From Hyphomicrobiales bacterium (GTDB taxonomy: Bacteria > Pseudomonadota > Alphaproteobacteria > Rhizobiales > Beijerinckiaceae), in contig CAKNFJ010000001.1 in NCBI GenBank assembly GCA_930633495.1, positions 2,689,001-2,753,000 on the forward strand: a stretch of 64,000 nucleotides of DNA, in the 5' to 3' direction. The number at the start of each line of letters is the position of its first letter. Within the stretch, counting starts at the first letter, position 1. The notes beneath the pieces were generated by a model, which was not told where the DNA came from, ran no database searches, and worked only from the letters and a program-made list of their open reading frames with translations. The translations under genes were made by a program, and so were the position numbers. Below, one piece after another: positions 1 to 64,000 of this stretch.

Positions 1-1012
1 CAGCGGGCTTCGCCGGCAGCCGGGCGGCCTTGGCCTGCGCTTCCAGCGCGAGCCGGCAGACGGTGAAGGCGTGACGCTGGCTCATCGCGGTTTCGCTGCG
101 GGCACCGATATCGGCAACTAGGTTGCGGAAATAGGTCAGCGGTTCGCCGGAGGCGTCGATATGACGGGTGCCGGCCTTGTCGACCAGGAAGACATGGTCG
201 GTGCCGGGGCGGCCGGCGATGTCGACATATTTGCGCAGCTCGATCGTGCCTTCGGTGCCGAGGATGGTGAGGCGGCCATCGCCCCATGTCGGCAGGCCGT
301 CGGCGGTGAACCAGTCGACGCGGATATAGCCGCCGGCCCTGTCGCTGCGCAGCAGGATTTCGCCGAAATCCTCGAAATCGGGCAGGTCGGGCGCGCCGAA
401 ATGACCGATGCCGGAGGCGACGATGTCGGCATCCTCCGAGCCGGTGAAATGCAGGAACTGGTCGATCTGGTGCGAGGCGATATCGGTCAGGATGCCGCCA
501 TAGTTGCGCTTGTCGAAGAACCAGCCGGGGCGGATCGCACGGTTGAGCCGATGCGGCCCCATGCCGAGCGTCTGGACCACGCGACCGACCCTGCCGTCCG
601 CAATCAGTTTGCCGGCTATGATCGTCGCCGGAACGGTGAAGCGCTCGGAGAAGCAGATGGAGAAGATCCGGCCGGTTTCGGCGACGGCCTTCTCCACGGC
701 GGCGAGCTGGTCGAAGCTGGTGACGCCGGGCTTGTCGACCATCACATCCTTGCCGGCGCGAATCGCGCGGATGGCGAGGGCCGCCCGGTCGGCGGGGATG
801 GCGGCGCAGGCGATCAGATCGACCGACGGATCGTCGATCAGCCGGTCGGCCGTGCTTTCGGGAAGAGCGGGGAAGTGCTCGCGGAAGCCCGCGAGGACGC
901 GCTCGTCGCTGGTTGCGGGATCGAAGCCGACGCAGGTCGCGCCGGCTTCGAGGAGACCACCGACCATATGATGGATATGGCGGTGGTCGAGGCCGATGGC
1001 GGCGAAGCGCAT
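1..1012 (-). CDS. Gfo/Idh/MocA-family oxidoreductase (3' end outside window)
   Basis: The minus-strand frame is open from an ATG at 1012 to the left edge (about 337 codons), so the stop codon is missing. The N-terminus begins MRFAAIGLDHRHIHHM and continues to a FDPA segment, and VMVDKPGVTSF near residue 100 fits the EKP-type motif of NAD(P)-dependent Gfo/Idh/MocA enzymes. A later segment, GGILTDIASHQIDQF, matches the GGG..D.G.H.ID helix carrying the catalytic histidine. The substrate is probably a sugar or cyclitol derivative but cannot be named. It starts 2 bases after the stop of the solute-binding protein gene on the same strand, so the two are almost certainly co-transcribed. Plus-strand open frames over this stretch are shadows. 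Confidence 0.85.
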   Translation of the reverse strand, partial: MRFAAIGLDHRHIHHMVGGLLEAGATCVGFDPATSDERVLAGFREHFPALPESTADRLIDDPSVDLIACAAIPADRAALAIRAIRAGKDVMVDKPGVTSFDQLAAVEKAVAETGRIFSICFSERFTVPATIIAGKLIADGRVGRVVQTLGMGPHRLNRAIRPGWFFDKRNYGGILTDIASHQIDQFLHFTGSEDADIVASGIGHFGAPDLPDFEDFGEILLRSDRAGGYIRVDWFTADGLPTWGDGRLTILGTEGTIELRKYVDIAGRPGTDHVFLVDKAGTRHIDASGEPLTYFRNLVADIGARSETAMSQRHAFTVCRLALEAQAKAARLPAKPA

Positions 1013-1014
1013 GG

Positions 1015-2190
1015 CTACTGGGGAGCCCCGTGGCCGACGCCGATCTCCTGGTCCCAGCGCCGGAAGGCGGCGACGAGGCGCTCGGGCGTCAGGGGCGGGC
1101 GGGTCGGCAGGCTGGTGATCAGCCCATCATATTCCGGCCGGCCATATTCGGCGAGGATGTCGCGACTCTCCTGCGGCGCCATGGCGAGCGTGACGCCCTT
1201 CACCGCCGGGCCCGGATAGAAGTAGCCCTTGTCATAGGTAACGGCCTGCGCCTCAGGCTTGAGCATATGGGCCATCAGCGACACCAGTGCCGGCATCTTG
1301 TCGGCCGGGACGCCCTTGGGGATGCACATGAACTGCGTGTCGGGAATCCAGTGGGTCTTGTCGAGGACGAAGACCTTGGCCTCCTTCGGCACGATGCCGA
1401 GGACGCGCGGGTTGATGTCCCAGCCCAGCGTCGAGACGATGACATCGCGGGTGCCCTCGCCGAGCTCCTTCATCGTCGCGGCGGTGCCGCCCGGATAATA
1501 GTCGATGCCGGTGCCGAGCTCCTTGAGATAGGCCCAGCTCTTGGTCCAGCCGTTCATCGGGTCGGTGGGGTCGGCATCGCCGAGGATGTAGGGCAGGCCC
1601 TGCAGCCAGGTCCAGCCGGGGCCGGAATTGACGGGGCGGGCATAGGTGAAGCGCTTCGGGTTCTGCTTCACATAGGCGAGCAGGTCCTCGGCGGTCTTCG
1701 GCACGGTCTTGAGGCGCTCGGGCGCGTATTCGAACAGCGGGCCCGAGGGCGAATAGACGACGGCGACGCCCTCGTTCTGGCCGAAGTTGCGCTGCATCAT
1801 CAGCGCCTGCTCGTGATAGACCTCCTCCGGCTTAGGCAGGTCCTTGGCGTGGGACTTCCAGACATCGACCCAGAGCCCCTGCTGGATGCCGTCCGACATG
1901 GCGCCGGGGCCGGTGAGCACGAGGTCGATGTCGACGCGGTTGGCCTGCTGCTGGGCCTTGAGCTTGGCCGGCAGCTCGGGCGAGGGCGCGCGCGAGAAGT
2001 TCAGGCGCGAGATCAGCTTCGGATTGTCTTTGGCGAATTTCTCGATGGCGCTCTGCGTCAATTGCAGATTGCCCGCGACGTCGATGATGTTGAGCGCGAC
2101 CGGGGCGCTCTGCGCCAGCGCGCCGCCGGCTTTCAAGGCGGCGAGGCCGGCTGCTCCGGCCATGACGGTACGGCGTGTCGGATGGTTCAT
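1015..2190 (-). CDS. Extracellular solute-binding protein, Tat-exported (ABC importer)
   Basis: This 391-residue protein starts with a twin-arginine signal (TRRTVMAGAAG, then ALAQ as likely cleavage site), so it is a folded periplasmic ligand-binding component. The mature part resembles family 1 / iron-polyamine type binding proteins: repeated YYPGG, LGWDINPR and YFYPGPAVKG segments. It is clearly paralogous to the protein encoded at 5455-6648, sharing blocks such as NSGPG, GLPYILGD, DINPR and YPGPAVK. No permease or ATPase gene is adjacent inside the window; they could lie beyond the left edge, downstream of the oxidoreductase that follows it. Its link to the nag genes suggests an amino sugar or related ligand, which is inference. 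Confidence 0.85.
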   Translation of the reverse strand: MNHPTRRTVMAGAAGLAALKAGGALAQSAPVALNIIDVAGNLQLTQSAIEKFAKDNPKLISRLNFSRAPSPELPAKLKAQQQANRVDIDLVLTGPGAMSDGIQQGLWVDVWKSHAKDLPKPEEVYHEQALMMQRNFGQNEGVAVVYSPSGPLFEYAPERLKTVPKTAEDLLAYVKQNPKRFTYARPVNSGPGWTWLQGLPYILGDADPTDPMNGWTKSWAYLKELGTGIDYYPGGTAATMKELGEGTRDVIVSTLGWDINPRVLGIVPKEAKVFVLDKTHWIPDTQFMCIPKGVPADKMPALVSLMAHMLKPEAQAVTYDKGYFYPGPAVKGVTLAMAPQESRDILAEYGRPEYDGLITSLPTRPPLTPERLVAAFRRWDQEIGVGHGAPQ

Positions 2191-2258
2191 GATCTCTCCC
2201 TGGGTTCAGGCTCTCTTGTGCGATGCCGTTGCTGCATCCGGAGCTCTTGACTGGGATA

Positions 2259-2273
2259 CTAGTGAACCACTAG
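2259..2273. promoter_or_regulatory. Palindromic operator candidate CTAGTG-AAC-CACTAG
   Basis: A perfect 6-base inverted repeat with a 3-base spacer lies about 70 bases upstream of the minus-strand solute-binding protein start and downstream of the ROK regulator stop. TAG..CTA half-sites of this kind are common for ROK and GntR regulators. Reading the minus strand, a weak -10-like TAGTAT overlaps it. The most economical reading is that the neighbouring ROK repressor acts here. Confidence 0.4.
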
Positions 2274-2338
2274 CGGGCGCGCCAGCGCATTCGACAGCAT
2301 GGCGGATACCGTGCTGCGGCATGGGCAGGGCTGGCGGA

Positions 2339-3523
2339 TCAGCCGCGTTCGAGCAGCAAGGCCTCGGCCGCGCGGCTGAGCAGCGGCGCCGCGGCGCCAT
2401 GGATTTCGTAGAGATGGCTGGCGGGCACGCCGACGAGATCGGGCACGGCGAAGCCGTCCATCGTGCCTTCCGCACGGAACAGCGTGTTGAAGCGGGCCCA
2501 GAGCTGCGGATGGGCCGAGAACGGGCCGCTCACGGCGATGCGGGCCGGAAAAAGCAGGCGGCAGGCATTGGCGAGCGCGCGGGCGAGGAGCCCGGCCGCC
2601 TGCTCGATGTCCGGCAGCGACAGGAGGTCGAGGCCGGCGAGCTGGCGGGCAAGGCGGACTTCGTCCTGATCGAGATCGGGCCAGCGGCGGCGCAACGCCG
2701 GCAAGAGCGACCAGAGCGCGGCGCCGGTTTCGAGGCAGGCGGAGTTGCCGCAGCCGCAGCGGCGCTCGCCCAGCGCGGCCAGCCGCCAGTGACCGATCTC
2801 CCCGAAGGAGCCGGTGGGAGCGAAGGGCTCGCCGTCGACGGCGTAAGCCAGCCCGATGCCCCAGCCCCAATGCAGCAGGATGGTGCCGCCGGCGAAATGC
2901 TCGGGCTCGCGGGCGGCGCGGGCGCGCAGTTCGGCATCGAGATTGCGGCAGATGGCGACCGGACCGGCAACGGGTGCGAGAACGGCGGCGATGTCGAGGC
3001 CGCGCATGCGCGGCCAGCGCGAGGCCATCAGCCACTGGCCCTGTTGCAGGTCGATCAGGCCCGACAGCGAAACGGCCGTGCCGGCATGGCTCATGCCCGA
3101 TGGCATCGCGTCGAGCAGGTTCTGGGCGAGTTCCGTCATCGCTTCGGCGATGGTGGCATTGTCGGCGTCGCTGGCGATGGCGCGACGCCGCTCGGCGACG
3201 AGATGGCCGTTAAGGTCGACCAGCGCCCCCGAAAGCGATTGGCTCGAGACATAGATCACCGATGCGCCGATGCGCCGCGTATGAGCGACGAGGATCGCGG
3301 GCGGCCGCCCGCGACCGCTCGCCTCCCCGACCGTCTCGATCACGAGGCGACGGTCGATGAGATCGCCGACGACGCGCGAGACGCTGGTCGAACGCAGCTG
3401 GAGGATGCGCGCGATGTCAGTGCGCGAATGGGCCTCGCCGTTCAGGATCAGCCGGTAGATGCGGGTGCAGTCCCGGTCGTGCGCCAGCGAGATGCGGTTT
3501 TCGTCGATCGTCAGCAGTGACAA
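2339..3523 (-). CDS. ROK-family transcriptional repressor (NagC/XylR type)
   Basis: The 394-residue protein has an N-terminal winged helix (residues about 20-65, with LQLRSTSVSRVVGDLIDRRL as recognition region) joined to a ROK sugar-binding domain. The ROK zinc motif is visible as CGCGNSACLE (residues 256-265) after GEIGHW (241-246). Such proteins repress sugar or amino-sugar genes and are released by a sugar phosphate or sugar. It is divergent from nagB-nagA with a 116-base gap, and downstream lies a solute-binding protein on the same strand, so it probably controls both directions. The canonical DxGGT ATP-site motif at the start of the ROK domain is degenerate, consistent with regulator rather than kinase function. 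Confidence 0.9.
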   Translation of the reverse strand: MSLLTIDENRISLAHDRDCTRIYRLILNGEAHSRTDIARILQLRSTSVSRVVGDLIDRRLVIETVGEASGRGRPPAILVAHTRRIGASVIYVSSQSLSGALVDLNGHLVAERRRAIASDADNATIAEAMTELAQNLLDAMPSGMSHAGTAVSLSGLIDLQQGQWLMASRWPRMRGLDIAAVLAPVAGPVAICRNLDAELRARAAREPEHFAGGTILLHWGWGIGLAYAVDGEPFAPTGSFGEIGHWRLAALGERRCGCGNSACLETGAALWSLLPALRRRWPDLDQDEVRLARQLAGLDLLSLPDIEQAAGLLARALANACRLLFPARIAVSGPFSAHPQLWARFNTLFRAEGTMDGFAVPDLVGVPASHLYEIHGAAAPLLSRAAEALLLERG

Positions 3524-3538
3524 GGCGGTCTCTATTCA

Positions 3539-3624
3539 GAACGGTTGCGTTCAAAATTAATCATTGCGTTTCGGCAGGAGCTTCATAAGCTCGGTTGTAG
3601 AATATCGAAAATTTTCTGCCGAAA
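3539..3624. promoter_or_regulatory. Divergent nag promoter region with nested inverted repeats
   Basis: Three symmetrical elements occur in the 116-base gap between the ROK repressor and nagB: GAACG-GTTG-CGTTC at 3539-3552, a 9-base pair of arms TTTCGGCAG (3569-3577) and CTGCCGAAA (3616-3624) 38 bases apart, and GAAAATTTTC at 3607-3616. One or more are probably operators for the divergent ROK protein. Which one binds cannot be told from sequence alone. Confidence 0.4.
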
Positions 3625-3639
3625 AAGGTTCAAAAATCG

Positions 3640-4386
3640 ATGATCGAGATGCATGTTGCCTCCGACAAGGACGCGCTCGGCCGGCAGGCGGCGGCGCTCG
3701 GCGCACAGGCGATCCGGGACGAAATCGCCCGCCATGGCGCGGCGACGATCATCGTGGCGACCGGCGCCAGCCAGTTCGAGATGCTCAAGCATCTCGTGGC
3801 GGCCGAGGGCATCGACTGGTCGAAGGTCACCGCCTTCCATCTCGACGAATATGTCGGCCTGCCGGAGAGCCATCCGGCGAGCTTCCGCCGCTATCTGCGC
3901 CTGCGTTTCATGGCGCCGCTCAGCAACGCACCGACCTTCATCCCCGTGGATGGCGAGGGCGACCCGGCGGCTGCGGTGAAGCAGCTCAACGAGCAGATCG
4001 CCGGCAAGCGCATCGCGGTCTGCTTCGCCGGGATCGGCGAGAACTGCCACCTCGCCTTCAACGACCCGCCGGCCGACTTCGATACCGAGGAGCCCTATCT
4101 GGTCGTGAATCTGGACGATGCCTGCCGGCAGCAGCAATTCGGCGAGGGCTGGTTCCCGAGCTTCGATGCGGTGCCGCAGCAGGCGATCTCGATGAGCATC
4201 CGCCAGATCCTGAAGAGCGAACTGATCGTCCTCTCCGTCTCCGATACCCGCAAGGCCGCGGCAACGAAGGCGGCGCTGGAAGGGCCGGTCAGCAATTTGG
4301 CGCCGGCTTCGATCCTGCAGACGCACAAGCGGACCGTGCTGTTCATCGATCCGCCGGCCGCCTCCCTGCTGACCCGGAAGGGCTGA
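3640..4386 (+). CDS. nagB: Glucosamine-6-phosphate deaminase
   Basis: This converts glucosamine 6-phosphate to fructose 6-phosphate and ammonia in the cytoplasm. The 248-residue protein has the NagB sugar-phosphate isomerase fold: [11 protein letters not shown] (residues 39-49) for phosphate binding, [10 protein letters not shown] with the catalytic acid pair D69-E70, and [12 protein letters not shown] with the ring-opening histidine H137. Length is slightly shorter than E. coli NagB (266), as in many alphaproteobacterial forms. It precedes nagA by 2 bases and the two are surely one operon; the order nagB-nagA with a divergent ROK repressor is a classical arrangement. An AAGG about 11 bases upstream is a rather weak ribosome site. 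Confidence 0.88.
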
Positions 4387-4388
4387 TC

Positions 4389-5423
4389 ATGAACACGCCC
4401 GGTCTCGTCGATCTCCAGGTAAACGGCTTTGCCGGGTTGGATTTCAACTCCGGCACGATCACAGCGGCCGAGCTCGATCGGGCGCTGGAGGCGATGCTGG
4501 CGACGGGCGTGACCACCTGCCTGCCGACGATCATCACCGCCCATCCGCATGAGCTGGAAGCGCGATTCCGGGCGCTGGATGCGGCTGTGAGCGGCAGCCG
4601 GCTCGGGCCGCTGATGTGCCCGGGCTATCATCTCGAAGGTCCGTTCCTGAACCCGTCCGTCGGCTATTCCGGCTGTCATCCACCGGAAGCAATGACGGCG
4701 GCAAGGGCCGATCTCGTCACGCATCTGGAAGAGGGGCTGACGCGGCCGATCCTGATGGTGACGCTGGCGCCGGAGGTCGAAGACGGCGTTGCCCTTGCCG
4801 CCCGGCTGGCTCGTGTGGGCAAGGTCGTCGCCATCGGCCATTCTGCGGCGAATTTCGAGACCGTTGCCGCTGCGGCGGAGGCCGGCGCGACGCTCTCAAC
4901 CCATCTCGGCAACGGCCTGCCGCAGCAGATGCACAAGCTCGTCAACCCGCTCTTCGCGCAGCTCGCCGAGGACCGGCTGATGGCCGGCTTCATCGCGGAC
5001 GGCATCCATATCCATCCGAAGGCGCTGAAGAGCCTGATCCGGGCCAAGGGCTTCGAGCGTGCGATCCTGGTCACGGATGCCGTGGTCGCGGCGGGTGCGG
5101 CGCCCGGCCGCTACAGCTTTGCCGGCATGCCGGTCGACCTCGCAGCGGACGGTTCGGTGCGGCAGCCGGGCGGCGCCTCGCTGGCCGGCTCGGCGCTGAA
5201 GCTCGACGATGCCGTGCGCAATGTCGTCGCCTGGGGCATCGCGACGCCCGCCGAAGCAGTCGCCATGGCTTCGAGCCACGCGCTGGCCTGCATTGCCGGC
5301 GCTTTGGCGAAAGCCGGCATCACCTTGCCGGACAGCGCGATCGAATGGTCGCCGGACCTGCGCATCCGCAGCGTGCATATCGGCAACGAGCATCGCGACT
5401 TCGCCGCCGGAGCGGCAGCCTGA
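4389..5423 (+). CDS. nagA: N-acetylglucosamine-6-phosphate deacetylase, short form
   Basis: It removes acetate from N-acetylglucosamine 6-phosphate, supplying NagB. The 344-residue sequence opens directly at PGLVDLQVNGFAGLDFN, which in the family is preceded by a small beta-sandwich strand segment of about 40 residues; that segment is absent here. Amidohydrolase landmarks follow: YHLEGPFLN with the metal-binding glutamate, GHSAANFE and THLGNGLPQQ with histidines, and LVTDAVVAAG with the catalytic aspartate. The ATG at 4389 lies 2 bases after the nagB stop. No longer in-frame start is available without running into nagB, so the short N-terminus is likely genuine. Confidence 0.87.
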   Translation: MNTPGLVDLQVNGFAGLDFNSGTITAAELDRALEAMLATGVTTCLPTIITAHPHELEARFRALDAAVSGSRLGPLMCPGYHLEGPFLNPSVGYSGCHPPEAMTAARADLVTHLEEGLTRPILMVTLAPEVEDGVALAARLARVGKVVAIGHSAANFETVAAAAEAGATLSTHLGNGLPQQMHKLVNPLFAQLAEDRLMAGFIADGIHIHPKALKSLIRAKGFERAILVTDAVVAAGAAPGRYSFAGMPVDLAADGSVRQPGGASLAGSALKLDDAVRNVVAWGIATPAEAVAMASSHALACIAGALAKAGITLPDSAIEWSPDLRIRSVHIGNEHRDFAAGAAA

Positions 5424-5454
5424 AGAACTCACAACCAAGCAAGAGGGGAGAATC

Positions 5455-6648
5455 ATGAGCGAATTTTCGAAAGGCATCGACCGCCGTGCCGTGCTGGGCG
5501 GGCTGGGCGCACTGACCATGGGTGGGAGCGGTGCCCTGGCGGCCTTGCCGGCTTTGCCCTCGGCCCCGGTCGGTATCAACATCATCGATGTCGGCGGGGC
5601 GCTGGCGCTGATGCAGCAGGCCTTCGACGACTACCGCGCCAACAATCCCAAGCTCGTCTCGCGCATCACCTATGTGAAGGCGCCGGCGCCGGAGCTGGCG
5701 AGCAAGATCAAGGCGCAGCAGGATGCCGGGCGCGCCGATCTCGACCTCGTCCTGACCGGCTCCGACGGTCTGGCGGCCGGGCTGGAGCAGAATCTCTGGC
5801 TCAAGATCTTCCCGGATTTCGCCGAGAAATTCCCCAACATCGAGCAGAACTACGAGCCGGCCGCGCTCAACCTCCACAAGGTTCAGGGAGCGGGCTTCGG
5901 CACGGTGGTGAACTACTACCCCTCCGGCCCGCTGCTCGAATACATGCCGGATCGCGTCAAGCAGGTGCCGACCACGGCCGAGGAGCTGCTCGCCTGGGCG
6001 AAGGCCAATCCCAACAGATTCATGTATGCGCGCCCGACCAATTCCGGCCCGGGCCGCACCTTCATGATGGGTCTGCCCTATATCCTCGGCGACAAGGACC
6101 CGCAGGACCCGGTCAATGGCTGGGACAAGACCTGGGCCTATCTGCAGGCGATCGGCGAGCACATCGAGTATTATCCGGCCGGCACGGGCGCGACGATGAA
6201 GGAGTTCGGCGACGGCTCGCGCGACATCATCATCTCGACGACGGGCTGGGACATCAATCCGCGTGCGCTCGGCATCGTGCCGAAGGAAGCGAAGATCCAG
6301 ACGCTGAAGGGCTTCCACTGGGTCTCGGACGCCTTCTTCATGTGCGTGCCGAAGGGCATCCCGAACGATCGCCTCGCCGTCGTGCTCGACATCATGGCGC
6401 ATGTGCTGACGCCGAAGATGCAGGCCTATTCCTATGACGAGGGCTATCTCTATCCGGGTCCGGCCGTGAAGGACGTGCCGCTCTCGCTGGCGCCGAAACG
6501 CAGCCAGGAGGTGATCGCGGAGTTCGGCCGGCCGGAATATGCCGATCTCATCGCCAAGAATCCGATCGAGCTACCGCTGAAGCCTGACAAGATGGTCATC
6601 GCCTTCCGCAAATGGGACGAGCTGGTCGGCGCCAAGCGCAAGCGTTGA
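5455..6648 (+). CDS. Extracellular solute-binding protein, Tat-exported, nag-linked paralogue
   Basis: The start at 5455 is chosen because GAGGGGAG lies just upstream and a twin-arginine signal (DRRAVLGGLGAL) follows at once, giving 397 residues. It is a periplasmic ligand-binding protein of an ABC importer and the close paralogue of the protein encoded at 1015-2190: both contain VGINIIDV or LNIIDVAG at the mature N-terminus, NSGPG, GLPYILGD, WDINPR and LYPGPAVK. Being the last gene after nagB-nagA with a 31-base gap, it probably binds an N-acetylated amino sugar or chitin-derived ligand. No transport permease lies next to it. A strong hairpin follows the stop codon. Confidence 0.87.
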   Translation: MSEFSKGIDRRAVLGGLGALTMGGSGALAALPALPSAPVGINIIDVGGALALMQQAFDDYRANNPKLVSRITYVKAPAPELASKIKAQQDAGRADLDLVLTGSDGLAAGLEQNLWLKIFPDFAEKFPNIEQNYEPAALNLHKVQGAGFGTVVNYYPSGPLLEYMPDRVKQVPTTAEELLAWAKANPNRFMYARPTNSGPGRTFMMGLPYILGDKDPQDPVNGWDKTWAYLQAIGEHIEYYPAGTGATMKEFGDGSRDIIISTTGWDINPRALGIVPKEAKIQTLKGFHWVSDAFFMCVPKGIPNDRLAVVLDIMAHVLTPKMQAYSYDEGYLYPGPAVKDVPLSLAPKRSQEVIAEFGRPEYADLIAKNPIELPLKPDKMVIAFRKWDELVGAKRKR

Positions 6649-6659
6649 GATGCCGCTAT

Positions 6660-6690
6660 CCCTTGCTCCGCAACCCATGCGGAGCAAGGG
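6660..6690 (+). terminator. Hairpin terminator after the nag operon
   Basis: A perfect 11-base stem (CCCTTGCTCCG and its complement) with a 9-base loop begins 12 bases after the solute-binding protein stop. There is no T-run after it, so it may act as a weak or bidirectional terminator between convergent operons, or protect the mRNA 3' end. Confidence 0.6.
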
Positions 6691-6752
6691 AAGGCCCGGA
6701 AGCCATCGAACGGCGCCACCGACGATGGATTCCGGGCCTATCTATTTGGGGG

Positions 6753-8407
<1,655 letters not shown>

Positions 8408-8411
<4 letters not shown>

Positions 8412-9280
8412 CGCGAGCCCCTCATCCGCGGGTCGAGCCTGTCGCGCACGGCGTCGCCGAGCAGGTTGATGCCGAGCAGCGTCAGCGAGATGGCGAGACC
8501 CGGGAAGATGCCGAGCCAGACCGCCTGACCGATATAGGGCCGCGAACCCGCCAGCATGTTGCCCCAGGTCGGGGCCGGCGGCGGCACGCCCAGACCGAGG
8601 AAGGAGAGCGCGCTCTCGGCCAGCAGCACATAGCCGAACATCGAGGTCGCGAGCACGGTCAGCGGCGCGATGCAGTTCGGCAGGATGTGGCGGGCCATGG
8701 TGAAGGCCTCGGAATTGCCCATCACGCGCGAGGCCGCGATGAACTCGCGCTCGCGCAGCGAAAGCACGGTGCCGCGCACGACGCGGGCGACCGAGGGCGT
8801 ATAGGCGATGCCGAGCGCGACGATGATGCCGTATTTGTTGGCACCGACCACCGCGAGCAGGCCGAGCGCCAGCAGGATGCCGGGGAAGGCGAGCAGCGCG
8901 TCGTTGAAGGCCATGATGATGCGGTCGGTCCAGCCGCGCATATAGCCCGAGAACAGGCCGATCAGCGTGCCGAGCACCACCGCGAGCGTTACGGTCAGGA
9001 TGCTGATCCAGACCGAGGTCGCAGCCCCCGCCATCAGGCGCGAGAGCACGTCGCGACCGAACTCGTCGGTGCCGAGCCAGTGCAGAGCCGAAGGCGCGGC
9101 CAGCTTCTCGCGGAAGGAGAGCTTGAGCGGATCATAGGGCGTCCAGAGCGCGCCGGTGCCGGCGGTCAGAAGCAGGATGCCGATCAGCGTGCCGCCGACG
9201 ATCGCGTTGGGGGCGGGGAGTTTCATGCGGCGCGCACTCCTCGTTGGGCTGCCGCCCCTGACTGTGCTGTCACTGCTCAT
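8408..9280 (-). CDS. Peptide ABC transporter permease (DppC type)
   Basis: This is an inner-membrane subunit of a dipeptide/oligopeptide importer, 290 residues with about six hydrophobic segments. The N-terminal YDPLKLSFREKLAAPS and HWLGTDEFGRDVLSRL motif is the hallmark of DppC/OppC proteins, and the EAA loop region is visible at ASRVMGNSEAFTMARHILPN. The start at 9280 overlaps the upstream permease stop by 4 bases, which favours it over the internal methionine that begins MKLPAPN. It pairs with DppB to form the translocation pore. Confidence 0.93.
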
Positions 9281-10221
9281 TGGGCCGTCACCCTTGGATC
9301 GAAGACCGGGTAGCAGAGGTCGATGACGAGGTTCACCAGCACATAGGTGAAGGCGACGAAGAGCATGCAGCCCTGGATCACGGGGTAGTCGCGGGCGAAG
9401 ATCGCATCGACGAGCAAGCGGCCCAATCCGGGGATGGTGAAGACCGTTTCAACGACCGCGATGCCGCCGAGCAGGTTGCCGAGCACGAGGCCGATCAGCG
9501 TCCAGGTCGGGCCGAAGGCGTTCTTGAAGGCGTGGCGCCAGAGCACCGCGCTTTCCGACAGGCCCTTGGCGCGGGCATGGGTGATGTAGTCGAGCCGGAG
9601 CACCTCCAGCGTCGAGGCGCGGGCCATGCGCAGGATCACGCCGATCTCGTGCAGGAACAGCGTCATGATCGGCATGACGAGGTAGAGGATGCCGGCCCAG
9701 GGGTTCTCGGCGATCGAGACATAGCCGACGACCGGCAGCCATTCGAGCTTGAGCCCGAAGAACAGCAGCAGGAGCAGGCCGAGCCAGAAGGTCGGGATCG
9801 AGAGCAGCAACGTCGCGGTCGCGACGAGGCCGAGATCGATCGGGGTATCCTGCTTCCAGGCGGCGATCACGCCGGCCGGCACCGCGACAAGGCTCGCCAG
9901 CAGCACAGCGACGAGCACGATCTGCGCCGAGATCCAGAAGCGCTGCAGGATCAGCGGCAGCACGGCCTGCTGCGACGAGATCGACTGGCCTAAATCGCCG
10001 TGCAGCACATTGCCGATCCAGATGCCGAACTGCACCGGCAGCGACTGGTCGAGGCCCAGACGCGCCCGCAGGTCCGCAAGGCTCGCCGGCGTCGCCAGGT
10101 CGCCCAGCATCAGCTGGGCCGGATCGCCCGGAATCAGGCGGATCAGGACGAAGACCGAAACTGCAACAATCAGCAGCGTCGGCAAAGCCATCGCGATCCG
10201 CGTCAGCGCAAATCGAAACAT
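9277..10221 (-). CDS. Peptide ABC transporter permease (DppB type)
   Basis: The 314-residue membrane protein begins with the DppB-type sequence FRFALTRIAMALPTLL and contains LIPGDPAQLMLG, both conserved in DppB/OppB. The EAA loop is at LRLDYITHARAKGLSES, the site that contacts the ATPase. It forms the heteromeric pore with the following gene product. It follows the binding protein gene after 60 bases on the same strand, completing a standard order of binding protein, B, C and ATPase. Confidence 0.93.
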   Translation of the reverse strand: MFRFALTRIAMALPTLLIVAVSVFVLIRLIPGDPAQLMLGDLATPASLADLRARLGLDQSLPVQFGIWIGNVLHGDLGQSISSQQAVLPLILQRFWISAQIVLVAVLLASLVAVPAGVIAAWKQDTPIDLGLVATATLLLSIPTFWLGLLLLLFFGLKLEWLPVVGYVSIAENPWAGILYLVMPIMTLFLHEIGVILRMARASTLEVLRLDYITHARAKGLSESAVLWRHAFKNAFGPTWTLIGLVLGNLLGGIAVVETVFTIPGLGRLLVDAIFARDYPVIQGCMLFVAFTYVLVNLVIDLCYPVFDPRVTAQ

Positions 10222-10281
10222 CGAGGACCCTCCCCAACCTCAAGGCAGGCCCCGCCTATGGCGGTGGCCGGCTCCACCGCC

Positions 10282-11823
10282 TCACTTGGCGGCGGCGACC
10301 TCCCAGAGGCGCAGCTTCGACATCCAGGGCGTGACGCCGGTGATGCGCTTGCCATGGGCGACGATGTCGATGTCGTTATGGGTGAAGATGCTCGGCACCT
10401 GCTCGACGAAGCGCTTGTGCAGCTCGTCGAAGATCTTCTGGCGCTCGGCCGGATCGGTCACCACCATCGACTTGTCGATCAGGGCGAGCGCCTCCGGGTC
10501 TTCCCAGACCTTGCGCGGCTGCTTGTCCTTCGGGCCGGAGATCTGCTCGAAGCCCAGCGCCGGGTCGAAGCGGCCCGAATAGGAGAAGGCCTGCATCTGG
10601 TAGTTGCCCTTGTTGTAGCGGTCGAGCTGCGTCGCCCACTCCAGCACCTCGATCTCGGCATTGATGCCGGCCGCCTGCATCATCGCCTGGGCGATGACGG
10701 CGGTGTTGAAGCTCGGCACCGAGGAGCGCTTATTGGCGAGGATCGTGATCTTTTCGCCCTTGTAGCCGGCCTTCTGCAGCAGGGCCTTGGCGGCGGCGGG
10801 GTCGTATTTGAAGCCCTGCTTCTCCGCCTCGCCGTAGAATTTCGAGGTCAGGTAGATCGGCGAGTTGTTGGGCTTGCCGAGGCCATTCGAGACATTGCCG
10901 ACCAGCTCGGGGAAGTCGATCGCGGCGGCGATCGCCTGGCGCAGGGCCTGGTTCTTCATGAGCGGGTCGCGCGTCTGGATGATCAGGCTGTGGCGGACCG
11001 GGTTGGTGCCGATCTCGATGGCGAGGTTCCGGCTGGGCTTGAGATCAGCCACGTCCGATTCCGGCACCGAGGCGATGTCGAGCGAGCCGGCCATCAGGCC
11101 GGCCTTCACCGTCGCCGCATCCGGGATGACCATGAAGCGGGCTTCCTTGACCAGCGGGCGCTTCGAGCCGATCAGCCCGTCGCGCTTGTCGCCCTTGGGC
11201 GAGGCGTATTGGTCGAAGGCGATGAGCTGGATCGACTGGCCGCGCTTCCATTCGCCGAGCTTGAACGGGCCGGTGCCGATCGGCTTGTCCCAGCTGCCGT
11301 CGGCCTTGACCGAATCCTTGTGGATCACGGCGGTGCCGGCGCAATCGGTGCGCGCCAGCGTGTCGAGGAAGAGCGCGTTCGGAGCGTTGAGCTCCATCAC
11401 GAAGGTTCCGGCGTCGGGCGCCGTCGCCGAGACGACCTTCAACCCGTTGCGGCCGTCGAGATCCGACAGGCAGCGCCAGTCGGTCTTCGGATCCATGTAG
11501 CGGTTCCAGCTCCACAGCACGTCGGCCGAGGTCATCTCGGCGCCGTTGTGGAACTTCACGCCCTTGCGCAGGGTGAAGGTGTAGGTCTTGCCGTCGGCCG
11601 AAACGTCGACCTTCTCGGCGAGCAGCGGGCCGACAGAGCCGTCCTCGGCATAGCCGACGAGGCCTTCGACGAAATGCAGCATCACGGTGTCGGTGTTGTC
11701 GTCGCGGTTCACGCCCGGATTCGACGAGCGCATATCGGCGTTGAGCACGGCCGTCAGCGTCTGGGCGTGGAGCGCGCCGGCCGAGAGGGCGAGCGCGGCA
11801 GCGGAGACAAGGAGGCGTTTCAT
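10282..11823 (-). CDS. Peptide-type ABC transporter substrate-binding protein (family 5)
   Basis: The 513-residue protein has a Sec signal peptide ending at LHAQ and the family 5 binding fold (DppA/OppA/NikA). Recognisable segments are NPGVNRDDNTDTV near the N-terminus, TYTFTLRKGVKFHNG, and GTGPFKLGEWKRGQS. It delivers a peptide or similar substrate to the permeases encoded next. It is a close paralogue of the protein at 13572-15128. GGGGAA upstream of the ATG at 11823 is a good ribosome site. Ligand specificity cannot be read from sequence; presence of an esterase and peptidases nearby points to modified peptides. Confidence 0.92.
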   Translation of the reverse strand: MKRLLVSAAALALSAGALHAQTLTAVLNADMRSSNPGVNRDDNTDTVMLHFVEGLVGYAEDGSVGPLLAEKVDVSADGKTYTFTLRKGVKFHNGAEMTSADVLWSWNRYMDPKTDWRCLSDLDGRNGLKVVSATAPDAGTFVMELNAPNALFLDTLARTDCAGTAVIHKDSVKADGSWDKPIGTGPFKLGEWKRGQSIQLIAFDQYASPKGDKRDGLIGSKRPLVKEARFMVIPDAATVKAGLMAGSLDIASVPESDVADLKPSRNLAIEIGTNPVRHSLIIQTRDPLMKNQALRQAIAAAIDFPELVGNVSNGLGKPNNSPIYLTSKFYGEAEKQGFKYDPAAAKALLQKAGYKGEKITILANKRSSVPSFNTAVIAQAMMQAAGINAEIEVLEWATQLDRYNKGNYQMQAFSYSGRFDPALGFEQISGPKDKQPRKVWEDPEALALIDKSMVVTDPAERQKIFDELHKRFVEQVPSIFTHNDIDIVAHGKRITGVTPWMSKLRLWEVAAAK

Positions 11824-11852
11824 GGTGATTCCCCTGTTGTTCTTGTGACCGT

Positions 11853-12737
11853 TCAGCCAGCCTTGCGGGCGGCGCGGATACGGCGGAGCTCGCCGGCGAA
11901 GAAGTCCTCGACGACCGGCACGACCTTCACCCCGTCATGCGGCGTGTTCGGCACCAGATCGAGGCGGGCGGCGATACCGTTCTCGGTGAAGTTGTCGCGC
12001 AGGCGCGCCAGCCGCTGCGGCCGGTTGGTGCCGGCGTGGTTGGCGTCCGGCATCCAGTTGCGGCCGCCGGGCTTGTGGGTGATTTCCCAGGTCTCGAGAT
12101 CGGCGGCGCCGACGACCATCTGGATCGCGACCTTCCGCATTGCCGGGACATCGAGCTCCTGGCCGAAAAGCGCGGGGAAGTTGCGCGTGCCGACCCACCA
12201 GTCGCGCGTCGGATCGAGCAGGGTGACGGAGCCCGGCGCGCCGATCGAGACGCCCCAGAGCCTGTGCGGCTGCAGCATCAGGAAGCGATGGGCGAAATGG
12301 CCGCCGCCGGAATAGCCGAACAGGCCGAAGCGCTCGAAGGCGAGGCCGTAGCGCTGCGAAACCTCCTCGACGATGGCGAGCAGCACATGGTCGTAACGGA
12401 GATTGCCCTCGCGCATGTATTTGAAGCCGTCGCGATTGCCGTCGCCCATCACGCCGATCGGAAAGAGCGGGGCCAGGATGATGCAGTTGTTCCAGCGGGC
12501 GAAGGCGGAGAAGGCGTCGCGATAGCCGGTGAAGCCGCGGCCGGTGCCATGCATCGCAACGATCAGCTCTGGCTTCTCGCCGGTCTCGCCGAGATTCGGC
12601 GGCACATAGAGGCAATAGGGAAAGCGGGGATCGTGCTTCGAAGCGTAGATCGAGGTCGGGCCGTATTCGTAGAGCGCCTTGGCGCGCGCGGCCGCCTCGG
12701 CATCCGGCTTGGCGGTCTGTTCTGCCACGGCGTTCAC
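11853..12737 (-). CDS. Alpha/beta-hydrolase (esterase/peptidase-like), first gene of the peptide-transport operon
   Basis: A GTG start at 12737 is preceded by AGGAG at 6 bases, giving 294 residues. The protein has an alpha/beta-hydrolase core: an oxyanion-type HGTGRGF after LIVAMHGT (residue 63), the nucleophile elbow GYSGGG with S143, and a late histidine in NTPHDG. There is no signal peptide, so it acts in the cytoplasm. It lies 29 bases upstream of the substrate-binding protein and is most likely co-transcribed with the transporter, so it may cleave an ester or amide from the imported compound. Specificity is unknown; cluster context supports a catabolic role. Confidence 0.8.
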   Translation of the reverse strand: MNAVAEQTAKPDAEAAARAKALYEYGPTSIYASKHDPRFPYCLYVPPNLGETGEKPELIVAMHGTGRGFTGYRDAFSAFARWNNCIILAPLFPIGVMGDGNRDGFKYMREGNLRYDHVLLAIVEEVSQRYGLAFERFGLFGYSGGGHFAHRFLMLQPHRLWGVSIGAPGSVTLLDPTRDWWVGTRNFPALFGQELDVPAMRKVAIQMVVGAADLETWEITHKPGGRNWMPDANHAGTNRPQRLARLRDNFTENGIAARLDLVPNTPHDGVKVVPVVEDFFAGELRRIRAARKAG

Positions 12738-12760
12738 GGGGTTTCTCCTATGGCGAAATT

Positions 12761-12806
12761 ATTGGCGCCAATTTTGTTGCATGTTATGGTTGGTTTCGCA
12801 ACCAAC
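12761..12806. promoter_or_regulatory. Candidate GntR operators between hydrolase operon and gntR
   Basis: The divergent gap holds two symmetrical sites: ATTGGCGCCAAT, a perfect 12-base palindrome at 12761-12772, and GTTGGTT-TCGC-AACCAAC at 12789-12806, 7-base perfect arms with a 4-base spacer. TTGGT..ACCAA arms resemble FadR-subfamily GntR operators. The product of the adjacent gntR at 12908 is the likely binder, controlling the minus-strand transport operon and possibly itself. Confidence 0.55.
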
Positions 12807-12845
12807 TTCTGCCGCGCTGTCCGAATCCTGCTAGAGCATTGTTTT

Positions 12846-12896
12846 GCCGCATTTTCTTTACGCGAACCGGTATCCACTTCGCTTGAAAATGCTTTA
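12846..12896. repeat. Dispersed intergenic repeat, copy 1 (GCATTTTC/GAAAATGC element)
   Basis: An approximately 50-base element starts CCGCATTTTC, contains the core GCGAACCGGTATCCACTTCGC in two blocks around a central CCGGT, and ends GAAAATGC, complementary to its start. A second copy lies at 54718-54767 and a degenerate one at 15222-15246. The element ends 11 bases before the gntR start codon. Similar palindromes are frequent between genes in Hyphomicrobiales. Confidence 0.7.
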
Positions 12897-12907
12897 GAGA
12901 GCCTCCC

Positions 12908-13558
12908 ATGACGTCCCAGCGGAAACGCGAAAACACCAGCACGCGGCGAGCCGTCCTCGCCAACGAGATTGCGCAGGCGATCCGGCTGCGCGCGTTCCGG
13001 CCGGGCGAATGGCTGCGCCAGATCGACCTGGAGGAGCGCTTCCAGGCGACGCGCTTCGATGTGCGCAGCGCGCTCGACGAACTCGCCGTGCGCAAGACGA
13101 TCGAACATGTCCCGAACCGGGGCTATCGCGTCGCCGAGGTCGATATGAAGACCTACAAGGAGATCCAGGCGACGCGGGTCATCCTCGAGACGGCGGCTGC
13201 GCAAGGCGTCGCGACACAGATCGATCCGGCGGGGATCGCGCGGCTGGCCGAGATCGCGGCGCAGTTCTCCGCGGCGGTTCTCACCGGCAGCCGCACCGAG
13301 CAGAGCGAGATCAACCGCGCCTTCCATCAGCTGCTCTATTCCTTCTGCGGCAATGCCGTGCTGGTCGAGATGATCTGGGGTCTGCGCGATCGGGAGCGCG
13401 GCACGCAGATGACGGTGTGGAGCTCGCATGAATCGCTGCTGCGCAGCGACCGCGAGCACCATGCGATGGTCGATGCCCTGAAGGCGGGGGACGCTCCGCG
13501 CCTCGCCACCGTGATCGCGGAGCATATCGCGACGGGCGGGACGCGGGCCCCGGCTTGA
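12908..13558 (+). CDS. GntR-family transcriptional regulator (FadR/FCD subgroup)
   Basis: The 216-residue protein has an N-terminal GntR winged helix (residues about 15-75: LANEIAQAIRLRAFRPGEWL, then DVRSALDELAVRKTIEHVPNRGY) followed by an all-helical ligand domain of FCD type with IQATRVILETAAAQGVAT and later histidines such as FHQLLYSF and EHHAMVDAL. It is divergent from the hydrolase-peptide transport operon, with strong palindromes between them, and is therefore the likely local repressor. It ends 13 bases before the convergent stop of the second substrate-binding protein gene. Confidence 0.9.
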   Translation: MTSQRKRENTSTRRAVLANEIAQAIRLRAFRPGEWLRQIDLEERFQATRFDVRSALDELAVRKTIEHVPNRGYRVAEVDMKTYKEIQATRVILETAAAQGVATQIDPAGIARLAEIAAQFSAAVLTGSRTEQSEINRAFHQLLYSFCGNAVLVEMIWGLRDRERGTQMTVWSSHESLLRSDREHHAMVDALKAGDAPRLATVIAEHIATGGTRAPA

Positions 13559-13571
13559 TCGGCTGGATAGC

Positions 13572-15128
13572 CTATTCGCCGACAGTGACTTCCCAGGCCC
13601 GCGGCAGCGAGCTCACCGTCGAGACATAGCCCTTGGTCTTGGCGCTCATCGCGCCGCCGACGATGCCGTTATAGAGCATCACCATCGGCACCTCGGCGAG
13701 GAAGCGCTTGTGCAGCCCGTCGAAGATCTTCTGGCGCTCGGCGCGGTCGGTCACGATCATCGACCTGTCGAGCTCGGCCTGCACGTCCGGATTGTCCCAG
13801 AGCTTGCGCGGCTGCTTGTCTTTCGGGCCGGTCATCGACTCGTAGCTCAGCGCCGGGTCCATGCGGCCGGAATAGGGGAAGGCCTGGATCTGGTAGTTGC
13901 CCTTGCTGTAGCGGTCGAGCTGCGTCGCCCATTCCAGCACCTCGATCTCGACGTTGAGGCCGACCGCCTGCAGCATCTGCTGGGCGACGACGGCGGCATC
14001 GAAGCTCTCGGGGTAGCGCTTGTTGGCGAGCATCACGATCTTCTCGCCCTTGTAGCCGGCCTCCGCGATCAGCTTCTTCGCGGCGGCAGGGTCGTAGGCC
14101 CAGCCCTGCTTCTGCGCCGGGCCGTAATAGGCGGAAAGCGCCGGGACGATCGAATTGTTGGGCGAGCCGATGCCGTCGGTCACGGCATTGACCAGCTCCT
14201 TGGAGTCGATCGCGGCGGCGATGGCCTGACGCAGCTTGACGTTCTGCAGCAGCGGGTCGCGGGTCTGGATGATCAGTCCGACCAGACCCATGCTGGTGAC
14301 AACGGAGGTCTTGACCTTGTCGTTCTTCTTCAGCTCCGCGATGTCGGTGTTGGCGATATCGGGGACGATGTCGATGTCGCCGCGCAGCAGGGCGGCCTTG
14401 GCGGTGGCATTGTCCGGGATGATGAGAAAGCGCACTTCGTCGACCAGAGGCCGCTTGGCGCCGGTCAGCCCGTCGATCTTGCCGGGCAGTGCGGCATAGT
14501 CCGCGAAGCGCTCCAGCTTGATATACTCGCCGCGCTTCCACTCGCCGAGCTTGAACGGGCCGGTGCCGATCGGCCTGTCGAAGGAGCCGTCGGCCTTGAT
14601 CGAATCCTTGTGGAGGATGCCGGTCATCGCGCAGTCGGTGCGGGCAAGTGCGGAGAGGAAGAGTGCACTCGGCTTGTCGAGCGTGAACACCACCGTCCGG
14701 TCGTTCGGCGCTGAGACATTCTCGACCTTGACCTGGCCGCGCCCGTCGAATTCCGAGAGGCAGCGCCAGTCGGTCTTCGGGTCCATGTAGCGGTTCCAGC
14801 TCCAGACCACGTCGGCAGCGCTCAGCGGCGCACCGTTGTGGAACTTCACGCCCTGGCGCAGCGTGAACGTATAGGTCTTGCCGTCGGGCGATATCTCGAT
14901 CTTCTCGGCCAGCAGCGGCTTGGGCAGCGCGTCCTCGCCATAGGCGACGAGCCCCTCGACGATCTGCAGCACGACGCCGTCGGTGTTGGCGTCGCGATTG
15001 ACCCCGGGATTGATCGAACGGATGTCGGCGCGCAACTGGATCTTGAGCGTGCTCGCAGTGGCAGCCTGGACCAAGCCGCCGCACAGCAGCGCGGCGGCAA
15101 GGGCGGTGGAGGTGGTTCGGCGCATCAT
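13572..15128 (-). CDS. Second peptide-type substrate-binding protein (family 5), no permease of its own
   Basis: This 518-residue protein has a Sec signal (LLCGGLVQAATAS) and the family 5 fold. It is paralogous to the binding protein at 10282-11823: both share NPGVNRD, VEGLV, TYTFTLR.GVKFHNGA, DPKTDWRCLS and YKGEKI. No transporter membrane genes accompany it, so it probably feeds the DppBC-ATPase encoded at 6753-10221, giving the cell two ligand ranges through one pore; that is inference. It lies downstream of the C45 peptidase gene on the same strand, separated by 135 bases that contain a long hairpin. Weak ribosome site upstream of ATG 15128. Confidence 0.9.
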   Translation of the reverse strand: MMRRTTSTALAAALLCGGLVQAATASTLKIQLRADIRSINPGVNRDANTDGVVLQIVEGLVAYGEDALPKPLLAEKIEISPDGKTYTFTLRQGVKFHNGAPLSAADVVWSWNRYMDPKTDWRCLSEFDGRGQVKVENVSAPNDRTVVFTLDKPSALFLSALARTDCAMTGILHKDSIKADGSFDRPIGTGPFKLGEWKRGEYIKLERFADYAALPGKIDGLTGAKRPLVDEVRFLIIPDNATAKAALLRGDIDIVPDIANTDIAELKKNDKVKTSVVTSMGLVGLIIQTRDPLLQNVKLRQAIAAAIDSKELVNAVTDGIGSPNNSIVPALSAYYGPAQKQGWAYDPAAAKKLIAEAGYKGEKIVMLANKRYPESFDAAVVAQQMLQAVGLNVEIEVLEWATQLDRYSKGNYQIQAFPYSGRMDPALSYESMTGPKDKQPRKLWDNPDVQAELDRSMIVTDRAERQKIFDGLHKRFLAEVPMVMLYNGIVGGAMSAKTKGYVSTVSSLPRAWEVTVGE

Positions 15129-15160
15129 GTTCCCCGTTCTTGCTTGGTTGTGACGCGGTA

Positions 15161-15200
15161 CCGGAGCCGCAGCGCATCTCCCGTGCGCAGGCGGCTCCGG
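15161..15200 (-). other. Long intercistronic hairpin
   Basis: Perfect 10-base arms CCGGAGCCGC and GCGGCTCCGG are separated by 20 bases that themselves form a 5-base stem (GCGCA/TGCGC) with a 7-base loop, the two stems joined by an A-A mismatch. It sits between the C45 peptidase stop and the binding-protein start on the minus strand. No T-run follows, so mRNA stabilisation or partial termination between cistrons is more likely than full termination. Confidence 0.5.
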
Positions 15201-15221
15201 CCTTGTTGACGTATGCTCTTC

Positions 15222-15246
15222 AGGCGAGCCGGTAACCGTTTCGCCT
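15222..15246. repeat. Dispersed intergenic repeat, degenerate copy 3
   Basis: AGGCGA and TCGCCT form 6-base arms around GCCGGTAACCGTT. The core matches the centres of the elements at 12846-12896 and 54718-54767 (GCGA.CCGGT..CC..TTCGC), but the outer GCATTTTC/GAAAATGC arms are lost. Confidence 0.5.
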
Positions 15247-15263
15247 AAAGCTACCCTGCCGGA

Positions 15264-16406
15264 TTACTCGGCAGCCTCGGCGAGCAGGATCGGGTCCTCA
15301 GTCAGGCTGTAGCGAGTGAAGACGCGGTTTTCGGCCGGCAGCGGCGCAACCTCCATGATCCCCTTCGCGGGTTGCATGATCACCATAGCGACGGTGGCGG
15401 AGAGGTTGCCGGCCTCGTTCGGGCGGGCCGGGCGGCAGACGGAATAAGGCGAGAGGAAATCGTCGAAGAAGGCCTGTTTGAGATCGTCGACCGTCAGCTT
15501 GCGCCCGGCCTCGTCGAGCAGCTTCTTCACCCGCCAGTCGCGGTAGAAGCTCTCCGGCACGCGCGGGATGCTGGTGTTCTTGACCTTGGTCAGAGCGATC
15601 TGGCCGACCCAGTGGTTGGCGTGGACGATCATTCCGTCCTCGGGATAGATCGGGAAGGCTTCGTCCGGGGCGCATTCGAAATCGATGCCGAAGCCCTTCA
15701 CCGTCGAGAGCATCATGTTGTTCGAGCAGGCCTTCGGCGTCGCCGCCACCGCCTTGATCGCGAAGGCGAGATGCTCCTGCTCCAGCACCTTGCGGCGGAT
15801 CAGGGCGAGCGGCACGCCGGTCTGGGTGAAGTCGCGCTCGCATTCGAGGTAGTTGGCGGTAATCGAGATGCCGGCCGCGTTCATGCCGCAGCGGGCGAGG
15901 CCGCCGGCCTCGACGAAGGTCAGGAAATCCGGTCCGTCGTCGCGGCGCACGCGCAGCACGATCGCGGTCTCGGCGCATTCGGCGCGCCAATCCCAGTTCT
16001 GGCCGTGGATCAATTCGCCGGTGGCGCTGCGCTCCGGCAGGATGATGGCGCCGGTGCAGCCGTCGTCGTGCTCGTCGGTGACTTCGACGGGGCGGTTCTT
16101 GATCATCCGCGCCTTGGCGATGACCTCGGTACGGGCGTTGATCATGATGACGTCTTCGAGCGCGACGCCGGCGCCGTCCGCGATTCCGCGCATCTCTTCG
16201 ATGTAGTGGGCGCCGAAAGCCTCGATCTCCTTCGCAAACTCGCCGATCAGGGCCGATTTGGCCTTGGCGTCATAGCCGAGATCGCCGAGCTGGCCGCCAT
16301 AGAGCTCGATCGAGCGCTTCACGCGGCTCGGCACGGCCGCGCCGTGCTGGCGGCCGCGCTCATAGGGCGAGCCCGAAACGTCGACGAAGGGGCAGGGCTG
16401 GACCAT
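15264..16406 (-). CDS. C45-family self-processing acyltransferase/peptidase (isopenicillin N acyltransferase-like)
   Basis: With the start at 16406 (GGAAAG upstream) the protein has 380 residues; longer starts at 16439 and 16478 lack a ribosome site and enter the divergent promoter. It belongs to the acyl-CoA:6-aminopenicillanate acyltransferase fold of Ntn hydrolases. The processing junction is visible as DDGCTGA, with C117 as the nucleophile that becomes the N-terminus after autocleavage at G116-C117. GQNWDW and NAAGISITANYL are further family motifs. In bacteria such enzymes hydrolyse amide bonds of acylated amino acids or peptides. No signal peptide is seen. It is divergent from a GntR gene and close to M29 and P1 peptidases. 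Confidence 0.87.
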   Translation of the reverse strand: MVQPCPFVDVSGSPYERGRQHGAAVPSRVKRSIELYGGQLGDLGYDAKAKSALIGEFAKEIEAFGAHYIEEMRGIADGAGVALEDVIMINARTEVIAKARMIKNRPVEVTDEHDDGCTGAIILPERSATGELIHGQNWDWRAECAETAIVLRVRRDDGPDFLTFVEAGGLARCGMNAAGISITANYLECERDFTQTGVPLALIRRKVLEQEHLAFAIKAVAATPKACSNNMMLSTVKGFGIDFECAPDEAFPIYPEDGMIVHANHWVGQIALTKVKNTSIPRVPESFYRDWRVKKLLDEAGRKLTVDDLKQAFFDDFLSPYSVCRPARPNEAGNLSATVAMVIMQPAKGIMEVAPLPAENRVFTRYSLTEDPILLAEAAE

Positions 16407-16446
16407 GGCGCGCAACTTTCCGATATGCTGGCGTGACATCGATCTG

Positions 16447-16468
16447 TAGTGTATTTCATCATAAACTA
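16447..16468. promoter_or_regulatory. Candidate GntR operator TAGTGTAT-N6-ATAAACTA
   Basis: Arms of 8 bases with one mismatch flank 6 bases in the 83-base gap between the divergent C45 peptidase and gntR genes. The position between the two starts, and the low G+C of this short stretch, support a shared promoter-operator used by the GntR protein encoded at 16490. Confidence 0.45.
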
Positions 16469-16489
16469 AAACAATCAAGGATTTTCCGC

Positions 16490-17380
16490 ATGAGCATGCC
16501 GACCCGGCTGCAGCAGGAGATCGCCGGGCGCATCCTGCAACTGGTGCGGGACGATGCGCTCGATGAAGGCGCCTGGCTGAACGAGAACGCCACGGCGCGC
16601 CGTCTCGGCGTCTCGCGCACGCCGGTGCGGGCGGCGCTCGACCATCTCGCCGAGCAGGGCATCGTCCGGCGCCATCTCAACAAGGGCATCGAGATCCTGA
16701 AGCTGCCCGCCGCGCGCGACGGCGCGTTGCCGCCGGAGGCTCTCGACCTCGCCATGGTGCGACTGGCGCATGAGCGCGAGAACGGGCTGCTGCCGGACGA
16801 GATCTCGGAGCTGGAGGTGATGCGGCGCTACGAGCTCGGCCGACCGGAGGCGCAGAAGCTGCTCGCCCGCCTCGCCGATCTCGACATGGTCGAGCGCAAG
16901 CCGGGCTATGGCTGGCGCTTCCTGCACGAGCCGCGCGACCAGCGCCTGCGCGACGAGAGCTATCGCTTCCGCCTGCTGATCGAGCCGATGGCGATGCTCG
17001 AGCCCGGTTTCCGGCTCGATCCCGGCTGGATCTCCGAGATGAGGCTACGGCATGCCGAGGCGCTGGAGCGGCCATGGCGGGAATCGTCGAGCATCGCCTT
17101 CTACGAGATGAACGCCGATTTCCATGAGGGGCTGGCCGCCGCCACCGGCAACCGCTTCTTCCATTCGGCGATGCGGCGCCAGAACCAGCTCCGGCGTCTG
17201 TCGAACTATGACTGGGACCAGGGCATGGAGCGCGTGCGGGTGAACTGCACAGAGCATATGGGGATGCTCGACCATCTGGAGGCAGGCGAGAACGAGGTCG
17301 CCTCGGCGCTGATGCGCAGCCATCTGCTGCGGGCGAGCAAGCTCACGCGGATGACGAAAGCGGAGCAGGCGGGAGGTTGA
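16490..17380 (+). CDS. GntR-family transcriptional regulator
   Basis: AAGG nine bases before the ATG at 16490 fixes the start, giving 296 residues. Residues about 1-65 form a GntR winged helix (LQQEIAGRILQLVRDDALDE, then ARRLGVSRTPVRAALDHLAEQGIV). Unusually, the middle carries a second helix-turn-helix-like segment (EISELEVMRRYELGRPEAQKLLARL), followed by an FCD-like helical domain near ALERPWRESSSIAFYEMNADFHE. This duplicated DNA-binding architecture is seen in some amino-acid and peptide regulators. It is divergent from the C45 peptidase and upstream of the M29 aminopeptidase, so it probably controls both. Confidence 0.87.
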   Translation: MSMPTRLQQEIAGRILQLVRDDALDEGAWLNENATARRLGVSRTPVRAALDHLAEQGIVRRHLNKGIEILKLPAARDGALPPEALDLAMVRLAHERENGLLPDEISELEVMRRYELGRPEAQKLLARLADLDMVERKPGYGWRFLHEPRDQRLRDESYRFRLLIEPMAMLEPGFRLDPGWISEMRLRHAEALERPWRESSSIAFYEMNADFHEGLAAATGNRFFHSAMRRQNQLRRLSNYDWDQGMERVRVNCTEHMGMLDHLEAGENEVASALMRSHLLRASKLTRMTKAEQAGG

Positions 17381-17488
17381 GGAGCCGACGCCCGATCACG
17401 GGATGGCCGTTCTGCCGTCAGGGTGGTTGACCCCACGGCGATTTGGGCGAGCAATGGCGGCAATCCCGAATCCGACAGGTCGAGTGCC

Positions 17489-18739
17489 ATGACAGTTCAC
17501 CAGCGCCCGCAAGCCATTGATGCCGCCAAGCTCGACAAGCTGGCCGAGGTCGCCATCCGCGTGGGCCTCAATCTGCAGCCGGGGCAGGATCTGTTCCTGA
17601 CCGCGCCGGTCGCCGCGCTGCCGCTGGTCAGGCGCATCGCCGAGCACGCCTACAAGGCCGGTGCCGGCATCGTCACGCCGATGCTGGCCGACGAGGAGAT
17701 CACGCTCGCCCGCTACCGCCATGCCCCGGATGCGAGCTTCGACAAGGCGCCGGGCTGGCTCTATGAGGGTGTCGCCAAGGCTTTTTCCGCCAATACCGCA
17801 CGGCTCGCGGTCGTCGGCGACAACCCGATGCTGCTGGCCAACGAGGACCCGGCCAAGGTCGGACGCGCCAGCAAGGCGAACTCCGTCGCCTATCAGCCGG
17901 CGCTGGAGAAGATCGCCGGTTTCGACATCAACTGGAACATCCTCGCCTATCCGAGCGCGGCCTGGGCGAGTCAGGTCTTCCCGGACGATGCCGAGGAGGT
18001 GGCGGTCGGCAAGCTGGCCGAGGCGATCTTCGCGGCCTCGCGGATCAACGAGGCCGATCCGGTCGCGGCCTGGGCGGCGCATAACGCCGCATTGCGGGCG
18101 CGACGCGACTGGCTGAACGGCCAGCGCTTCGCCTCGCTGCATTTCATCGGGCCGGGGACTGATCTGACGGTGGGCTTGGCCGACGGCCATGACTGGCAGG
18201 GCGGCGCCTCGCCGGCCAAGAACGGCATCGTCTGCAACCCGAACATCCCGACCGAGGAGGTCTTCACCACGCCGCATGCGCGCCGGGTCGAGGGGCACGT
18301 CTCCAGCACCAAGCCGCTGTCCTATCAGGGCTCGCTGATCGACGGCATCCAGGTGCGTTTCGAGGGCGGGCGGATCGTCGAGGCCAAGGCTTCGCGCGGC
18401 GAGGCTGTGCTCAACAAGGTGCTCGACACCGACGAGGGTGCACGCCGTCTCGGCGAGGTGGCGCTGGTGCCGAACTCCTCGCCGATCTCGAAGAGCGGCA
18501 TCCTGTTCTACAACACGCTCTTCGACGAGAACGCCTCCTGCCACATCGCGCTCGGCCAGTGCTATTCGAAATGCTTCGTCGACGGCGCCAATCTCACGCC
18601 GGAGCAGATCGCCGCGCAGGGCGGCAACAAGAGCCTGATCCATATCGACTGGATGATCGGCTCGGGCGAGGTCCACATCGACGGCGTCCATGCGGATGGG
18701 CGCCGCGTGCCGGTGTTCCGCAAGGGCGAATGGGCCTGA
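17489..18739 (+). CDS. M29-family metallo-aminopeptidase (aminopeptidase T-like)
   Basis: The start at 17489 (ATGACAGTTC) gives 416 residues, the usual size for M29. The family uses two metal ions to release N-terminal residues. Supporting segments are VGLNLQPGQDLFLTAPVAALP at the N-terminus, GTDLTVGLADGHDWQGG, CNPNIPTEEVFTTPHARRVEGH with metal-binding glutamates and histidine, and LFDENASCHIALGQCY followed by HIDWMIGSGEVHIDG near the end. It is a cytoplasmic enzyme acting on peptides brought in by the local transporter. The convergent P1 peptidase gene ends 15 bases after its stop. Confidence 0.93.
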   Translation: MTVHQRPQAIDAAKLDKLAEVAIRVGLNLQPGQDLFLTAPVAALPLVRRIAEHAYKAGAGIVTPMLADEEITLARYRHAPDASFDKAPGWLYEGVAKAFSANTARLAVVGDNPMLLANEDPAKVGRASKANSVAYQPALEKIAGFDINWNILAYPSAAWASQVFPDDAEEVAVGKLAEAIFAASRINEADPVAAWAAHNAALRARRDWLNGQRFASLHFIGPGTDLTVGLADGHDWQGGASPAKNGIVCNPNIPTEEVFTTPHARRVEGHVSSTKPLSYQGSLIDGIQVRFEGGRIVEAKASRGEAVLNKVLDTDEGARRLGEVALVPNSSPISKSGILFYNTLFDENASCHIALGQCYSKCFVDGANLTPEQIAAQGGNKSLIHIDWMIGSGEVHIDGVHADGRRVPVFRKGEWA

Positions 18740-18754
18740 ACGGCCCGGATCGCC

Positions 18755-19792
18755 TCAGCCCGCGTTCGCCCGCAGCCAATCCCCCAGCGATGGGCGATGA
18801 TGCCCGTCCCGCCCGGTCGTGGCGGGCGCGGCGACCATCGCGTTCAGCACGGCTTCCTGCGTCGCCTCCGCGGCGGCGCGGAAGAGCGTGTCGATCCGGC
18901 TTTCGTTGAGGGCGCGCAGCGGCACGAGATCGCTCGGCTGGTCGTGGTCGATCGGATCGGCCGTGGTGAAGGCGACGGCGATGTCGCCGCTGCCATTGCC
19001 CCAGAAGGCGCCGAGCCGGGCAAGGCCCGCGCCGCCGCGCCGTGCAACACGATGCAGTTGGCGCGATTCCATCGGCACGTCGGTCGCGATGATCAGGATC
19101 ACCGAGCCGCGCTCGCTCTGCGGCGGCACCTTCCGCGGGGTGGGATGTCTGCCGTCGGGCAGGACGAGATCGCCGGCATTGCCGAAATTGGCGAGCGCCA
19201 GCACGCCGAGCACATGGCCCTTCCCGTCGAGATCGAAGCCGCGCGATGCCGTGCCGATGCCGCCCTTGAAGCCGAAGGCGCTCATGCCCGTTCCGGCCCC
19301 GACCGCGCCTTCCGCGACCGGCCCTGCGGTGGCCGCATCGAGCGCGGCGAAGGCGTGTTCCTCGGTCAAGGCGCGGGCGCGGATATCCGAGAGGTAGCCG
19401 TCATTGCATTCGAGCACGACGGGATTGACCGTGCCGGTCTCTCGGCCGATGTCGGGATTGTCGGCGAGCGCCCGCGCCACCAGCGCGTCAAAGCCGGTGC
19501 CCACGGCGAGCGTGTTGCAGAGCAGGAGCGGCGTCTCGATCTGGCCGAGCTCGGCGAGCTGCATCAACCCCGCGCTCTTGCCGAAACCGTTGATGACATC
19601 GACCGCCGCGCGGACCTTGCGACGGAAGAGGCTGCCGTCATGCGGCAGCAGCGCGGTGAAGCCGGTGAGGATGTCGCCGTCGCGCAAGGTGCGATGGCCG
19701 AGCTTCACGCCAGGGACGTCGGTGATCGCGTTGAGCGGGCCAGGCTGCATGATGCCGCAGGAGAGGCCGAAATCGCGCAGGCGCTGGGTCAT
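18755..19792 (-). CDS. P1-family peptidase (DmpA/BapA-like aminopeptidase)
   Basis: The ATG at 19792 gives 345 residues starting MTQRLRDFGLSCGIMQPG, the family's usual N-terminus; an upstream extension is poor. P1 enzymes are made as a precursor that cuts itself before a serine. Here the likely junction is G229-S230 in ERGSVILIIATDVPM, with the stabilising asparagine N202 in LALANFG. Other family motifs are GVKLGHRT, INGFGKSAGLMQL and GAGTGMSAFGFKGGIG. Members cleave D-alanyl or beta-amino peptides that ordinary peptidases resist, or act as L-aminopeptidases. It is convergent with the M29 gene and fits the surrounding peptide-use cluster. Confidence 0.9.
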   Translation of the reverse strand: MTQRLRDFGLSCGIMQPGPLNAITDVPGVKLGHRTLRDGDILTGFTALLPHDGSLFRRKVRAAVDVINGFGKSAGLMQLAELGQIETPLLLCNTLAVGTGFDALVARALADNPDIGRETGTVNPVVLECNDGYLSDIRARALTEEHAFAALDAATAGPVAEGAVGAGTGMSAFGFKGGIGTASRGFDLDGKGHVLGVLALANFGNAGDLVLPDGRHPTPRKVPPQSERGSVILIIATDVPMESRQLHRVARRGGAGLARLGAFWGNGSGDIAVAFTTADPIDHDQPSDLVPLRALNESRIDTLFRAAAEATQEAVLNAMVAAPATTGRDGHHRPSLGDWLRANAG

Positions 19793-19923
19793 GGTTGCGG
19801 GTCTCGTTGGAGCGTGCGGCGGGAATAGCATGGGTGCGCCACGGCTCAAGCGCGTTCGGCGCAGAGTTGAATGAACGGGAAGACGGTCCGCGCGTTTGGT
19901 GGGACGAAAGCGGGAGAGCACCG

Positions 19924-20355
19924 ATGTCCGATCCGTTCAATCTGCAGCGCTTTCTCGATGCGCAGGAGTCCGTCTGGCCCGATGCGCTTGCGGAGATGAA
20001 GGCGGGACGCAAGCGCAGCCACTGGATCTGGTTCGTCTTTCCGCAGATGCGCGGGCTGGGTCTGTCTCCGAATTCGGAGTTCTACGGCATTGCCTCGCTC
20101 GACGAGGCGCAGGCTTATCTGGCGCATCCGGTGCTCGAGATGCGGCTCGCTACGATCGTAGAGGCGGTGCTGGCGCATGAGGGGAAGAGCGCCAACGCGA
20201 TCTTCGGCTCGCCCGACGACATGAAGCTGCGCTCTTCGATGACGCTGTTCGATACCGCGAGCGGCGATGGCGCCAATCCCTATCGCGCGGTTTTGCGGGG
20301 CTTCTTCGACGGGGTTCCCGATCCGCGCACCCTCGCACTGCTCGGAAAGAGCTGA
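19924..20355 (+). CDS. DUF1810 protein
   Basis: The protein has 143 residues when started at the ATG at 19924, which directly yields MSDPFNLQRFLDAQ, the conserved DUF1810 beginning. KRSHWIWFVFPQMRGLG and SPDDMKLRSSMTLF are diagnostic for the family, which is small, soluble, cytoplasmic and of unknown function. There is no evident operon partner: the P1 peptidase is divergent and the IclR gene lies 300 bases downstream. Confidence 0.88.
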   Translation: MSDPFNLQRFLDAQESVWPDALAEMKAGRKRSHWIWFVFPQMRGLGLSPNSEFYGIASLDEAQAYLAHPVLEMRLATIVEAVLAHEGKSANAIFGSPDDMKLRSSMTLFDTASGDGANPYRAVLRGFFDGVPDPRTLALLGKS

Positions 20356-20385
20356 GCCTCGGCGCGGCTTTCGATCCGGCTCAAC

Positions 20386-20474
20386 CGTCATTGCGAGGAG
20401 GCGCAGCCGACGAAGCAATCCGGGGGACGCAGAGTTCTTTCGTCCCTGGACCGCTTCACAGCGCGCGCAACGAT
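20386..20474. repeat. Intergenic palindromic repeat (cgtcattgcgag type)
   Basis: The element starts CCGTCATTGCGAGGAGGCGC and contains GAAGCAATCC; its far end GACCGCTTCACAGCGCGCGC followed by AACGATGG is roughly the reverse complement of its beginning. This is the pattern of widely dispersed intergenic repeats in Hyphomicrobiales. It fills much of the 300-base gene-free gap between DUF1810 and iclR; the rest of that gap holds only the iclR promoter. Confidence 0.6.
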
Positions 20475-20624
20475 GGTTTCGGTGGGACCGAGGTTCACTG
20501 CAGCTCGACAGCCCGGCAGGACCAGCTTCAGGCGGGATACGGACCTTTCCGCCCGCTCCGAGACGCGCCGATGCGTGCGCCCAAGCGTGATCACAGGATT
20601 GACATCCCGGCAAATTGACGTATT

Positions 20625-20662
20625 GTTCCTTTAATTGCAACTCAAGTTCCATTAAATGGAAC
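20625..20662. promoter_or_regulatory. Tandem IclR-type operators upstream of iclR-hydantoinase operon
   Basis: GTTCCATTAAATGGAAC at 20646-20662 is a perfect 17-base palindrome (8-base arms, one central base). GTTCCTTTAATTGCAAC at 20625-20641 matches it at 14 of 17 positions. Their centres are 21 bases apart, two helical turns, so two dimers would bind the same DNA face. A TTGACA (20599) and TATTGT (20621) pair with 16-base spacing could be the promoter. The IclR protein encoded just downstream is the obvious binder. Confidence 0.65.
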
Positions 20663-20679
20663 TTTCAGGAATGATCCTG

Positions 20680-21465
20680 ATGTCCATCCTCTCTTCGGCC
20701 GTGGATGTGCTTCGTTGCTTCTCCAGCACTCGTCATGACGTGACGGTGACGGATCTCGTCACGCTTTTGGGCATGCCGAAGAGCAACGCCTCGCGGCTTC
20801 TGCGGGCGATGCGCGACGAGGGGCTTCTCGAAACGGTCGGCGAGAGCAAGCGCTATCGCCCCTCGCTGCTGCTCAATCAGGTCGGGCATCTCTACCGCTT
20901 CGCCGCCTCGCTGATCGACCGCGCCGATGCGGTGGTCGGCAAGATCTCCGACCAGATCGGCCATACCGGCTACATCAGCGTCCGCCGCGGCAACGAGATC
21001 GTCGGCGTCACCGCCCATCCCGGCCGCCACGCGCTGCGCGTCGTCACCGCGATCGGCGACCGCATTCCCGCCTTCGCCTCCAGCACCGGCCGCGCCCTGC
21101 TCGCCCGGCTTTCCGATGCGGAGGTCCGCGCGCTTTACCCCGCCGGCTTCACGCCGCCCAGCGCGACCGCGCCGCAGGACATGGACGAGCTGCTCGCCCG
21201 CCTGGCGCGCGTCCGCAGCGCCGGCTTCGCCGAATCCCATGACGAGGCGGTGCATGGCGTACGCGCCATCTCGGTCGCCGTCGGCGATCCCGCGACCGGC
21301 GACGAGGTCGCGATCTGCATCTCCTTCCCGGCGGCGACGGTCGAGCCGGCCGAGCGTCTCGCCATCATCCGTTCGCTGGGCGAGGGCGGCGCCGAGATCG
21401 CCGCCCTGATCCAGGACAAGCGCTTCTACCCCCTGAACCTCTCAATCGCGGAGACCGCTCCATGA
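20680..21465 (+). CDS. IclR-family transcriptional regulator
   Basis: The longest frame starts at 20656, but that ATG lies inside the perfect operator palindrome; the ATG at 20680 has AGGA nine bases before it and gives 261 residues (MSILSSAVDVLRCF), the usual IclR beginning. Residues about 1-65 form the winged helix (TVTDLVTLLGMPKSNASRLL). The effector domain follows, with HTGYISVRRGNEIVGVTAHPGRH, IPAFASSTGRALLA and a C-terminal ICISFPAATVEPAE. Its stop overlaps the next start (ATGA), so regulator and hydantoinase are translated together and the operon is autoregulated. The effector is probably the hydantoin, oxoproline or peptide substrate. Confidence 0.88.
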   Translation: MSILSSAVDVLRCFSSTRHDVTVTDLVTLLGMPKSNASRLLRAMRDEGLLETVGESKRYRPSLLLNQVGHLYRFAASLIDRADAVVGKISDQIGHTGYISVRRGNEIVGVTAHPGRHALRVVTAIGDRIPAFASSTGRALLARLSDAEVRALYPAGFTPPSATAPQDMDELLARLARVRSAGFAESHDEAVHGVRAISVAVGDPATGDEVAICISFPAATVEPAERLAIIRSLGEGGAEIAALIQDKRFYPLNLSIAETAP

Positions 21466-24400
21466 GCAATCGTTGGCGTATCGGCTTCGACATCGGCGGC
21501 ACCTTCACCGACTTCATCCTGTACGATTCGCAGGAGCGTTCGGTCCGGCTGCACAAGCGCCTGACCACGCCGCACGATCCCTCCGAGGCGGCGCTGATCG
21601 GCCTCGGCGAACTCACCGAGATGGCCGGCATCACGCTCGCCGATGTCGGCGATATCGTCCACGGCACGACGCTGGTCACCAATGCGGTGATCGAGCGCAA
21701 GGGTTCCAAGCTCGGCCTGATCACCACCAAGGGTTTCCGCGACATCCTCGAAATGGGGACGGAGCAGCGCTACGATATCTACGACCTGTTCCTGACCTTC
21801 CCTGACCCGCTGGTCTCGCGCGAACACCGCCTCGAGGTGGCCGAGCGCATGGACCGCGACGGCAAGGCCGTGACGGCGCTCGACGCGGAAGCGGTGCGCA
21901 AGGCCGCCCGCGAGCTCGAAGCCGCCGGCTGCGAGGCGATCGCGATCTGCTTCCTCAACAGCTACCGCAACCCGGCGCACGAGAAGGAGGCCAGCCGCAT
22001 CGTCCGCGAGACCTGCCCCGCGCTCACCGTCTCGCTGTCGAGCGAGGTCGTGGCCGAGATCTGGGAATATCAGCGCTTCGTCACTACGGCGGCCAATGCC
22101 TATGTGCAGCCGCTGATGCGCCGCTATCTGCAGCGGCTGGAGCGCGAGCTTGCCGCCCGCTCCTTCCGCGGCTCGCTGACGCTGATGCATTCGGCCGGCG
22201 GCCTGGTCTCGCCGGAGACGGCGCGCACCTTCCCGATCCGGCTGCTCGAAAGCGGCCCGGCCGGCGGCGGCCTCGCCACCGCGCTCTTCGGCGAACTCGC
22301 CGGCCATAAGGACGTGATCTCCTTCGACATGGGCGGCACCACCGCCAAGGCCTGTATGATCGAGGATGGCCGCGCCGAGATCGCGCCGATGCTCGAAGCC
22401 GGTCGCGTCAACCGCTTCGCCAAGGGCTCCGGCCTGCCGATCAAGGCGCCCGTCATCGACATGATCGAGATCGGCGCCGGCGGCGGCTCGATCGCCGCGA
22501 TCGACGAGGTCGGCCTGCTCAAGGTCGGCCCGCATTCGGCCGGCTCCGATCCCGGCCCGGCCTGCTACGGCATGGGCGGCGTGAAACCCACCGTGACCGA
22601 CGCCAATCTTGTGCTCGGCTATTACGATCCCAGCTTCTTCCTCGGTGGGCGCATGGCGCTCGATCTGGAGGCGGCGCGCAAGGCGGTCTCGACGGTCGCC
22701 GCGCCGCTCGGCCTCTCGATCGAGGAAGCCGCCTGGGGCATTCACAAGGTCGTGGTCGAGAGCATGGGCGCGGCGGCCCGCGTCCATCTCGTCGAGAAGG
22801 GCAAGGACCCGCGCCACTACGCCATGGTCGGCTTCGGCGGCGCCGGTCCGGCGCATGCGGTCGATGTCGCCCGCGTGCTCGGCGTCAAGCAGGTCATCAT
22901 CCCGCCGGCCTCGGGCGCGGCTTCGGCGCTCGGCTTCCTCGCCGCGCCGCTCTCCTTCGACATGGTGCGTTCGCTGCCGGTCGAGTTCTCCGAAGGCTTC
23001 GACGCGGCTTCCGTCAATGCCGTACTCCGCGATCTCGAAACCGAAGGGCGCAAGCACCTGACCGAGGCCGGCGTGAAGCCCTCCGACGTCACGGTCGAGC
23101 GCACGGCCGATATGCGCCTTGTCGGCCAGATGCACGACATCGCCGTGCCGCTGCCGGCCGGGACGATCGATGCGTCGAGCCTGGACGCCATCCGTGCGGC
23201 GTTCAGCAAGGCCTATTCCGCCCGCTACACCTCGGTCTATGAGGGCGCCCGGCTGGAAGCGATCAACTTCCGCGTCCGCTGCGCCGGCCCGGTGCCGACG
23301 CTCTCGCTGTCCGGCGCGGCCGGCGGCGGCGATGCCACGAACAAGGTTAAGGGCACCCGCAAGGCCTGGTTCGAGGGCGGCTGGAGCGAGGCGAAGGTCT
23401 ATGACCGCTACGCCCTGCGTTCTGGCGACCGCATCGAAGGCCCGGCGATCGTCGAGGAGCGCGAGTCGACCACGATCGTGCCGCCGGGCGACAGCGTCAG
23501 CATCGACGATGTCCTGAACCTCATCGTCCATGTCGGCCAAGCCAACGCGGCCGAGACCACGATCACCGCCGACATGCCGCTGGCCGAGGCGGCGCGCCGG
23601 ATCGAGGCCGATCCGATCTCGCTGGAGATCATGTGGAGCCGGATGATCAACGTCGTCGAGGAGATGTGGCTGACGGTCTGCCGCACTGCCTTCTCGCTGG
23701 TGATCTCGGAAGCGCAGGATTTCGCCTGCGAACTGCTAGACCCCGAGGGCGAGACGCTGGCGCATTCGCCGCGCGCCATGCCGGTGTTCAACCTGACGCT
23801 GCCGCGTGCGGTCAAGGCGCTCTTGGAGCGCTATCCGGCCGAGACGCTGAAGCCGGGCGACGTGCTGATCACCAACGATCCCTGGCTCTGCGCCGGCCAT
23901 CTCTTCGACATCGCGGTGGTGACGCCGGTCTTCCTCGGCGACCGCGTCGTCGGCCTGATGGGTACGGTCGGTCACGTCTCGGATATCGGCGGAACCAAGG
24001 ATTCGCTGCGGGCCCGCGAGATCTACGAGGAGGGCTTCCAGATCCCGCCGATGAAGCTCTACGAGGCGGGGAAGATCAACGAGACGCTGGTCCGCCTGCT
24101 CGGCGAGAACGTGCGCAATTCCGAGCAGGTGCTCGGAGACCTGCACTCCTTCGTCGCCGCCAACGCGATCGGGGCCGAGCGTTTGCAATCCTTCCTCACC
24201 GATTACGGCATGCAGGATCTGCGTGCGCTCGCCCACGTTGTGCAGAGCCGCTCGGAGAAGGCGATGCGCGAAGCGATCCGCGCCCTGCCGGACGGGGTCT
24301 ATCACGGCACGGTCTCGAACAACCCGCTGGGCACGCCGATGACCTATCCGCTGGCGCTGACGGTGAAGGACGACACGATCCATCTCGACTTCGCCGGGGC

Positions 24401-25310
24401 GCCGCCGCAGCTGGCCCAGGGCGGGCTGAACTGCACGCTCAACTACACGATGGCGCATGCGACCTATCCGCTGAAATGCATGCTGACGCCGGGCGTGCGC
24501 GGCAATGCCGGTTGCTACCGCGCCTTCTCGATCGATGCGCCGAAGGGCTCGATCCTGAACTGCGACAAGCCGCTGGCCGTGAACCTGCGCACCCGCACCG
24601 GCTGGTATCTGGCGCCGAACATCTTCCGCGCCCTCTCCAAAGCGGCGCCGAAGCAGGTCCAGGCCTTCACCGGCCTGCCCGTTGCGGCGAGCGTTTACGG
24701 CCGGGATCAGGCCGGCGACACCTATTCCGACATGCTCTTCGTCGGCGGCGGGCAGGGCGGCTCGGCCCAGGGCGACGGCAAGTCGGGCCTGCTCTACCCG
24801 ACCTCGGCGGCGAACACCTCGATCGAGACCTTCGAATCGCGGGTGCCGGTGCTGGTGGTCGAGAAGACCTATCTGACCGACTCCGGCGGCGCCGGCCAGC
24901 ATCGCGGCGGCCTCGGCCAGCGCGTGCGACTGCGCAAACTCGCCGATGACGGTTTACCGACGCTGGTCTCGCTCTATCCGGAAGGCGTCAACAACCCGAT
25001 CCCGGGCCTGTTCGGTGGCAAGGCCGGCGGCGGTGCCTCGGGCCGGGTGCTCGACGAGCAGGGCCATGTCCTGAAGGACGTCGGCACCGGCGAGCTCGTC
25101 CAGGTCCGGCAGCCGCATGAGATCGTCGAGCTCGTGCTCGCGGGTGGCGCCGGCTACGGCCCGGCTTCCGAGCGCTCGCGGGAAGCGATCGCCCGCGACA
25201 TCGCCCTCGGGCTCGTCTCGGCCGAAGCGGCCAAGCGCGACTACGGCGTGCAGGGAGCGCATGCCACGCAGGATGTCGGCGAGGCCAAGGCCGGCATCCT
25301 GGTTGCCTGA
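21462..25310 (+). CDS. Fused hydantoinase/5-oxoprolinase (HyuA-HyuB), ATP-dependent
   Basis: This 1282-residue protein joins the two subunits that are usually separate. Residues about 1-690 are HyuA/oxoprolinase A, with RIGFDIGGTFTDFILYD as ATP phosphate loop, HGTTLVTNAVIERKGSK, and VISFDMGGTTAKACMIEDG as second actin-fold motif. Residues about 705-1282 are HyuB, with DPISLEIMWSRMINVVEEM, GDVLITNDPW, HVSDIGG and GGQGGSAQGDGKSG. The class cleaves N-methylhydantoin, 5-oxoproline or related cyclic amides with ATP. It is cytoplasmic. It follows iclR with a 4-base overlap and precedes an OPT transporter and an AroM protein, suggesting a complete uptake and opening pathway for a cyclic amide or pyroglutamyl compound. 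Confidence 0.92.
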   Translation: MSNRWRIGFDIGGTFTDFILYDSQERSVRLHKRLTTPHDPSEAALIGLGELTEMAGITLADVGDIVHGTTLVTNAVIERKGSKLGLITTKGFRDILEMGTEQRYDIYDLFLTFPDPLVSREHRLEVAERMDRDGKAVTALDAEAVRKAARELEAAGCEAIAICFLNSYRNPAHEKEASRIVRETCPALTVSLSSEVVAEIWEYQRFVTTAANAYVQPLMRRYLQRLERELAARSFRGSLTLMHSAGGLVSPETARTFPIRLLESGPAGGGLATALFGELAGHKDVISFDMGGTTAKACMIEDGRAEIAPMLEAGRVNRFAKGSGLPIKAPVIDMIEIGAGGGSIAAIDEVGLLKVGPHSAGSDPGPACYGMGGVKPTVTDANLVLGYYDPSFFLGGRMALDLEAARKAVSTVAAPLGLSIEEAAWGIHKVVVESMGAAARVHLVEKGKDPRHYAMVGFGGAGPAHAVDVARVLGVKQVIIPPASGAASALGFLAAPLSFDMVRSLPVEFSEGFDAASVNAVLRDLETEGRKHLTEAGVKPSDVTVERTADMRLVGQMHDIAVPLPAGTIDASSLDAIRAAFSKAYSARYTSVYEGARLEAINFRVRCAGPVPTLSLSGAAGGGDATNKVKGTRKAWFEGGWSEAKVYDRYALRSGDRIEGPAIVEERESTTIVPPGDSVSIDDVLNLIVHVGQANAAETTITADMPLAEAARRIEADPISLEIMWSRMINVVEEMWLTVCRTAFSLVISEAQDFACELLDPEGETLAHSPRAMPVFNLTLPRAVKALLERYPAETLKPGDVLITNDPWLCAGHLFDIAVVTPVFLGDRVVGLMGTVGHVSDIGGTKDSLRAREIYEEGFQIPPMKLYEAGKINETLVRLLGENVRNSEQVLGDLHSFVAANAIGAERLQSFLTDYGMQDLRALAHVVQSRSEKAMREAIRALPDGVYHGTVSNNPLGTPMTYPLALTVKDDTIHLDFAGAPPQLAQGGLNCTLNYTMAHATYPLKCMLTPGVRGNAGCYRAFSIDAPKGSILNCDKPLAVNLRTRTGWYLAPNIFRALSKAAPKQVQAFTGLPVAASVYGRDQAGDTYSDMLFVGGGQGGSAQGDGKSGLLYPTSAANTSIETFESRVPVLVVEKTYLTDSGGAGQHRGGLGQRVRLRKLADDGLPTLVSLYPEGVNNPIPGLFGGKAGGGASGRVLDEQGHVLKDVGTGELVQVRQPHEIVELVLAGGAGYGPASERSREAIARDIALGLVSAEAAKRDYGVQGAHATQDVGEAKAGILVA

Positions 25311-25364
25311 GCCGCAAGGGTCACAACGCACACGCCCGACAGGGGCCAATAAGGGGACTGAGGC

Positions 25365-27038
25365 ATGACCAATCCAACTGAGGGGGTGCCTCAGCGGCAC
25401 CCCAGCCTGTTCGAGCCGGCGACCCTGCTGCTCATCGCCGTGCTCTGCGTCTTCGGCGCGATCATCGGCATGCAGTTGCTGGTGTCGCTCGGCATCACCG
25501 CCAACACCTCGCTGATCGGCGCGCTCGCCGCCATGGCGCTGGCGCGCGTGCCGCTCGCGATCTTCGCCCGCTACCGCTCGATCCATGTGCAGAACCTGGC
25601 CCAGAGCGCGATCTCCTCGGCCACCTTCGGCGCGGCGAACAGCCTGCTGCTGCCGGTCGGCATTCCCTGGCTGCTCGGCCGGCCGGACCTCGTCCTGCCG
25701 ATGCTGGCGGGCGCCTTCTTCGCGATGCTGCTCGACGCCTATCTGCTCTATCGGATGTTCGATTCCCGCGTCTTTCCGGCGACGGGCGCCTGGCCTCCGG
25801 GCGTCGCCGCCGCCGAGGCGATCAAGGCCGGCGACGAGGGCGGCCGCAAGGCGGTGCTGATGGGCATCGGCTTCGGCACGGGCGTCGTCGCCTCCTTCAT
25901 CAAGATCCCGCTGGCCTGGATCGGCTTCGCCGGTTCGACTGCCGTTTCCGGCATTCCGATGTCGGCCTTCGGCGTCGCCTTCATCGGCAATATCTGGGCG
26001 CTCACGATGTTCGGCGTCGGCCTGCTGCTGCGGGGCTATTCTGGCCAGCTCTTCAGTGGACCGACCTTCGCCAGCATCATCCCGAAGGGCGACCTGATGG
26101 CCGCTTACATTCCGCATGGCTTCATGATCGGCGCCGGTCTCGTCGCGCTGCTGCAGGTCGCGCTGCTGCTGTTCCGGCGCGAGGACGCCGCCAAGGCGGG
26201 CGAGGTCAGGGCGGGCGTCAGCGATGCCGAGGTGAAGCGCGCGCTCGGGCTCGGCACCGTCGGCTATCTCGTGATCGCCGTCTTCATCGCGCTGGTCGGC
26301 GGGCTGATGAGCGACATGTCGATCGGCATGCTGATCCTGTTCGTGCTCTATGCCGCCTTCGCGGCCTATGTGCATGAATTGATCGTCGGCCTTGCCGCGA
26401 TGCATTCCGGCTGGTTCCCGGCCTTCGCGGTGGCGCTGATCACGCTGATCATCGGCATGCTGATTGGCTTCCCGATGCCGGCGCTGGCGCTGCTCGTCGG
26501 CTTCTCGGCCGCGACCGGGCCTGCCTTCGCCGATATGGGCTACGATCTGAAGGCCGGCTATCTGCTGCGCGGCAATGGCGCAGATCCGGCCTTCGAGCGC
26601 GACGGTCGCCGCCAGCAGCTCTTCGCCGCGATGTTCGCCTTCGTCGTGGCGGGTGCCGTCGTGCTGTTCTCCTACCAGTCCTTCTTCGACCAGAACCTCG
26701 TCGCACCCGTGAACAAGGTCTATGCCGCGACGATCAAGGCCGGCGTGGCGCCCGGCGTCGCCTGGCAGCTCTTCCTCTGGGCGATCCCGGGCGCGATCCT
26801 GCAGTTCGTCGGCGGGCCGAAGCGGCAGATCGGCGTGCTCTTCGCCACCGGCCTGCTGATCAACTTCCCGATGGCGGGCTGGGCGGTGCTGGCCGGCATC
26901 CTCTGCCGGATCATCTGGGAGAAGCTGCGCGGCGCGAGCGGCGAGGGCGATATGGAGGTTTTCGCCGCGGGCGTCATCGCCGGCGATGCGATCTTCTCGT
27001 TCTTCGACTCCGTTTCGAAGAATTTCTGGAAGCGCTGA
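25365..27038 (+). CDS. OPT-family oligopeptide/metal-chelate transporter
   Basis: The protein has 557 residues and about 14 hydrophobic segments, typical of the oligopeptide transporter (OPT/YSL) superfamily, which imports peptides or peptide-like chelates with protons. Segments such as FGAANSLLLPVGIPWLLG, NIWALTMFGVGLLLRGY, and the C-terminal FLWAIPGAILQFVGGPKRQIG are characteristic. It lies 54 bases after the hydantoinase gene and is followed by a hairpin and then the AroM gene. Within this operon it is the probable importer of the hydantoinase substrate. Which substrate cannot be told from the sequence. Confidence 0.88.
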   Translation: MTNPTEGVPQRHPSLFEPATLLLIAVLCVFGAIIGMQLLVSLGITANTSLIGALAAMALARVPLAIFARYRSIHVQNLAQSAISSATFGAANSLLLPVGIPWLLGRPDLVLPMLAGAFFAMLLDAYLLYRMFDSRVFPATGAWPPGVAAAEAIKAGDEGGRKAVLMGIGFGTGVVASFIKIPLAWIGFAGSTAVSGIPMSAFGVAFIGNIWALTMFGVGLLLRGYSGQLFSGPTFASIIPKGDLMAAYIPHGFMIGAGLVALLQVALLLFRREDAAKAGEVRAGVSDAEVKRALGLGTVGYLVIAVFIALVGGLMSDMSIGMLILFVLYAAFAAYVHELIVGLAAMHSGWFPAFAVALITLIIGMLIGFPMPALALLVGFSAATGPAFADMGYDLKAGYLLRGNGADPAFERDGRRQQLFAAMFAFVVAGAVVLFSYQSFFDQNLVAPVNKVYAATIKAGVAPGVAWQLFLWAIPGAILQFVGGPKRQIGVLFATGLLINFPMAGWAVLAGILCRIIWEKLRGASGEGDMEVFAAGVIAGDAIFSFFDSVSKNFWKR

Positions 27039-27046
27039 GACATCGA

Positions 27047-27072
27047 GGCCCGGGCGGGAGACCGCCCGGGCC
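27047..27072 (+). terminator. Intercistronic hairpin between OPT transporter and AroM
   Basis: An 11-base perfect GC-rich stem (GGCCCGGGCGG) with a GAGA tetraloop starts 9 bases after the transporter stop and is followed by TTT. It probably reduces expression of the last cistron or stabilises the upstream message rather than ending all transcription. Confidence 0.65.
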
Positions 27073-27094
27073 TTTCGCATTCCAAGAGGATGGC

Positions 27095-27769
27095 ATGATG
27101 AGCAAGCTCGGAACCCTCACCATCGGCCAGGCCCCGCGGGCCGACATCACGCCGATTCTCGACGCCGTGCTCGATGCCAGCCTGCCCCGGCGCCATGCCG
27201 GGGTGCTGGACGGCCTCGGCCGCGCCGAGATCGACCGCGATTTCGCGACGCAACCGGGGCAGCCGGTGCTGATCACCAAGCTGCTGGACGGCAGTTCGGT
27301 CGTGATCGACCGCGCCCGCACCGAGGCGGCGGCCCAGCGCAAGCTCGCGATGCTGGAGGCTGAGGGCTGCGACACCATCCTGATGCTCTGCACCGGCCAT
27401 TTTGCGAATCTGAGCACGGAGAAAGCCCGTCTCGTCGAACCGGACCGAATCCTGCCGCCGGCCGTGGCGGCGCTGACGCAGGGCGCGCAGCTCGGCATCG
27501 TCGTGCCGCTGGCCGAGCAGATTGCGTCCGAGGCGGGGAAATGGGCGCCGCTCGGCCGCGCCCCGCTCTATGCGGCCGCGTCGCCCTATGGCGGCGGTGG
27601 GGCGTCGGTCGTGGACGCCGCGCGCGACCTGGCCGGGCGCGGCGCCCGGATTCTGCTGATGGACTGCATGGGCTTCGTCGAGCGCCACCGCCGGGAAGCG
27701 GCGGGTGCCGGCCTGCCGGTCATCCTGTCGAACAGCCTGATCGCCAAGCTGATGTCAGAGATCGTCTGA
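27095..27769 (+). CDS. AroM-family protein (possible Asp/Glu/hydantoin racemase-like)
   Basis: The 224-residue protein matches the AroM family (KLGTLTIGQAPRADITPILD at the N-terminus, then LGIVVPLAEQIASEAGKW). Start could be 27095 or 27098; AAGAGGA is better spaced to 27098. Two cysteines, C99 in LMLCTGHF and C191 in LLMDCMGF, follow hydrophobic strands and are 92 residues apart, like the catalytic pair of Asp/Glu and hydantoin racemases (about 100 apart). Family function is unestablished. In this operon, after a hydantoinase and transporter, a racemase role is a reasonable inference, not shown. A strong terminator follows. Confidence 0.82.
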   Translation: MMSKLGTLTIGQAPRADITPILDAVLDASLPRRHAGVLDGLGRAEIDRDFATQPGQPVLITKLLDGSSVVIDRARTEAAAQRKLAMLEAEGCDTILMLCTGHFANLSTEKARLVEPDRILPPAVAALTQGAQLGIVVPLAEQIASEAGKWAPLGRAPLYAAASPYGGGGASVVDAARDLAGRGARILLMDCMGFVERHRREAAGAGLPVILSNSLIAKLMSEIV

Positions 27770-27795
27770 CGGCGATGCCGCATCGACTGAAACAG

Positions 27796-27820
27796 AAAGG
27801 CCGCCCTCGGGGCGGCCTTT
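27796..27820. terminator. Bidirectional rho-independent terminator
   Basis: The 10-base stem AAAGGCCGCC/GGCGGCCTTT with loop CTCGG is followed by CGTTTT on the plus strand and has A-rich sequence on the other side, which becomes T-rich for minus transcription. It separates the aroM end (27769) from the convergent porin gene end (27843). Confidence 0.8.
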
Positions 27821-27842
27821 CGTTTTGGGCGTGTCGCCCGGC

Positions 27843-28748
27843 TTATTTCGGCGCGAAGACGCCGAGGCTGCTCGCAGTGATGTCGAAGGAGAGCGTGGCG
27901 ACGACGGCCGCGCCGCACCATTTCGAGCGGCCCGAGGCGTTGCTGATGCCGCGTGGGTCCGCCGTCAGCAGGAAGCAGTCGCTCTTGGACAGGTCGGTGT
28001 CGTGGTAGCGCAGATCCGCGGTGAGGTTCTTCCAGGTGTAGGAGACGCCCGCGTTCCAGTAGGTGTAGTCGGGCAGGTTGGTCGGCGGCACGGTCGACCA
28101 GATCGCGAGGTTGGTGGTGCCGAGCCAGTAGTGGCCGAGCTCGCCGGAGACCGCGAGGCCTTCGAGGAAGGGCAGCATGTATTTGGCGGTCAACGAAGCG
28201 TAGGTGCCGCTCGCGCCGGTGCCGAGCCAATCCCAGGCGTAGTAGATGTTGGCGCCAAGCGTCAGGCTCTCGGCGAAGGTGTAGGACACCTTGCCGTAGA
28301 CTTCAGTGAAGTCGGTGTTCTTCGGGGTCCAGAACACGCCGGCGCCGTCGATCAGCTGCTTCTCGCTGGGATAATAGTACTGCCAGACGCCGAAATCGAA
28401 GGAGAGGTCGCCGAATTTCGGCCGGATGCCGCCGTAGAAGTCGATCTCGGCATCGGGGCGCGTGGCGAGGTCGACATTGGAACCGTAGACGCCGAGGTAG
28501 AACAGGTTGTTGTAGATCTGCAGCTCGGCGCCGCCCTGCCCGGCCGGCTTGCGGTCCGTCTGCGAAATGCCGCGGAAATTATAGTCCGTCATGCCCTTCA
28601 CGCTGAAGGCGATGTCGAACCAGGTGATCGCGGGTACGACCGGGGCCGGCGGCGGCCCCTTCTTGCTCGGCAGGTCGGCCGCCTGCGCCGCACCGATGGC
28701 GGCAGCCAGGCCCAGACCTAGAATCGAGGAACGGAAGAGATCGGACAT
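27843..28748 (-). CDS. TorF-family putative porin / outer-membrane beta-barrel
   Basis: Starting at 28748 gives 301 residues with a Sec signal (SILGLGLAAAIGAAQAA). The mature part is a beta-barrel of alternating strands: ITWFDIAFSVKGMTDYNFRG at its start is the family signature, followed by many aromatic-rich strands such as YYAWDWLGTGASG, DYTYWNAGVSYTWKN and LTADLRYHDTDLS. A conserved C-terminal disulfide-like pair is suggested by SDCFLL and SKWCGAA. The protein should sit in the outer membrane, allowing small solutes to pass; substrate is unknown. The upstream extension to 28847 is rejected since it has no signal peptide. Confidence 0.82.
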   Translation of the reverse strand: MSDLFRSSILGLGLAAAIGAAQAADLPSKKGPPPAPVVPAITWFDIAFSVKGMTDYNFRGISQTDRKPAGQGGAELQIYNNLFYLGVYGSNVDLATRPDAEIDFYGGIRPKFGDLSFDFGVWQYYYPSEKQLIDGAGVFWTPKNTDFTEVYGKVSYTFAESLTLGANIYYAWDWLGTGASGTYASLTAKYMLPFLEGLAVSGELGHYWLGTTNLAIWSTVPPTNLPDYTYWNAGVSYTWKNLTADLRYHDTDLSKSDCFLLTADPRGISNASGRSKWCGAAVVATLSFDITASSLGVFAPK

Positions 28749-28846
28749 CTGCAGGAACCCCTTGCCACGCATTGCTTTGCGCTGTCGTCCCATCAAGCGG
28801 GCGGGTCCGGTTTGGCGGCAAGGACAGGTTTTGGGCGTTTCGCTCA

Positions 28847-28880
28847 CGCAAAAAGCAAAGGCCCCCGAAGCGGGGGCCTT
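28847..28880 (-). terminator. Rho-independent terminator of the L,D-transpeptidase gene
   Basis: A 10-base stem (AAGGCCCCCG/CGGGGGCCTT) with a 3-base loop is followed, in the minus direction, by TTGCTTTTTGCG. It lies about 80 bases after the stop of the gene at 28961 and just upstream of the porin promoter. Confidence 0.78.
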
Positions 28881-28960
28881 CGCGCCTGCAAAACAGGCAA
28901 TTCGAATTATCGGAGCCGATGTGGCATTTTTATCATGCCACGCGGCCGTGGCGAGACGGC

Positions 28961-30400
28961 TCAGCGGGTGGTCGGCTGATTCGGATAGCCGGCCGTCGAC
29001 TGGTCGAGGCTCGACGTCTTCAGACCGTTGGCGCGGCGCGGCGGAAGCGGTGCGCTGGTGCGCTCCGGCGTGGCCGGGACGACCGAGGCGATCGGGGCGC
29101 TGCCCGTGCCCTGATCGGCGTTCGAACCGCTGCCGAAGACCGGCATGAAGCTGAGCGCACGCTGCAGCAAGGGCTTCTCCTCGGCCGGGGCCGCCGGAGC
29201 CGGTGTGACCGGCGTCGATGCCGCGCTCGCCAGCACCGGCGCCTGCAGGGCATTGCCGGGGGCGACCTTGGCGAGCTGCGAGGCGGCAGGTCGGGCATCG
29301 GCCCGAGCCGGTTCGGCCTTCACGGGCTCGACCTTGGCCGGAGCGGGCTTGGCGGGCTCTTCCGCCGGGGCGGCGGCAATGGCGGCGAGGACCGCGTCGT
29401 TGTCCGCCGAGGCGGCCCGGACGGTCGCCTTCGTCTTGCCCTTGTCGTCGAGGACGACGACGCGCGGGCCGATGGTGAGCGCGTCGGCGCGGCTGACGCC
29501 GACGTCCTTCGAGGCCCAGGAGGCCGAGCGGTTGAGCGCGTCGGAGCCGCCGGCCACCAGCGTCTGCTTGAAGGAGGAGTGCTGGTCGCCGTCGTCATAG
29601 ATCAGCTTGATCGCCGGGGTGCCCTTGGCGACGAGCGAGGCGACCTGCACCTCGTCCTCGCGGCGCTTCTCGGAGACGGCGGCCGGGGCCGAGCCGTTGT
29701 TGAAGACGTAGCGGCCGCCGGCGACGGAGACGGTGGGCTCGTCCCGGGTCACATCGAAATAGTCCGTGCCTTCTTTCAGGTTCTTCCAGAAGGCGATGTT
29801 CGGGTCGAGACGATGCTTGGCCAGATTCTGGGGCGTCATCCGGAAGGGGAGGGCCTGCATCTGCACGGCGCGCTGGCCGGCATTCTGCGCCTCGCGCACC
29901 AGCGCGTAGATCTCGCCGATCTGGTCGTCCGTCATCGAATAGCAGCCGGCCGAGGAACAGGCGCCGTGCACCATCAGATGCGCCCCGGTGCGGCCATGCG
30001 ACCGATCATAGGCGTTCGGATAGCCCATGTTGAACGAGACGTAATAGGACGAGTTCGGGTTCATCTGCTGCGGCGCGATGGCGTAGAAGCCCTCGGGCGC
30101 CATGCGGTCGCCCTCGCGGACCTTCGGGCCGAGCTGGCCGGACCAGCGGCACATCGGGTAGGTCTTGAGCAGCGCGTACTGGCCGTCGGGCTTGCGCTTC
30201 CAGACCTCGAGCTCCGACTCCTTCTTATAGGAGCGGATCAGGATCGGCTGATCCTTGTTCATGCCCTTTTCGGACATGAGCGCATAGGTCGCGCTCGGAA
30301 TCGGAATGTTGTGGCGGGCGGAGCCCCGATAACGGTCCTCCTCGCAAGCCGCCACAGTCAATGCAACAAAAGCCACGAGTGCGAGTTGCTTGAGTGCCAC
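28961..30400 (-). CDS. L,D-transpeptidase (YkuD-type) lipoprotein with long Ala/Pro-rich tail
   Basis: The 479-residue protein begins with a lipoprotein signal (lipobox VAAC, C19) and has an L,D-transpeptidase catalytic domain up to about residue 160: HGACSSAGCYSM with H145 and nucleophile C153. Such enzymes make 3-3 crosslinks in peptidoglycan or attach proteins to it in the periplasm. It resembles the YafK-like class (YKKESELEVWKRKPDGQYALL). From about residue 290 the chain is low-complexity, rich in Ala, Pro, Glu and Lys, probably a flexible periplasmic spacer. Terminator at 28847-28880 follows. Monocistronic. Confidence 0.9.
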   Translation of the reverse strand: MALKQLALVAFVALTVAACEEDRYRGSARHNIPIPSATYALMSEKGMNKDQPILIRSYKKESELEVWKRKPDGQYALLKTYPMCRWSGQLGPKVREGDRMAPEGFYAIAPQQMNPNSSYYVSFNMGYPNAYDRSHGRTGAHLMVHGACSSAGCYSMTDDQIGEIYALVREAQNAGQRAVQMQALPFRMTPQNLAKHRLDPNIAFWKNLKEGTDYFDVTRDEPTVSVAGGRYVFNNGSAPAAVSEKRREDEVQVASLVAKGTPAIKLIYDDGDQHSSFKQTLVAGGSDALNRSASWASKDVGVSRADALTIGPRVVVLDDKGKTKATVRAASADNDAVLAAIAAAPAEEPAKPAPAKVEPVKAEPARADARPAASQLAKVAPGNALQAPVLASAASTPVTPAPAAPAEEKPLLQRALSFMPVFGSGSNADQGTGSAPIASVVPATPERTSAPLPPRRANGLKTSSLDQSTAGYPNQPTTR

Positions 30401-30601
30401 GTCGTCAATCCCATCGAACGGCAGGCCGGGTAATGCGACCTGTGACTTCGCAAGACGGCCAAATTGTGCCCGTCGACTCGTTGTAGATGCGTTAGCCTTG
30501 AGGGTTCCTTACCATAGGCTTGCCGAGTCTGGCCACATGGTCAACGGCGGGTAAAGGAAGCCTTTATTTCGCGGATGCGAAATCTCCTTTTCCGCGATCG
30601 T

Positions 30602-31555
30602 TCAGAGATTGCGCCCGATCGCGAGGAACTTTTCCGCCCGTCTTGCGACGATTTCGTCACCGCCAAGGCCGGCCTGATCGGCCAGCGCGGCTGCGATGGC
30701 GTCACCGGCGCGGCCGATTGCCGCGTGAGCGTCGCGATGGGCGCCGCCGGTCGGCTCCTGCACGATCCGGTCGATGATTCCGAACTTCAGCAGGTCCTGC
30801 GCGGTGATCTTCATGCCGGTGGCGGCATCCTGGGCGCGGGCCGTGTCGCGCCAGAGGATCGAGGCCGCGCCTTCCGGCGAGATCACCGAATAGATCGCGT
30901 GCTCCAGCATCAGCACCCGGCTCGCAGCCGCGATGGCGATGGCGCCGCCCGAGCCGCCTTCGCCGATGACGAGCGCGACGCTGGGGCTGCGCAGCCCGAG
31001 CCAGGCCTCGGTCGAACGGGCGATGGCCTCGGCCTGGCCGCGTTCCTCGGCCTCGATGCCGGGATAGGCGCCGGCCGTGTCGACGAAGCTCAGCACCGGC
31101 AGGCCGAAGCGGTCTGCCATCTCGGCGAGGCGCACCGCCTTGCGGTAGCCCTCGGGCTTCGGCATGCCGAAATTGTGCCGGATGCGGGTTTCGGTGGAAT
31201 CGCCCTTTTCCTGGCCGATGACGCAGACCGGCTCGCCGCGGAAGCGGCCGAAGCCGCCGACGATGGCCTCGTCCTCGCCGAAGGCGCGGTCGCCGGCGAG
31301 CGGCGTGAACTCCTCTATCAGCCCGGCGCAGTAGTCCTTGAAGTGCGGGCGCTGAGGATGGCGCGCGACGAGCGTCTTCTGCCAGGGCGTCAGCGCGGCA
31401 TAGATGTCCTTCAGCGTCTGGCTCGCCTTGGCATCGAGCTTGCCGATCTCTTCCGACAGGGAAATGCCGTCGCCGCGCGCCTCAAGGGCTCGCAGCTCGT
31501 CAGCCTTCGCTTCCAGCTCGGCGACCGGTTTCTCGAAATCCAGATAGCTACGCAT
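30602..31555 (-). CDS. accA: Acetyl-CoA carboxylase carboxyltransferase subunit alpha
   Basis: The subunit transfers CO2 from biotin to acetyl-CoA in the first step of fatty acid synthesis, together with AccD. Starting at 31555 gives 317 residues beginning MRSYLDFEKPVAELE, the standard alphaproteobacterial N-terminus; 31612 is a false extension. Key segments are HPQRPHFKDYC, GFGRFRGEPVCVIGQEKG, GMPKPEGYRKAVRL, SFVDTAGAYPGIEAEERGQ and VIGEGGSGGAIAIAAA. It lies about 100 bases downstream of a methyltransferase gene on the same strand and 200 bases from the transpeptidase gene; the 30401-30601 gap shows only the latter's promoter region. Confidence 0.96.
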   Translation of the reverse strand: MRSYLDFEKPVAELEAKADELRALEARGDGISLSEEIGKLDAKASQTLKDIYAALTPWQKTLVARHPQRPHFKDYCAGLIEEFTPLAGDRAFGEDEAIVGGFGRFRGEPVCVIGQEKGDSTETRIRHNFGMPKPEGYRKAVRLAEMADRFGLPVLSFVDTAGAYPGIEAEERGQAEAIARSTEAWLGLRSPSVALVIGEGGSGGAIAIAAASRVLMLEHAIYSVISPEGAASILWRDTARAQDAATGMKITAQDLLKFGIIDRIVQEPTGGAHRDAHAAIGRAGDAIAAALADQAGLGGDEIVARRAEKFLAIGRNL

Positions 31556-31657
31556 CGTGATCCAATTCAAATTCCGCCTGAGAACCGGGCGGAGCAGCGG
31601 TTTGAAGCACAACCGGCGCGAAAGGCGGCGGACCTTGGCCGCGCCCCGTCGAAATTG

Positions 31658-32425
31658 TCAACCCGTCCGCTTCTCGGAAGGCGGGGTGGCTGCGCGGGGC
31701 GTCGGTGCCGGCTGCGGCAGCAGGATCGGCCGCAGGGCGAAGCTGCGCCGCGTCGCGCGCAGGGGCGCGCGCCGGTAGAACTGCTTGGTCGCATCGATGA
31801 CGTGCACGCCGGAGAAAGGCAGCGACAGGCCGGCGCCGATCTGTTCCCAGACCGGGGCCGAGCGCATCAGGAGCCGCCGCTGCAGCGGCGGGACATAGAG
31901 CGCCTCGGCCCAATGCTCCGGCGAGAATTCGGCGGCGCGCATCAGGGCCGAGAGCTGGCGGCGGCTGAAGGGCCTGCCCTGGCCGAAGGGTGTGCCGTCC
32001 ATCCGGGCCCAGAGCCCGCGCCGGTTCGGCACGACGAGAATCATGCGTCCGCCGGGGTTGAGCACGCGCGCGACCTCGTCGAGCAGGTCGTCCGGGCTTT
32101 CGGTTTCCTCGAGCGCATGGACGAGGACGACCCGGTCGATCGAGGCAGTCGGCAGCGGCAGCAGGGTCGGCTCGACGAGGGCGGAGGCCGAGAGGCCGGG
32201 CGACGGCCAGTTCACCACGCCTTGCGCGGCCGGCATGAAGGCGATCGTCCGCTCGGCCTGCATGCCGAGCACGGACAGATAGGGCGTCGGGAAGCCGATG
32301 CCGAGCAGGCGCTGGCGCGAACAGTCCGGCCAGAAGCGCAGCATCGTCCGGCCGATGAAGCGCCGGGCCACATGGCCGAGGGGGCTGGCATAGAAGGCGC
32401 GCAGGTCGACGACGTCGAGAGGCAT
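31658..32425 (-). CDS. SAM-dependent methyltransferase
   Basis: Starting at 32425 gives 255 residues (MPLDVVDLRAFYASPLGHVA); 32437 is an alternative. The class I methyltransferase fold shows as LGIGFPTPYL (SAM loop in degenerate form), RVVLVHALEETESPDDLLDEV and LNPGGRMILVVPNRRGLW, the typical UbiE/methyltransferase 11 segment. The substrate is unknown. The C-terminal part after residue 200 is unlike standard enzymes (RAPLRATRRSFALRPILLP) but common in this Hyphomicrobiales group. It is divergent from gloB, and this pair is conserved in the order. Confidence 0.85.
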   Translation of the reverse strand: MPLDVVDLRAFYASPLGHVARRFIGRTMLRFWPDCSRQRLLGIGFPTPYLSVLGMQAERTIAFMPAAQGVVNWPSPGLSASALVEPTLLPLPTASIDRVVLVHALEETESPDDLLDEVARVLNPGGRMILVVPNRRGLWARMDGTPFGQGRPFSRRQLSALMRAAEFSPEHWAEALYVPPLQRRLLMRSAPVWEQIGAGLSLPFSGVHVIDATKQFYRRAPLRATRRSFALRPILLPQPAPTPRAATPPSEKRTG

Positions 32426-32584
32426 GACGCCTGACATGGAACGCAGGGCGGCCGAGCGCAAGGGCAATCCGGCGCAAACGGCAGGGATCGGCTGCGCTGC
32501 TGCGGGTTGATCGGGAGCCGGGCATGGCCCATGCAGGGGCGGATCATTCGCCGGTCTTTCGCGCCGGCCCTGCCGGAGGAAGCC

Positions 32585-33349
32585 ATGCCGCTCGACCTTC
32601 ACGTCTTCCGCACGCTCAGCGACAATGCGGGCGCACTGCTCCATGACTCCGTAACGGGCGCCTGCGCGGCGATCGACGTGCCCGATGCCGGCGAGATGCT
32701 GGCCGCCGCCCGAGGGAAGGGTTGGACGATCAGCGACATCTTCGTCACCCATGCCCATCACGACCACACGCAGGGCGTCACGGCGGTCAAGGAAGCCACG
32801 GGTGCGACCGTCGTTGGCCCGGCCGATGCCCGGGCCAGCGCGCCGCTCGACCGGGTGATCGGCGAGGGCGACAGCGTCTCGCTCGGGGGAGATCGCTTCG
32901 AGATCTGGCATACGCCCGGCCATTCCGACGGCCATCTCAGCTTTGTCGGGCGGGAGGCGAAGCTCGCGCTGGTCGGCGATGTCGTCTTCGTCATGGGCTG
33001 CGGGCGCGTCCAGCCCGGCCAGATGGACCGGATGTGGACCTCGCTCTCGCGGTTGATGGCGCTGCCCGGCGATACCCGCCTGCTCGGCGGCCATGACTAC
33101 ACCCTCGCCAATGCCCGTTTTGCGCGCTCGGTCGATCCATCGAACAAGGCGCTCAAGGCCCGTTTCGCCGAGGCCGAGACCGCGAAGGCCGAAGGCCGCT
33201 TCTGGGCGCTGACCACGGTGGCGGAGGAACAGGCGACGAATCCGTTCTTCCGGGCGGGCGAGGGCGCTCTCGCTGCCGCCGTCGGATTGGCCGGTGCCTC
33301 GGCCGACAAGGTCTTCGCGGCGCTGCGCGAAGCCAAGAATCGGTTCTGA
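32585..33349 (+). CDS. gloB: Hydroxyacylglutathione hydrolase (glyoxalase II)
   Basis: It hydrolyses S-lactoylglutathione to lactate and glutathione, detoxifying methylglyoxal. From the ATG at 32585 the protein has 254 residues. The binuclear-metal motif is THAHHDHTQG (H56, H58, D60, H61), with further ligands in WHTPGHSDGH, VGDVVFVMGCGR and LGGHDYTLAN. The C-terminal glutathione-binding region ends with TNPFFRAGEG, typical of GloB. Upstream extensions to 32507 are non-conserved. The following cupin gene starts two bases after the stop, and a GNAT gene overlaps closely, suggesting an operon. Confidence 0.93.
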   Translation: MPLDLHVFRTLSDNAGALLHDSVTGACAAIDVPDAGEMLAAARGKGWTISDIFVTHAHHDHTQGVTAVKEATGATVVGPADARASAPLDRVIGEGDSVSLGGDRFEIWHTPGHSDGHLSFVGREAKLALVGDVVFVMGCGRVQPGQMDRMWTSLSRLMALPGDTRLLGGHDYTLANARFARSVDPSNKALKARFAEAETAKAEGRFWALTTVAEEQATNPFFRAGEGALAAAVGLAGASADKVFAALREAKNRF

Positions 33350-33351
33350 CC

Positions 33352-33813
33352 ATGCCGATGCGGCTCGACGGGCTGACGGCGGCGGAGGTGATCCGACTGC
33401 TCGAGCTCAAGCCCCATCCAGAGGGCGGCCACTATCGCGAGACCTTCCGCGACCCGGGCGGGACCGAGGACCGGGGCTTCTCGACGGCGATCTACTATCT
33501 GCTCGACACCGGCGAGACCTCGGAATGGCACCGCGTCGATGCCGCGGAGATCTGGCACCACTATGCCGGGGCGCCGCTCGTCATCACCGTTTCGCCAAAC
33601 GGCCATGACGCCTCGGCCCATCACCTCGGCACCGAGCTTGCTGCCGGACAGCGCCCGCAATTCGTGGTGCCGGCCGGGTGGTGGCAGAGCGCGACCTCGC
33701 TCGGCGCCTGGACGCTGGTCGGCTGCACGGTCGCGCCGGGCTTCGAATTTTCGGGTTTCGAGATGGCGCCGCCGGGCTGGCGGCCGACGCCGCGCAAGCC
33801 GTCTGGGGGATGA
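33352..33813 (+). CDS. DUF985 cupin protein
   Basis: This 153-residue protein starts 2 bases after the gloB stop. DUF985 cupin markers are clear: HPEGGHYRETFRD, STAIYYLLDTGETSEWHRVD, WHHYAGAPL and VPAGWWQSATSLG. The fold is a single beta-barrel of the cupin class, and the structural family may act in sugar or lipid metabolism, but function is not established. An alternative start is the methionine two codons downstream. It overlaps neither neighbour; the GNAT start is 1 base after its stop. Confidence 0.9.
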   Translation: MPMRLDGLTAAEVIRLLELKPHPEGGHYRETFRDPGGTEDRGFSTAIYYLLDTGETSEWHRVDAAEIWHHYAGAPLVITVSPNGHDASAHHLGTELAAGQRPQFVVPAGWWQSATSLGAWTLVGCTVAPGFEFSGFEMAPPGWRPTPRKPSGG

Positions 33814-33814
33814 G

Positions 33815-34573
33815 ATGCTGACGAAGACCGACGACAATCCGCTCGTGCTCGGCTGCGAGCGGCGGATCATCAATGCTTGGCCCGCTCTGTCGACGCTGAT
33901 CGTCGGCGATTGGGCATTGCGCTTCGCCAACGGCTATTCCGGCCGGGCCAATTCGGCGACTCCGCTGGTCTACGGTGCCGAACTCGATGCGCAGATGCTC
34001 GATCTGATCGCCGAGCTTTACCGGGCCGACGGGCTGGCGCCGAGCATCCGGCTGACGCCGCTCGTCAGCGATGCCACCCGCGCGGCGGTGCTGGAGCGCG
34101 GCTACCGGGTCAAGGACAAGTCGTTTGGCCTGATCGCGCCGCTGGCCGGCCTCGACGTCCTGGAAGAACCCGAGCTTCAGATCGAGGCGCGGCCGAGCCT
34201 GGAATGGGTCGCCGGCGTCGCCGCCCTTCAGAGCGGGATCAAGACCCATGCCGGTAATCTCGCGGCGATCGTCGAGCGGGTCAGGCTGCCGGCCGCTTTC
34301 GCGACCTGGCTTGTCGAGGGCGAGGCCGTCGCCTTCGGCATGAGCGTGGCCGAACGTGGCATGGCCGAGATCGGCCTGATCTGCGTTCACCCCGATCATC
34401 GCGGCCATGGCTATGGCCGCAAGATCGTTCGGAGCCTGATGGGTTGGGCCGGCGCGATGGGCTGCGGCGACGCCTATCTGCAGGTGGAGCAGGGCAACGC
34501 CGTCGCCATCAATCTCTATCGCAGCCTCGGCTTCCGGGAGCTCTACCAATACGAGACGCGCATCCTGGATTGA
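33815..34573 (+). CDS. GNAT-family N-acetyltransferase
   Basis: The ATG at 33815 begins one base after the cupin stop and gives 252 residues. The C-terminal half is a GNAT domain: the acetyl-CoA-binding segment is IGLICVHPDHRGHGYGRKIV followed by GCGDAYLQVEQGNAVAINLYRSLGF, the conserved motifs A and B. The N-terminal half (CERRIINAWPALSTLIVGDWALRF, SGRANSATPL) is typical of a distinct GNAT subgroup in Hyphomicrobiales, often near gloB. Substrate is unknown. The gene's stop codon sits in a small hairpin facing the convergent DUF2938 gene. Confidence 0.9.
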   Translation: MLTKTDDNPLVLGCERRIINAWPALSTLIVGDWALRFANGYSGRANSATPLVYGAELDAQMLDLIAELYRADGLAPSIRLTPLVSDATRAAVLERGYRVKDKSFGLIAPLAGLDVLEEPELQIEARPSLEWVAGVAALQSGIKTHAGNLAAIVERVRLPAAFATWLVEGEAVAFGMSVAERGMAEIGLICVHPDHRGHGYGRKIVRSLMGWAGAMGCGDAYLQVEQGNAVAINLYRSLGFRELYQYETRILD

Positions 34574-34583
34574 GGGCGTTGCC

Positions 34584-35060
34584 TCACCGGGTCAGCAGAG
34601 CCGTGCCATAGAGGCCGAGGGCGAAGAGGGTGTGGCTAACGAAGTTCAACAGCCGGATCTGGCCGGCATTGGGCTTCTTCGAGGCGGCGACGCCCATGCC
34701 CATGCCGGGCTGGAGGATGAACCAGCCGCAGCCGATCGTGGCCCAGCCGACGATCAGCGCTGGCAGGAAGGTCGGATTGCGAGCCCAGTCCGCACCTCCG
34801 ATCAGAAGCACGATGCCGGCGAAGGCGATGCCGACGAGGTAGTGGCAGATCCAGCCGATGGCGAGCTCGCCCGCGACGGGCTCGGACTTGGCGATGTCGT
34901 CATGCCAGATGCGGCCGCGCGGCAAATGCGCGAACCAGCGCCCGGGCATCGCCCAGTTCGGCTTCGGCATTCCAAACAACCGCAGGAATTGCGCGCAGAG
35001 ATCGGTGAGCGCCGTCGCGCCCGCCCCGATGATGATCATGCGCAAGATCAGCTCCGACAT
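34584..35060 (-). CDS. DUF2938 integral membrane protein
   Basis: The 158-residue protein has about four membrane helices (residues 5-25, 70-90, 98-118, 138-155). DUF2938 markers are GMPKPNWAMPGRWFAHLPRGR and HDDIAKSEPVAGELAIGW, and LLIGGADWARNPTF in the middle. The function of the family is not known. It is convergent with the GNAT gene, with only 10 bases between the stops, and divergent from the ROK-like gene at 35255. The 194-base gap 35061-35254 holds no clear operator. Confidence 0.88.
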   Translation of the reverse strand: MSELILRMIIIGAGATALTDLCAQFLRLFGMPKPNWAMPGRWFAHLPRGRIWHDDIAKSEPVAGELAIGWICHYLVGIAFAGIVLLIGGADWARNPTFLPALIVGWATIGCGWFILQPGMGMGVAASKKPNAGQIRLLNFVSHTLFALGLYGTALLTR

Positions 35061-35254
35061 CGTCTATCCCCCAAAGGCCGCCATGAGATGGCGCTGTCGG
35101 TTGGAGCCGCGATTGCGGCGGCGGTCAACCACGGCGCCCGCCGGCCCATGCAGGGAGGCGCTGCATGCGACGCATTGCCCGGGAGCGGGAACCGTCGTCG
35201 CCTTTGCCGGGTTGCCCTTCCGAATTCGCAGGTTGATCGAGGGGGTGACCAGCC

Positions 35255-36367
35255 ATGGCCATGGCGAACGCCGAAAAGCCACGCAATGCCGCGACCGGAC
35301 CGCATGGCGCTTCCGAGCTGCCCTCGGTCGAGGTCACCAGTTACAATCTGGAGATCCGCGACGATGACGGCTTCGTCGGTGACAAGGCCAGCCGTGGCGC
35401 CTTCGTCGAGCATCTCGACGCGTTGCGCAGCCATCTCAAGCGCAATGGCGACGATCCGCTGAAGGGCAAGACGGCCGAGATCGGCAAGAAGGAACTCGAT
35501 GCGCTGGTGAAAGAGGGCGATGCCGCCGAGGCCGCCCTGGTGCTGAGCGCGGTCGAAGGCTTCGCCCAGTCGCTCGCCTTCGTCATCCGCCGTTTCGCGC
35601 GCCTCAAGAGCTGGGCGAGCGTCGAACGGATCGTCGTCGGCGGTGGTTTCCGCGAGAGCCGCGTTGGCGAGCTCGCCATCGCGCGCGCCGCGATCATCCT
35701 GCGCACCGACGGCCGCGACCTCGATCTCGTGCCGGTCAGCCATCATCCCGACGAGGCCGGGCTGGTCGGCAGTGCCCATCTCGCGCCGAAATGGATTTTC
35801 GAGGCCTATGACAGCCTGGTGGCGGTCGATATCGGCGGCTCGAACATCCGCGCCGGGATCGTCGAGCTCCGGCAGCGGAAGGCTCCCGACCTCAGTCGGG
35901 CGCGCGTCTGGAAGTCGGAGCTCTGGCGCCATGCCGACGAGCAGCCGAGTCGCGACGAAGCGATCGAGCGGATGGGCCAGATGCTGCGGGACCAGATCGG
36001 GATGGCCGGGAAGGAGGGCCTGAAGGTCGCGCCCTTCATCGGCGTCGGCTGCCCCGGCCTGATCGAGCCCGACGGCGGAATCGAGCGCGGCGCCCAGAAT
36101 CTGCCGGGCAATTGGGAAAGCAGCCGCTTCAACCTCGTCGACAGCATCCGCACGCTCGTGCCGGAGATTGGCGATCACGAGACGGATATCGTGATGCACA
36201 ACGACGCGGTCATCCAGGGGCTGAGCGAGATGCCGGCGATGCAGGACGTCGAGAATTGGGCGGTTCTCACCATCGGAACCGGGCTCGGCAATGCGAGCTA
36301 CCGCAACCGTGCCCGGGCCAAGGCGGGCAAGGAAACGGACAAGGCGACGGGTAAGCGCAGACCCTGA
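35255..36367 (+). CDS. ROK-family sugar-kinase-like protein with circularly permuted motif order
   Basis: GAGGGGG nine bases before the ATG at 35255 supports this start, giving 370 residues. Motifs of the ROK kinase fold are present but in swapped order: the C-terminal type elements come first, LVKEGDAAEAALVLSAVEGF (84-103), IVVGGG (126-131) and DEAGLVGSAHLAP (166-178). After a short linker come the N-terminal elements: AVDIGGSNIRAGIVEL (190-205), GVGCPGLIEPDGG (263-275), HNDAVIQGL with the probable catalytic D317, and TIGTGLGNASYR (339-350). The zinc motif is missing; there is only one cysteine, C266. The tail is basic. Probable cytoplasmic sugar kinase; substrate unknown. Confidence 0.8.
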   Translation: MAMANAEKPRNAATGPHGASELPSVEVTSYNLEIRDDDGFVGDKASRGAFVEHLDALRSHLKRNGDDPLKGKTAEIGKKELDALVKEGDAAEAALVLSAVEGFAQSLAFVIRRFARLKSWASVERIVVGGGFRESRVGELAIARAAIILRTDGRDLDLVPVSHHPDEAGLVGSAHLAPKWIFEAYDSLVAVDIGGSNIRAGIVELRQRKAPDLSRARVWKSELWRHADEQPSRDEAIERMGQMLRDQIGMAGKEGLKVAPFIGVGCPGLIEPDGGIERGAQNLPGNWESSRFNLVDSIRTLVPEIGDHETDIVMHNDAVIQGLSEMPAMQDVENWAVLTIGTGLGNASYRNRARAKAGKETDKATGKRRP

Positions 36368-36569
36368 CAGAGGCCGTGCCATCTTCAGGTCGTGTTTTGC
36401 GGCAATGAGCGGGCGGTGGCCGGAGCCCGGCTCGCCATGCCCGTTTGTCATCCGAGGAGCTTCCGCCTTGCCGGCCGCCGAATTCCGCTCTCCGTCTTGC
36501 CTTGCGGGCAAGGCTGTGCCGAGGGTCGAGCCTGAGCCGAATCATCCCGGGGAGCAGGGTCGCATCCGC

Positions 36570-39194
36570 ATGGCAGGGCGCATGGCATACGCACCGTTCC
36601 AGAGCCTGAAGCGACTTCTGGCCGCCGGTCTGCTGCTGCTTGTGCTGGCGTTGGCCGCAACGACCGCCTCCTTTGCCCAGACGGCGGCAACCCCGGCCGA
36701 TCCTGGCAGCACGCGGGCGCGGCTCGACGCTGTTCGCACCGAGCTTGCGCAGATCGAGGCGACGCTGGCCTCTCCCGAGGCGAGCGATTCGGAATTGCAG
36801 CGACAGCGTATCCGCCTGCAGCCCTCACTCGATCAGCTGCGCGTCATCATCGACGAGCAGGCGCCGCGCGTCGAACAGGCCAAGCTCCGACTCGACCAGC
36901 TCGGCGCGAAGCCGGATGCCAATGCGCCGGCCGAGAGCGCCGAGATCACGCGCGACCGCGAAGCCCGGGCCAAGGCCTATGCCGACGCCGACGAGACGTT
37001 GAAGATCGCCAAGGCCTCGCTGCTCCAGGCGGAACAGTTGCAGAGCGCGATCGGCGACAAGCGCCGCGAGATCTTCGCCAAGACGCTGTTCGCCGCTGGT
37101 CCCTCCGTCGCCAATCCGGAAGTCTGGACCAATGCCATCGCGACCGCGCCGGAGGATCTGCGGGCGTCCGGCTATATCTTCGGCGGCTGGCTGGAGGGCG
37201 TGCGCGATGCCTTTTCCGGCACGCGCGGCGGCGTCGTGGCGCTCGCCCTGCTCGGCGCGATCCTGCTCTATGTCGCCCGGGCGCGTTATCTGCCGCGATT
37301 CAAGGCCCGCTTCGGCAATCTGCAGGACACCGGCAACCTGCACTGCCTCTACATCGCGCTCGCCCATATCGTTGCTGGCGCCGCGCCGCCGGTGCTGGCG
37401 AGCTGGCTGATCTACAAGGCGCTGAGCACGACCGGGCTCCTGCCGCCGCGCATCCAGCCGGTGATCTGGGCGGTGGTCGTCGGCCTCGCCTTCTTCGCCT
37501 TCGTGCAGGCCATGGCCGATGCGCTGTTCGCGCCGTCCTCGCCGCAGCGGCGCCTCGTCAAGGTGATGGACTCGACCGCGCGCAGCGTGGTCTGGATCGC
37601 GAGTTCGCTCGCGGCCGTGATGTCGGTCGGCAAGGTCTTCGAGGCCTGGTTGCAGGCAATCGCGGCCGGCCTCGCCATCTCGATCATCGTCAAGGCGTTC
37701 TTCGCCGTCCTGTTCGCGCTCGCCCTGATCGCCGGGCTCTACCAGATCCGCGACGATGACGAGGTCGAGCAGGAGGCCTGCCTCGGCCCCTATGTGCCGG
37801 TGGACGGGGCAAGCCTCGGCCCGGTACGCATCCTCGGCTGGATCATCGGCTTCGCGATCATCGCCGCGACGTTCACCGGCTATGTCATCTTCGCCGCCTT
37901 CCTGGCCGAACAGACGATCTGGATCGGCATCGTCGCCTGCCTGTTCCTGCTCGTCTTCCAGTTCATCGACCTCGGCATCCCGCGGCTGCTGACCGGCAAG
38001 GGCCGCTTCGCCCTGACGCTGAAGGCCGGCATGGGCCTGCGCAGCACCACGCTCGACAAGGTCTCAGTCATTGCGGTCGGCGCCTTGAAGCTGCTGCTGA
38101 TCGTCGTCACGGTGCTGATGGTGCTGGCGCCATGGGGGCTGGAATCGACCGATTTCCTGGTTTCGCTGCGCGCCGCCTTCTTCGGCTTCCAGGTTGGCGG
38201 CGTCACCATCTCGCTCTCGACCATCGTCGTCTTTGCCTTCGTCTTCGGCCTTGGCATCGCCGCGACGCGGGCGCTGCAGCGCTGGCTCGAAAACCAGTTC
38301 CTGCCGACGACGGCGCTTGATCCCGGCCTGCGCAACTCGATCACCACGGCGGCGGGCTATGTCGGCTATATCGGCGCCGTGGCCATCGCGGTCTCGGCCG
38401 TGGGCCTGAGCCTCGAGCGCCTGACGCTGGTCGCCTCGGCGCTCTCCGTCGGTATCGGTTTCGGCCTGCAATCGGTGGTGTCGAACTTCGTCTCGGGCCT
38501 GATCCTGCTCTGGGAGCGGCCGATCCGCGTGGGCGATCAGGTGCTGGTCGGCGACATCGAGGGCATCGTCAAGCGCATCAATGTCCGTTCGACCGAGATC
38601 GCGACCTTCGACCGCGCGACGGTGATCGTCCCCAATTCGAACCTGATCTCGGGCGTGGTGCGCAACCGCGTCCGCAACGACCGGACCGGGCGCGTCCTGA
38701 TCGCGCTTTCGGTGCCGCGCACGCTCGATGCCGGGCAGGTGCGGGCGATGCTGTCCGAGGTCGCCTCGAACCATGGCGACGTGATGCAGAAGCCGCCTCC
38801 GGCCGTGCAGTTCAAGAAGCTCGGCACCACGACGATGGATTTCGAGCTGGTCTGCGTGGTCGCGGAGGTCGAGATCGCCGGGCGCGTCACCAGCGACCTC
38901 AATTTCGCGATCCACAAGCGCCTCGCCGAGCTGGAGCCGGTCGCGGCCACGCCGGAACTGATGGTGCGCGGGCTGGAGGGTGTCGAGCACTCGCTCGACA
39001 GCATCGCCGCGGCGGTCGGGCGGGGCGAGGCCCGCGGCCGGACGAAGCGTGCGGCGGCAAAGCCGCCGGCCGCCAATGGGACGCGCCCGTCGCGCAAGCC
39101 GGTCGAGGCCGAGGAGACCGAGGACGAGGCCGAGGCGGCGAAGCCCGCTCCCGCTCCGGTTGCAGAGCCCGCCAAGGACGACAGCAAGGAATGA
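36570..39194 (+). CDS. Large MscS-family mechanosensitive channel with DUF3772 domain
   Basis: Starting at 36570 gives 874 residues; the frame extends to 36291 but that part overlaps the ROK-like gene. The order is a Sec signal (LLLLVLALAATTASFAQ), a coiled-coil-rich periplasmic DUF3772 region (about 30-190), about ten membrane helices, then the MscS domain: SIGVGFGLQSV-type pore segment (ALSVGIGFGLQSVVSNFVSG), RPIRVGDQVLVGDIEGIVKRI and ATVIVPNSNLISGVV. The last 60 residues are a charged, Ala/Lys/Glu-rich cytosolic tail. It releases solutes on osmotic downshift from the inner membrane. A CAP-domain gene starts 4 bases downstream. Confidence 0.9.
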   Translation: MAGRMAYAPFQSLKRLLAAGLLLLVLALAATTASFAQTAATPADPGSTRARLDAVRTELAQIEATLASPEASDSELQRQRIRLQPSLDQLRVIIDEQAPRVEQAKLRLDQLGAKPDANAPAESAEITRDREARAKAYADADETLKIAKASLLQAEQLQSAIGDKRREIFAKTLFAAGPSVANPEVWTNAIATAPEDLRASGYIFGGWLEGVRDAFSGTRGGVVALALLGAILLYVARARYLPRFKARFGNLQDTGNLHCLYIALAHIVAGAAPPVLASWLIYKALSTTGLLPPRIQPVIWAVVVGLAFFAFVQAMADALFAPSSPQRRLVKVMDSTARSVVWIASSLAAVMSVGKVFEAWLQAIAAGLAISIIVKAFFAVLFALALIAGLYQIRDDDEVEQEACLGPYVPVDGASLGPVRILGWIIGFAIIAATFTGYVIFAAFLAEQTIWIGIVACLFLLVFQFIDLGIPRLLTGKGRFALTLKAGMGLRSTTLDKVSVIAVGALKLLLIVVTVLMVLAPWGLESTDFLVSLRAAFFGFQVGGVTISLSTIVVFAFVFGLGIAATRALQRWLENQFLPTTALDPGLRNSITTAAGYVGYIGAVAIAVSAVGLSLERLTLVASALSVGIGFGLQSVVSNFVSGLILLWERPIRVGDQVLVGDIEGIVKRINVRSTEIATFDRATVIVPNSNLISGVVRNRVRNDRTGRVLIALSVPRTLDAGQVRAMLSEVASNHGDVMQKPPPAVQFKKLGTTTMDFELVCVVAEVEIAGRVTSDLNFAIHKRLAELEPVAATPELMVRGLEGVEHSLDSIAAAVGRGEARGRTKRAAAKPPAANGTRPSRKPVEAEETEDEAEAAKPAPAPVAEPAKDDSKE

Positions 39195-39198
39195 TCGG

Positions 39199-39723
39199 AT
39201 GCCCAGCTTTCCACGCCGCGCCGCGGGTTTGCGCGCGATGACCTGCCCTGCCGCGCTGGTCGGTGCGCTCGCCCTTCTCGGCGTCGCCGGTTGCACCGAG
39301 CCGCAGCGCCAGGGCCAGCCGGCCTTCTACCGCGATCTCGGCTCGGCCTCGGCACAGGTCGATGCCGAGCAGGCGCGGGCGATGATCTCGGCCTATCGCC
39401 TCAATGCCGGGCTCGGCACGCTCGCACTCGACCCGGAGCTGACCGAGGCGGCGCAGCGCGAGGCGGCGGCGATGGCGGCCTCGGACAAGCCGGTGCAGGC
39501 CGATGCGGTGAAGGCGCGCCTTGCGAAGCAGGGGCAGCCGGGCGCCGAGGCCAATCTCTCCGCCGGCTATCGCCGCCTCGCCGAAGCCTTCTCCGGCTGG
39601 CGGGATTCGCCGCAGCACGACCGCGTGATGAAGGATGCCAAGGCCAAGCGCATGGGAATCGCGACGGCCTATGCGCCCGGCTCGAAATATCAGGTCTACT
39701 GGGCGCTGATCGTCGCGCCCTGA
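39199..39723 (+). CDS. CAP-domain (SCP/PR1) lipoprotein
   Basis: The ATG at 39199, 4 bases after the channel gene stop, gives 174 residues. The N-terminus is a lipoprotein signal (LALLGVAGC, C32). The remainder is a CAP domain: EQARAMISAYRLNAGLGTLALD at its start, LTEAAQREAAAMAASD, GANLSAGYRRLAEAFSGWRDSP-like segments and HDRVMKDAKAKRMGIATAY at the end. Typical CAP histidines and glutamates are only partly kept. Bacterial CAP proteins act in the periplasm or on the envelope, often with unclear roles. Probably co-transcribed with the channel. Confidence 0.87.
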   Translation: MPSFPRRAAGLRAMTCPAALVGALALLGVAGCTEPQRQGQPAFYRDLGSASAQVDAEQARAMISAYRLNAGLGTLALDPELTEAAQREAAAMAASDKPVQADAVKARLAKQGQPGAEANLSAGYRRLAEAFSGWRDSPQHDRVMKDAKAKRMGIATAYAPGSKYQVYWALIVAP

Positions 39724-39819
39724 CGGCTGGCGGCGGGTGCGTGGCTCCCGCCATCGGCTGTCAGCGGCGGAGGCTTGCGCCCCTTACGGCGCGGCGCGGA
39801 CGGAGCTAGCCTGCGGATC

Positions 39820-41022
39820 ATGCCGCCGCGACCCCGCAAGCCCCTTTCCCTGACGACCGAGCAAGCCAGGCGCATCTGGCTACATGCCCAGCGGCTCGAT
39901 ACGCGCGCGCCCTTCGGGGCCGGCCCGGCCGCGGCGCGGGCGGCGGTCGAGCAGCTCGGCTATGTGCAGATCGACACGATCAACGTGATCGAGCGCTGCC
40001 ACCACCACATTCTCTATGCCCGCATCCCCGGCTATCGCCGGGCCGATCTCGCCCATCTTCAGGCAGCCGAGAAGAGCGTCTTCGAATATTGGACGCATGC
40101 GCTCTCCTATGTCCCGACGCGCGACATCCGCTATTTCCTGCCGGAGATGAAGGCGCATCGCGACGAGCCGAAACGCTGGTCGGCGGTCGGTGCCCGCGAG
40201 GAGACGCACAAGCTCCTGCGCCGCATCCGCAGGGACGGCGCGCTGACCATCCGCGATATCGAGGAGGAGCTGATCGAGAAGGCGCATCTCTGGGCCAGCA
40301 AGAAGCCCTCCAAGGGTTTGCTGGAGCGGGCCTTCTACGATGGCGAGCTCGCGATCGCGGCGCGGGCCGGCATGGTCAAGACCTATGAGCTGTTCGACCG
40401 ACATTTCCAGTGGGAGAAGAAGCCGACGCCGGCGAGCGAGCGGCAGGTCACGGCCTACAAGCTCGACCGGGCGCTGCGGGCGCAGGGGCTCGTCAGCCTC
40501 GATTCGATCTGCCATCTCGATGCGCCGAGCAAGAAGGCGGTGGTCGAGCTGATCGCAGCACGCGTCAAGCGCAAGGAACTCGTCGAGGTCGCAGTCGAGG
40601 GGGCTGGCCGGACGCAGCATTGGGCGGCGCTGGCGGCGCTCGAGCCGCTGGATGCGCCGGAGGAGACGCTGATCCACATCCTCTCGCCCTTCGATCCGCT
40701 GATGATCCAGCGCAAGCGGGCGAAGCTCGTCTTCGATTACGCCCATGTCTTTGAGGCCTATCTGCCGAAGGAGAAGCGGGTTTACGGCTATTTCGGCCTG
40801 CCGGTGCTGGCGGGAGACCGCATCGTCGCCGTGCTCGACCTGAAGACCGACCGCGCCGCAGGCAAACTCCTGATCCAGCAATGGAGCTGGCTCGACGGTC
40901 ACGAGGCGCCGGCGCTCAAGGCCGCGATCGAGGAGGAACTGCAGCGCTTCGAACGCTTTCAGCTCGGGTGGGACGAGGCCGAGCCGGAGGCGCTGGCCGA
41001 GATCACAAAAATGCCGGCTTGA
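39820..41022 (+). CDS. YcaQ/AlkZ-type crosslink-repair DNA glycosylase (HTH_42)
   Basis: Starting at 39820 gives 400 residues (MPPRPRKPLSLTTEQARRIW). The family is made of winged-helix domains that unhook DNA interstrand crosslinks and remove bulky alkyl bases. The catalytic QxD motif is visible as Q50-I51-D52 in GYVQIDTINVIERCHHHILY, followed by EYWTHALSYVP. Later segments such as LIHILSPFDPLMIQRKRAK and RVYGYFGLPVLAGDRIVAVLD match the usual C-terminal part. The protein is cytoplasmic. It is monocistronic, 97 bases from the next gene, where base composition changes. Confidence 0.9.
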   Translation: MPPRPRKPLSLTTEQARRIWLHAQRLDTRAPFGAGPAAARAAVEQLGYVQIDTINVIERCHHHILYARIPGYRRADLAHLQAAEKSVFEYWTHALSYVPTRDIRYFLPEMKAHRDEPKRWSAVGAREETHKLLRRIRRDGALTIRDIEEELIEKAHLWASKKPSKGLLERAFYDGELAIAARAGMVKTYELFDRHFQWEKKPTPASERQVTAYKLDRALRAQGLVSLDSICHLDAPSKKAVVELIAARVKRKELVEVAVEGAGRTQHWAALAALEPLDAPEETLIHILSPFDPLMIQRKRAKLVFDYAHVFEAYLPKEKRVYGYFGLPVLAGDRIVAVLDLKTDRAAGKLLIQQWSWLDGHEAPALKAAIEEELQRFERFQLGWDEAEPEALAEITKMPA

Positions 41023-41118
41023 TCGGGGTTATTGCACCCGTCAAAGGCAACGCTGATCGACAGCGCAATTGTTGTAGCGAATTCTAAAAGGGCCGGTAAA
41101 ACCTATAGGATTTAGATT

Positions 41119-42009
41119 GTGCCACGCATTCATGATGGTTTTTTGGACTGTGTGATCTATCTTTACGCATCAGAATGGGATGCCGAAAAGGGCGAAAAGA
41201 CCGGAGGGACAGGCTTTTTAGTGAGCGCACCGATCAAGATTGCTGGTCAAGACGCTCAAATGATTTATATCGTAACAAACAGACATGTTGTCGAAAACGG
41301 AAACAGCACCGCTAGATTAAAATCGATTAACAACGGCATTGTTACCTTGAATTTGGATGAACGGGAGTGGCTTTTTCATCCGGATGGTGATGATTTGGCT
41401 GCCTATCCCATACTTCCCGATCATAACTCAAACAAAATTAAACTTATCAAAAGTTCAAATTTCCTGAACAGGAACATCGTAGATGAATTTGATATCGGCC
41501 CAGGAGATGATACGTTTACTCTGGGTCGCTTTATCAATCATGAAGGAAGGCAGCAAAATCTTCCAACAGTGAGATTTGGCAACATCGCGCAAATGCCTTG
41601 GGAGCCCGTTCGACAGAATAACGGATTCTTGCAAGATAGCTTTCTCGTCGAGTCTCGCTCTATCGGAGGGTATAGTGGCGCTCCGGTCTTCGTGTACATC
41701 CCCCCTGGCTCGCTTCGCCACGGGGTCGCGAACTGGGTAGATAAAATCCTACTCGGTCATGGTCCTTGGCTATTAGGCGTCGACTGGGGACACATCAACG
41801 ATTGGCAACCCGTATGCGATACCCTTGGTCGTCCGATAAATCCGATCGAGCCGAATGGCATGCAAGTTCGTATGAATACGGGGATTATGGCTGTTGTTCC
41901 CGCTTGGAAACTCAGTGAAATGTTTGACCGCTTTTCAGAACGCGCAGAAGAAATTTTCGCCATGCTCATGAGACGCTGTGGCGGATTTCCCTCGATTATC
42001 CCGGATTGA
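41119..42009 (+). CDS. Trypsin-like serine protease, low-G+C, probably acquired
   Basis: A GTG start at 41119 with AGGA 8 bases upstream gives 296 residues. The protein resembles a chymotrypsin-fold protease without signal peptide: TGGTGFLVS, TNRHVVE with H56, DGDDLAAYP with D91 or D92, and GGYSGAPVF with nucleophile S186. Base composition drops visibly below 50% G+C over about 41.0-42.0 kb and codons are AT-ended, unlike all neighbours, which suggests horizontal transfer. Trypsin-like proteases of this kind often occur singly or in defence loci. Its target is unknown. It lies between a glycosylase gene and the convergent mutT. Confidence 0.85.
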   Translation: MPRIHDGFLDCVIYLYASEWDAEKGEKTGGTGFLVSAPIKIAGQDAQMIYIVTNRHVVENGNSTARLKSINNGIVTLNLDEREWLFHPDGDDLAAYPILPDHNSNKIKLIKSSNFLNRNIVDEFDIGPGDDTFTLGRFINHEGRQQNLPTVRFGNIAQMPWEPVRQNNGFLQDSFLVESRSIGGYSGAPVFVYIPPGSLRHGVANWVDKILLGHGPWLLGVDWGHINDWQPVCDTLGRPINPIEPNGMQVRMNTGIMAVVPAWKLSEMFDRFSERAEEIFAMLMRRCGGFPSIIPD

Positions 42010-42023
42010 TTTGCAGGTACGGC

Positions 42024-42428
42024 TCACGCGCCCAACAAGTCGATCAGCGGCGGGATCAGCGGCTCGTCGGCCGGCGGCATGGCGAGGTCGCGCAGCTTGC
42101 CGGGACGGACCCATTTCAGCGCCTGCCCCTCGCCGGAGACCACCGTCCCCTCCCAGCGCCGGCAGATATAGAGCGGCATCAGCAGGTGGAATTCGGGATA
42201 GGCGTAGCTCGCGAAGGTCAGCGGCGCGAGGCAGTCCTCCTTCACCGTGATGCCGAGTTCCTCATGGAGTTCGCGGATCAGCGCCGGCTCGGGCCGCTCG
42301 CCGGCTTCGAGCTTGCCGCCGGGAAACTCCCACAGGCCGGCCAGCGCCTTGCCTTCCGGGCGCTGCGTGACGAGGACGCGATTGTCGGCATCGATCAGGG
42401 CGCAGGCGACGACGAGGAGCAGCTTCAC
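42024..42428 (-). CDS. mutT: MutT-type Nudix hydrolase (8-oxo-dGTP diphosphatase)
   Basis: It should hydrolyse oxidised dGTP (8-oxo-dGTP) to the monophosphate, preventing transversions. The 134-residue sequence contains the Nudix box GGKLEAGERPEPALIRELHE and EELGI, in full agreement with GX5EX7REUXEEXGU. LLVVACALIDADNRVLVTQR at the N-terminus matches MutT. It follows the lipoprotein gene after 11 bases and is the last gene of the argJ-EamA-lipoprotein-mutT group on the minus strand. The argJ-mutT proximity is conserved in Hyphomicrobiales. Confidence 0.92.
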   Translation of the reverse strand: MKLLLVVACALIDADNRVLVTQRPEGKALAGLWEFPGGKLEAGERPEPALIRELHEELGITVKEDCLAPLTFASYAYPEFHLLMPLYICRRWEGTVVSGEGQALKWVRPGKLRDLAMPPADEPLIPPLIDLLGA

Positions 42429-42439
42429 GGGAGGGGAAC

Positions 42440-42958
42440 TCAGTTGCCGGAGAGGATGACCTGAACGGGTTCGGTTTCCTTGCCCGTCAGCGTGACGCTG
42501 TCATAGACCGAGCCGCCCTCGCGCGAAAAGGCGGCTTCATCGCCCCAGATTATCTGGGTGGTGATGAAATAATCGCCGGGGGCGACCTTGTCGAAGGCGA
42601 AGCGGCCATTCGCCTCGGCCTTGGTGGTGCGGGTGTATTCGGAATAGGCGGGGTCGACCGCATCATCGGCCGGATAGGCCCGATGCGGGACATATTTGCT
42701 CTTGCCGTAGAGATTGGCGAAGCGCTCGCGGGCGAAGCCGGTGGCGGGCACGAGGCGCACGACCTGGCCGGCGGCATTGACGACCACGCCACTCGGCTTG
42801 GTGCGGAAGGCATGGCCGGTGATGACGCCGGTCCCGGGCTTCTTGATGTAGGCGGCTTCCTCTGCCGAGAAGGCCACAGTCGCCGGCTGGCGGCTGGCCT
42901 GGCAGCCGGCCATGATGGCACCGGCCAACAGGGCCGCCGCGAAAGTCCCGATCCTCAT
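42440..42958 (-). CDS. Hypothetical lipoprotein with carboxypeptidase-like repeat
   Basis: Starting at 42958, overlapping the transporter stop by 4 bases (ATGA), gives 172 residues. The N-terminal lipoprotein signal is AALLAGAIMAGC. The mature part contains ITGHAFRTKPSGVVVNAAGQ and ANGRFAFDKVAPGDYFITTQ, which look like a CarboxypepD_reg/transthyretin-like beta-sandwich for recognising surfaces or sugars. The function is unknown; it should be anchored to a membrane facing the periplasm. A longer frame upstream (to 43687) is a shadow of the transporter gene. Confidence 0.78.
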   Translation of the reverse strand: MRIGTFAAALLAGAIMAGCQASRQPATVAFSAEEAAYIKKPGTGVITGHAFRTKPSGVVVNAAGQVVRLVPATGFARERFANLYGKSKYVPHRAYPADDAVDPAYSEYTRTTKAEANGRFAFDKVAPGDYFITTQIIWGDEAAFSREGGSVYDSVTLTGKETEPVQVILSGN

Positions 42959-43884
42959 GAAGCCCCCACCCTGCGCGGCGCCGTCGTGACGAGGAAGACG
43001 CCGGTCAGAATGATGCAGCCGCCGAGGATCTGCCGCAACTCCAGGTTTTCGTGCAGCACGACCACGCCAAGGATCACCGCCACCGTCGGCACGAGATAGC
43101 CGGTCATCGCCGCACGGGTCGGGCCGGCCGCGCGGATCAGGCGCATGAAGACCGTGACCGGGATCGCGGTCGCCAGCACGCCGAGCGCCAGCATCGCCGG
43201 CAGGTGGTCTGCGACGGGCAGGAAGGCCGAGGGGCCGAGTACGGCAAGCGTGAGCGCTGTCGCGATCGTGCCCGAGAACATCTGCTGCCCCAGCGCCAGC
43301 CGGGCGGGCTCGCCGGTCGCGGCCGGCACGGAGCGGACATAGAGATTGGCGGTGGTGTAGCTCAGGGCCACGCCTGCCATGGCGAGAACGCTGAGCGCGG
43401 TGCCGCCGCCTTCGAACAGGTGCGGGCCGATAAGCAGGGCGACGCCGGCCATGCCGAGCAGAATGCCGCTGAGCCGGCGCCGGCCCAGCCGCTCCTCCGC
43501 GAAGAAGAAATGGGCGCCGAGCGCGGTGACGAGCGGGCTCGCCGCCTGGATCATCGCCGCCGGGCCGCTGGCGAGCTGCGTCAGCGCATAGGCGACGAGC
43601 ACGTTCGGCAGCCAGCCATTGGTGGTGCCGAGCACGATCCAGGGCACGATCTCGGCCCGGTGCGGCAGCGGGTTCTGCCGGCGCCACAGGCTCCAGAGCG
43701 CCAGCGCGGCCGCCCCCAGCAGTCCGCGCCCGGCCGCGATCGCCAATGCCGGAACCTGCCCGCTCATCAGCTTGATGAACAGGTAGCTAGACCCCCAAAG
43801 CAGGGAACAGGTCAGCAGGTTGACGGCGATGAAGCTGCGGCTGGGCTCCTGCGGCGGCGAGGCTTCAGGAGCGGTAGTCGCCAT
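42955..43884 (-). CDS. EamA/DMT-family transporter
   Basis: The protein has about ten hydrophobic helices in two repeats, as usual for drug/metabolite transporters of the EamA class; typical segments are [17 protein letters not shown] and AALTSGxAMIQA-like [19 protein letters not shown]. The start at 43884 gives 309 residues (MATTAPEA) and overlaps the argJ end by 20 bases; the more upstream methionine (43896) would give 313. Such exporters often move amino acids or drugs. Being coupled to argJ, arginine-pathway metabolites are a guess only. Confidence 0.85.
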
Positions 43885-45115
43885 TGATCTCGACATAGGC
43901 CTTGGTCAGGTCGCAGGTCCAGACCGTGGCCTTGCCGCGTCCGAGGCCGAGATCGGCGGTGATGACGATATTGTCGCCCTTCATGTAGTCCGACACGGCC
44001 TGCTCGTCATAGGACGGAGCCCGCGCGCCCTGCTTCGCCACGACGATGTCGCCGAAGCCGATATCGAGCCGGTCGCGATCGGCCGGCTCGCCGGCCTTGC
44101 CGACGGCCATGACGACGCGGCCCCAATTGGCGTCCTCACCGGCGATGGCGGTCTTGACCAGCGGGGAATTCGCGATCGAGAGCGCGACGCGCTTGGCCGA
44201 GCGGGCGGAAGCCGCGCCGGTAACGCGGACCTCCACGAACTTGCGGGCGCCTTCGCCGTCCTTGCAGACGAGATGGGCGAGCTCCAGCAGGATCGCATTC
44301 AGAGCGCGCTTGAAGCCGGAGAGGCGGGCATCGTTGACCTCGGTGATCGCGGGCACGCCACGGGCCGCCGCCTTGCCGGTGGCGAAGAGCATCAGCGTGT
44401 CCGAGGTCGAGGTGTCGCTGTCGACGGTGACCGCGTTGAACGAGCCCTTCACGCCCTTGGAGAGCAGGGCCTGCAGCACCGGGGCGGCTACGGGTGCGTC
44501 GGTGAAGACGAAGGAGAGCATCGTCGCCATGTCAGGCGCGATCATGCCGGCACCCTTGGCGATGCCGGCGATGACAACCTCCTTGCCATCGATCTTGGCC
44601 TTGCGGGTCAGCGCCTTCGGGAAGGTGTCGGTGGTCATGATCGCGCGGGCGGCGTCGATCCAGGGGCCGTCGGCGGCACGCTTGGCGCATTCGTCGAGCA
44701 CGCCCTTGAACTTGGTCGCGTCGAGCGGCTCGCCGATCACGCCGGTCGAGGCGATGAAGACTTCCTGCGGCTTGCAGCCGGCGGCCTTGGCCGCGATCTC
44801 GGCGGTGAGCTTGACGGCATCGCGGCCCTTGAGGCCGGTGAAAGCATTGGCATTGCCGGAATTGACGACGACGGCGCGGGCGGAACCTTGGCTCAGGTTC
44901 TCGCGGCACCAGTCGACCGGGGCGGAGGGGCATTTCGAGCGGGTGAAGACGCCGGCGACCTGCGTGCCCTGGTCGAGCAGCGCGAACCAGACATCCTGGC
45001 GGCCCTTGTAGCGGATGCCGGCCTCGGCGGTGGCGAAGCGCACGCCCGGAATCGGCGGAACCTTGGGCTGGCGCTTCGGCGCGAGCGGAGAAATGGGAAC
45101 ATCCTTGCCGGCCAT
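43865..45115 (-). CDS. argJ: Bifunctional glutamate N-acetyltransferase / amino-acid acetyltransferase
   Basis: ArgJ recycles the acetyl group between N-acetylornithine and glutamate in arginine synthesis. CAGGAGGAAG upstream of ATG 45115 fixes the start; 416 residues. The self-processing site is visible as [10 protein letters not shown], where cleavage between A197 and T198 makes T198 the nucleophile; [13 protein letters not shown] and [12 protein letters not shown] are the other strong motifs. The C-terminus [20 protein letters not shown] and [10 protein letters not shown] is standard. The upstream extension to 45292 runs into the terminator and is not coding. Confidence 0.95.
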
Positions 45116-45216
45116 CGCGACTTCCTCCTGCGGAGCGCTGCTGGAAGACCGGCGAATCGTCCTTACCGCCGGGCAGCGCGTCTCGTTCGAAAGCCCCTCT
45201 GCCGCAGGCCGATGAC

Positions 45217-45249
45217 GAAAACAAGAAGGGCGGCCGCACGGGCCGCCCT
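45217..45249 (-). terminator. Rho-independent terminator of the parvulin gene
   Basis: Arms AGGGCGGCC (45227-45235) and GGCCGCCCT (45241-45249) form a 9-base stem with a 5-base loop. In the minus direction it is followed by TCTTGTTTTCG. It ends transcription of the gene at 45351-46190 before argJ. Confidence 0.8.
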
Positions 45250-45264
45250 GCAAAATGAAGATCT

Positions 45265-45343
45265 CCGTCATGCTCGGGCTCGACCCGTGCATCTCCGGGG
45301 AGAGATTCTCGGGTCTGCGCTACGCTTCGCCCGAGAATGACGG
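45265..45343. repeat. Intergenic palindromic repeat (cgtcatgctcggg type)
   Basis: The element begins CCGTCATGCTCGGGCTCGAC and ends CCCGAGAATGACGG, roughly complementary, so the whole 79 bases can fold into a hairpin. The sequence is typical of dispersed intergenic repeats in Hyphomicrobiales. It sits between the parvulin stop and its terminator, just after the gene. Confidence 0.65.
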
Positions 45344-45350
45344 CCCTAAA

Positions 45351-46190
45351 TCAGTTCTTCTTCGGCTCGGCCGGCTTGGCGGCGTCCGCCGCCGGCTTGT
45401 CGAGACGCTCGACCTTGCCCTTCTCGCGCAGCGCCATGACGATGTCCTGCTGGGCCTTGCGCTCGAGATACTGATCGATCTGCGGCTTCACGGCGGCGAA
45501 GTCCGGCAGCGGCTTGGAGCGCTTGTCCTCGAGCTTGATGATGTGCCAGCCGAACTGGCTCTTCACCGGCTCCGAGACCTCGCCCTTCTTCAGCTTGAAA
45601 GCGGCCTCGGCGAATTCCGGCACCATGCGGTCCTTGGTGAACCAGCCGAGATCGCCGCCTTCCTTGCCGGAGCCCGGATCCTTCGAGACGTCGGCGGCGA
45701 CCTTGGCGAAGTCCTCGCCCTTCTTCAGCCGCTCGACCACGGCCTTGGCCTGGGCCTCGTCCTCGACGAGGATGTGGCGGGCATGGGCCTCTTCCTCCGG
45801 CGCCATCGCCTTGGTGGTCTCGTCGTAGAGCTTCTTGGCGGCTTCGGCCGTGACGGCCTTCTTGCCTTCGCGGGTCAGGTACTCGTCGAGCAGAACCTTC
45901 TCGCGATAATAGGCGAGGCGCGCCGCGAACTCGGGCGAATCCGTGATCTTGGCATCGGCGGCCGCCTTGGCGCCGAGCTTCAGATCGACGAGATAGTTGA
46001 TGACCTCGTCGCGCTTGCGCTCATCGGGAAGCTGGGCGAGGCGCTCGCCGAGATCCTCGCTGGCGAGCTGGATATCCCGCTCGGTGATCGAGATGCCGTC
46101 GACCTTGGCGACAACCTTGTCGGCCTGGGCGAAAGCCGGGGCCACCAGCAGCGCGAAGCCGAGGACGGCGATGAAACGGGCTGAGTTCAT
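45351..46190 (-). CDS. Periplasmic parvulin-type peptidyl-prolyl isomerase
   Basis: Starting at 46190 gives 279 residues with a Sec signal ([14 protein letters not shown]). It helps fold exported proteins in the periplasm. The N-terminal chaperone-like region ([20 protein letters not shown]) precedes the rotamase domain: [39 protein letters not shown] and [16 protein letters not shown] are exact parvulin motifs. The C-terminus is Ala/Pro/Lys-rich. It is divergent from secA, an association conserved in the order and sensible because both act in protein export. Confidence 0.92.
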
Positions 46191-46562
46191 GAATGACGGC
46201 CTTTCGTCGGAAAACCCGAGACGCTTTGGCGGCTGCACTGCCCGATGAACGCGGCAAAGGCAAGGCGCATCAGGCGATTGCGGCGATCGATCACGCAGCT
46301 TTGCAGGGCCGGCAAGAAGGAAGGCTGCCGCAACGTCGCGCGATCTCTGCCCTCCGCCCTTGGAAGACGGCATGAAAAACCCCACATGGCGGGCTGAATT
46401 CACTTGCCGTTTCGCTGCCGATTGGACGAAACGCATGCTGGACCCTGCCCGCGCACGCGTCTAAACACGCGGTCGCAATTCGAGAATACCGGGCTTCCAG
46501 CCCGTGCGCGAAACGAGAAGCCGCGCCGGCCGGGAGTTCAAGCATCACCTGAAAGGCCCAAC
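46191..46562. other. Gene-free divergent region between parvulin and secA
   Basis: This 372-base stretch holds the promoters of the two divergent genes. No conserved coding frame, tRNA or strong terminator is visible. Local short inverted pieces such as CCGGGCTTCCAGCCCG near 46492 could form a small hairpin in the secA 5' leader, for which I know no function. Confidence 0.5.
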
Positions 46563-49343
46563 ATGCTTGGCGCGCTCGCAAAGAAACTCTTCGGCTCGTC
46601 GAACGACCGCCGCGTCAAGGGCTACCAGCCCCGCGTCGCCGCGATCAACGCCCTCGAGAAGGAGCTTTCGGCGCTGAGCGACGAGGCGCTGCAGGCGCGC
46701 ACCGAGGAGTTCCGGCAGCAGGTGGCCGCCGGCAAGAAGCTCGACGACCTGCTGGTGCCTGCCTTCGCCACGGTGCGCGAGGCGGCCAAGCGCGTGCTCG
46801 GCCAGCGCCCCTACGACGTCCAGCTCATCGGCGGCATGGTGCTGCATGAGGGCGCCATCGCCGAGATGAAGACCGGCGAAGGCAAGACGCTGGTCGCGAC
46901 CCTGCCGACCTATCTCAATGCGCTCGAAGGCAAGGGCGTCCACGTCGTCACCGTCAACGACTATCTCGCCCGGCGCGACGCCGAGTGGATGGCGAAACTC
47001 TACAACTTCCTCGGCATGACCGTCGGCATCATCGTGCACGGCCTCGACGACGAGGAGCGCCAGCGCGCCTATGCCTGCGACATCACCTACGGCACGAACA
47101 ACGAGTTCGGCTTCGACTATCTGCGCGACAACATGAAATACGACACCGCGCAGATGAGCCAGCGCGGCCACCATTTCGCGATCGTCGACGAGGTCGACTC
47201 GATTCTGGTCGACGAAGCCCGCACGCCGCTGATCATCTCCGGCCCGCTCGACGACAAGTCGGAGCTCTATGTCTCGATCGACAAGGTGCTGCCGGGGTTG
47301 GTCGCCGGCGACTACGAGGTCGACGAGAAGCAGCGCACCGTGGCGCTGACCGAGGCCGGCAACGATCATATCGAGGAGTTGCTGCGCGAGGCCGGGCTCT
47401 TGAAAGAGGGCGACCTCTACGACGCCCACAACGTCACGCTGGTCCATCACGTCAACCAGGCGTTGCGCGCGCATTCGCTGTTCACCCGCGACAAGGACTA
47501 CATCGTCCGCAACGACGAGGTCGTCATCATCGACGAGTTCACCGGCCGCATGATGCCGGGCCGGCGCTATTCGGAAGGCCTGCATCAGGCGCTGGAAGCC
47601 AAGGAACACGTCACCGTCCAGCCCGAGAACGCGACGCTGGCCTCGATCACCTTCCAGAACTACTTCCGCCTCTATAAGAAGCTCGCCGGCATGACCGGCA
47701 CGGCGGCGACCGAGGCCGACGAGTTCTTCCAGATCTACAAGCTCGAGGTCATCGAGATCCCGACCAACGTCCCGGTCGCCCGCAAGGACGAGGACGACGA
47801 GGTCTATCGCACCTTCGAGGAGAAGGTCCGCGCCATCATCCGCGAGATCCAGTCGGCGCAGGCCAACGGCCAGCCGATCCTGGTCGGCACCACCTCGATC
47901 GAGCGCTCCGAGCTCGTCGCCGAGATGCTGGAGAAGGCGGGCTACAAGCTCATCGACTTCACCGATCCGACCGCGCTGGAGCCGGTCTACCAGGCCGCGC
48001 GCGAGGGCAGGACGACCAAGGCCTTCGCGGTGCTGAACGCACGCTTCCACGAGCAGGAAGCCTATATCGTCGCGCAGGCCGGTGTGCCGGGCGCGATCAC
48101 CATCGCCACCAACATGGCCGGCCGCGGCACCGACATCCAGCTCGGCGGCAATGCCGAGATGCGGATCAATCACGACCTCGCCGGCGTGGAGCCGGGCCCG
48201 GAGCGCGATGCCAAGGCGGCTGCGATCCGCGCCGAGGTGGCCGAGTTCAAGCAGCGCGTGCTCAAGTCCGGCGGCCTCTACATCGTCGGCACCGAGCGCC
48301 ATGAGAGCCGGCGCATCGACAACCAGCTGCGCGGCCGCGCCGGCCGCCAGGGTGACCCCGGGCGCTCGAAGTTCTTCCTGTCGCTGCAGGACGACCTGAT
48401 GCGCATCTTCGGCTCCGATCGGATGGACGGCATGCTCACGAAGCTCGGCCTCAAGGAGGACGAGGCGATCGTCCACCCCTGGATCAACAAGGCGGTCGAG
48501 AAGGCGCAGGGCAAGGTCGAGGCGCGCAACTTCGACATCCGCAAGAACATCCTGAAATACGACGACGTGATGAACGACCAGCGCAAGGTGGTCTTCGAGC
48601 AGCGCCGCGACTTCATGCGCCAGGCGAGTGTGCGCGAGACGATCGACGACATGCGCCACGGCGTCGTCGAGGACGTTGTCGCCCGCCACATCCCGGAAGA
48701 GGCCTATCCCGAGCAGTGGGATACCGCCGGCCTCAAGCAGGAGGTGCTCCAGCATCTCAATCTCGACCTGCCGGTCGAGGACTGGGCCAAGGAAGAGGGC
48801 ATCGCCGACAGCGAGATCCGCGACCGCATCCGCAAGCTCGCCGACGAGGACTATGCCGGCCGCATCGCGCGCAACACCGACGAGGTCATGACCTATGTCG
48901 AGAAGCAGGTGCTGCTGCAGTCGCTCGACCATCTCTGGCGCGAGCATCTCGTCACGCTCGATCATCTGCGCCAGGTCATCGGCTGGCGCGGCCTCGCCCA
49001 GCGCGATCCGCTGCAGGAATACAAGCAGGAGGCCTTCGAGCTGTTCGACGGGCTGATCGGCCAATTGCGCCAGCAGGTCACCGGCCATCTCTCGCGCGTC
49101 GAGGTCCGCTTCGAGCAGCCGGAAGACCAGCAGGCGCCGCAGCAGGCGCAGGATGGTTCGGGCTTCGGCAGCGGTGGCGATTACGGCGGTGGCGGGGTTC
49201 AGTTCGCTGCGCTCGATGCCGATACGGAGGTGCTCGATCGCAATCCCGCCGATCCCGCGACCTGGGGCAAGGTCGGCCGCAACGAGGCTTGCCCCTGCGG
49301 CTCCGGCAAGAAGTTCAAGCACTGCCACGGCCAGTTTGCCTGA
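46563..49343 (+). CDS. secA: Preprotein translocase ATPase SecA
   Basis: SecA drives unfolded preproteins through SecYEG using ATP. Starting at 46563 gives 926 residues. The DEAD motor is clear: [15 protein letters not shown] (Walker A at about 105-109), [68 protein letters not shown] and [21 protein letters not shown], which are family signatures. The C-terminus has a glycine-rich linker and the zinc/SecB-binding motif [14 protein letters not shown]. The antisense open frame over its entire length is a composition artefact. Confidence 0.97.
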
Positions 49344-49370
49344 GGCCGCTTTTCTTCCGTTTCACGATCC

Positions 49371-49402
49371 GCGCCCGGCCTTGAGCCGGGCGCGTTGCGT
49401 TT
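49371..49402 (+). terminator. Rho-independent terminator after secA
   Basis: Perfect 9-base arms GCGCCCGGC (49371-49379) and GCCGGGCGC (49385-49393) enclose a 5-base loop and are followed by GTTGCGTTT. It lies 28 bases after the secA stop. Confidence 0.75.
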
Positions 49403-49444
49403 GGGCCGGTCGTCGCGGCGGGTCGTGGGTGGCGCCGCTCCCTC

Positions 49445-50497
49445 TCAGAGCGAGGAGCCGAGCTCCTGCCGCTGCGCGCCGTCACGTCGGGCGCCGAGCC
49501 AGTTCGGCCGCATGAAGAGAAAGGCCAGCGGCGTGCCCCTGACCAGCCGGTGCAGCAGCAGCGGCACGGCGACGGAGATCGCCGTCAGCAGCAGCGCGGC
49601 GAGGCCGGGATCGAGCGGGATGCCCGACCGGAGCAGCGCGATCCGCCCGATCACCATCGGCAGGAAGAAGGCGAGGTAGATCGGCAGAGAGTTGCGCCCG
49701 CAATAGTCGAGCCAGCGCAGGCGCCCGACCAGCAGGACCGAGCTGAGCAGGATGCCGGAGACGCCGGCGGCGCCCAGCAGCAGGTGCACGCCGGGCGGCG
49801 CCGTCTGGACGTCATGGCCGAGGAAGGGCGTGGCGAGTGTGCTGAGCCCGAACCAGCCACCCCAGAGCAGCAGGGCTTTCCCGGGGCTGGCCGCAACCCG
49901 GTCGGTGCCGGCGCGGATCTCGGCCGAGAAGACGGCCCCGGCGAGGAAGAAGACGAAATAGGCCGTGAACTGGTCGGGCACCATCCAGCCCGTGCTCAGC
50001 GGGGCCAGCGCGAGCAGGGCCGAGGCGAGAAGCGCCGCATGGCGCCAGCGCCAGACCGCTTTGGCGACGACGAAGAAGATCGCCAGCAGATAGATGAACC
50101 AGAGCACGCCGAAGGGATCGACGAGGCCGAGCGTATAGCTTCGCGCGAAGCCGGAAAGGCCCGCTTCGCCCCAGGGAGGGAAGCGCATCAGCGCATTGAT
50201 GGAGAACCAGAGCAGGTAGAAATAGGCGAGCGGCACGATCTTCCGGTCGAGGAAGGCGCCCCAGCCGAGGCCGGCGAGGCGCGGCACGAACAAACCCGAG
50301 AGCAGGAACAGGCCGGGCATGCGGAACTGCTTCGCCCAGGCGATCAGCGGATCGATCCAGCTCTCCTGGCCGGCAGTATCTTCGAGACCGCCGGCGACAT
50401 GCATCAATACGACCAGGACGATGCAGATGCCCTTGCCGGTATCGACCCAGCCGATGCGGGTGGGCTGGTGTTGGGCCGTTGTGGTCGTTTCAGCCAT
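49445..50497 (-). CDS. Acyltransferase family 3 membrane protein
   Basis: The 350-residue protein has about ten membrane helices. The family 3 signature is at the N-terminus: RIGWVDTGKGICIVLVVLMHV (the WxDxxKGIxIxLVVxxH pattern) followed by FRMPGLFLLSGLF. Members transfer acyl groups to sugars or lipids at the inner membrane, for instance O-acetylating polysaccharides; the acceptor here is unknown. It is monocistronic and convergent with secA. The 200-base gap to the SDR gene includes a 14-base palindrome at 50551-50564. Confidence 0.88.
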   Translation of the reverse strand: MAETTTTAQHQPTRIGWVDTGKGICIVLVVLMHVAGGLEDTAGQESWIDPLIAWAKQFRMPGLFLLSGLFVPRLAGLGWGAFLDRKIVPLAYFYLLWFSINALMRFPPWGEAGLSGFARSYTLGLVDPFGVLWFIYLLAIFFVVAKAVWRWRHAALLASALLALAPLSTGWMVPDQFTAYFVFFLAGAVFSAEIRAGTDRVAASPGKALLLWGGWFGLSTLATPFLGHDVQTAPPGVHLLLGAAGVSGILLSSVLLVGRLRWLDYCGRNSLPIYLAFFLPMVIGRIALLRSGIPLDPGLAALLLTAISVAVPLLLHRLVRGTPLAFLFMRPNWLGARRDGAQRQELGSSL

Positions 50498-50697
50498 GGC
50501 ACCTCGGTCCTCCGGCCGCAGAGAGTGGCTCTTAGCATGCGGTTAGGATTGCCGATCGATCGGCGCAAGTCCGGTTCAGTTTTCCGCGAGAGGCCTGCCA
50601 TGCGGACAACCCTGCCTGGATGTCGACGGGCCTTGAAGCGGGGTCACCCGCGGAAGCTATAAAGCGGCCGACATACAATCAGAGAGGACCTGCCCGC

Positions 50698-51447
50698 ATG
50701 GCCAAGGAATTCACCGGAAAGCGCGTGATCGTGATGGGCGGCAGCCGCGGCATCGGGCGCTCCATTGCGCTCAGTTTCGCGGCTGAGGGCGCGTCGGTCT
50801 CGATCTGCGCGCGAGGCGCGGGGCCGCTCGAGACAACGCGCGGTGAAATCGAAGCGCTTGGCGTTCCGGCCCATACCGCCAGTGTCGATCTTGCCGATCC
50901 GGAGGCCATCAAGGCCTATCTGCCCGAGGCGGTGAAGGCTCTCGGCGGACTGGACATCCTGGTCAACAATGCCTCCGGCTTCGGCCACTCGGATGACGAG
51001 GAAGGCTGGGCAGCGTCGCTCAATGTCGACATGCTGGCGGTGGTCCGCGGCACCCATGCGGCGATTCCCCATATGCAGCCGGGTTCGTCGATCGTGAACA
51101 TCTCGTCGATCTCGGCCCTGCGAGCGTCGTCGCGCTCGGCGCCCTACGGCGCCGTCAAGGCGGCCGTGATGCACTACACGGCGAGCCAGGCGAAGATGCT
51201 GGCGAAGAAGGGGATTCGCGTAAACTGTGTCGCGCCGGGCTCGATCGAATTTCCGGGCGGCTCTTGGGAGGACCGGAAGACCTCGAACCCCGAGCTCTAC
51301 GAGGCAACCCTGGCCAGCATTCCCTTCGGCCGGATGGGCACGCCGCAGGAGGTCGCTGAGGTCGTGCTCTTCCTCGCTTCGGGCAGGGCCAGCTGGGTCA
51401 CAGGTCAGAGCATCGTGGTCGATGGCGGGCAGCTCGTCGGCCCCTGA
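50698..51447 (+). CDS. SDR-family NAD(P)-dependent oxidoreductase
   Basis: The start at 50698 gives 249 residues (MAKEFTGKRVIVMGGSRGIG). Classical short-chain dehydrogenase features are present: cofactor motif GGSRGIGRS (TGxxxGIG variant, residues about 14-22), NNASG, catalytic serine in SSISAL with Y-x-x-x-K in PYGAVKAAVMHY, and PG after RVNCVAPGSIEFPGG. The C-terminus GQSIVVDGGQLVGP is usual. Such enzymes oxidise or reduce hydroxy or keto groups; the substrate is unknown. Next gene is 92 bases away and in a different functional group. Confidence 0.9.
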   Translation: MAKEFTGKRVIVMGGSRGIGRSIALSFAAEGASVSICARGAGPLETTRGEIEALGVPAHTASVDLADPEAIKAYLPEAVKALGGLDILVNNASGFGHSDDEEGWAASLNVDMLAVVRGTHAAIPHMQPGSSIVNISSISALRASSRSAPYGAVKAAVMHYTASQAKMLAKKGIRVNCVAPGSIEFPGGSWEDRKTSNPELYEATLASIPFGRMGTPQEVAEVVLFLASGRASWVTGQSIVVDGGQLVGP

Positions 51448-51539
51448 CCACGCCCGTCCTTGCATCCGCTCGCGGCAACGGCCAGTTTGGGCGCCGTCTG
51501 GATGAGGGGCGAGCGCGATCCGCGTCGCGAGGGGGCAGG

Positions 51540-52520
51540 ATGGATCTGTCGGGCTTCAATATTGCTGTCATCGTCGTCGTGGCGCTGGTCGTCCTGGCGA
51601 TCGCGCTCGGCGTCCGCACGGTTCCGCAGGGCTACAACTACACCGTCGAGCGCTTCGGCCGCTATTCGCGCACGCTGGGGGCCGGTCTTGGGCTGATCTG
51701 GCCGTGGATCGACCGCATCGGGCACAAGGTGAACGTCATGGAGCAGGTGCTCGACATTCCCTCGCAGGAGGCGATCACCAAGGACAATGCCGGCGTGCGC
51801 ATCGACGCCGCCGCCTTCTTCCAGGTGCTCGACGCGGCGAAGGCCTGTTACGAGGTCGCCTCGCTCAACGATGCGCTGATGGTCCTGACCATGACCAATA
51901 TCCGCACCGTCGTCGGCTCGATGGACCTCGACCAGCTCCTCTCCCATCGCGACGAGATCAACGAGCGGCTGCTGCGCGTGATGGACGCCGCCGCCTCGCC
52001 CTGGGGCGTCAAGGTCACCCGCATCGAGATCCGCGACATCCTGCCGCCGGCCGACATCGCCGGAGCGATGAACCGGCAGATGAAGGCCGAGCGCGAGAAG
52101 CGGGCCGCCGTGCTGGAGGCGGAGGGCTTGCGTCAGGCCGAGATCCTCAAGGCCGAGGGCCAGAAGCAGTCGCAGATCCTCGCCGCCGAAGGCCGCAAGG
52201 AAGCGGCGCTGCGTGACGCCGAGGCGCGGGAGCGGCTGGCCCAGGCCGAGGCGAACGCCACGGCGATGGTCTCGGAAGCGATCAGCCGCGGCGATATCCA
52301 GGCCGCCAACTTCCTGATCGCCGAGCGCTATACCGATGCGCTCAAGGCGATCGCCAGCGGCCATAACAGCAAGGTGGTGATCGTGCCGATCGAGGCGGCG
52401 GCGCTCGCCGGCACGGTCGGCGGCATCGCCCAGCTCACCAAGGCCGTGTTCGGCGAGGAGGCGACGGCCGACCGCCGCGGTGCCGGGTCGGTGCCGGTTT
52501 CCGGCCGGACGGGCCTCTGA
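51540..52520 (+). CDS. SPFH-domain membrane protein (stomatin/QmcA-like)
   Basis: The 326-residue protein starts with a membrane anchor (FNIAVIVVVALVVLAIALGV), then an SPFH domain (VRTVPQGYNYTVERFGRYSRTL, DNAGVRIDAAAFFQVLDAAKA, NIRTVVGSMDLDQLLSHRDEI) and a coiled-coil tail rich in EAxGxxQAEILKAEGQKQSQ-type segments. It likely forms rings or rafts at the inner membrane and helps membrane protein quality control. It is 7 bases upstream of an NfeD gene, the usual partner of this class (QmcA/YbbK with YbbL or NfeD). Confidence 0.92.
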   Translation: MDLSGFNIAVIVVVALVVLAIALGVRTVPQGYNYTVERFGRYSRTLGAGLGLIWPWIDRIGHKVNVMEQVLDIPSQEAITKDNAGVRIDAAAFFQVLDAAKACYEVASLNDALMVLTMTNIRTVVGSMDLDQLLSHRDEINERLLRVMDAAASPWGVKVTRIEIRDILPPADIAGAMNRQMKAEREKRAAVLEAEGLRQAEILKAEGQKQSQILAAEGRKEAALRDAEARERLAQAEANATAMVSEAISRGDIQAANFLIAERYTDALKAIASGHNSKVVIVPIEAAALAGTVGGIAQLTKAVFGEEATADRRGAGSVPVSGRTGL

Positions 52521-52527
52521 GGTCGCC

Positions 52528-52974
52528 ATGCCGGATTGGCTGATGGTTCATAGCGGCTGGCTCTGGGCGATCCTCGGCCTGCTGCTGATCGGCGGGGAGA
52601 TGCTGGCGCCCGGCGTCTTCCTGATCTGGCTCGGCCTGGCCGCGCTCGTCACCGCGGCCGTCGTCGGGCTTGCCGGGATGGGCTGGCAGGCGGCGATGCT
52701 GGTCTTCGCGGTGCTCGCCGTCGTCTGCGTTTTCGCCGGCCGGCTTCTCACCCGCCGCAAGAGCGAAGAGCCCGATGCCGCGACCGGTCTCAACGATCGC
52801 GGGCGCCAGCTCATCGGCAAGGTGTTCCGGCTGGAGGCCACGATGACCGGCGGCGAGGGGCGCATCCGCGTCGGCGATTCCTCCTGGCGCGTGATCGGGC
52901 CGGAGCTGCTTGCGGGCACCGAGGTCAAGGTGGTGCGGGTCGAGGGCGCGACGCTCGTCGTGGAGAAGGCATGA
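52528..52974 (+). CDS. NfeD-family membrane protein
   Basis: Starting at 52528, seven bases after the SPFH gene, gives 148 residues. Two or three hydrophobic helices (WLWAILGLLLIGGEMLAPGV, LIWLGLAALVTAAVVGLAGM, AAMLVFAVLAVVCVFAG) precede a soluble OB-fold domain (GLNDRGRQLIGKVFRLE, GGEGRIRVGDSSWRVIGPE, GTEVKVVRVEGATLVVE), the NfeD C-terminal domain. The SPFH-NfeD pair works together in membrane organisation. The 52975-53081 gap before serA has no clear feature. Confidence 0.92.
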   Translation: MPDWLMVHSGWLWAILGLLLIGGEMLAPGVFLIWLGLAALVTAAVVGLAGMGWQAAMLVFAVLAVVCVFAGRLLTRRKSEEPDAATGLNDRGRQLIGKVFRLEATMTGGEGRIRVGDSSWRVIGPELLAGTEVKVVRVEGATLVVEKA

Positions 52975-53081
52975 CGCATTTGCATCGGTCGAGGTGTTTT
53001 GCGCGCCGGCGTTGCGTCTAGGGCGTTGGCCTCCGGCGCCGCGAGGACTATAGCAACGGCTCCTTCACGAGCGCAGCCATC

Positions 53082-54341
53082 ATGACCAGCCCCAGCGAAC
53101 GCCTTTCCCTTCCGAAGGACCGCATCAAGGTCTTGCTGCTGGAGGGTATCAACGATTCCGCCGTCGAGCTGCTGCAGCAGGCCGGCTACAACAATCTCGA
53201 AAGGCTGCCCAAGGCGCTGGACCGCGAGGCACTGCTCAAGGCGATCCAGGGCGTGCATGTGCTCGGCATCCGTTCGCGCACGCAGCTCACCCCGGAGATC
53301 TTCGCGGCGGCCGACCGGCTCTTCGCCGTCGGCTGCTTCTCGGTCGGCACCAATCAGGTCGATCTCGAGGCGGCGCGCCAGCAGGGCGTTCCGGTCTTCA
53401 ACGCGCCGTTCTCCAACACCCGCAGCGTCGCCGAGCTCACCATCGGCGAGATCGTCATGCTGCTGCGCCGCATCCCGGACCGCTCGCGCTCGGCCCATGA
53501 CGGCGGCTGGGACAAGTCGGCGAACGGCTCCTTCGAGGTGCGCGGCAAGACGCTCGGCATCGTCGGATACGGCAATATCGGCAGCCAGCTTTCGACGCTG
53601 GCCGAGGCGATGGGCATGCGCGTGATCTACCACGATCACACCGACCGGCTGCGCCATGGCAACACCGAGCCGACGAAGAGCCTGAACGCGCTGCTCGGCG
53701 CCGCCGACATCGTTTCGCTGCATGTGCCGGAGACGCCGCAGACTGCCGGCATGATCGGCGCGGCGCAGGTCGCCAAGATGAAGAAGGGCGCCTATCTCAT
53801 CAACAATTCGCGCGGGACCGTCGTCGATCTCGACGCAGTCGCGGCGGCGCTGAAGAGCGGCCATCTCGCCGGAGCGGCGGTTGACGTCTTCCCGGTCGAG
53901 CCGGCGTCGAACGCCGACCGCTTCGTCTCGCCGCTGCAGGGGCTCTCCAACGTCATCCTGACGCCGCATATCGGCGGCTCGACCGAGGAAGCGCAGGAGC
54001 GCATCGGCGCCGAGGTTGCGCGCAAGCTCGTCGATTATTCCGATGTCGGCGCGACGGTCGGCGCCGTGAACTTCCCGCAGGTGCAGATTCCGGCGCGTGC
54101 CATCGGCACGCGCTTCATCCATGTCCAGCGCAACGTGCCGGGCATGCTGCGGCGCCTCAACGACGTCTTCGCCAACCGGCAGGTCAACATCGCCGCGCAG
54201 AACTACCACACCGACGGCGAGGTCGGCTATGTGGTGATCGAGGCCGACAAGGTCTCGATCAGCGAAGCCCGCGACATTCTGCGCGAGATCCGCGCGCTCG
54301 ACGGCACCATCCGCGCGCGGCTGCTCTACCAGCGCGACTAA
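53082..54341 (+). CDS. serA: D-3-phosphoglycerate dehydrogenase with ACT domain
   Basis: SerA catalyses the first step of serine biosynthesis from 3-phosphoglycerate with NAD. The 419-residue protein is of the shorter E. coli type: N-terminal substrate domain (KVLLLEGINDSAVELLQQAG), NAD domain with GYGNIGSQL, the catalytic arginine/glutamate/histidine region (RGTVVDLDAVAAALKSGHLAGA, LTPHIGGSTEEAQERIG), and a C-terminal ACT domain (RFIHVQRNVPGMLRRLNDVFA) that binds serine for feedback control. Monocistronic; a small minus-strand gene follows its stop by 6 bases. Confidence 0.95.
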   Translation: MTSPSERLSLPKDRIKVLLLEGINDSAVELLQQAGYNNLERLPKALDREALLKAIQGVHVLGIRSRTQLTPEIFAAADRLFAVGCFSVGTNQVDLEAARQQGVPVFNAPFSNTRSVAELTIGEIVMLLRRIPDRSRSAHDGGWDKSANGSFEVRGKTLGIVGYGNIGSQLSTLAEAMGMRVIYHDHTDRLRHGNTEPTKSLNALLGAADIVSLHVPETPQTAGMIGAAQVAKMKKGAYLINNSRGTVVDLDAVAAALKSGHLAGAAVDVFPVEPASNADRFVSPLQGLSNVILTPHIGGSTEEAQERIGAEVARKLVDYSDVGATVGAVNFPQVQIPARAIGTRFIHVQRNVPGMLRRLNDVFANRQVNIAAQNYHTDGEVGYVVIEADKVSISEARDILREIRALDGTIRARLLYQRD

Positions 54342-54347
54342 GGCGCG

Positions 54348-54536
54348 TCAGTTCGCCTTCTTGCCCTTCGCGCCGGGCTTGATCGGCGTCTGGGCGGCGA
54401 CAGGATCGCTGGCGGGGAAGGTGTCTTTCAGCGCACGGTTGAGCTCGGCGTCCTTGCCGTGCTCGCGTGCGGCCTTGCGCTGTTCCTTCTGCTCCTTGCG
54501 CAGGCTTTCCCTGGCCGGATTGGCGGTCGTGGTCAT
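54348..54536 (-). CDS. Small basic protein with DTFPASDPVA motif
   Basis: An AAGGAG seven bases upstream of the ATG at 54536 supports a 62-residue protein; the longer frame to 54668 lacks such a site. The N-terminal half is a charged helix (RESLRKEQKEQRKAAREHGK), the middle has DTFPASDPVA and the end is basic (GAKGKKAN). The ETFPASDP(P/V)A motif recurs in many short proteobacterial proteins of unknown function. It is convergent with serA. Possibly a small nucleic-acid or stress-related protein; this is unproved. Confidence 0.7.
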   Translation of the reverse strand: MTTTANPARESLRKEQKEQRKAAREHGKDAELNRALKDTFPASDPVAAQTPIKPGAKGKKAN

Positions 54537-54717
54537 GGTCGCTCCTTCGGCGTAAACGGCTTCTCTCCAGAAACGCCGCAGGAGGCCGGCCGTTCCGCCA
54601 GAACGCCAGCGCAGGCACGCCATGACGAAGCGGCCCCGCCTCTGGACCGGAGCCCGCATCCTTCCCATCTGGTGAAGCCACGCCTTCCCACCGGGGCTTT
54701 CCCGGTCTTTCGTCTCA

Positions 54718-54767
54718 CCGCATTTTCGTCACGCGAGCCGGTGTCCGCTTCGCTTGAAAATGCTCCA
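54718..54767. repeat. Dispersed intergenic repeat, copy 2 (GCATTTTC/GAAAATGC element)
   Basis: The 50-base element begins CCGCATTTTC, has the core GCGAGCCGGTGTCCGCTTCGC in parts, and ends GAAAATGCTCC. It aligns with copy 1 at 12846-12896 with about eight substitutions and keeps both complementary ends. It ends 16 bases before the start of the luciferase-like gene. Confidence 0.7.
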
Positions 54768-54783
54768 GCCAGCAGAGGCCGTC

Positions 54784-55791
54784 ATGGTCGCGATCTCCGT
54801 CCTCGATCTCGTTCCCGTCGTCGAAGGGGAGGGGCCGCGCGAGGCGCTGCTCAAATCGATCGATCTCGCCCGGCATGCCGAGAAGCTCGGCTACACCCGC
54901 TATTGGGTGGCCGAGCACCACAACATGGTCGGCATCGCCAGTGCGGCGACCTCGGTGGTCATCGGCCAGCTCGCGGCGGCGACCAGCACGATGCGCATCG
55001 GCGCCGGCGGGATCATGCTGCCGAACCATGCGCCGCTCGTCATCGCCGAGCAGTTCGGCACGCTGGAAGCGCTCTTTCCCGGGCGCATCGATCTTGGTCT
55101 CGGCCGGGCGCCCGGCACCGACCAGCTGACACTGAGGGCGCTGCGCCGCAGCCCGATGGCGTCCGACAGCTTCCCGCAGGATGTGCTGGAGCTGCAGGCA
55201 CTGTTTGCCCCCGCAGGCCCCAACCAGGCGATCCGCGCCGTGCCCGGCGAGGGGTTGAACGTCCCGCTCTGGATCCTGGGGTCGAGCCTGTTCGGCGCGC
55301 AGCTCGCCGCCGAGCTCGGCCTGCCTTACAGCTTCGCCTCGCATTTCGCGCCGGATGCGCTGATGCAGGCGCTCGCCGTCTATCGCGAGCGCTTCAAGCC
55401 GTCGGAGCAGCTCGCGAAGCCCCATGCCATGCCGGGCATCAACGTCGTCGCCGCTCCGACCGATGACGAGGCGCGCTATCTGGCGACGTCGCTGCAGCAG
55501 CGTTTCGTCGGCATGGTCAGGGGCGCGCGGGGCAAGCTGCAGCCGCCGATCGATGATATCGAGCAATACTGGTCGCCGGCGGAGAAGGCGCATGTCTCGC
55601 AGATGCTGCGCTATGCCTTCATCGGTTCGCCGGAGACGCTGAAGCGGTCGTTGGGTGCCTTTGTTCGCGAGACCAGGGCAGACGAGATCATGATCACCGC
55701 GCCGATCTTCGACCACGACAAGCGCAAGCGCTCCTTCGAGATCGTCGCCGCGCTGGCGCCGGATCTCGCGCAAGCGCGCGGAGCGGCCTGA
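54784..55791 (+). CDS. LLM-class flavin-dependent oxidoreductase
   Basis: The start at 54784 gives 335 residues ([20 protein letters not shown]), the MsnO8-type N-terminus. Luciferase-like features are [62 protein letters not shown] and the C-terminal VGSPETxxxxL-type segment ([16 protein letters not shown]). These enzymes are FMN-dependent monooxygenases with varied substrates, unknown here. It lies just downstream of an intergenic repeat, and its 3' end is 45 bases before the fur operator. Confidence 0.9.
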
Positions 55792-55834
55792 CCGCTCCTG
55801 CGGTTCGGACGTCGCTACGCGCATGCTTTATCGC

Positions 55835-55889
55835 TTATGAAAGTCATTGGCATTTGCAATAATAATGCAAACGCTAATGACTTTCATAA
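55835..55889. promoter_or_regulatory. Long near-perfect palindrome upstream of fur/mur
   Basis: Arms of 24 bases (TTATGAAAGTCATTGGCATT plus TGCA, and its complement) flank ATAATAA with only two mismatches. The centre contains TTTGCA-N7-TGCAAA. It lies 43 bases upstream of the Fur-type gene in an AT-rich stretch, consistent with an autoregulatory site for Fur, Mur or another metal-dependent protein. It could also form a terminator-like hairpin for the upstream gene, but there is no T-run. Confidence 0.65.
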
Positions 55890-55932
55890 ATGCGGCTTTT
55901 GCAATTACCTTCGCCCGTTGCTATGGCAAGGC

Positions 55933-56388
55933 ATGACCGAAGCCGACCGGCGCATTGCCGTTTTCGAGAGCCAGCTGAAGGGGGCCGGGCTGCGCATGAC
56001 GCAGCAGCGGCGACTGATCCTGCGCGTGCTGGCGGAAGCCGACGATCACCCCGATGCGAAGGGGATCTTCACCCGCGCCTTTGCGCTCGACCCGACGCTT
56101 TCGCTCTCGACGGTCTACCGGACGATGAAGGTGCTGGAATCGCAGGGAGCGATCGAGCGCCATGCCTTCGAGGACGGCGTCTCGCGCTACGAGCACGCCG
56201 ACCAGGAGCATCACGACCACCTGATCGACATCGATTCCGGCGAGGTGATCGAGTTCTCTTCGGACGCGATCGAGGAACTGCAGCGGCGCATCGCGGCCGA
56301 GCTTGGCTACGAACTCGTCCGGCATCGCCTCGAACTCTACGGCCGCAAGAAGCAGCCGGCGCGTCGGGGCGGCCGCAAGGCAGGCTGA
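55933..56388 (+). CDS. fur: Fur-family metal-responsive regulator (Fur/Mur type)
   Basis: Starting at 55933 gives 151 residues, as for Fur. The winged helix contains LRMTQQRRLILRVLAEADDHP and LSLSTVYRTMKVLESQGAIERH. The metal domain has YEHADQEHHDHLIDIDSGEVIEFSS, in which the usual CxxC of gamma-proteobacterial Fur is replaced by IDIDS, as in rhizobial Fur/Mur proteins that respond to manganese or iron. The dimer part follows (IAAELGYELVRHRLELYG). The long palindrome 43 bases upstream is its likely operator. The start at 55837 is excluded because it lies within that palindrome. Confidence 0.92.
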   Translation: MTEADRRIAVFESQLKGAGLRMTQQRRLILRVLAEADDHPDAKGIFTRAFALDPTLSLSTVYRTMKVLESQGAIERHAFEDGVSRYEHADQEHHDHLIDIDSGEVIEFSSDAIEELQRRIAAELGYELVRHRLELYGRKKQPARRGGRKAG

Positions 56389-56399
56389 CCCGCCGGGGT

Positions 56400-56672
56400 T
56401 CAGCCGTCGACGACGTCGTCGTATTCGGGGTGCTTCGCGATCCAGCCCTTGAGGAACTCGCAGCGGACCACGGCCTTGCGCCCGCTGGCGCGGAGCAATT
56501 CGAAGATGCCTCTGGCCAGCTTCGAGCCGACGCCCTGTCCGGTGAACTGTTCCGGCACCTCGGTATGGACCAGCACCAGCCGGCCGCCGTCATGGCGGTA
56601 GGCGACGAGCGCGGTTCCGCCGTCGAGCGACAGCTCGAAACGGTTCTGTTCGGGCCTCTCGACGACGTCCAT
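56400..56672 (-). CDS. Small N-acetyltransferase-like protein (YjdJ/Gcn5-related type)
   Basis: The 90-residue protein starts at 56672 and contains the reduced GNAT core of the N-acetyltransferase-1 family: HDGGRLVLVHTEVPEQFTGQG (motif A) then GVGSKLARGIFELLRASGRK and VVRCEFLKGWIAKHPEYDDVV. Such short enzymes lack the N-terminal part of normal GNATs. Substrate is unknown. It follows the glucan gene after 17 bases on the same strand and may be co-transcribed with it; the next gene in the other direction is fur, with convergent ends 11 bases apart. Confidence 0.87.
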   Translation of the reverse strand: MDVVERPEQNRFELSLDGGTALVAYRHDGGRLVLVHTEVPEQFTGQGVGSKLARGIFELLRASGRKAVVRCEFLKGWIAKHPEYDDVVDG

Positions 56673-56689
56673 GGCGCGGATCCTTCGGG

Positions 56690-58303
56690 TCAGCCCTGCG
56701 CCTCGGCGCGCCAGGGGTAGCTCCAGGTTTCGGTGAGCGTCTTGCCGCCGCTGCGGAGGAAGGCGCGCATCTCGGCGAGCTGACCGGGCTCCACCACGAC
56801 GTCGATGAAGGCGCGGAATCCCTCGGTCTTGCGGTTCGGCACGATGAAGGTGCGGTCGATCCGGCCATAGGCGATCGAGGGCACGATCTCGACCTTCTCT
56901 GGCTGCTTCAGGTAATAATCGAGGTCGCCTCCGGCGAAGTCGACGATGAAACGGCGCGAGCCTTCCGTGACCGCTTCGCCCGAGCCCAGCGCCTTGGGCT
57001 TGGCCTGATAGGTGTTCACGACGCGGCCGCCCGGATGCAGATCGCTGGAATCGAGCATGGCGATCAGCTTGTAGGCGAAGGAGAATTCCTTGCCCGGCTC
57101 CAGCGGCGTCTTCGGCGACCAGAGCGCGACGATGTTGTCGTTGGTCTCGTCGGTCGTCGGCATCTCGATCAGTTCGACGACGCCGTCGCCCCAATCGCCC
57201 TGCGGGACGATCCAGTAGGACGGACGCAGCTCATAGGAGAGGTCGAGATCCTGGTAGTGCTCGAAGGTGCGGTCGCGCTGCATCAGGCCGAAGCCCCGGA
57301 CATTGCGTTCGACGAAGGAGGAGACGGCCTGCCGCTTCGGATTGCGCAGCGGGCGCCAGATCCATTCGCCGCTGCCGGAATGGATCATCAGCCCGTCCGA
57401 ATCGTGCAGCTCGCTGCGGAAGTCGTCGAAGAAGCGGCGATCGTTCTCGCCGGTGAAGAACATCGAGGTCAGCGGGGCGAGCCCTAGCTTCTCGATGGTG
57501 CTGCGCGGATAGAGCGTCGCGGCGACGTCGATGGTCGTGTCGAGATCGGGATAGATGGTGAAGCGGTAGGCACCCGTCACCGAGGGGGCATCGAGCAGGG
57601 CGTGGATGACGACGCGCTCGGCATCGGCGGCAGGCTGCTCGATCCAGAACTCGCGGAAAGCCGGGAATTCCTCGTTGCCCGTGCCGGCGCCGATCGAAAG
57701 CCCGCGCGCCGAGAGGCCGTAGCGCTGGCCGCGGCCGAGAACGCGGAAGTAGCTCGCGCCGATGAAGGAGATCAGCTCGTCGAAGACGCGCGGATCGTTG
57801 AGGGGGAAATGCAGCCGGAAGCCGGCGAAGCCGAGATTGACCGGCAGCGGCTTCTCGAACTTGACCTTGCCGTAGTCGAACAGATTGGCCGCATAGGGCA
57901 CGGGGGTCGCCACGCCGTCGCGCACGACGTTCACGGTCACGGGCCGGGTGAACAGGAAGCCGGGATGGAACATCTGCATGCGGAAGGGCGAGCCGCTCTG
58001 GGCGAGCAGCGCACGGTCCGGTCGGAAGCGGATGTCGCGCCAGGCATCGTATTCGAGCTTGGCCAGCGCCTCGGGCAGGGACGCGCTCGGCTCATAGGGA
58101 ACGGCCGCGATCTCGCGGGCCCGGCGCTGGACGTCCTCGAAGCCGAAGCGCGGCTGCGGCGCCGCATTCTGCGGAGGCGGGGGCTGCGGCGGGGATTGGG
58201 GTCGGGATTGCGGCTGCTGCGCAAGCAGGACGGAAGGCGCCGCCGAGAGGCAAAGCGCAGCTGAGAGTCCGCCCAAGACCCGGCGGCGGTCTGTCGTGAT
58301 CAT
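56690..58303 (-). CDS. Periplasmic glucan biosynthesis protein (MdoG/MdoD family), Tat-exported
   Basis: The 537-residue protein begins with a twin-arginine signal (DRRRVLGGLSAA, then SVLLAQ), as in OpgD. The mature family part starts after a Pro/Gln-rich linker (residues about 30-50): RFGFEDVQRRAREIAAVPYE, YDAWRDIRFRPDRALL, FEKPLPVNLGFAGFRLHFP, YRFTIYPDLDTTID and the C-terminal VDFAGGDLDYYLKQPEKVEI. Such proteins shape the backbone of osmoregulated periplasmic glucans. The Tat signal suggests the OpgD-like form, but the symbol is left open since OpgG and OpgD cannot be told apart safely here. Confidence 0.92.
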   Translation of the reverse strand: MITTDRRRVLGGLSAALCLSAAPSVLLAQQPQSRPQSPPQPPPPQNAAPQPRFGFEDVQRRAREIAAVPYEPSASLPEALAKLEYDAWRDIRFRPDRALLAQSGSPFRMQMFHPGFLFTRPVTVNVVRDGVATPVPYAANLFDYGKVKFEKPLPVNLGFAGFRLHFPLNDPRVFDELISFIGASYFRVLGRGQRYGLSARGLSIGAGTGNEEFPAFREFWIEQPAADAERVVIHALLDAPSVTGAYRFTIYPDLDTTIDVAATLYPRSTIEKLGLAPLTSMFFTGENDRRFFDDFRSELHDSDGLMIHSGSGEWIWRPLRNPKRQAVSSFVERNVRGFGLMQRDRTFEHYQDLDLSYELRPSYWIVPQGDWGDGVVELIEMPTTDETNDNIVALWSPKTPLEPGKEFSFAYKLIAMLDSSDLHPGGRVVNTYQAKPKALGSGEAVTEGSRRFIVDFAGGDLDYYLKQPEKVEIVPSIAYGRIDRTFIVPNRKTEGFRAFIDVVVEPGQLAEMRAFLRSGGKTLTETWSYPWRAEAQG

Positions 58304-58391
58304 GTCTTGTCCGTCATCTCGTCGCAGGCAGGTTGCGATGGCTTTTCGGCCGGCGACTTAGGTGATGAATTGGGGCGGGTCTAGGGCGGGC

Positions 58392-59009
58392 TTATTGCAG
58401 CTTATCGCCGCGCCCCGGCAGCGCAAGCGCGGCCAGGCCGCGCGACAGCTCCTCCGGCTCGACATCGTGCAGCAAGGCATCCTGCACGACGAAGCCGACG
58501 ATCATGGCAAGGAGCGCCTTGGCGGCGTCGTGGGCCGACATGCCGCGCTCCAGATGGCCGGCATCGGCCGCTCGCCCGAGTGCCTGTTCCAGCTGCTCCC
58601 GGAAGGCGAGATAGAAGCCGCGCATCGTGGCGCGCAGCCGCTCGTTGCGCTGCGCCTCGGCCCAGCCGAGCAGGGCGACGCGCTTGAGGTCATAGCCTTC
58701 GTGGGCCGTGAACCGGTCGATCGTTTCGGCGATCTGCCGCAGGAGCGTGGCTGGCGCCGGCGCAGGCATGGCCTGCAGCAGCGGAGCGACCAGTGACGTC
58801 AGCCCCGAGAGCGAGGTGGTGACGGCGGCCAGGATCAGCTCGTCCTTGCTCGGGTAGTAGGAATAGACCGCGCCGGCCGAGAGACCGGAGGCGCGGATGA
58901 TGTCGTCCATCGTGGTCGCGTGCAGACCCTCCTTCTGAAAGCAGGCCCAGGCAGCCTCCAGGATCTGAGCCCTGCGGGCGGCGCGCTTCTCGTCGGAAAT
59001 CTTCGGCAT
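58392..59009 (-). CDS. TetR-family transcriptional regulator
   Basis: This 205-residue protein has the usual N-terminal TetR helix-turn-helix: AARRAQILEAAWACFQKEGL, HATTMDDIIRASGLSAGAVY and SYYPSKDELILAAV. The ligand domain is all-helical and unassigned. It is divergent from the metallo-lactonase gene with a 90-base gap containing an 11-base direct repeat, so it probably represses that gene and itself. An acyl-homoserine lactone or related lactone as inducer is possible but unproven. Confidence 0.92.
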   Translation of the reverse strand: MPKISDEKRAARRAQILEAAWACFQKEGLHATTMDDIIRASGLSAGAVYSYYPSKDELILAAVTTSLSGLTSLVAPLLQAMPAPAPATLLRQIAETIDRFTAHEGYDLKRVALLGWAEAQRNERLRATMRGFYLAFREQLEQALGRAADAGHLERGMSAHDAAKALLAMIVGFVVQDALLHDVEPEELSRGLAALALPGRGDKLQ

Positions 59010-59017
59010 GCGATCGA

Positions 59018-59081
59018 AATAAAACGAACGCTCCCTCTTTACAAGTTTGCGCCATGGGAATTAATAAAACGAATAACCGTT
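59018..59081. promoter_or_regulatory. TetR operator candidates (direct repeat AATAAAACGAA)
   Basis: AATAAAACGAA occurs twice, at 59018-59028 and 59063-59073, exactly 45 bases apart. The second copy continues to AACG-AATAAC-CGTT, a small palindrome (59068-59081). The gap separates the divergent TetR and lactonase starts, so the TetR protein is the likely binder. Confidence 0.45.
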
Positions 59082-59099
59082 CTTTTTATGGAGACGACC

Positions 59100-59936
59100 A
59101 TGATCAAGGTGACGGCGATCGAGACGGGAAAAGCCCGGATGAAGACGGCGCAGCGCACCGGGCATGAAGGGCGCGGCGGCATCGGCCGGAAGATCGACAT
59201 CTTCCGCGACCGGAACTGGGTCGAGCCGCTGCCGATCCTGTGTTTCCTGATCGAGCATCCCGAAGGGCGCTTCCTCGTCGATACCGGCGATACCTGGCGC
59301 AACTCCGTGCCGGGCTACCTGCCGGGCTGGAACCCCTTCTACAAGCAGGTGCAGATCCGGGTGGCGCCGCATGAGGAGGTCGGCTCGCGCCTGCTGGCGC
59401 TAGGGCTCGATCCGGCGACGGATATCGGGACCGTCATCCTCACCCATTTCCATCACGACCATACCGGCGGGCTCGATCATTTCCCGCGCAGCCGCATCGT
59501 CGGCCCCCGTGAGAACTACGCCATCTCGACCGGACTGCGCGGGATGATGACCGGCTGCCTGCCGCAGCGCTGGCCGGTCTGGCTGAAGCCCGATCTCGTC
59601 GCGATGGGTGGGCCCGCGGTCGGCCCCTTCCCGGCTTCCCATGCGATCACGCGGGACGGCCGCATCCTGCTGGTGCCGACGCCCGGCCATGTCGACGGGC
59701 ATGTTTCGGTCATCGTACGCGGCGAGGGCGTGACGTATTTCCTTGCGGGCGACGCCACCTATTCCCAGGCCAATCTCCTCGCCGGCCAGACCGACGGCGT
59801 CACCAACGATCCTGCGACCGCGCTCGCGACCTTGCAGGCGATCCGTCGCTTCGCCGCACAGGAGCCGACGATCCTGCTGCCTGCGCATGATCCGGAAGGC
59901 CCGGCGCGCCTCGCGGCCGGTGCCGTCCTCGCCTGA
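59100..59936 (+). CDS. Metallo-beta-lactamase-fold N-acyl homoserine lactonase-like hydrolase
   Basis: GGAG six bases before the ATG at 59100 is preferred over ATG 59088; 278 residues. The binuclear zinc motif is THFHHDHTGG (H116, H118, D120, H121), with further ligands in SHAITRDG and PTPGHVDGH, FLAGDATYS and LPAHDPEG. The architecture is that of the AHL-lactonase family, without signal peptide. It may degrade quorum-sensing lactones or another lactone; specificity cannot be determined. It is divergent from the TetR gene and 33 bases upstream of a ChaA-like antiporter gene, possibly in one transcript. Confidence 0.88.
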   Translation: MIKVTAIETGKARMKTAQRTGHEGRGGIGRKIDIFRDRNWVEPLPILCFLIEHPEGRFLVDTGDTWRNSVPGYLPGWNPFYKQVQIRVAPHEEVGSRLLALGLDPATDIGTVILTHFHHDHTGGLDHFPRSRIVGPRENYAISTGLRGMMTGCLPQRWPVWLKPDLVAMGGPAVGPFPASHAITRDGRILLVPTPGHVDGHVSVIVRGEGVTYFLAGDATYSQANLLAGQTDGVTNDPATALATLQAIRRFAAQEPTILLPAHDPEGPARLAAGAVLA

Positions 59937-59969
59937 CGCCGTTCCCCCGATCGCCGCGAAGGGTGCGCC

Positions 59970-61079
59970 ATGAAGGCCGATCGCTTCATCCGGATGCCGC
60001 AGACCGCCTGGATCTATCCTCTGCTGGCGGCACTGTTCTACGTCGTTGCCTCCGCGCTCGGCTTCTCCGAGGGGCTGGCGCCGGGCCTCACCGGCATCGT
60101 GCTCGCGGTGCTCCTGATCCCCGTTCTGTTCGGGGCGATCTTCGCTGCGGTCTATCATGCCGAGGTCATCGCCCACCGGACCGGCGAGCCCTATGGCACA
60201 TTGGTTCTCACCGCCGCGGTGACGGTCATCGAGGTCGCGCTGATCGCCTCCGTCATGATGTCGGGTGCCGAAAGCGGACCGACGCTGGCGCGCGACACCG
60301 TCTATGCCGTGGTGATGACCGTCTGCACGGGGTTGGCCGGCATCTGCATCCTCGTTGGCGGCTTGCGCTACCGCGAGCAGAGTTTTCGCGTATCCGGCGC
60401 CAGCGCCTATCTGACGGTGCTGATGGTGCTGGCGACTTTGACGCTGATCCTGCCGAACTTCACGCAACACGCTTCCGGCCCGATCTACTCCTCGGCCCAG
60501 CTCGTCTTCGTCGCGGTCGCGACGCTGCTGCTCTACGGCGCCTTCCTCTATATCCAGACCGTGCGCCACCGCGACTACTTCATCGTGTCGGCTCCGCATC
60601 ACGACTGGCATTTCGAGCCTTCGGCAAAGCGGCTGGCGATCAGCGGCACGCTGCTGCTGGTCGCGCTCGTCGCCATCGTGATGCTCTCGAAGAAATTCGC
60701 TGTCATCGTCGAACTCGGTCGGGTCGCGGTTGGGGCGCCGCCTCAGGCCACCGGCCTCGTCGTCGCCATGCTGATCCTGCTGCCGGAAGGCATCGCGGCG
60801 GTCCAGGCCGCCCGCAGCGACGCGCTCCAGAAAGCGCTCAACCTGGCGCTGGGCTCGGCACTCGCCACCATCGGCATGACCTTCCCGGCGGTGGCGGTCG
60901 TCACACTGCATCTCGGCAAGCCGCTGACGCTCGGCCTCGAACCGTCGAGCATGATCCTGCTGGCGCTGACGATGCTCGTCAGCACGCTGACCTTCGCGAC
61001 CGGGCGCACCCATGTGCTGCACGGCCTCGTCCATCTCGTGATCTTCGCGACCTTCCTGTTCCTCAGCTTCCAGCCGTGA
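59970..61079 (+). CDS. chaA: Calcium/proton antiporter (ChaA-type)
   Basis: The 369-residue protein has about eleven membrane helices, in the two-fold repeat of CaCA cation/proton exchangers. The repeat motifs are visible as GTLVLTAAVTVIEVALIASV in the first half and GLVVAMLILLPEGIAAVQAA in the second, each carrying the key glutamate. Pumps calcium or sodium/potassium out against protons. The proximity to the lactonase gene is probably fortuitous apart from possible read-through. A 186-base gap to the next gene shows nothing notable. Confidence 0.9.
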   Translation: MKADRFIRMPQTAWIYPLLAALFYVVASALGFSEGLAPGLTGIVLAVLLIPVLFGAIFAAVYHAEVIAHRTGEPYGTLVLTAAVTVIEVALIASVMMSGAESGPTLARDTVYAVVMTVCTGLAGICILVGGLRYREQSFRVSGASAYLTVLMVLATLTLILPNFTQHASGPIYSSAQLVFVAVATLLLYGAFLYIQTVRHRDYFIVSAPHHDWHFEPSAKRLAISGTLLLVALVAIVMLSKKFAVIVELGRVAVGAPPQATGLVVAMLILLPEGIAAVQAARSDALQKALNLALGSALATIGMTFPAVAVVTLHLGKPLTLGLEPSSMILLALTMLVSTLTFATGRTHVLHGLVHLVIFATFLFLSFQP

Positions 61080-61265
61080 GCGATTGACAGGGCCGGCAGG
61101 CGCGCCCTAGCGTTGCGGCCGGCCGGATGCGGCCAGCCGCTCGCGCCCGAAGGGCATGGTGAACGCATCCAGATCAAGTCCCTGTCCTGATCCCGATCGA
61201 TTCGTGGACGGATATCGGCAAGGCGAGCCCCGATCCCACCGTCCGCAGCGAGAAGGATCACGACA

Positions 61266-61826
61266 ATGCGTAGCTTCCATGATGCGAAGCTGATGGCGAA
61301 AAGCCTGCGCGAGGCCATGACTGCCCGGCAGGTGCCGCTCTCCCATTCCGAAACCCTCGAGATCGTGGCGCGCCAGTTCGGCTATGACGACTGGAACGTG
61401 CTGGCGGCGAAGATCGGCGAGGCCGCGCCCGAGACGCAGTCCGGGAAGCCGGCGGAGGCGGTTCGGCTCCAGATGGGGATTCCGGTCCTCCGGATCTTCG
61501 ACGAGGCCAAGGCGAAGGAGTTCTATCTCGACTTCCTCGGCTTCACGATGGACTGGGACCACCGCTTCGGGCCGAACATGCCGCTCTACATGCAGGTGTC
61601 GCGCTCCGGGCTTCAGCTCCATCTCTCCGAACATCATGGCGACGCCAGCCCGGGCTCGACCGTCTTCGTCTGGATGGAGGGGATCGATTCCCTTCACGCG
61701 GAGCTGATTGGCAAACGCTACACCTATTCGAAGCCGGGCATTCAGGAGCATGGGCCGGGCGGGCGCACGCTGGAGGTGCCGGACCCGTTCGGCAACCGAA
61801 TCCGCTTCTGCGAGAAGCGTGACTAA
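61266..61826 (+). CDS. VOC/glyoxalase-superfamily protein with N-terminal helical extension
   Basis: The 186-residue protein has an N-terminal helical part (FHDAKLMAKSLREAMTARQV, LSHSETLEIVARQFGYDDWNV) that occurs in the glyoxalase-related dioxygenase subgroup, and a C-terminal VOC domain: PVLRIFDEAKAKEFYLDFLG, LQLHLSEHHGDAS, VFVWMEGIDSLH and EVPDPFGNRIRFCEK. The metal-binding positions are partly kept (His, Glu near the end). Bleomycin-resistance-like or metabolite isomerase activity is possible. It is monocistronic. Confidence 0.88.
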   Translation: MRSFHDAKLMAKSLREAMTARQVPLSHSETLEIVARQFGYDDWNVLAAKIGEAAPETQSGKPAEAVRLQMGIPVLRIFDEAKAKEFYLDFLGFTMDWDHRFGPNMPLYMQVSRSGLQLHLSEHHGDASPGSTVFVWMEGIDSLHAELIGKRYTYSKPGIQEHGPGGRTLEVPDPFGNRIRFCEKRD

Positions 61827-61921
61827 CCCATAGCCGGCGCAGCGCTTTCCGCCGTTAACCGGCTTCCGGATAAGCGCAGATCACCCTTGCAAAAAAATGC
61901 GGCTCCGGGTGCACAAAACAC

Positions 61922-61950
61922 TTGTGATCCGGAGTCGGCGTCCGTATATC
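61922..61950 (+). promoter_or_regulatory. Promoter of ornithine decarboxylase leader
   Basis: TTGTGA (61922-61927) and TATATC (61945-61950) are separated by exactly 17 bases, a good sigma-70-type match. Transcription would start near 61957, leaving an untranslated leader of about 440 bases before the decarboxylase start. Confidence 0.55.
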
Positions 61951-61956
61951 GCGTTC

Positions 61957-62398
61957 ACCCAATTCGCACGTGCCTGTGGCCGCGTGCTGGTCGGTGGGCA
62001 TCCGGACAAGAGGCCGGACAGCCGCCAGGGGTTGGAAGACGGATGGAGGGGATGGACATCCCTCAAATCACGCTTCCCAGTCTCCGCAAGGAGATTGTTC
62101 CCCGACACAGACCGGCAGCCGGAGGCAAAACCGGCGAACCCCGAATCTCCACGGGGGACGCAGCTTAAAGCAACGACGGAGCGGGCTTTTTTGGTCTCGT
62201 TGGCTTTCCACAGGTCAACACCGAAGAGGCTTGTCCTTCATTGCCGGCCGTGCGGGGTCTTCCCCAATCGAACGGTGTTTCGGGTCCGGACGGCTCGTCC
62301 GCTGTAGCAGGCGTCTCCAAAGCGCCTCGCCTCAGCAACGATTCGATCCGGCGATACATCGCATCGACGCCGCTTGCGTCGTAGGGGAGTCGCGTCTC
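61957..62398 (+). ncRNA. Structured 5' leader of ornithine decarboxylase (speF-type leader candidate)
   Basis: The 5' leader contains serial hairpins: AGGGGAT/ATCCCT-type stem at 62048-62063 with a GGAC loop, TCTCC-GCAA-GGAGA at 62081-62094 (GNRA loop), GCCGG/CCGGC at 62118-62135, and CCCCG/CGGGG at 62139-62156. A T6 tract at 62187-62192 could end a terminator hairpin. Alphaproteobacterial ornithine decarboxylase genes often carry a regulatory RNA called the speF motif; I infer this is such a leader from position, length and folding. Small open frames in it are not supported. The 572 bases from 61827 hold no gene. Confidence 0.5.
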
Positions 62399-63544
62399 AT
62401 GACCGACCGCATCCGTGAGTTTCTTCGCACCCGTCGTGAGGACGGTCCTTGCGTCGTCATCGACACCGATGTCGTGCGCGAGAACTATCATGCCTTCGCC
62501 CGCGCGCTGCCCGACACCCGCGTCTTTTACGCGGTGAAGGCCAACCCGGCGCCGGAGGTGCTCGCCCTGCTCGCCAAGCTCGGCTCCTGCTTCGACTGCG
62601 CCTCGGTCGTCGAGATCGAGCTCGCGCTCGCGGCCGGCGCTACCGCCGACCGCATCTCCTTCGGCAACACCATCAAGAAGGAGCGCGACGTCGCGCGTGC
62701 CATGGAGCTGGGCGTGCGCCTGTTCGCCGTCGACTGCACGGCCGAGGTCGAGAAGGTCGCCCGCTCCGCCGAGAAGACCGGCACGAAGGATGCGCGCATC
62801 TTCTGCCGCATCCTCTGCGACGGTGCCGGCGCCGACTGGCCGCTCTCGCGCAAGTTCGGCTGCGTGCCCGAGATGGCCGCGGACGTGCTCGAGCACGGCC
62901 ATCGCCTCGGCCTTCATGCCTATGGCATCTCGTTCCACGTCGGCTCGCAGCAGGCCAATGTGAACGCCTGGGATTCGGCCCTGGCCTCGGCCTCGGCGAT
63001 CTTCAAGGAATGCGCCACCCGCGGTATCTCGCTGTCGATGGTCAACCTCGGCGGCGGCTTCCCGGCGCGCTACCTGAAGCCGATTCCGGGCGTGCCGTCC
63101 TATGGCGACGCGATCTTCCGGGCGCTGTCGAAGCATTTCGGCAACCAGCTGCCCGAGACGATCATCGAGCCGGGCCGCGGCATGGTCGGCGAAGCCGGCC
63201 TGATCGAGGCCGAGGTCGTGCTGATCTCGAAGAAGGCCGAGTCGGACGAGGTCCGCTGGGTCTATCTTGATATCGGCAAGTTCAACGGTCTCGCCGAGAC
63301 CATGGACGAGGCGATCCGCTACCCCATCCGCACCGTGCGCGATGGCGATGCGACCGTCCCGTGCGTGCTCGCCGGCCCGACCTGCGACTCGGTCGACGTC
63401 ATGTACGAGAAGACCCCGTACATGCTGCCCTTCTCGCTGGAGATCGGCGACAAGGTGCTGATTGAGGGCACGGGCGCCTATACGACGACCTATTCGGCCG
63501 TCGCCTTCAACGGCTTCCCGCCGCTGAAGCAGTACGTCATCTGA
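62399..63544 (+). CDS. Ornithine/lysine decarboxylase, PLP fold III
   Basis: The 381-residue enzyme decarboxylates ornithine (or lysine) to putrescine (or cadaverine), starting polyamine synthesis. The PLP-lysine is K47 in VFYAVKANPAPEVL. The glycine loop is VNLGGGFPARYL, the EPGRGMVGEAG phosphate contact follows, and GPTCDSVDVMY carries the catalytic cysteine with the specificity residues; all match eukaryotic-like ODC. The start at 62399 follows GGGGAG. The structured leader upstream suggests regulation by polyamines. A hairpin follows, then a GNAT gene, as commonly seen in Hyphomicrobiales. Confidence 0.95.
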   Translation: MTDRIREFLRTRREDGPCVVIDTDVVRENYHAFARALPDTRVFYAVKANPAPEVLALLAKLGSCFDCASVVEIELALAAGATADRISFGNTIKKERDVARAMELGVRLFAVDCTAEVEKVARSAEKTGTKDARIFCRILCDGAGADWPLSRKFGCVPEMAADVLEHGHRLGLHAYGISFHVGSQQANVNAWDSALASASAIFKECATRGISLSMVNLGGGFPARYLKPIPGVPSYGDAIFRALSKHFGNQLPETIIEPGRGMVGEAGLIEAEVVLISKKAESDEVRWVYLDIGKFNGLAETMDEAIRYPIRTVRDGDATVPCVLAGPTCDSVDVMYEKTPYMLPFSLEIGDKVLIEGTGAYTTTYSAVAFNGFPPLKQYVI

Positions 63545-63554
63545 CGGAAATTAC

Positions 63555-63574
63555 GGGGCGGCTTCCGCCGCCCC
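63555..63574 (+). terminator. Hairpin after ornithine decarboxylase
   Basis: GGGGCGGC-TTCC-GCCGCCCC forms a perfect 8-base stem with 4-base loop beginning 10 bases after the stop. No T-run follows. The next gene starts 203 bases later, so partial read-through is possible. Confidence 0.6.
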
Positions 63575-63777
63575 TATGCCAATCGGGTCCGGCGAAGCGC
63601 CCTGCCGCATGGCAGGCTGTCCGACGCCAGTCGGGTGGAGCGTTCGTGTCTCCAGAACGGAGATGCGGGCGTGGCTCCCGCCGGACCCCCTTCCACACAA
63701 CCCATCCGTTTGTGGCCGCGTCTGCGCGGCGCCGGGAAGGTTCGCCTGAAGGCGAGCGCTCCGGCAGGAGGTGCGTC

Positions 63778-64000
63778 ATGATCACGATCCGCGACGAGAT
63801 CGCCAACGACATTCCCGCCCGCGAGGCGCTGCTCGACCGTTGCCTGGGCGAGCGCCGCACCGCCAAGTCGAGCGAGCGCTTACGCGAGGGCCGTCTGCCG
63901 GCCGATGGGCTCGCCCTGACCGCTGAGCGCGGCGGAGAATTGCTGGCCACCGTCCGCCTTTGGCATGTGGAAGCCAATGGCGTGCCGGCGCTGCTGCTCG
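63778..64000 (+). CDS. GNAT-family N-acetyltransferase (cut by right edge)
   Basis: An AGGAGG six bases before the ATG at 63778 fixes the start. Only 74 codons are in the window (MITIRDEIANDIPAREALLD, ..., GELLATVRLWHVEANGVPALLL), matching YhbS-type acetyltransferases that follow ornithine decarboxylase in this order and may modify polyamines; that function is inferred. The rest of the domain with the acetyl-CoA motif lies beyond the window. Confidence 0.85.
   Translation, partial: MITIRDEIANDIPAREALLDRCLGERRTAKSSERLREGRLPADGLALTAERGGELLATVRLWHVEANGVPALLL

Follow-up and report, generated by a model that had tools for sequence, protein, structure and literature searches.

A Conserved, Circularly Permuted Relative of the ROK Sugar Kinases with a Putative General-stress Promoter

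A gene in the window, the 64,000-nucleotide stretch of Hyphomicrobiales DNA that we analyzed, encodes a 370-residue protein in which the C-terminal half of a ROK-type kinase precedes the N-terminal half. That this is a real and conserved circular permutation of a ROK kinase is close to certain. Taken as a whole, it is likely that the protein is a permuted ROK relative with the usual fold, which uses ATP to phosphorylate a sugar or a related osmolyte and is induced by stress from a sigma-EcfG promoter. The open reading frame and its motifs lie where the initial annotation had put them (Table 1), with DIGGSNIRAG at residues 192-201 and IGTGLGN at residues 340-346 around the two phosphate loops.

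Table 1. Features of the permuted kinase gene and its upstream region, in window coordinates
Feature	Position	Strand	Remark
Sigma-EcfG promoter-like site, GGAACC-N14-CGGGTT	35188..35213	+	67 bp before start codon; GAAC at -66
Permuted ROK-type kinase gene	35255..36367	+	370 aa plus stop, ATG start
Equivalent of second (C-terminal) ROK lobe and C-terminal helix, placed first	35303..35812	+	Residues 17-186
H17	35303..35305	+	Candidate substrate residue, from family conservation
G42-D43	35378..35383	+	In family-specific segment 17-56; D43 candidate substrate residue
GGG adenosine loop	35639..35647	+	Residues 129-131; motif and profile windows
DEAGLVGSAHLAP, ROK C-terminal helix	35750..35788	+	Residues 166-178; motif and profile windows
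DIGGSN phosphate-1 loop	35828..35845	+	Residues 192-197; D192 predicted Mg ligand (role after an excerpt of PMC10031466)
GCPG	36047..36058	+	Residues 265-268; motif and profile windows
QNLPGNW loop of first lobe	36095..36115	+	Residues 281-287; putative sugar side
HND	36197..36205	+	Residues 315-317; D317 predicted catalytic base (role after an excerpt of PMC10031466)
GTG phosphate-2 loop	36275..36283	+	Residues 341-343; motif and profile windows
Last predicted strand	36290..36307	+	Residues 346-351; end of permuted core

The Pfam ROK profile (PF00480) scores above its cut-off on the first-lobe part of the protein only, where residues 189-350 match profile positions 2-140 of 294 with 33.6 bits (cut-off 22.9). 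The NCBIfam NanK model weakly matches the other half, with residues 99-177 aligned to model positions 210-286 of 288 (E = 0.011). Automatic labels such as "ROK family protein" or "glucokinase" rest on half a match and thus conceal that the halves are reversed and that the sugar motif is lost. Using hhalign, we compared a profile of 42 family sequences (41 after filtering) with 27 ordinary ROK kinases, those of 36 loci tried that passed a motif filter; because these are mostly top-scoring matches, the set is biased toward one part of the ROK family. Two segments were recovered, residues 188-345 on ROK positions 9-144 (P = 8.5e-12) and residues 57-179 on ROK positions 200-307 (P = 3.1e-6), with their order reversed; the next-best alternative alignment has a P of 0.26. 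The canonical succession of first lobe, GTG, ExGH/zinc region, GGG and C-terminal helix is thus inverted, as the initial annotation had read from the motifs. In short-window profile scoring, the GGG, C-terminal helix, DxGG, PG, ND and GTG windows of the permuted family each found the matching ROK positions best (z of 5.1 for the GGG window and 4.9 for the DEAGLVG window), and the best ROK place of the QNLPGNW window differs from that implied by its position. Windows within residues 15-56 have no significant ROK counterpart in this scoring. By eye, GF.GD.AS is a plausible equivalent of the ROK GC.E...S region; this pairing ranked third, was not significant and was rejected.

Modeled at full length (pLDDT 90), the protein is predicted to take on the two-lobed ROK fold. 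Both halves are placed on one solved ROK chain, 3r8e, with the junction at its residue 145 in two models, and the first half occupies the second ROK lobe, the arrangement that the initial annotation had expected of a circular permutation. The predicted cut separates strands two and three of the second lobe, and the former C-terminal helix would lead through a short linker into the formerly N-terminal strand. When the first half is modeled alone, its residues 25-186 are again placed on 3r8e, at 145-297, with weaker scores: the superposition Z is low (6-8), some rows span both lobes, and a Foldseek search with this model gives no match at E <= 0.001. Such scores might also arise if the first 180 residues were a different actin-fold half that resembles the second ROK lobe, fused to an unlike partner, since pseudo-symmetry allows halves of actin-fold proteins to align with each other. 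We consider this very improbable, because the GGG and DEAGLVG windows choose exactly the ROK GGG and C-terminal-helix windows, because hhalign sets the same half on the C-terminal part of the ROK profile, and because the two halves tile 3r8e without a gap.

The closest known proteins are the ROK sugar kinases (PF00480), for example human N-acetylmannosamine kinase (2yhy/2yhw) and a putative sugar kinase from Cytophaga (3r8e). The permuted protein is related to this family yet stands outside its canonical form: its halves are reversed, it lacks the ExGH motif and the zinc cluster, it has a segment (residues 17-56) without a counterpart, and two residues of its second half, W224 and H226, are invariant in the family alignment. 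The best single-sequence match in the PDB is the polyphosphate/ATP-glucomannokinase 1woq (E = 8.3e-5), whose halves are in canonical order and whose significant match spans the first lobe only (residues 187-347). With the whole model, the top Foldseek matches are the tandem mammalian hexokinases 5hex and 1dgk, over 402-433 columns. At their repeat junction a C-terminal half would precede an N-terminal half, as in our protein, but these enzymes comprise two complete canonical-order repeats in about 900 residues, and the rmsd over the whole alignment is about 30 Å. Among the listed matches of our literature search of open-licence PMC papers, we found no description of a permuted ROK kinase.

Of 475 family sequences, 473 show the permuted order (GGG, then DxGG, then GTG); two could not be scored (P0157, L008), and none has the canonical order, an absence that is partly due to selection because the sequences were collected with permuted queries. 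The set comprises the window's own sequence, 360 from protein searches, 80 loci and 34 further loci; 471 of its members are distinct, and 450 are distinct over residues 120-345. Across these sequences the permuted form is stable. The family is found in three classes. Its alphaproteobacterial sources include Bosea, Bradyrhizobium, Afipia, Rhodopseudomonas, Nitrobacter and Tardiphaga, together with plasmids of Rhizobium, Sinorhizobium and Shinella (207 of 72,556 plasmid records). Further members come from Acidovorax, Polaromonas, Rhodoferax and Bordetella, and from Pseudoxanthomonas, Luteimonas, Lysobacter and Stenotrophomonas; by NCBI taxonomy Acidovorax belongs to the Betaproteobacteria and Pseudoxanthomonas to the Gammaproteobacteria. 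Among whole genomes, carriers number 49 of 297 in a sample of the order, with fragments only in two more, 12 of 289 in a sample of the class, own genome included, and 25 of 397 in a sample of the phylum, six of them outside the class. Two of the 14 matching genomes in the class sample (L013, L014) were not counted as carriers, nor were 12 of the 37 in the phylum sample, which are low-score first-lobe matches; the five of these that we read (L121-L125) are ordinary ROK proteins. Two full copies of the permuted gene are present in G440 and G450, fragments only in G808 and G810, and a second, partial copy in G235.

In a tree of the first lobe, 27 permuted sequences group into a single clade (support 0.84) among 27 ordinary ROK proteins, which are not themselves a clade under midpoint rooting; this topology is consistent with a single permutation event. 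Purifying selection acts on the gene, with dN/dS values of 0.095-0.309 against eight relatives. An unusual order may always raise the suspicion of an assembly error or a mis-called frame, and frames are indeed broken in two of the 12 class-sample carriers (L008, L009; alignment A1 omits L009 for this reason, as well as L013, L014 and L015). The probability of such an error here is practically negligible: it is contradicted by purifying selection and by the order shared among so many distinct sequences, which also occurs in single-contig genomes and on plasmids. The homologue search proposed with the initial annotation thus gave no indication of a misassembled or fused frame.

We compared the active site with that of Plesiomonas NagK, in which, according to an excerpt of PMC10031466, D6 is the metal ligand, D105 serves as the base, the phosphates are held by T10 and T132, and S78, N104, D105, E154, H157 and D187 contact the sugar. 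Counterparts were assigned by motif. In the family alignment, D192 and N316 are present in 475 of 475 sequences, D317 in 474 of 475, a threonine or serine at position 196 in 474 of 475, G341-T342-G343 in 474 of 474 and GGG in all 475, so that the ROK residues for ATP, Mg and base (DxGG(T/S), ND, GTG, GGG) are all in place. The ExGH motif, of which we take E154 and H157 of the Plesiomonas enzyme to be part, is absent: E[ILVFMW]GH occurs in 0/475 family sequences versus 27/27 ordinary ROK proteins, and the looser E.GH in 4/475 (three of them at residues 11-16) versus 27/27. The zinc-type C.C..C pattern is likewise found in 1/475 versus 27/27, which bears out the initial annotation on the loss of the zinc cluster. 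Its further statement, that no residue for binding ATP or sugar phosphate has been lost, holds for the ATP/Mg residues and for the sugar side of the first lobe, where the QNLPGNW loop and HND are intact, but not for the second lobe. With the second-lobe sugar motif gone, a hexose substrate cannot be assumed. Segment 17-56 stands where ordinary ROK proteins have the ExGH and zinc region, and it holds H17 (467 of the 468 sequences with a residue there) and G42 and D43 (475/475 each). From this conservation, we infer that H17 and G42-D43 may bind the substrate in place of ExGH.

Loss of the ExGH and zinc motifs would also suit a kinase-derived sensor or regulator that binds a nucleotide (ATP or ADP) and a sugar without phosphorylating the latter, and the ROK family does include regulators, as an excerpt of PMC12696579 states. 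It is quite unlikely that our protein is one of them, since Pfam finds no DNA-binding family in its 370 residues at E <= 1, and since base, Mg ligand and both phosphate loops are conserved almost without exception. Regulators derived from kinases often lose just these elements. The conservation pattern argues, with moderate strength, that the permuted protein probably acts as a kinase on an altered acceptor.

Upstream of the gene we found a site that fits the published sigma-EcfG consensus, GAAC-N16,17-C/GGTT (given in an excerpt of PMC4814048), with an N17 spacer. Of 127 loci, counted with duplicates but without the window itself, 37 have a GGAAC-N15-18-GTT pattern in the 300 bp upstream of the gene, versus 1.8% of random windows (223/12,700). 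At -40 to -100 and after de-duplication, the strict site is present in 13/13 loci of the Bosea group (L016-L028, nine of them titled Bosea) and in 17/27 other alphaproteobacteria, and absent from the Nitrobacteraceae group (0/60; L029-L095 minus L036, L069 and L074, some MAGs included) and from the Beta/Gamma loci (0/6). Twenty-nine controls with a permuted -35 element average 0.03, 0.41, 0.03 and 0.07 in these four sets, with a maximum of 3. Counts for the published consensus are 11/13, 16/27, 0/60 and 0/6, respectively, and its 11 controls average 0.00, 0.36, 2.64 and 0.00. The latter controls range from 0 to 2 in the Bosea and other alphaproteobacterial sets; one reaches 29/60 in the Nitrobacteraceae group, presumably because a variant site there begins with GCAA. 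Indeed, G[AC]AACC-N15-17-GTT is found in 45 of the 64 Nitrobacteraceae-group loci, usually 50-70 bp ahead of the permuted gene, and may represent a variant sigma site or an operator; many of these sites contain an internal GGTTCC, which makes them nearly palindromic. The strict site is also absent from two Shinella plasmid loci (L190, L192). The own genome encodes NepR (PF18557, E = 3.2e-13), a member of the regulatory cascade. The gene thus resembles the PhyR-NepR-EcfG regulon in having, at many loci, a published-consensus site similarly far upstream and, in its own genome, NepR, and differs in that the strict site is missing from the Nitrobacteraceae group and in that the link is drawn here from sequence. 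In many alphaproteobacteria the gene is probably induced via this general-stress promoter, a conclusion of moderate strength. A transcriptome entry for the Sinorhizobium meliloti member was not found in the literature searched, which included the RpoE2 regulon; the locus tag SMb20472, reached by counting tags, was discarded, as it belongs to arcB2 according to an excerpt of PMC7268258.

Could the protein be an ordinary housekeeping hexokinase or glucokinase that happens to be permuted, with the promoter-like site incidental or of minor importance? The intact QNLPGNW loop and HND, the name glucokinase given to some members in UniRef and the absence of the strict site from the Nitrobacteraceae group and the Beta/Gamma loci speak for it. 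Nevertheless we regard it as unlikely, given that ExGH is missing throughout the family and that the site is present in every Bosea-group locus. Glk-type glucokinases (PF02685) belong to the same superfamily and have the canonical order; a Pfam scan of the permuted protein up to E = 1 gives ROK only, and a PF02685 search of the own genome returns two other genes, the permuted one not among them. Of 24 genomes checked that carry the permuted gene (2 of them as broken copies), 19 encode a Glk-type enzyme as well, so that glucokinase as the sole function is not favored.

Gene neighborhoods offer a further hint for the plasmid-borne members. From the 207 plasmid records we selected 11 regions by hand, 10 of which are annotated, and in six of these the permuted gene lies head-to-head with otsB (Rhizobium L184, L189, L193, L194; Shinella L190, L192). 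In the other four its head-to-head partner is an NAGGN-osmoprotectant peptidase gene (L188), a ferritin-like gene (L186) or none of these (L185, L191). In L184, L189 and L193 the otsB-kinase pair is near the record end; in L189 and L194 it has repABC close by. Trehalose genes are nearby in 3 of 96 other loci (L029, L069, L144); in the Hyphomicrobium MAG locus L069 (1-7029), a GH15 trehalase-like gene, otsA, a pfkB kinase gene, otsB and the permuted kinase gene follow one another on the same strand. A conserved neighborhood was rejected as a general guide to function, the window's neighbors being common to Bosea-group loci only. In Bradyrhizobium and its kin the gene adjoins those for ribosomal protein L21, a GNAT protein and obgE (Pfam on single examples), a context that says little about function, and the Beta/Gamma contexts among those listed are different again.

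We envisage that a chain starting with the C-terminal ROK half would form the usual two-lobed kinase and phosphorylate a sugar or related osmolyte at the expense of ATP. D192 would hold the Mg ion and D317 deprotonate the acceptor hydroxyl; the phosphates would be held by the GG(S/T) and GTG loops, and the adenosine would lie at the GGG loop. The new segment might recognize a changed acceptor, H17 and G42-D43 taking over from ExGH. Induction would occur through the general-stress promoter, and the enzyme could act together with trehalose and other osmoprotectants under stress. It is possible, although we would stop short of calling it probable, that one ancient permutation founded a distinct enzyme family among the actin-fold sugar kinases: its cut, within the sugar-recognition region, did away with both ExGH and the zinc site and so allowed an osmolyte-related substrate, with a stress role in alphaproteobacteria and an equivalent one in the Beta- and Gammaproteobacteria. 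A natural permutation with intact catalytic residues provides a direct test of how far lobe closure depends on chain connectivity, and the promoter-like site and the otsB pairing give a concrete start for a substrate search in soil and plant-associated bacteria.

In the 42-sequence alignment, the chains of the Pseudoxanthomonas-type members terminate at or just past the last predicted strand. Many alphaproteobacterial members (for example L041, L032 and L087) carry a lysine-rich, low-complexity tail after this strand, which those Pseudoxanthomonas-type members lack. Downstream of the kinase gene, the frame at 36291-39194 (+), which as listed overlaps its end, encodes an MscS-type mechanosensitive channel with DUF3772, and 11 of 80 loci (L016-L026) have a relative of this channel close to the permuted gene. 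The window contains a second ROK gene, at 2339-3523 (-), in ordinary order and, by eye, with an N-terminal helix-turn-helix-like region. It adjoins a glucosamine-6-phosphate isomerase gene (3640-4386, +) and a NagA-like stretch, also identified by eye, and is probably a NagC-type regulator of an N-acetylglucosamine cluster.
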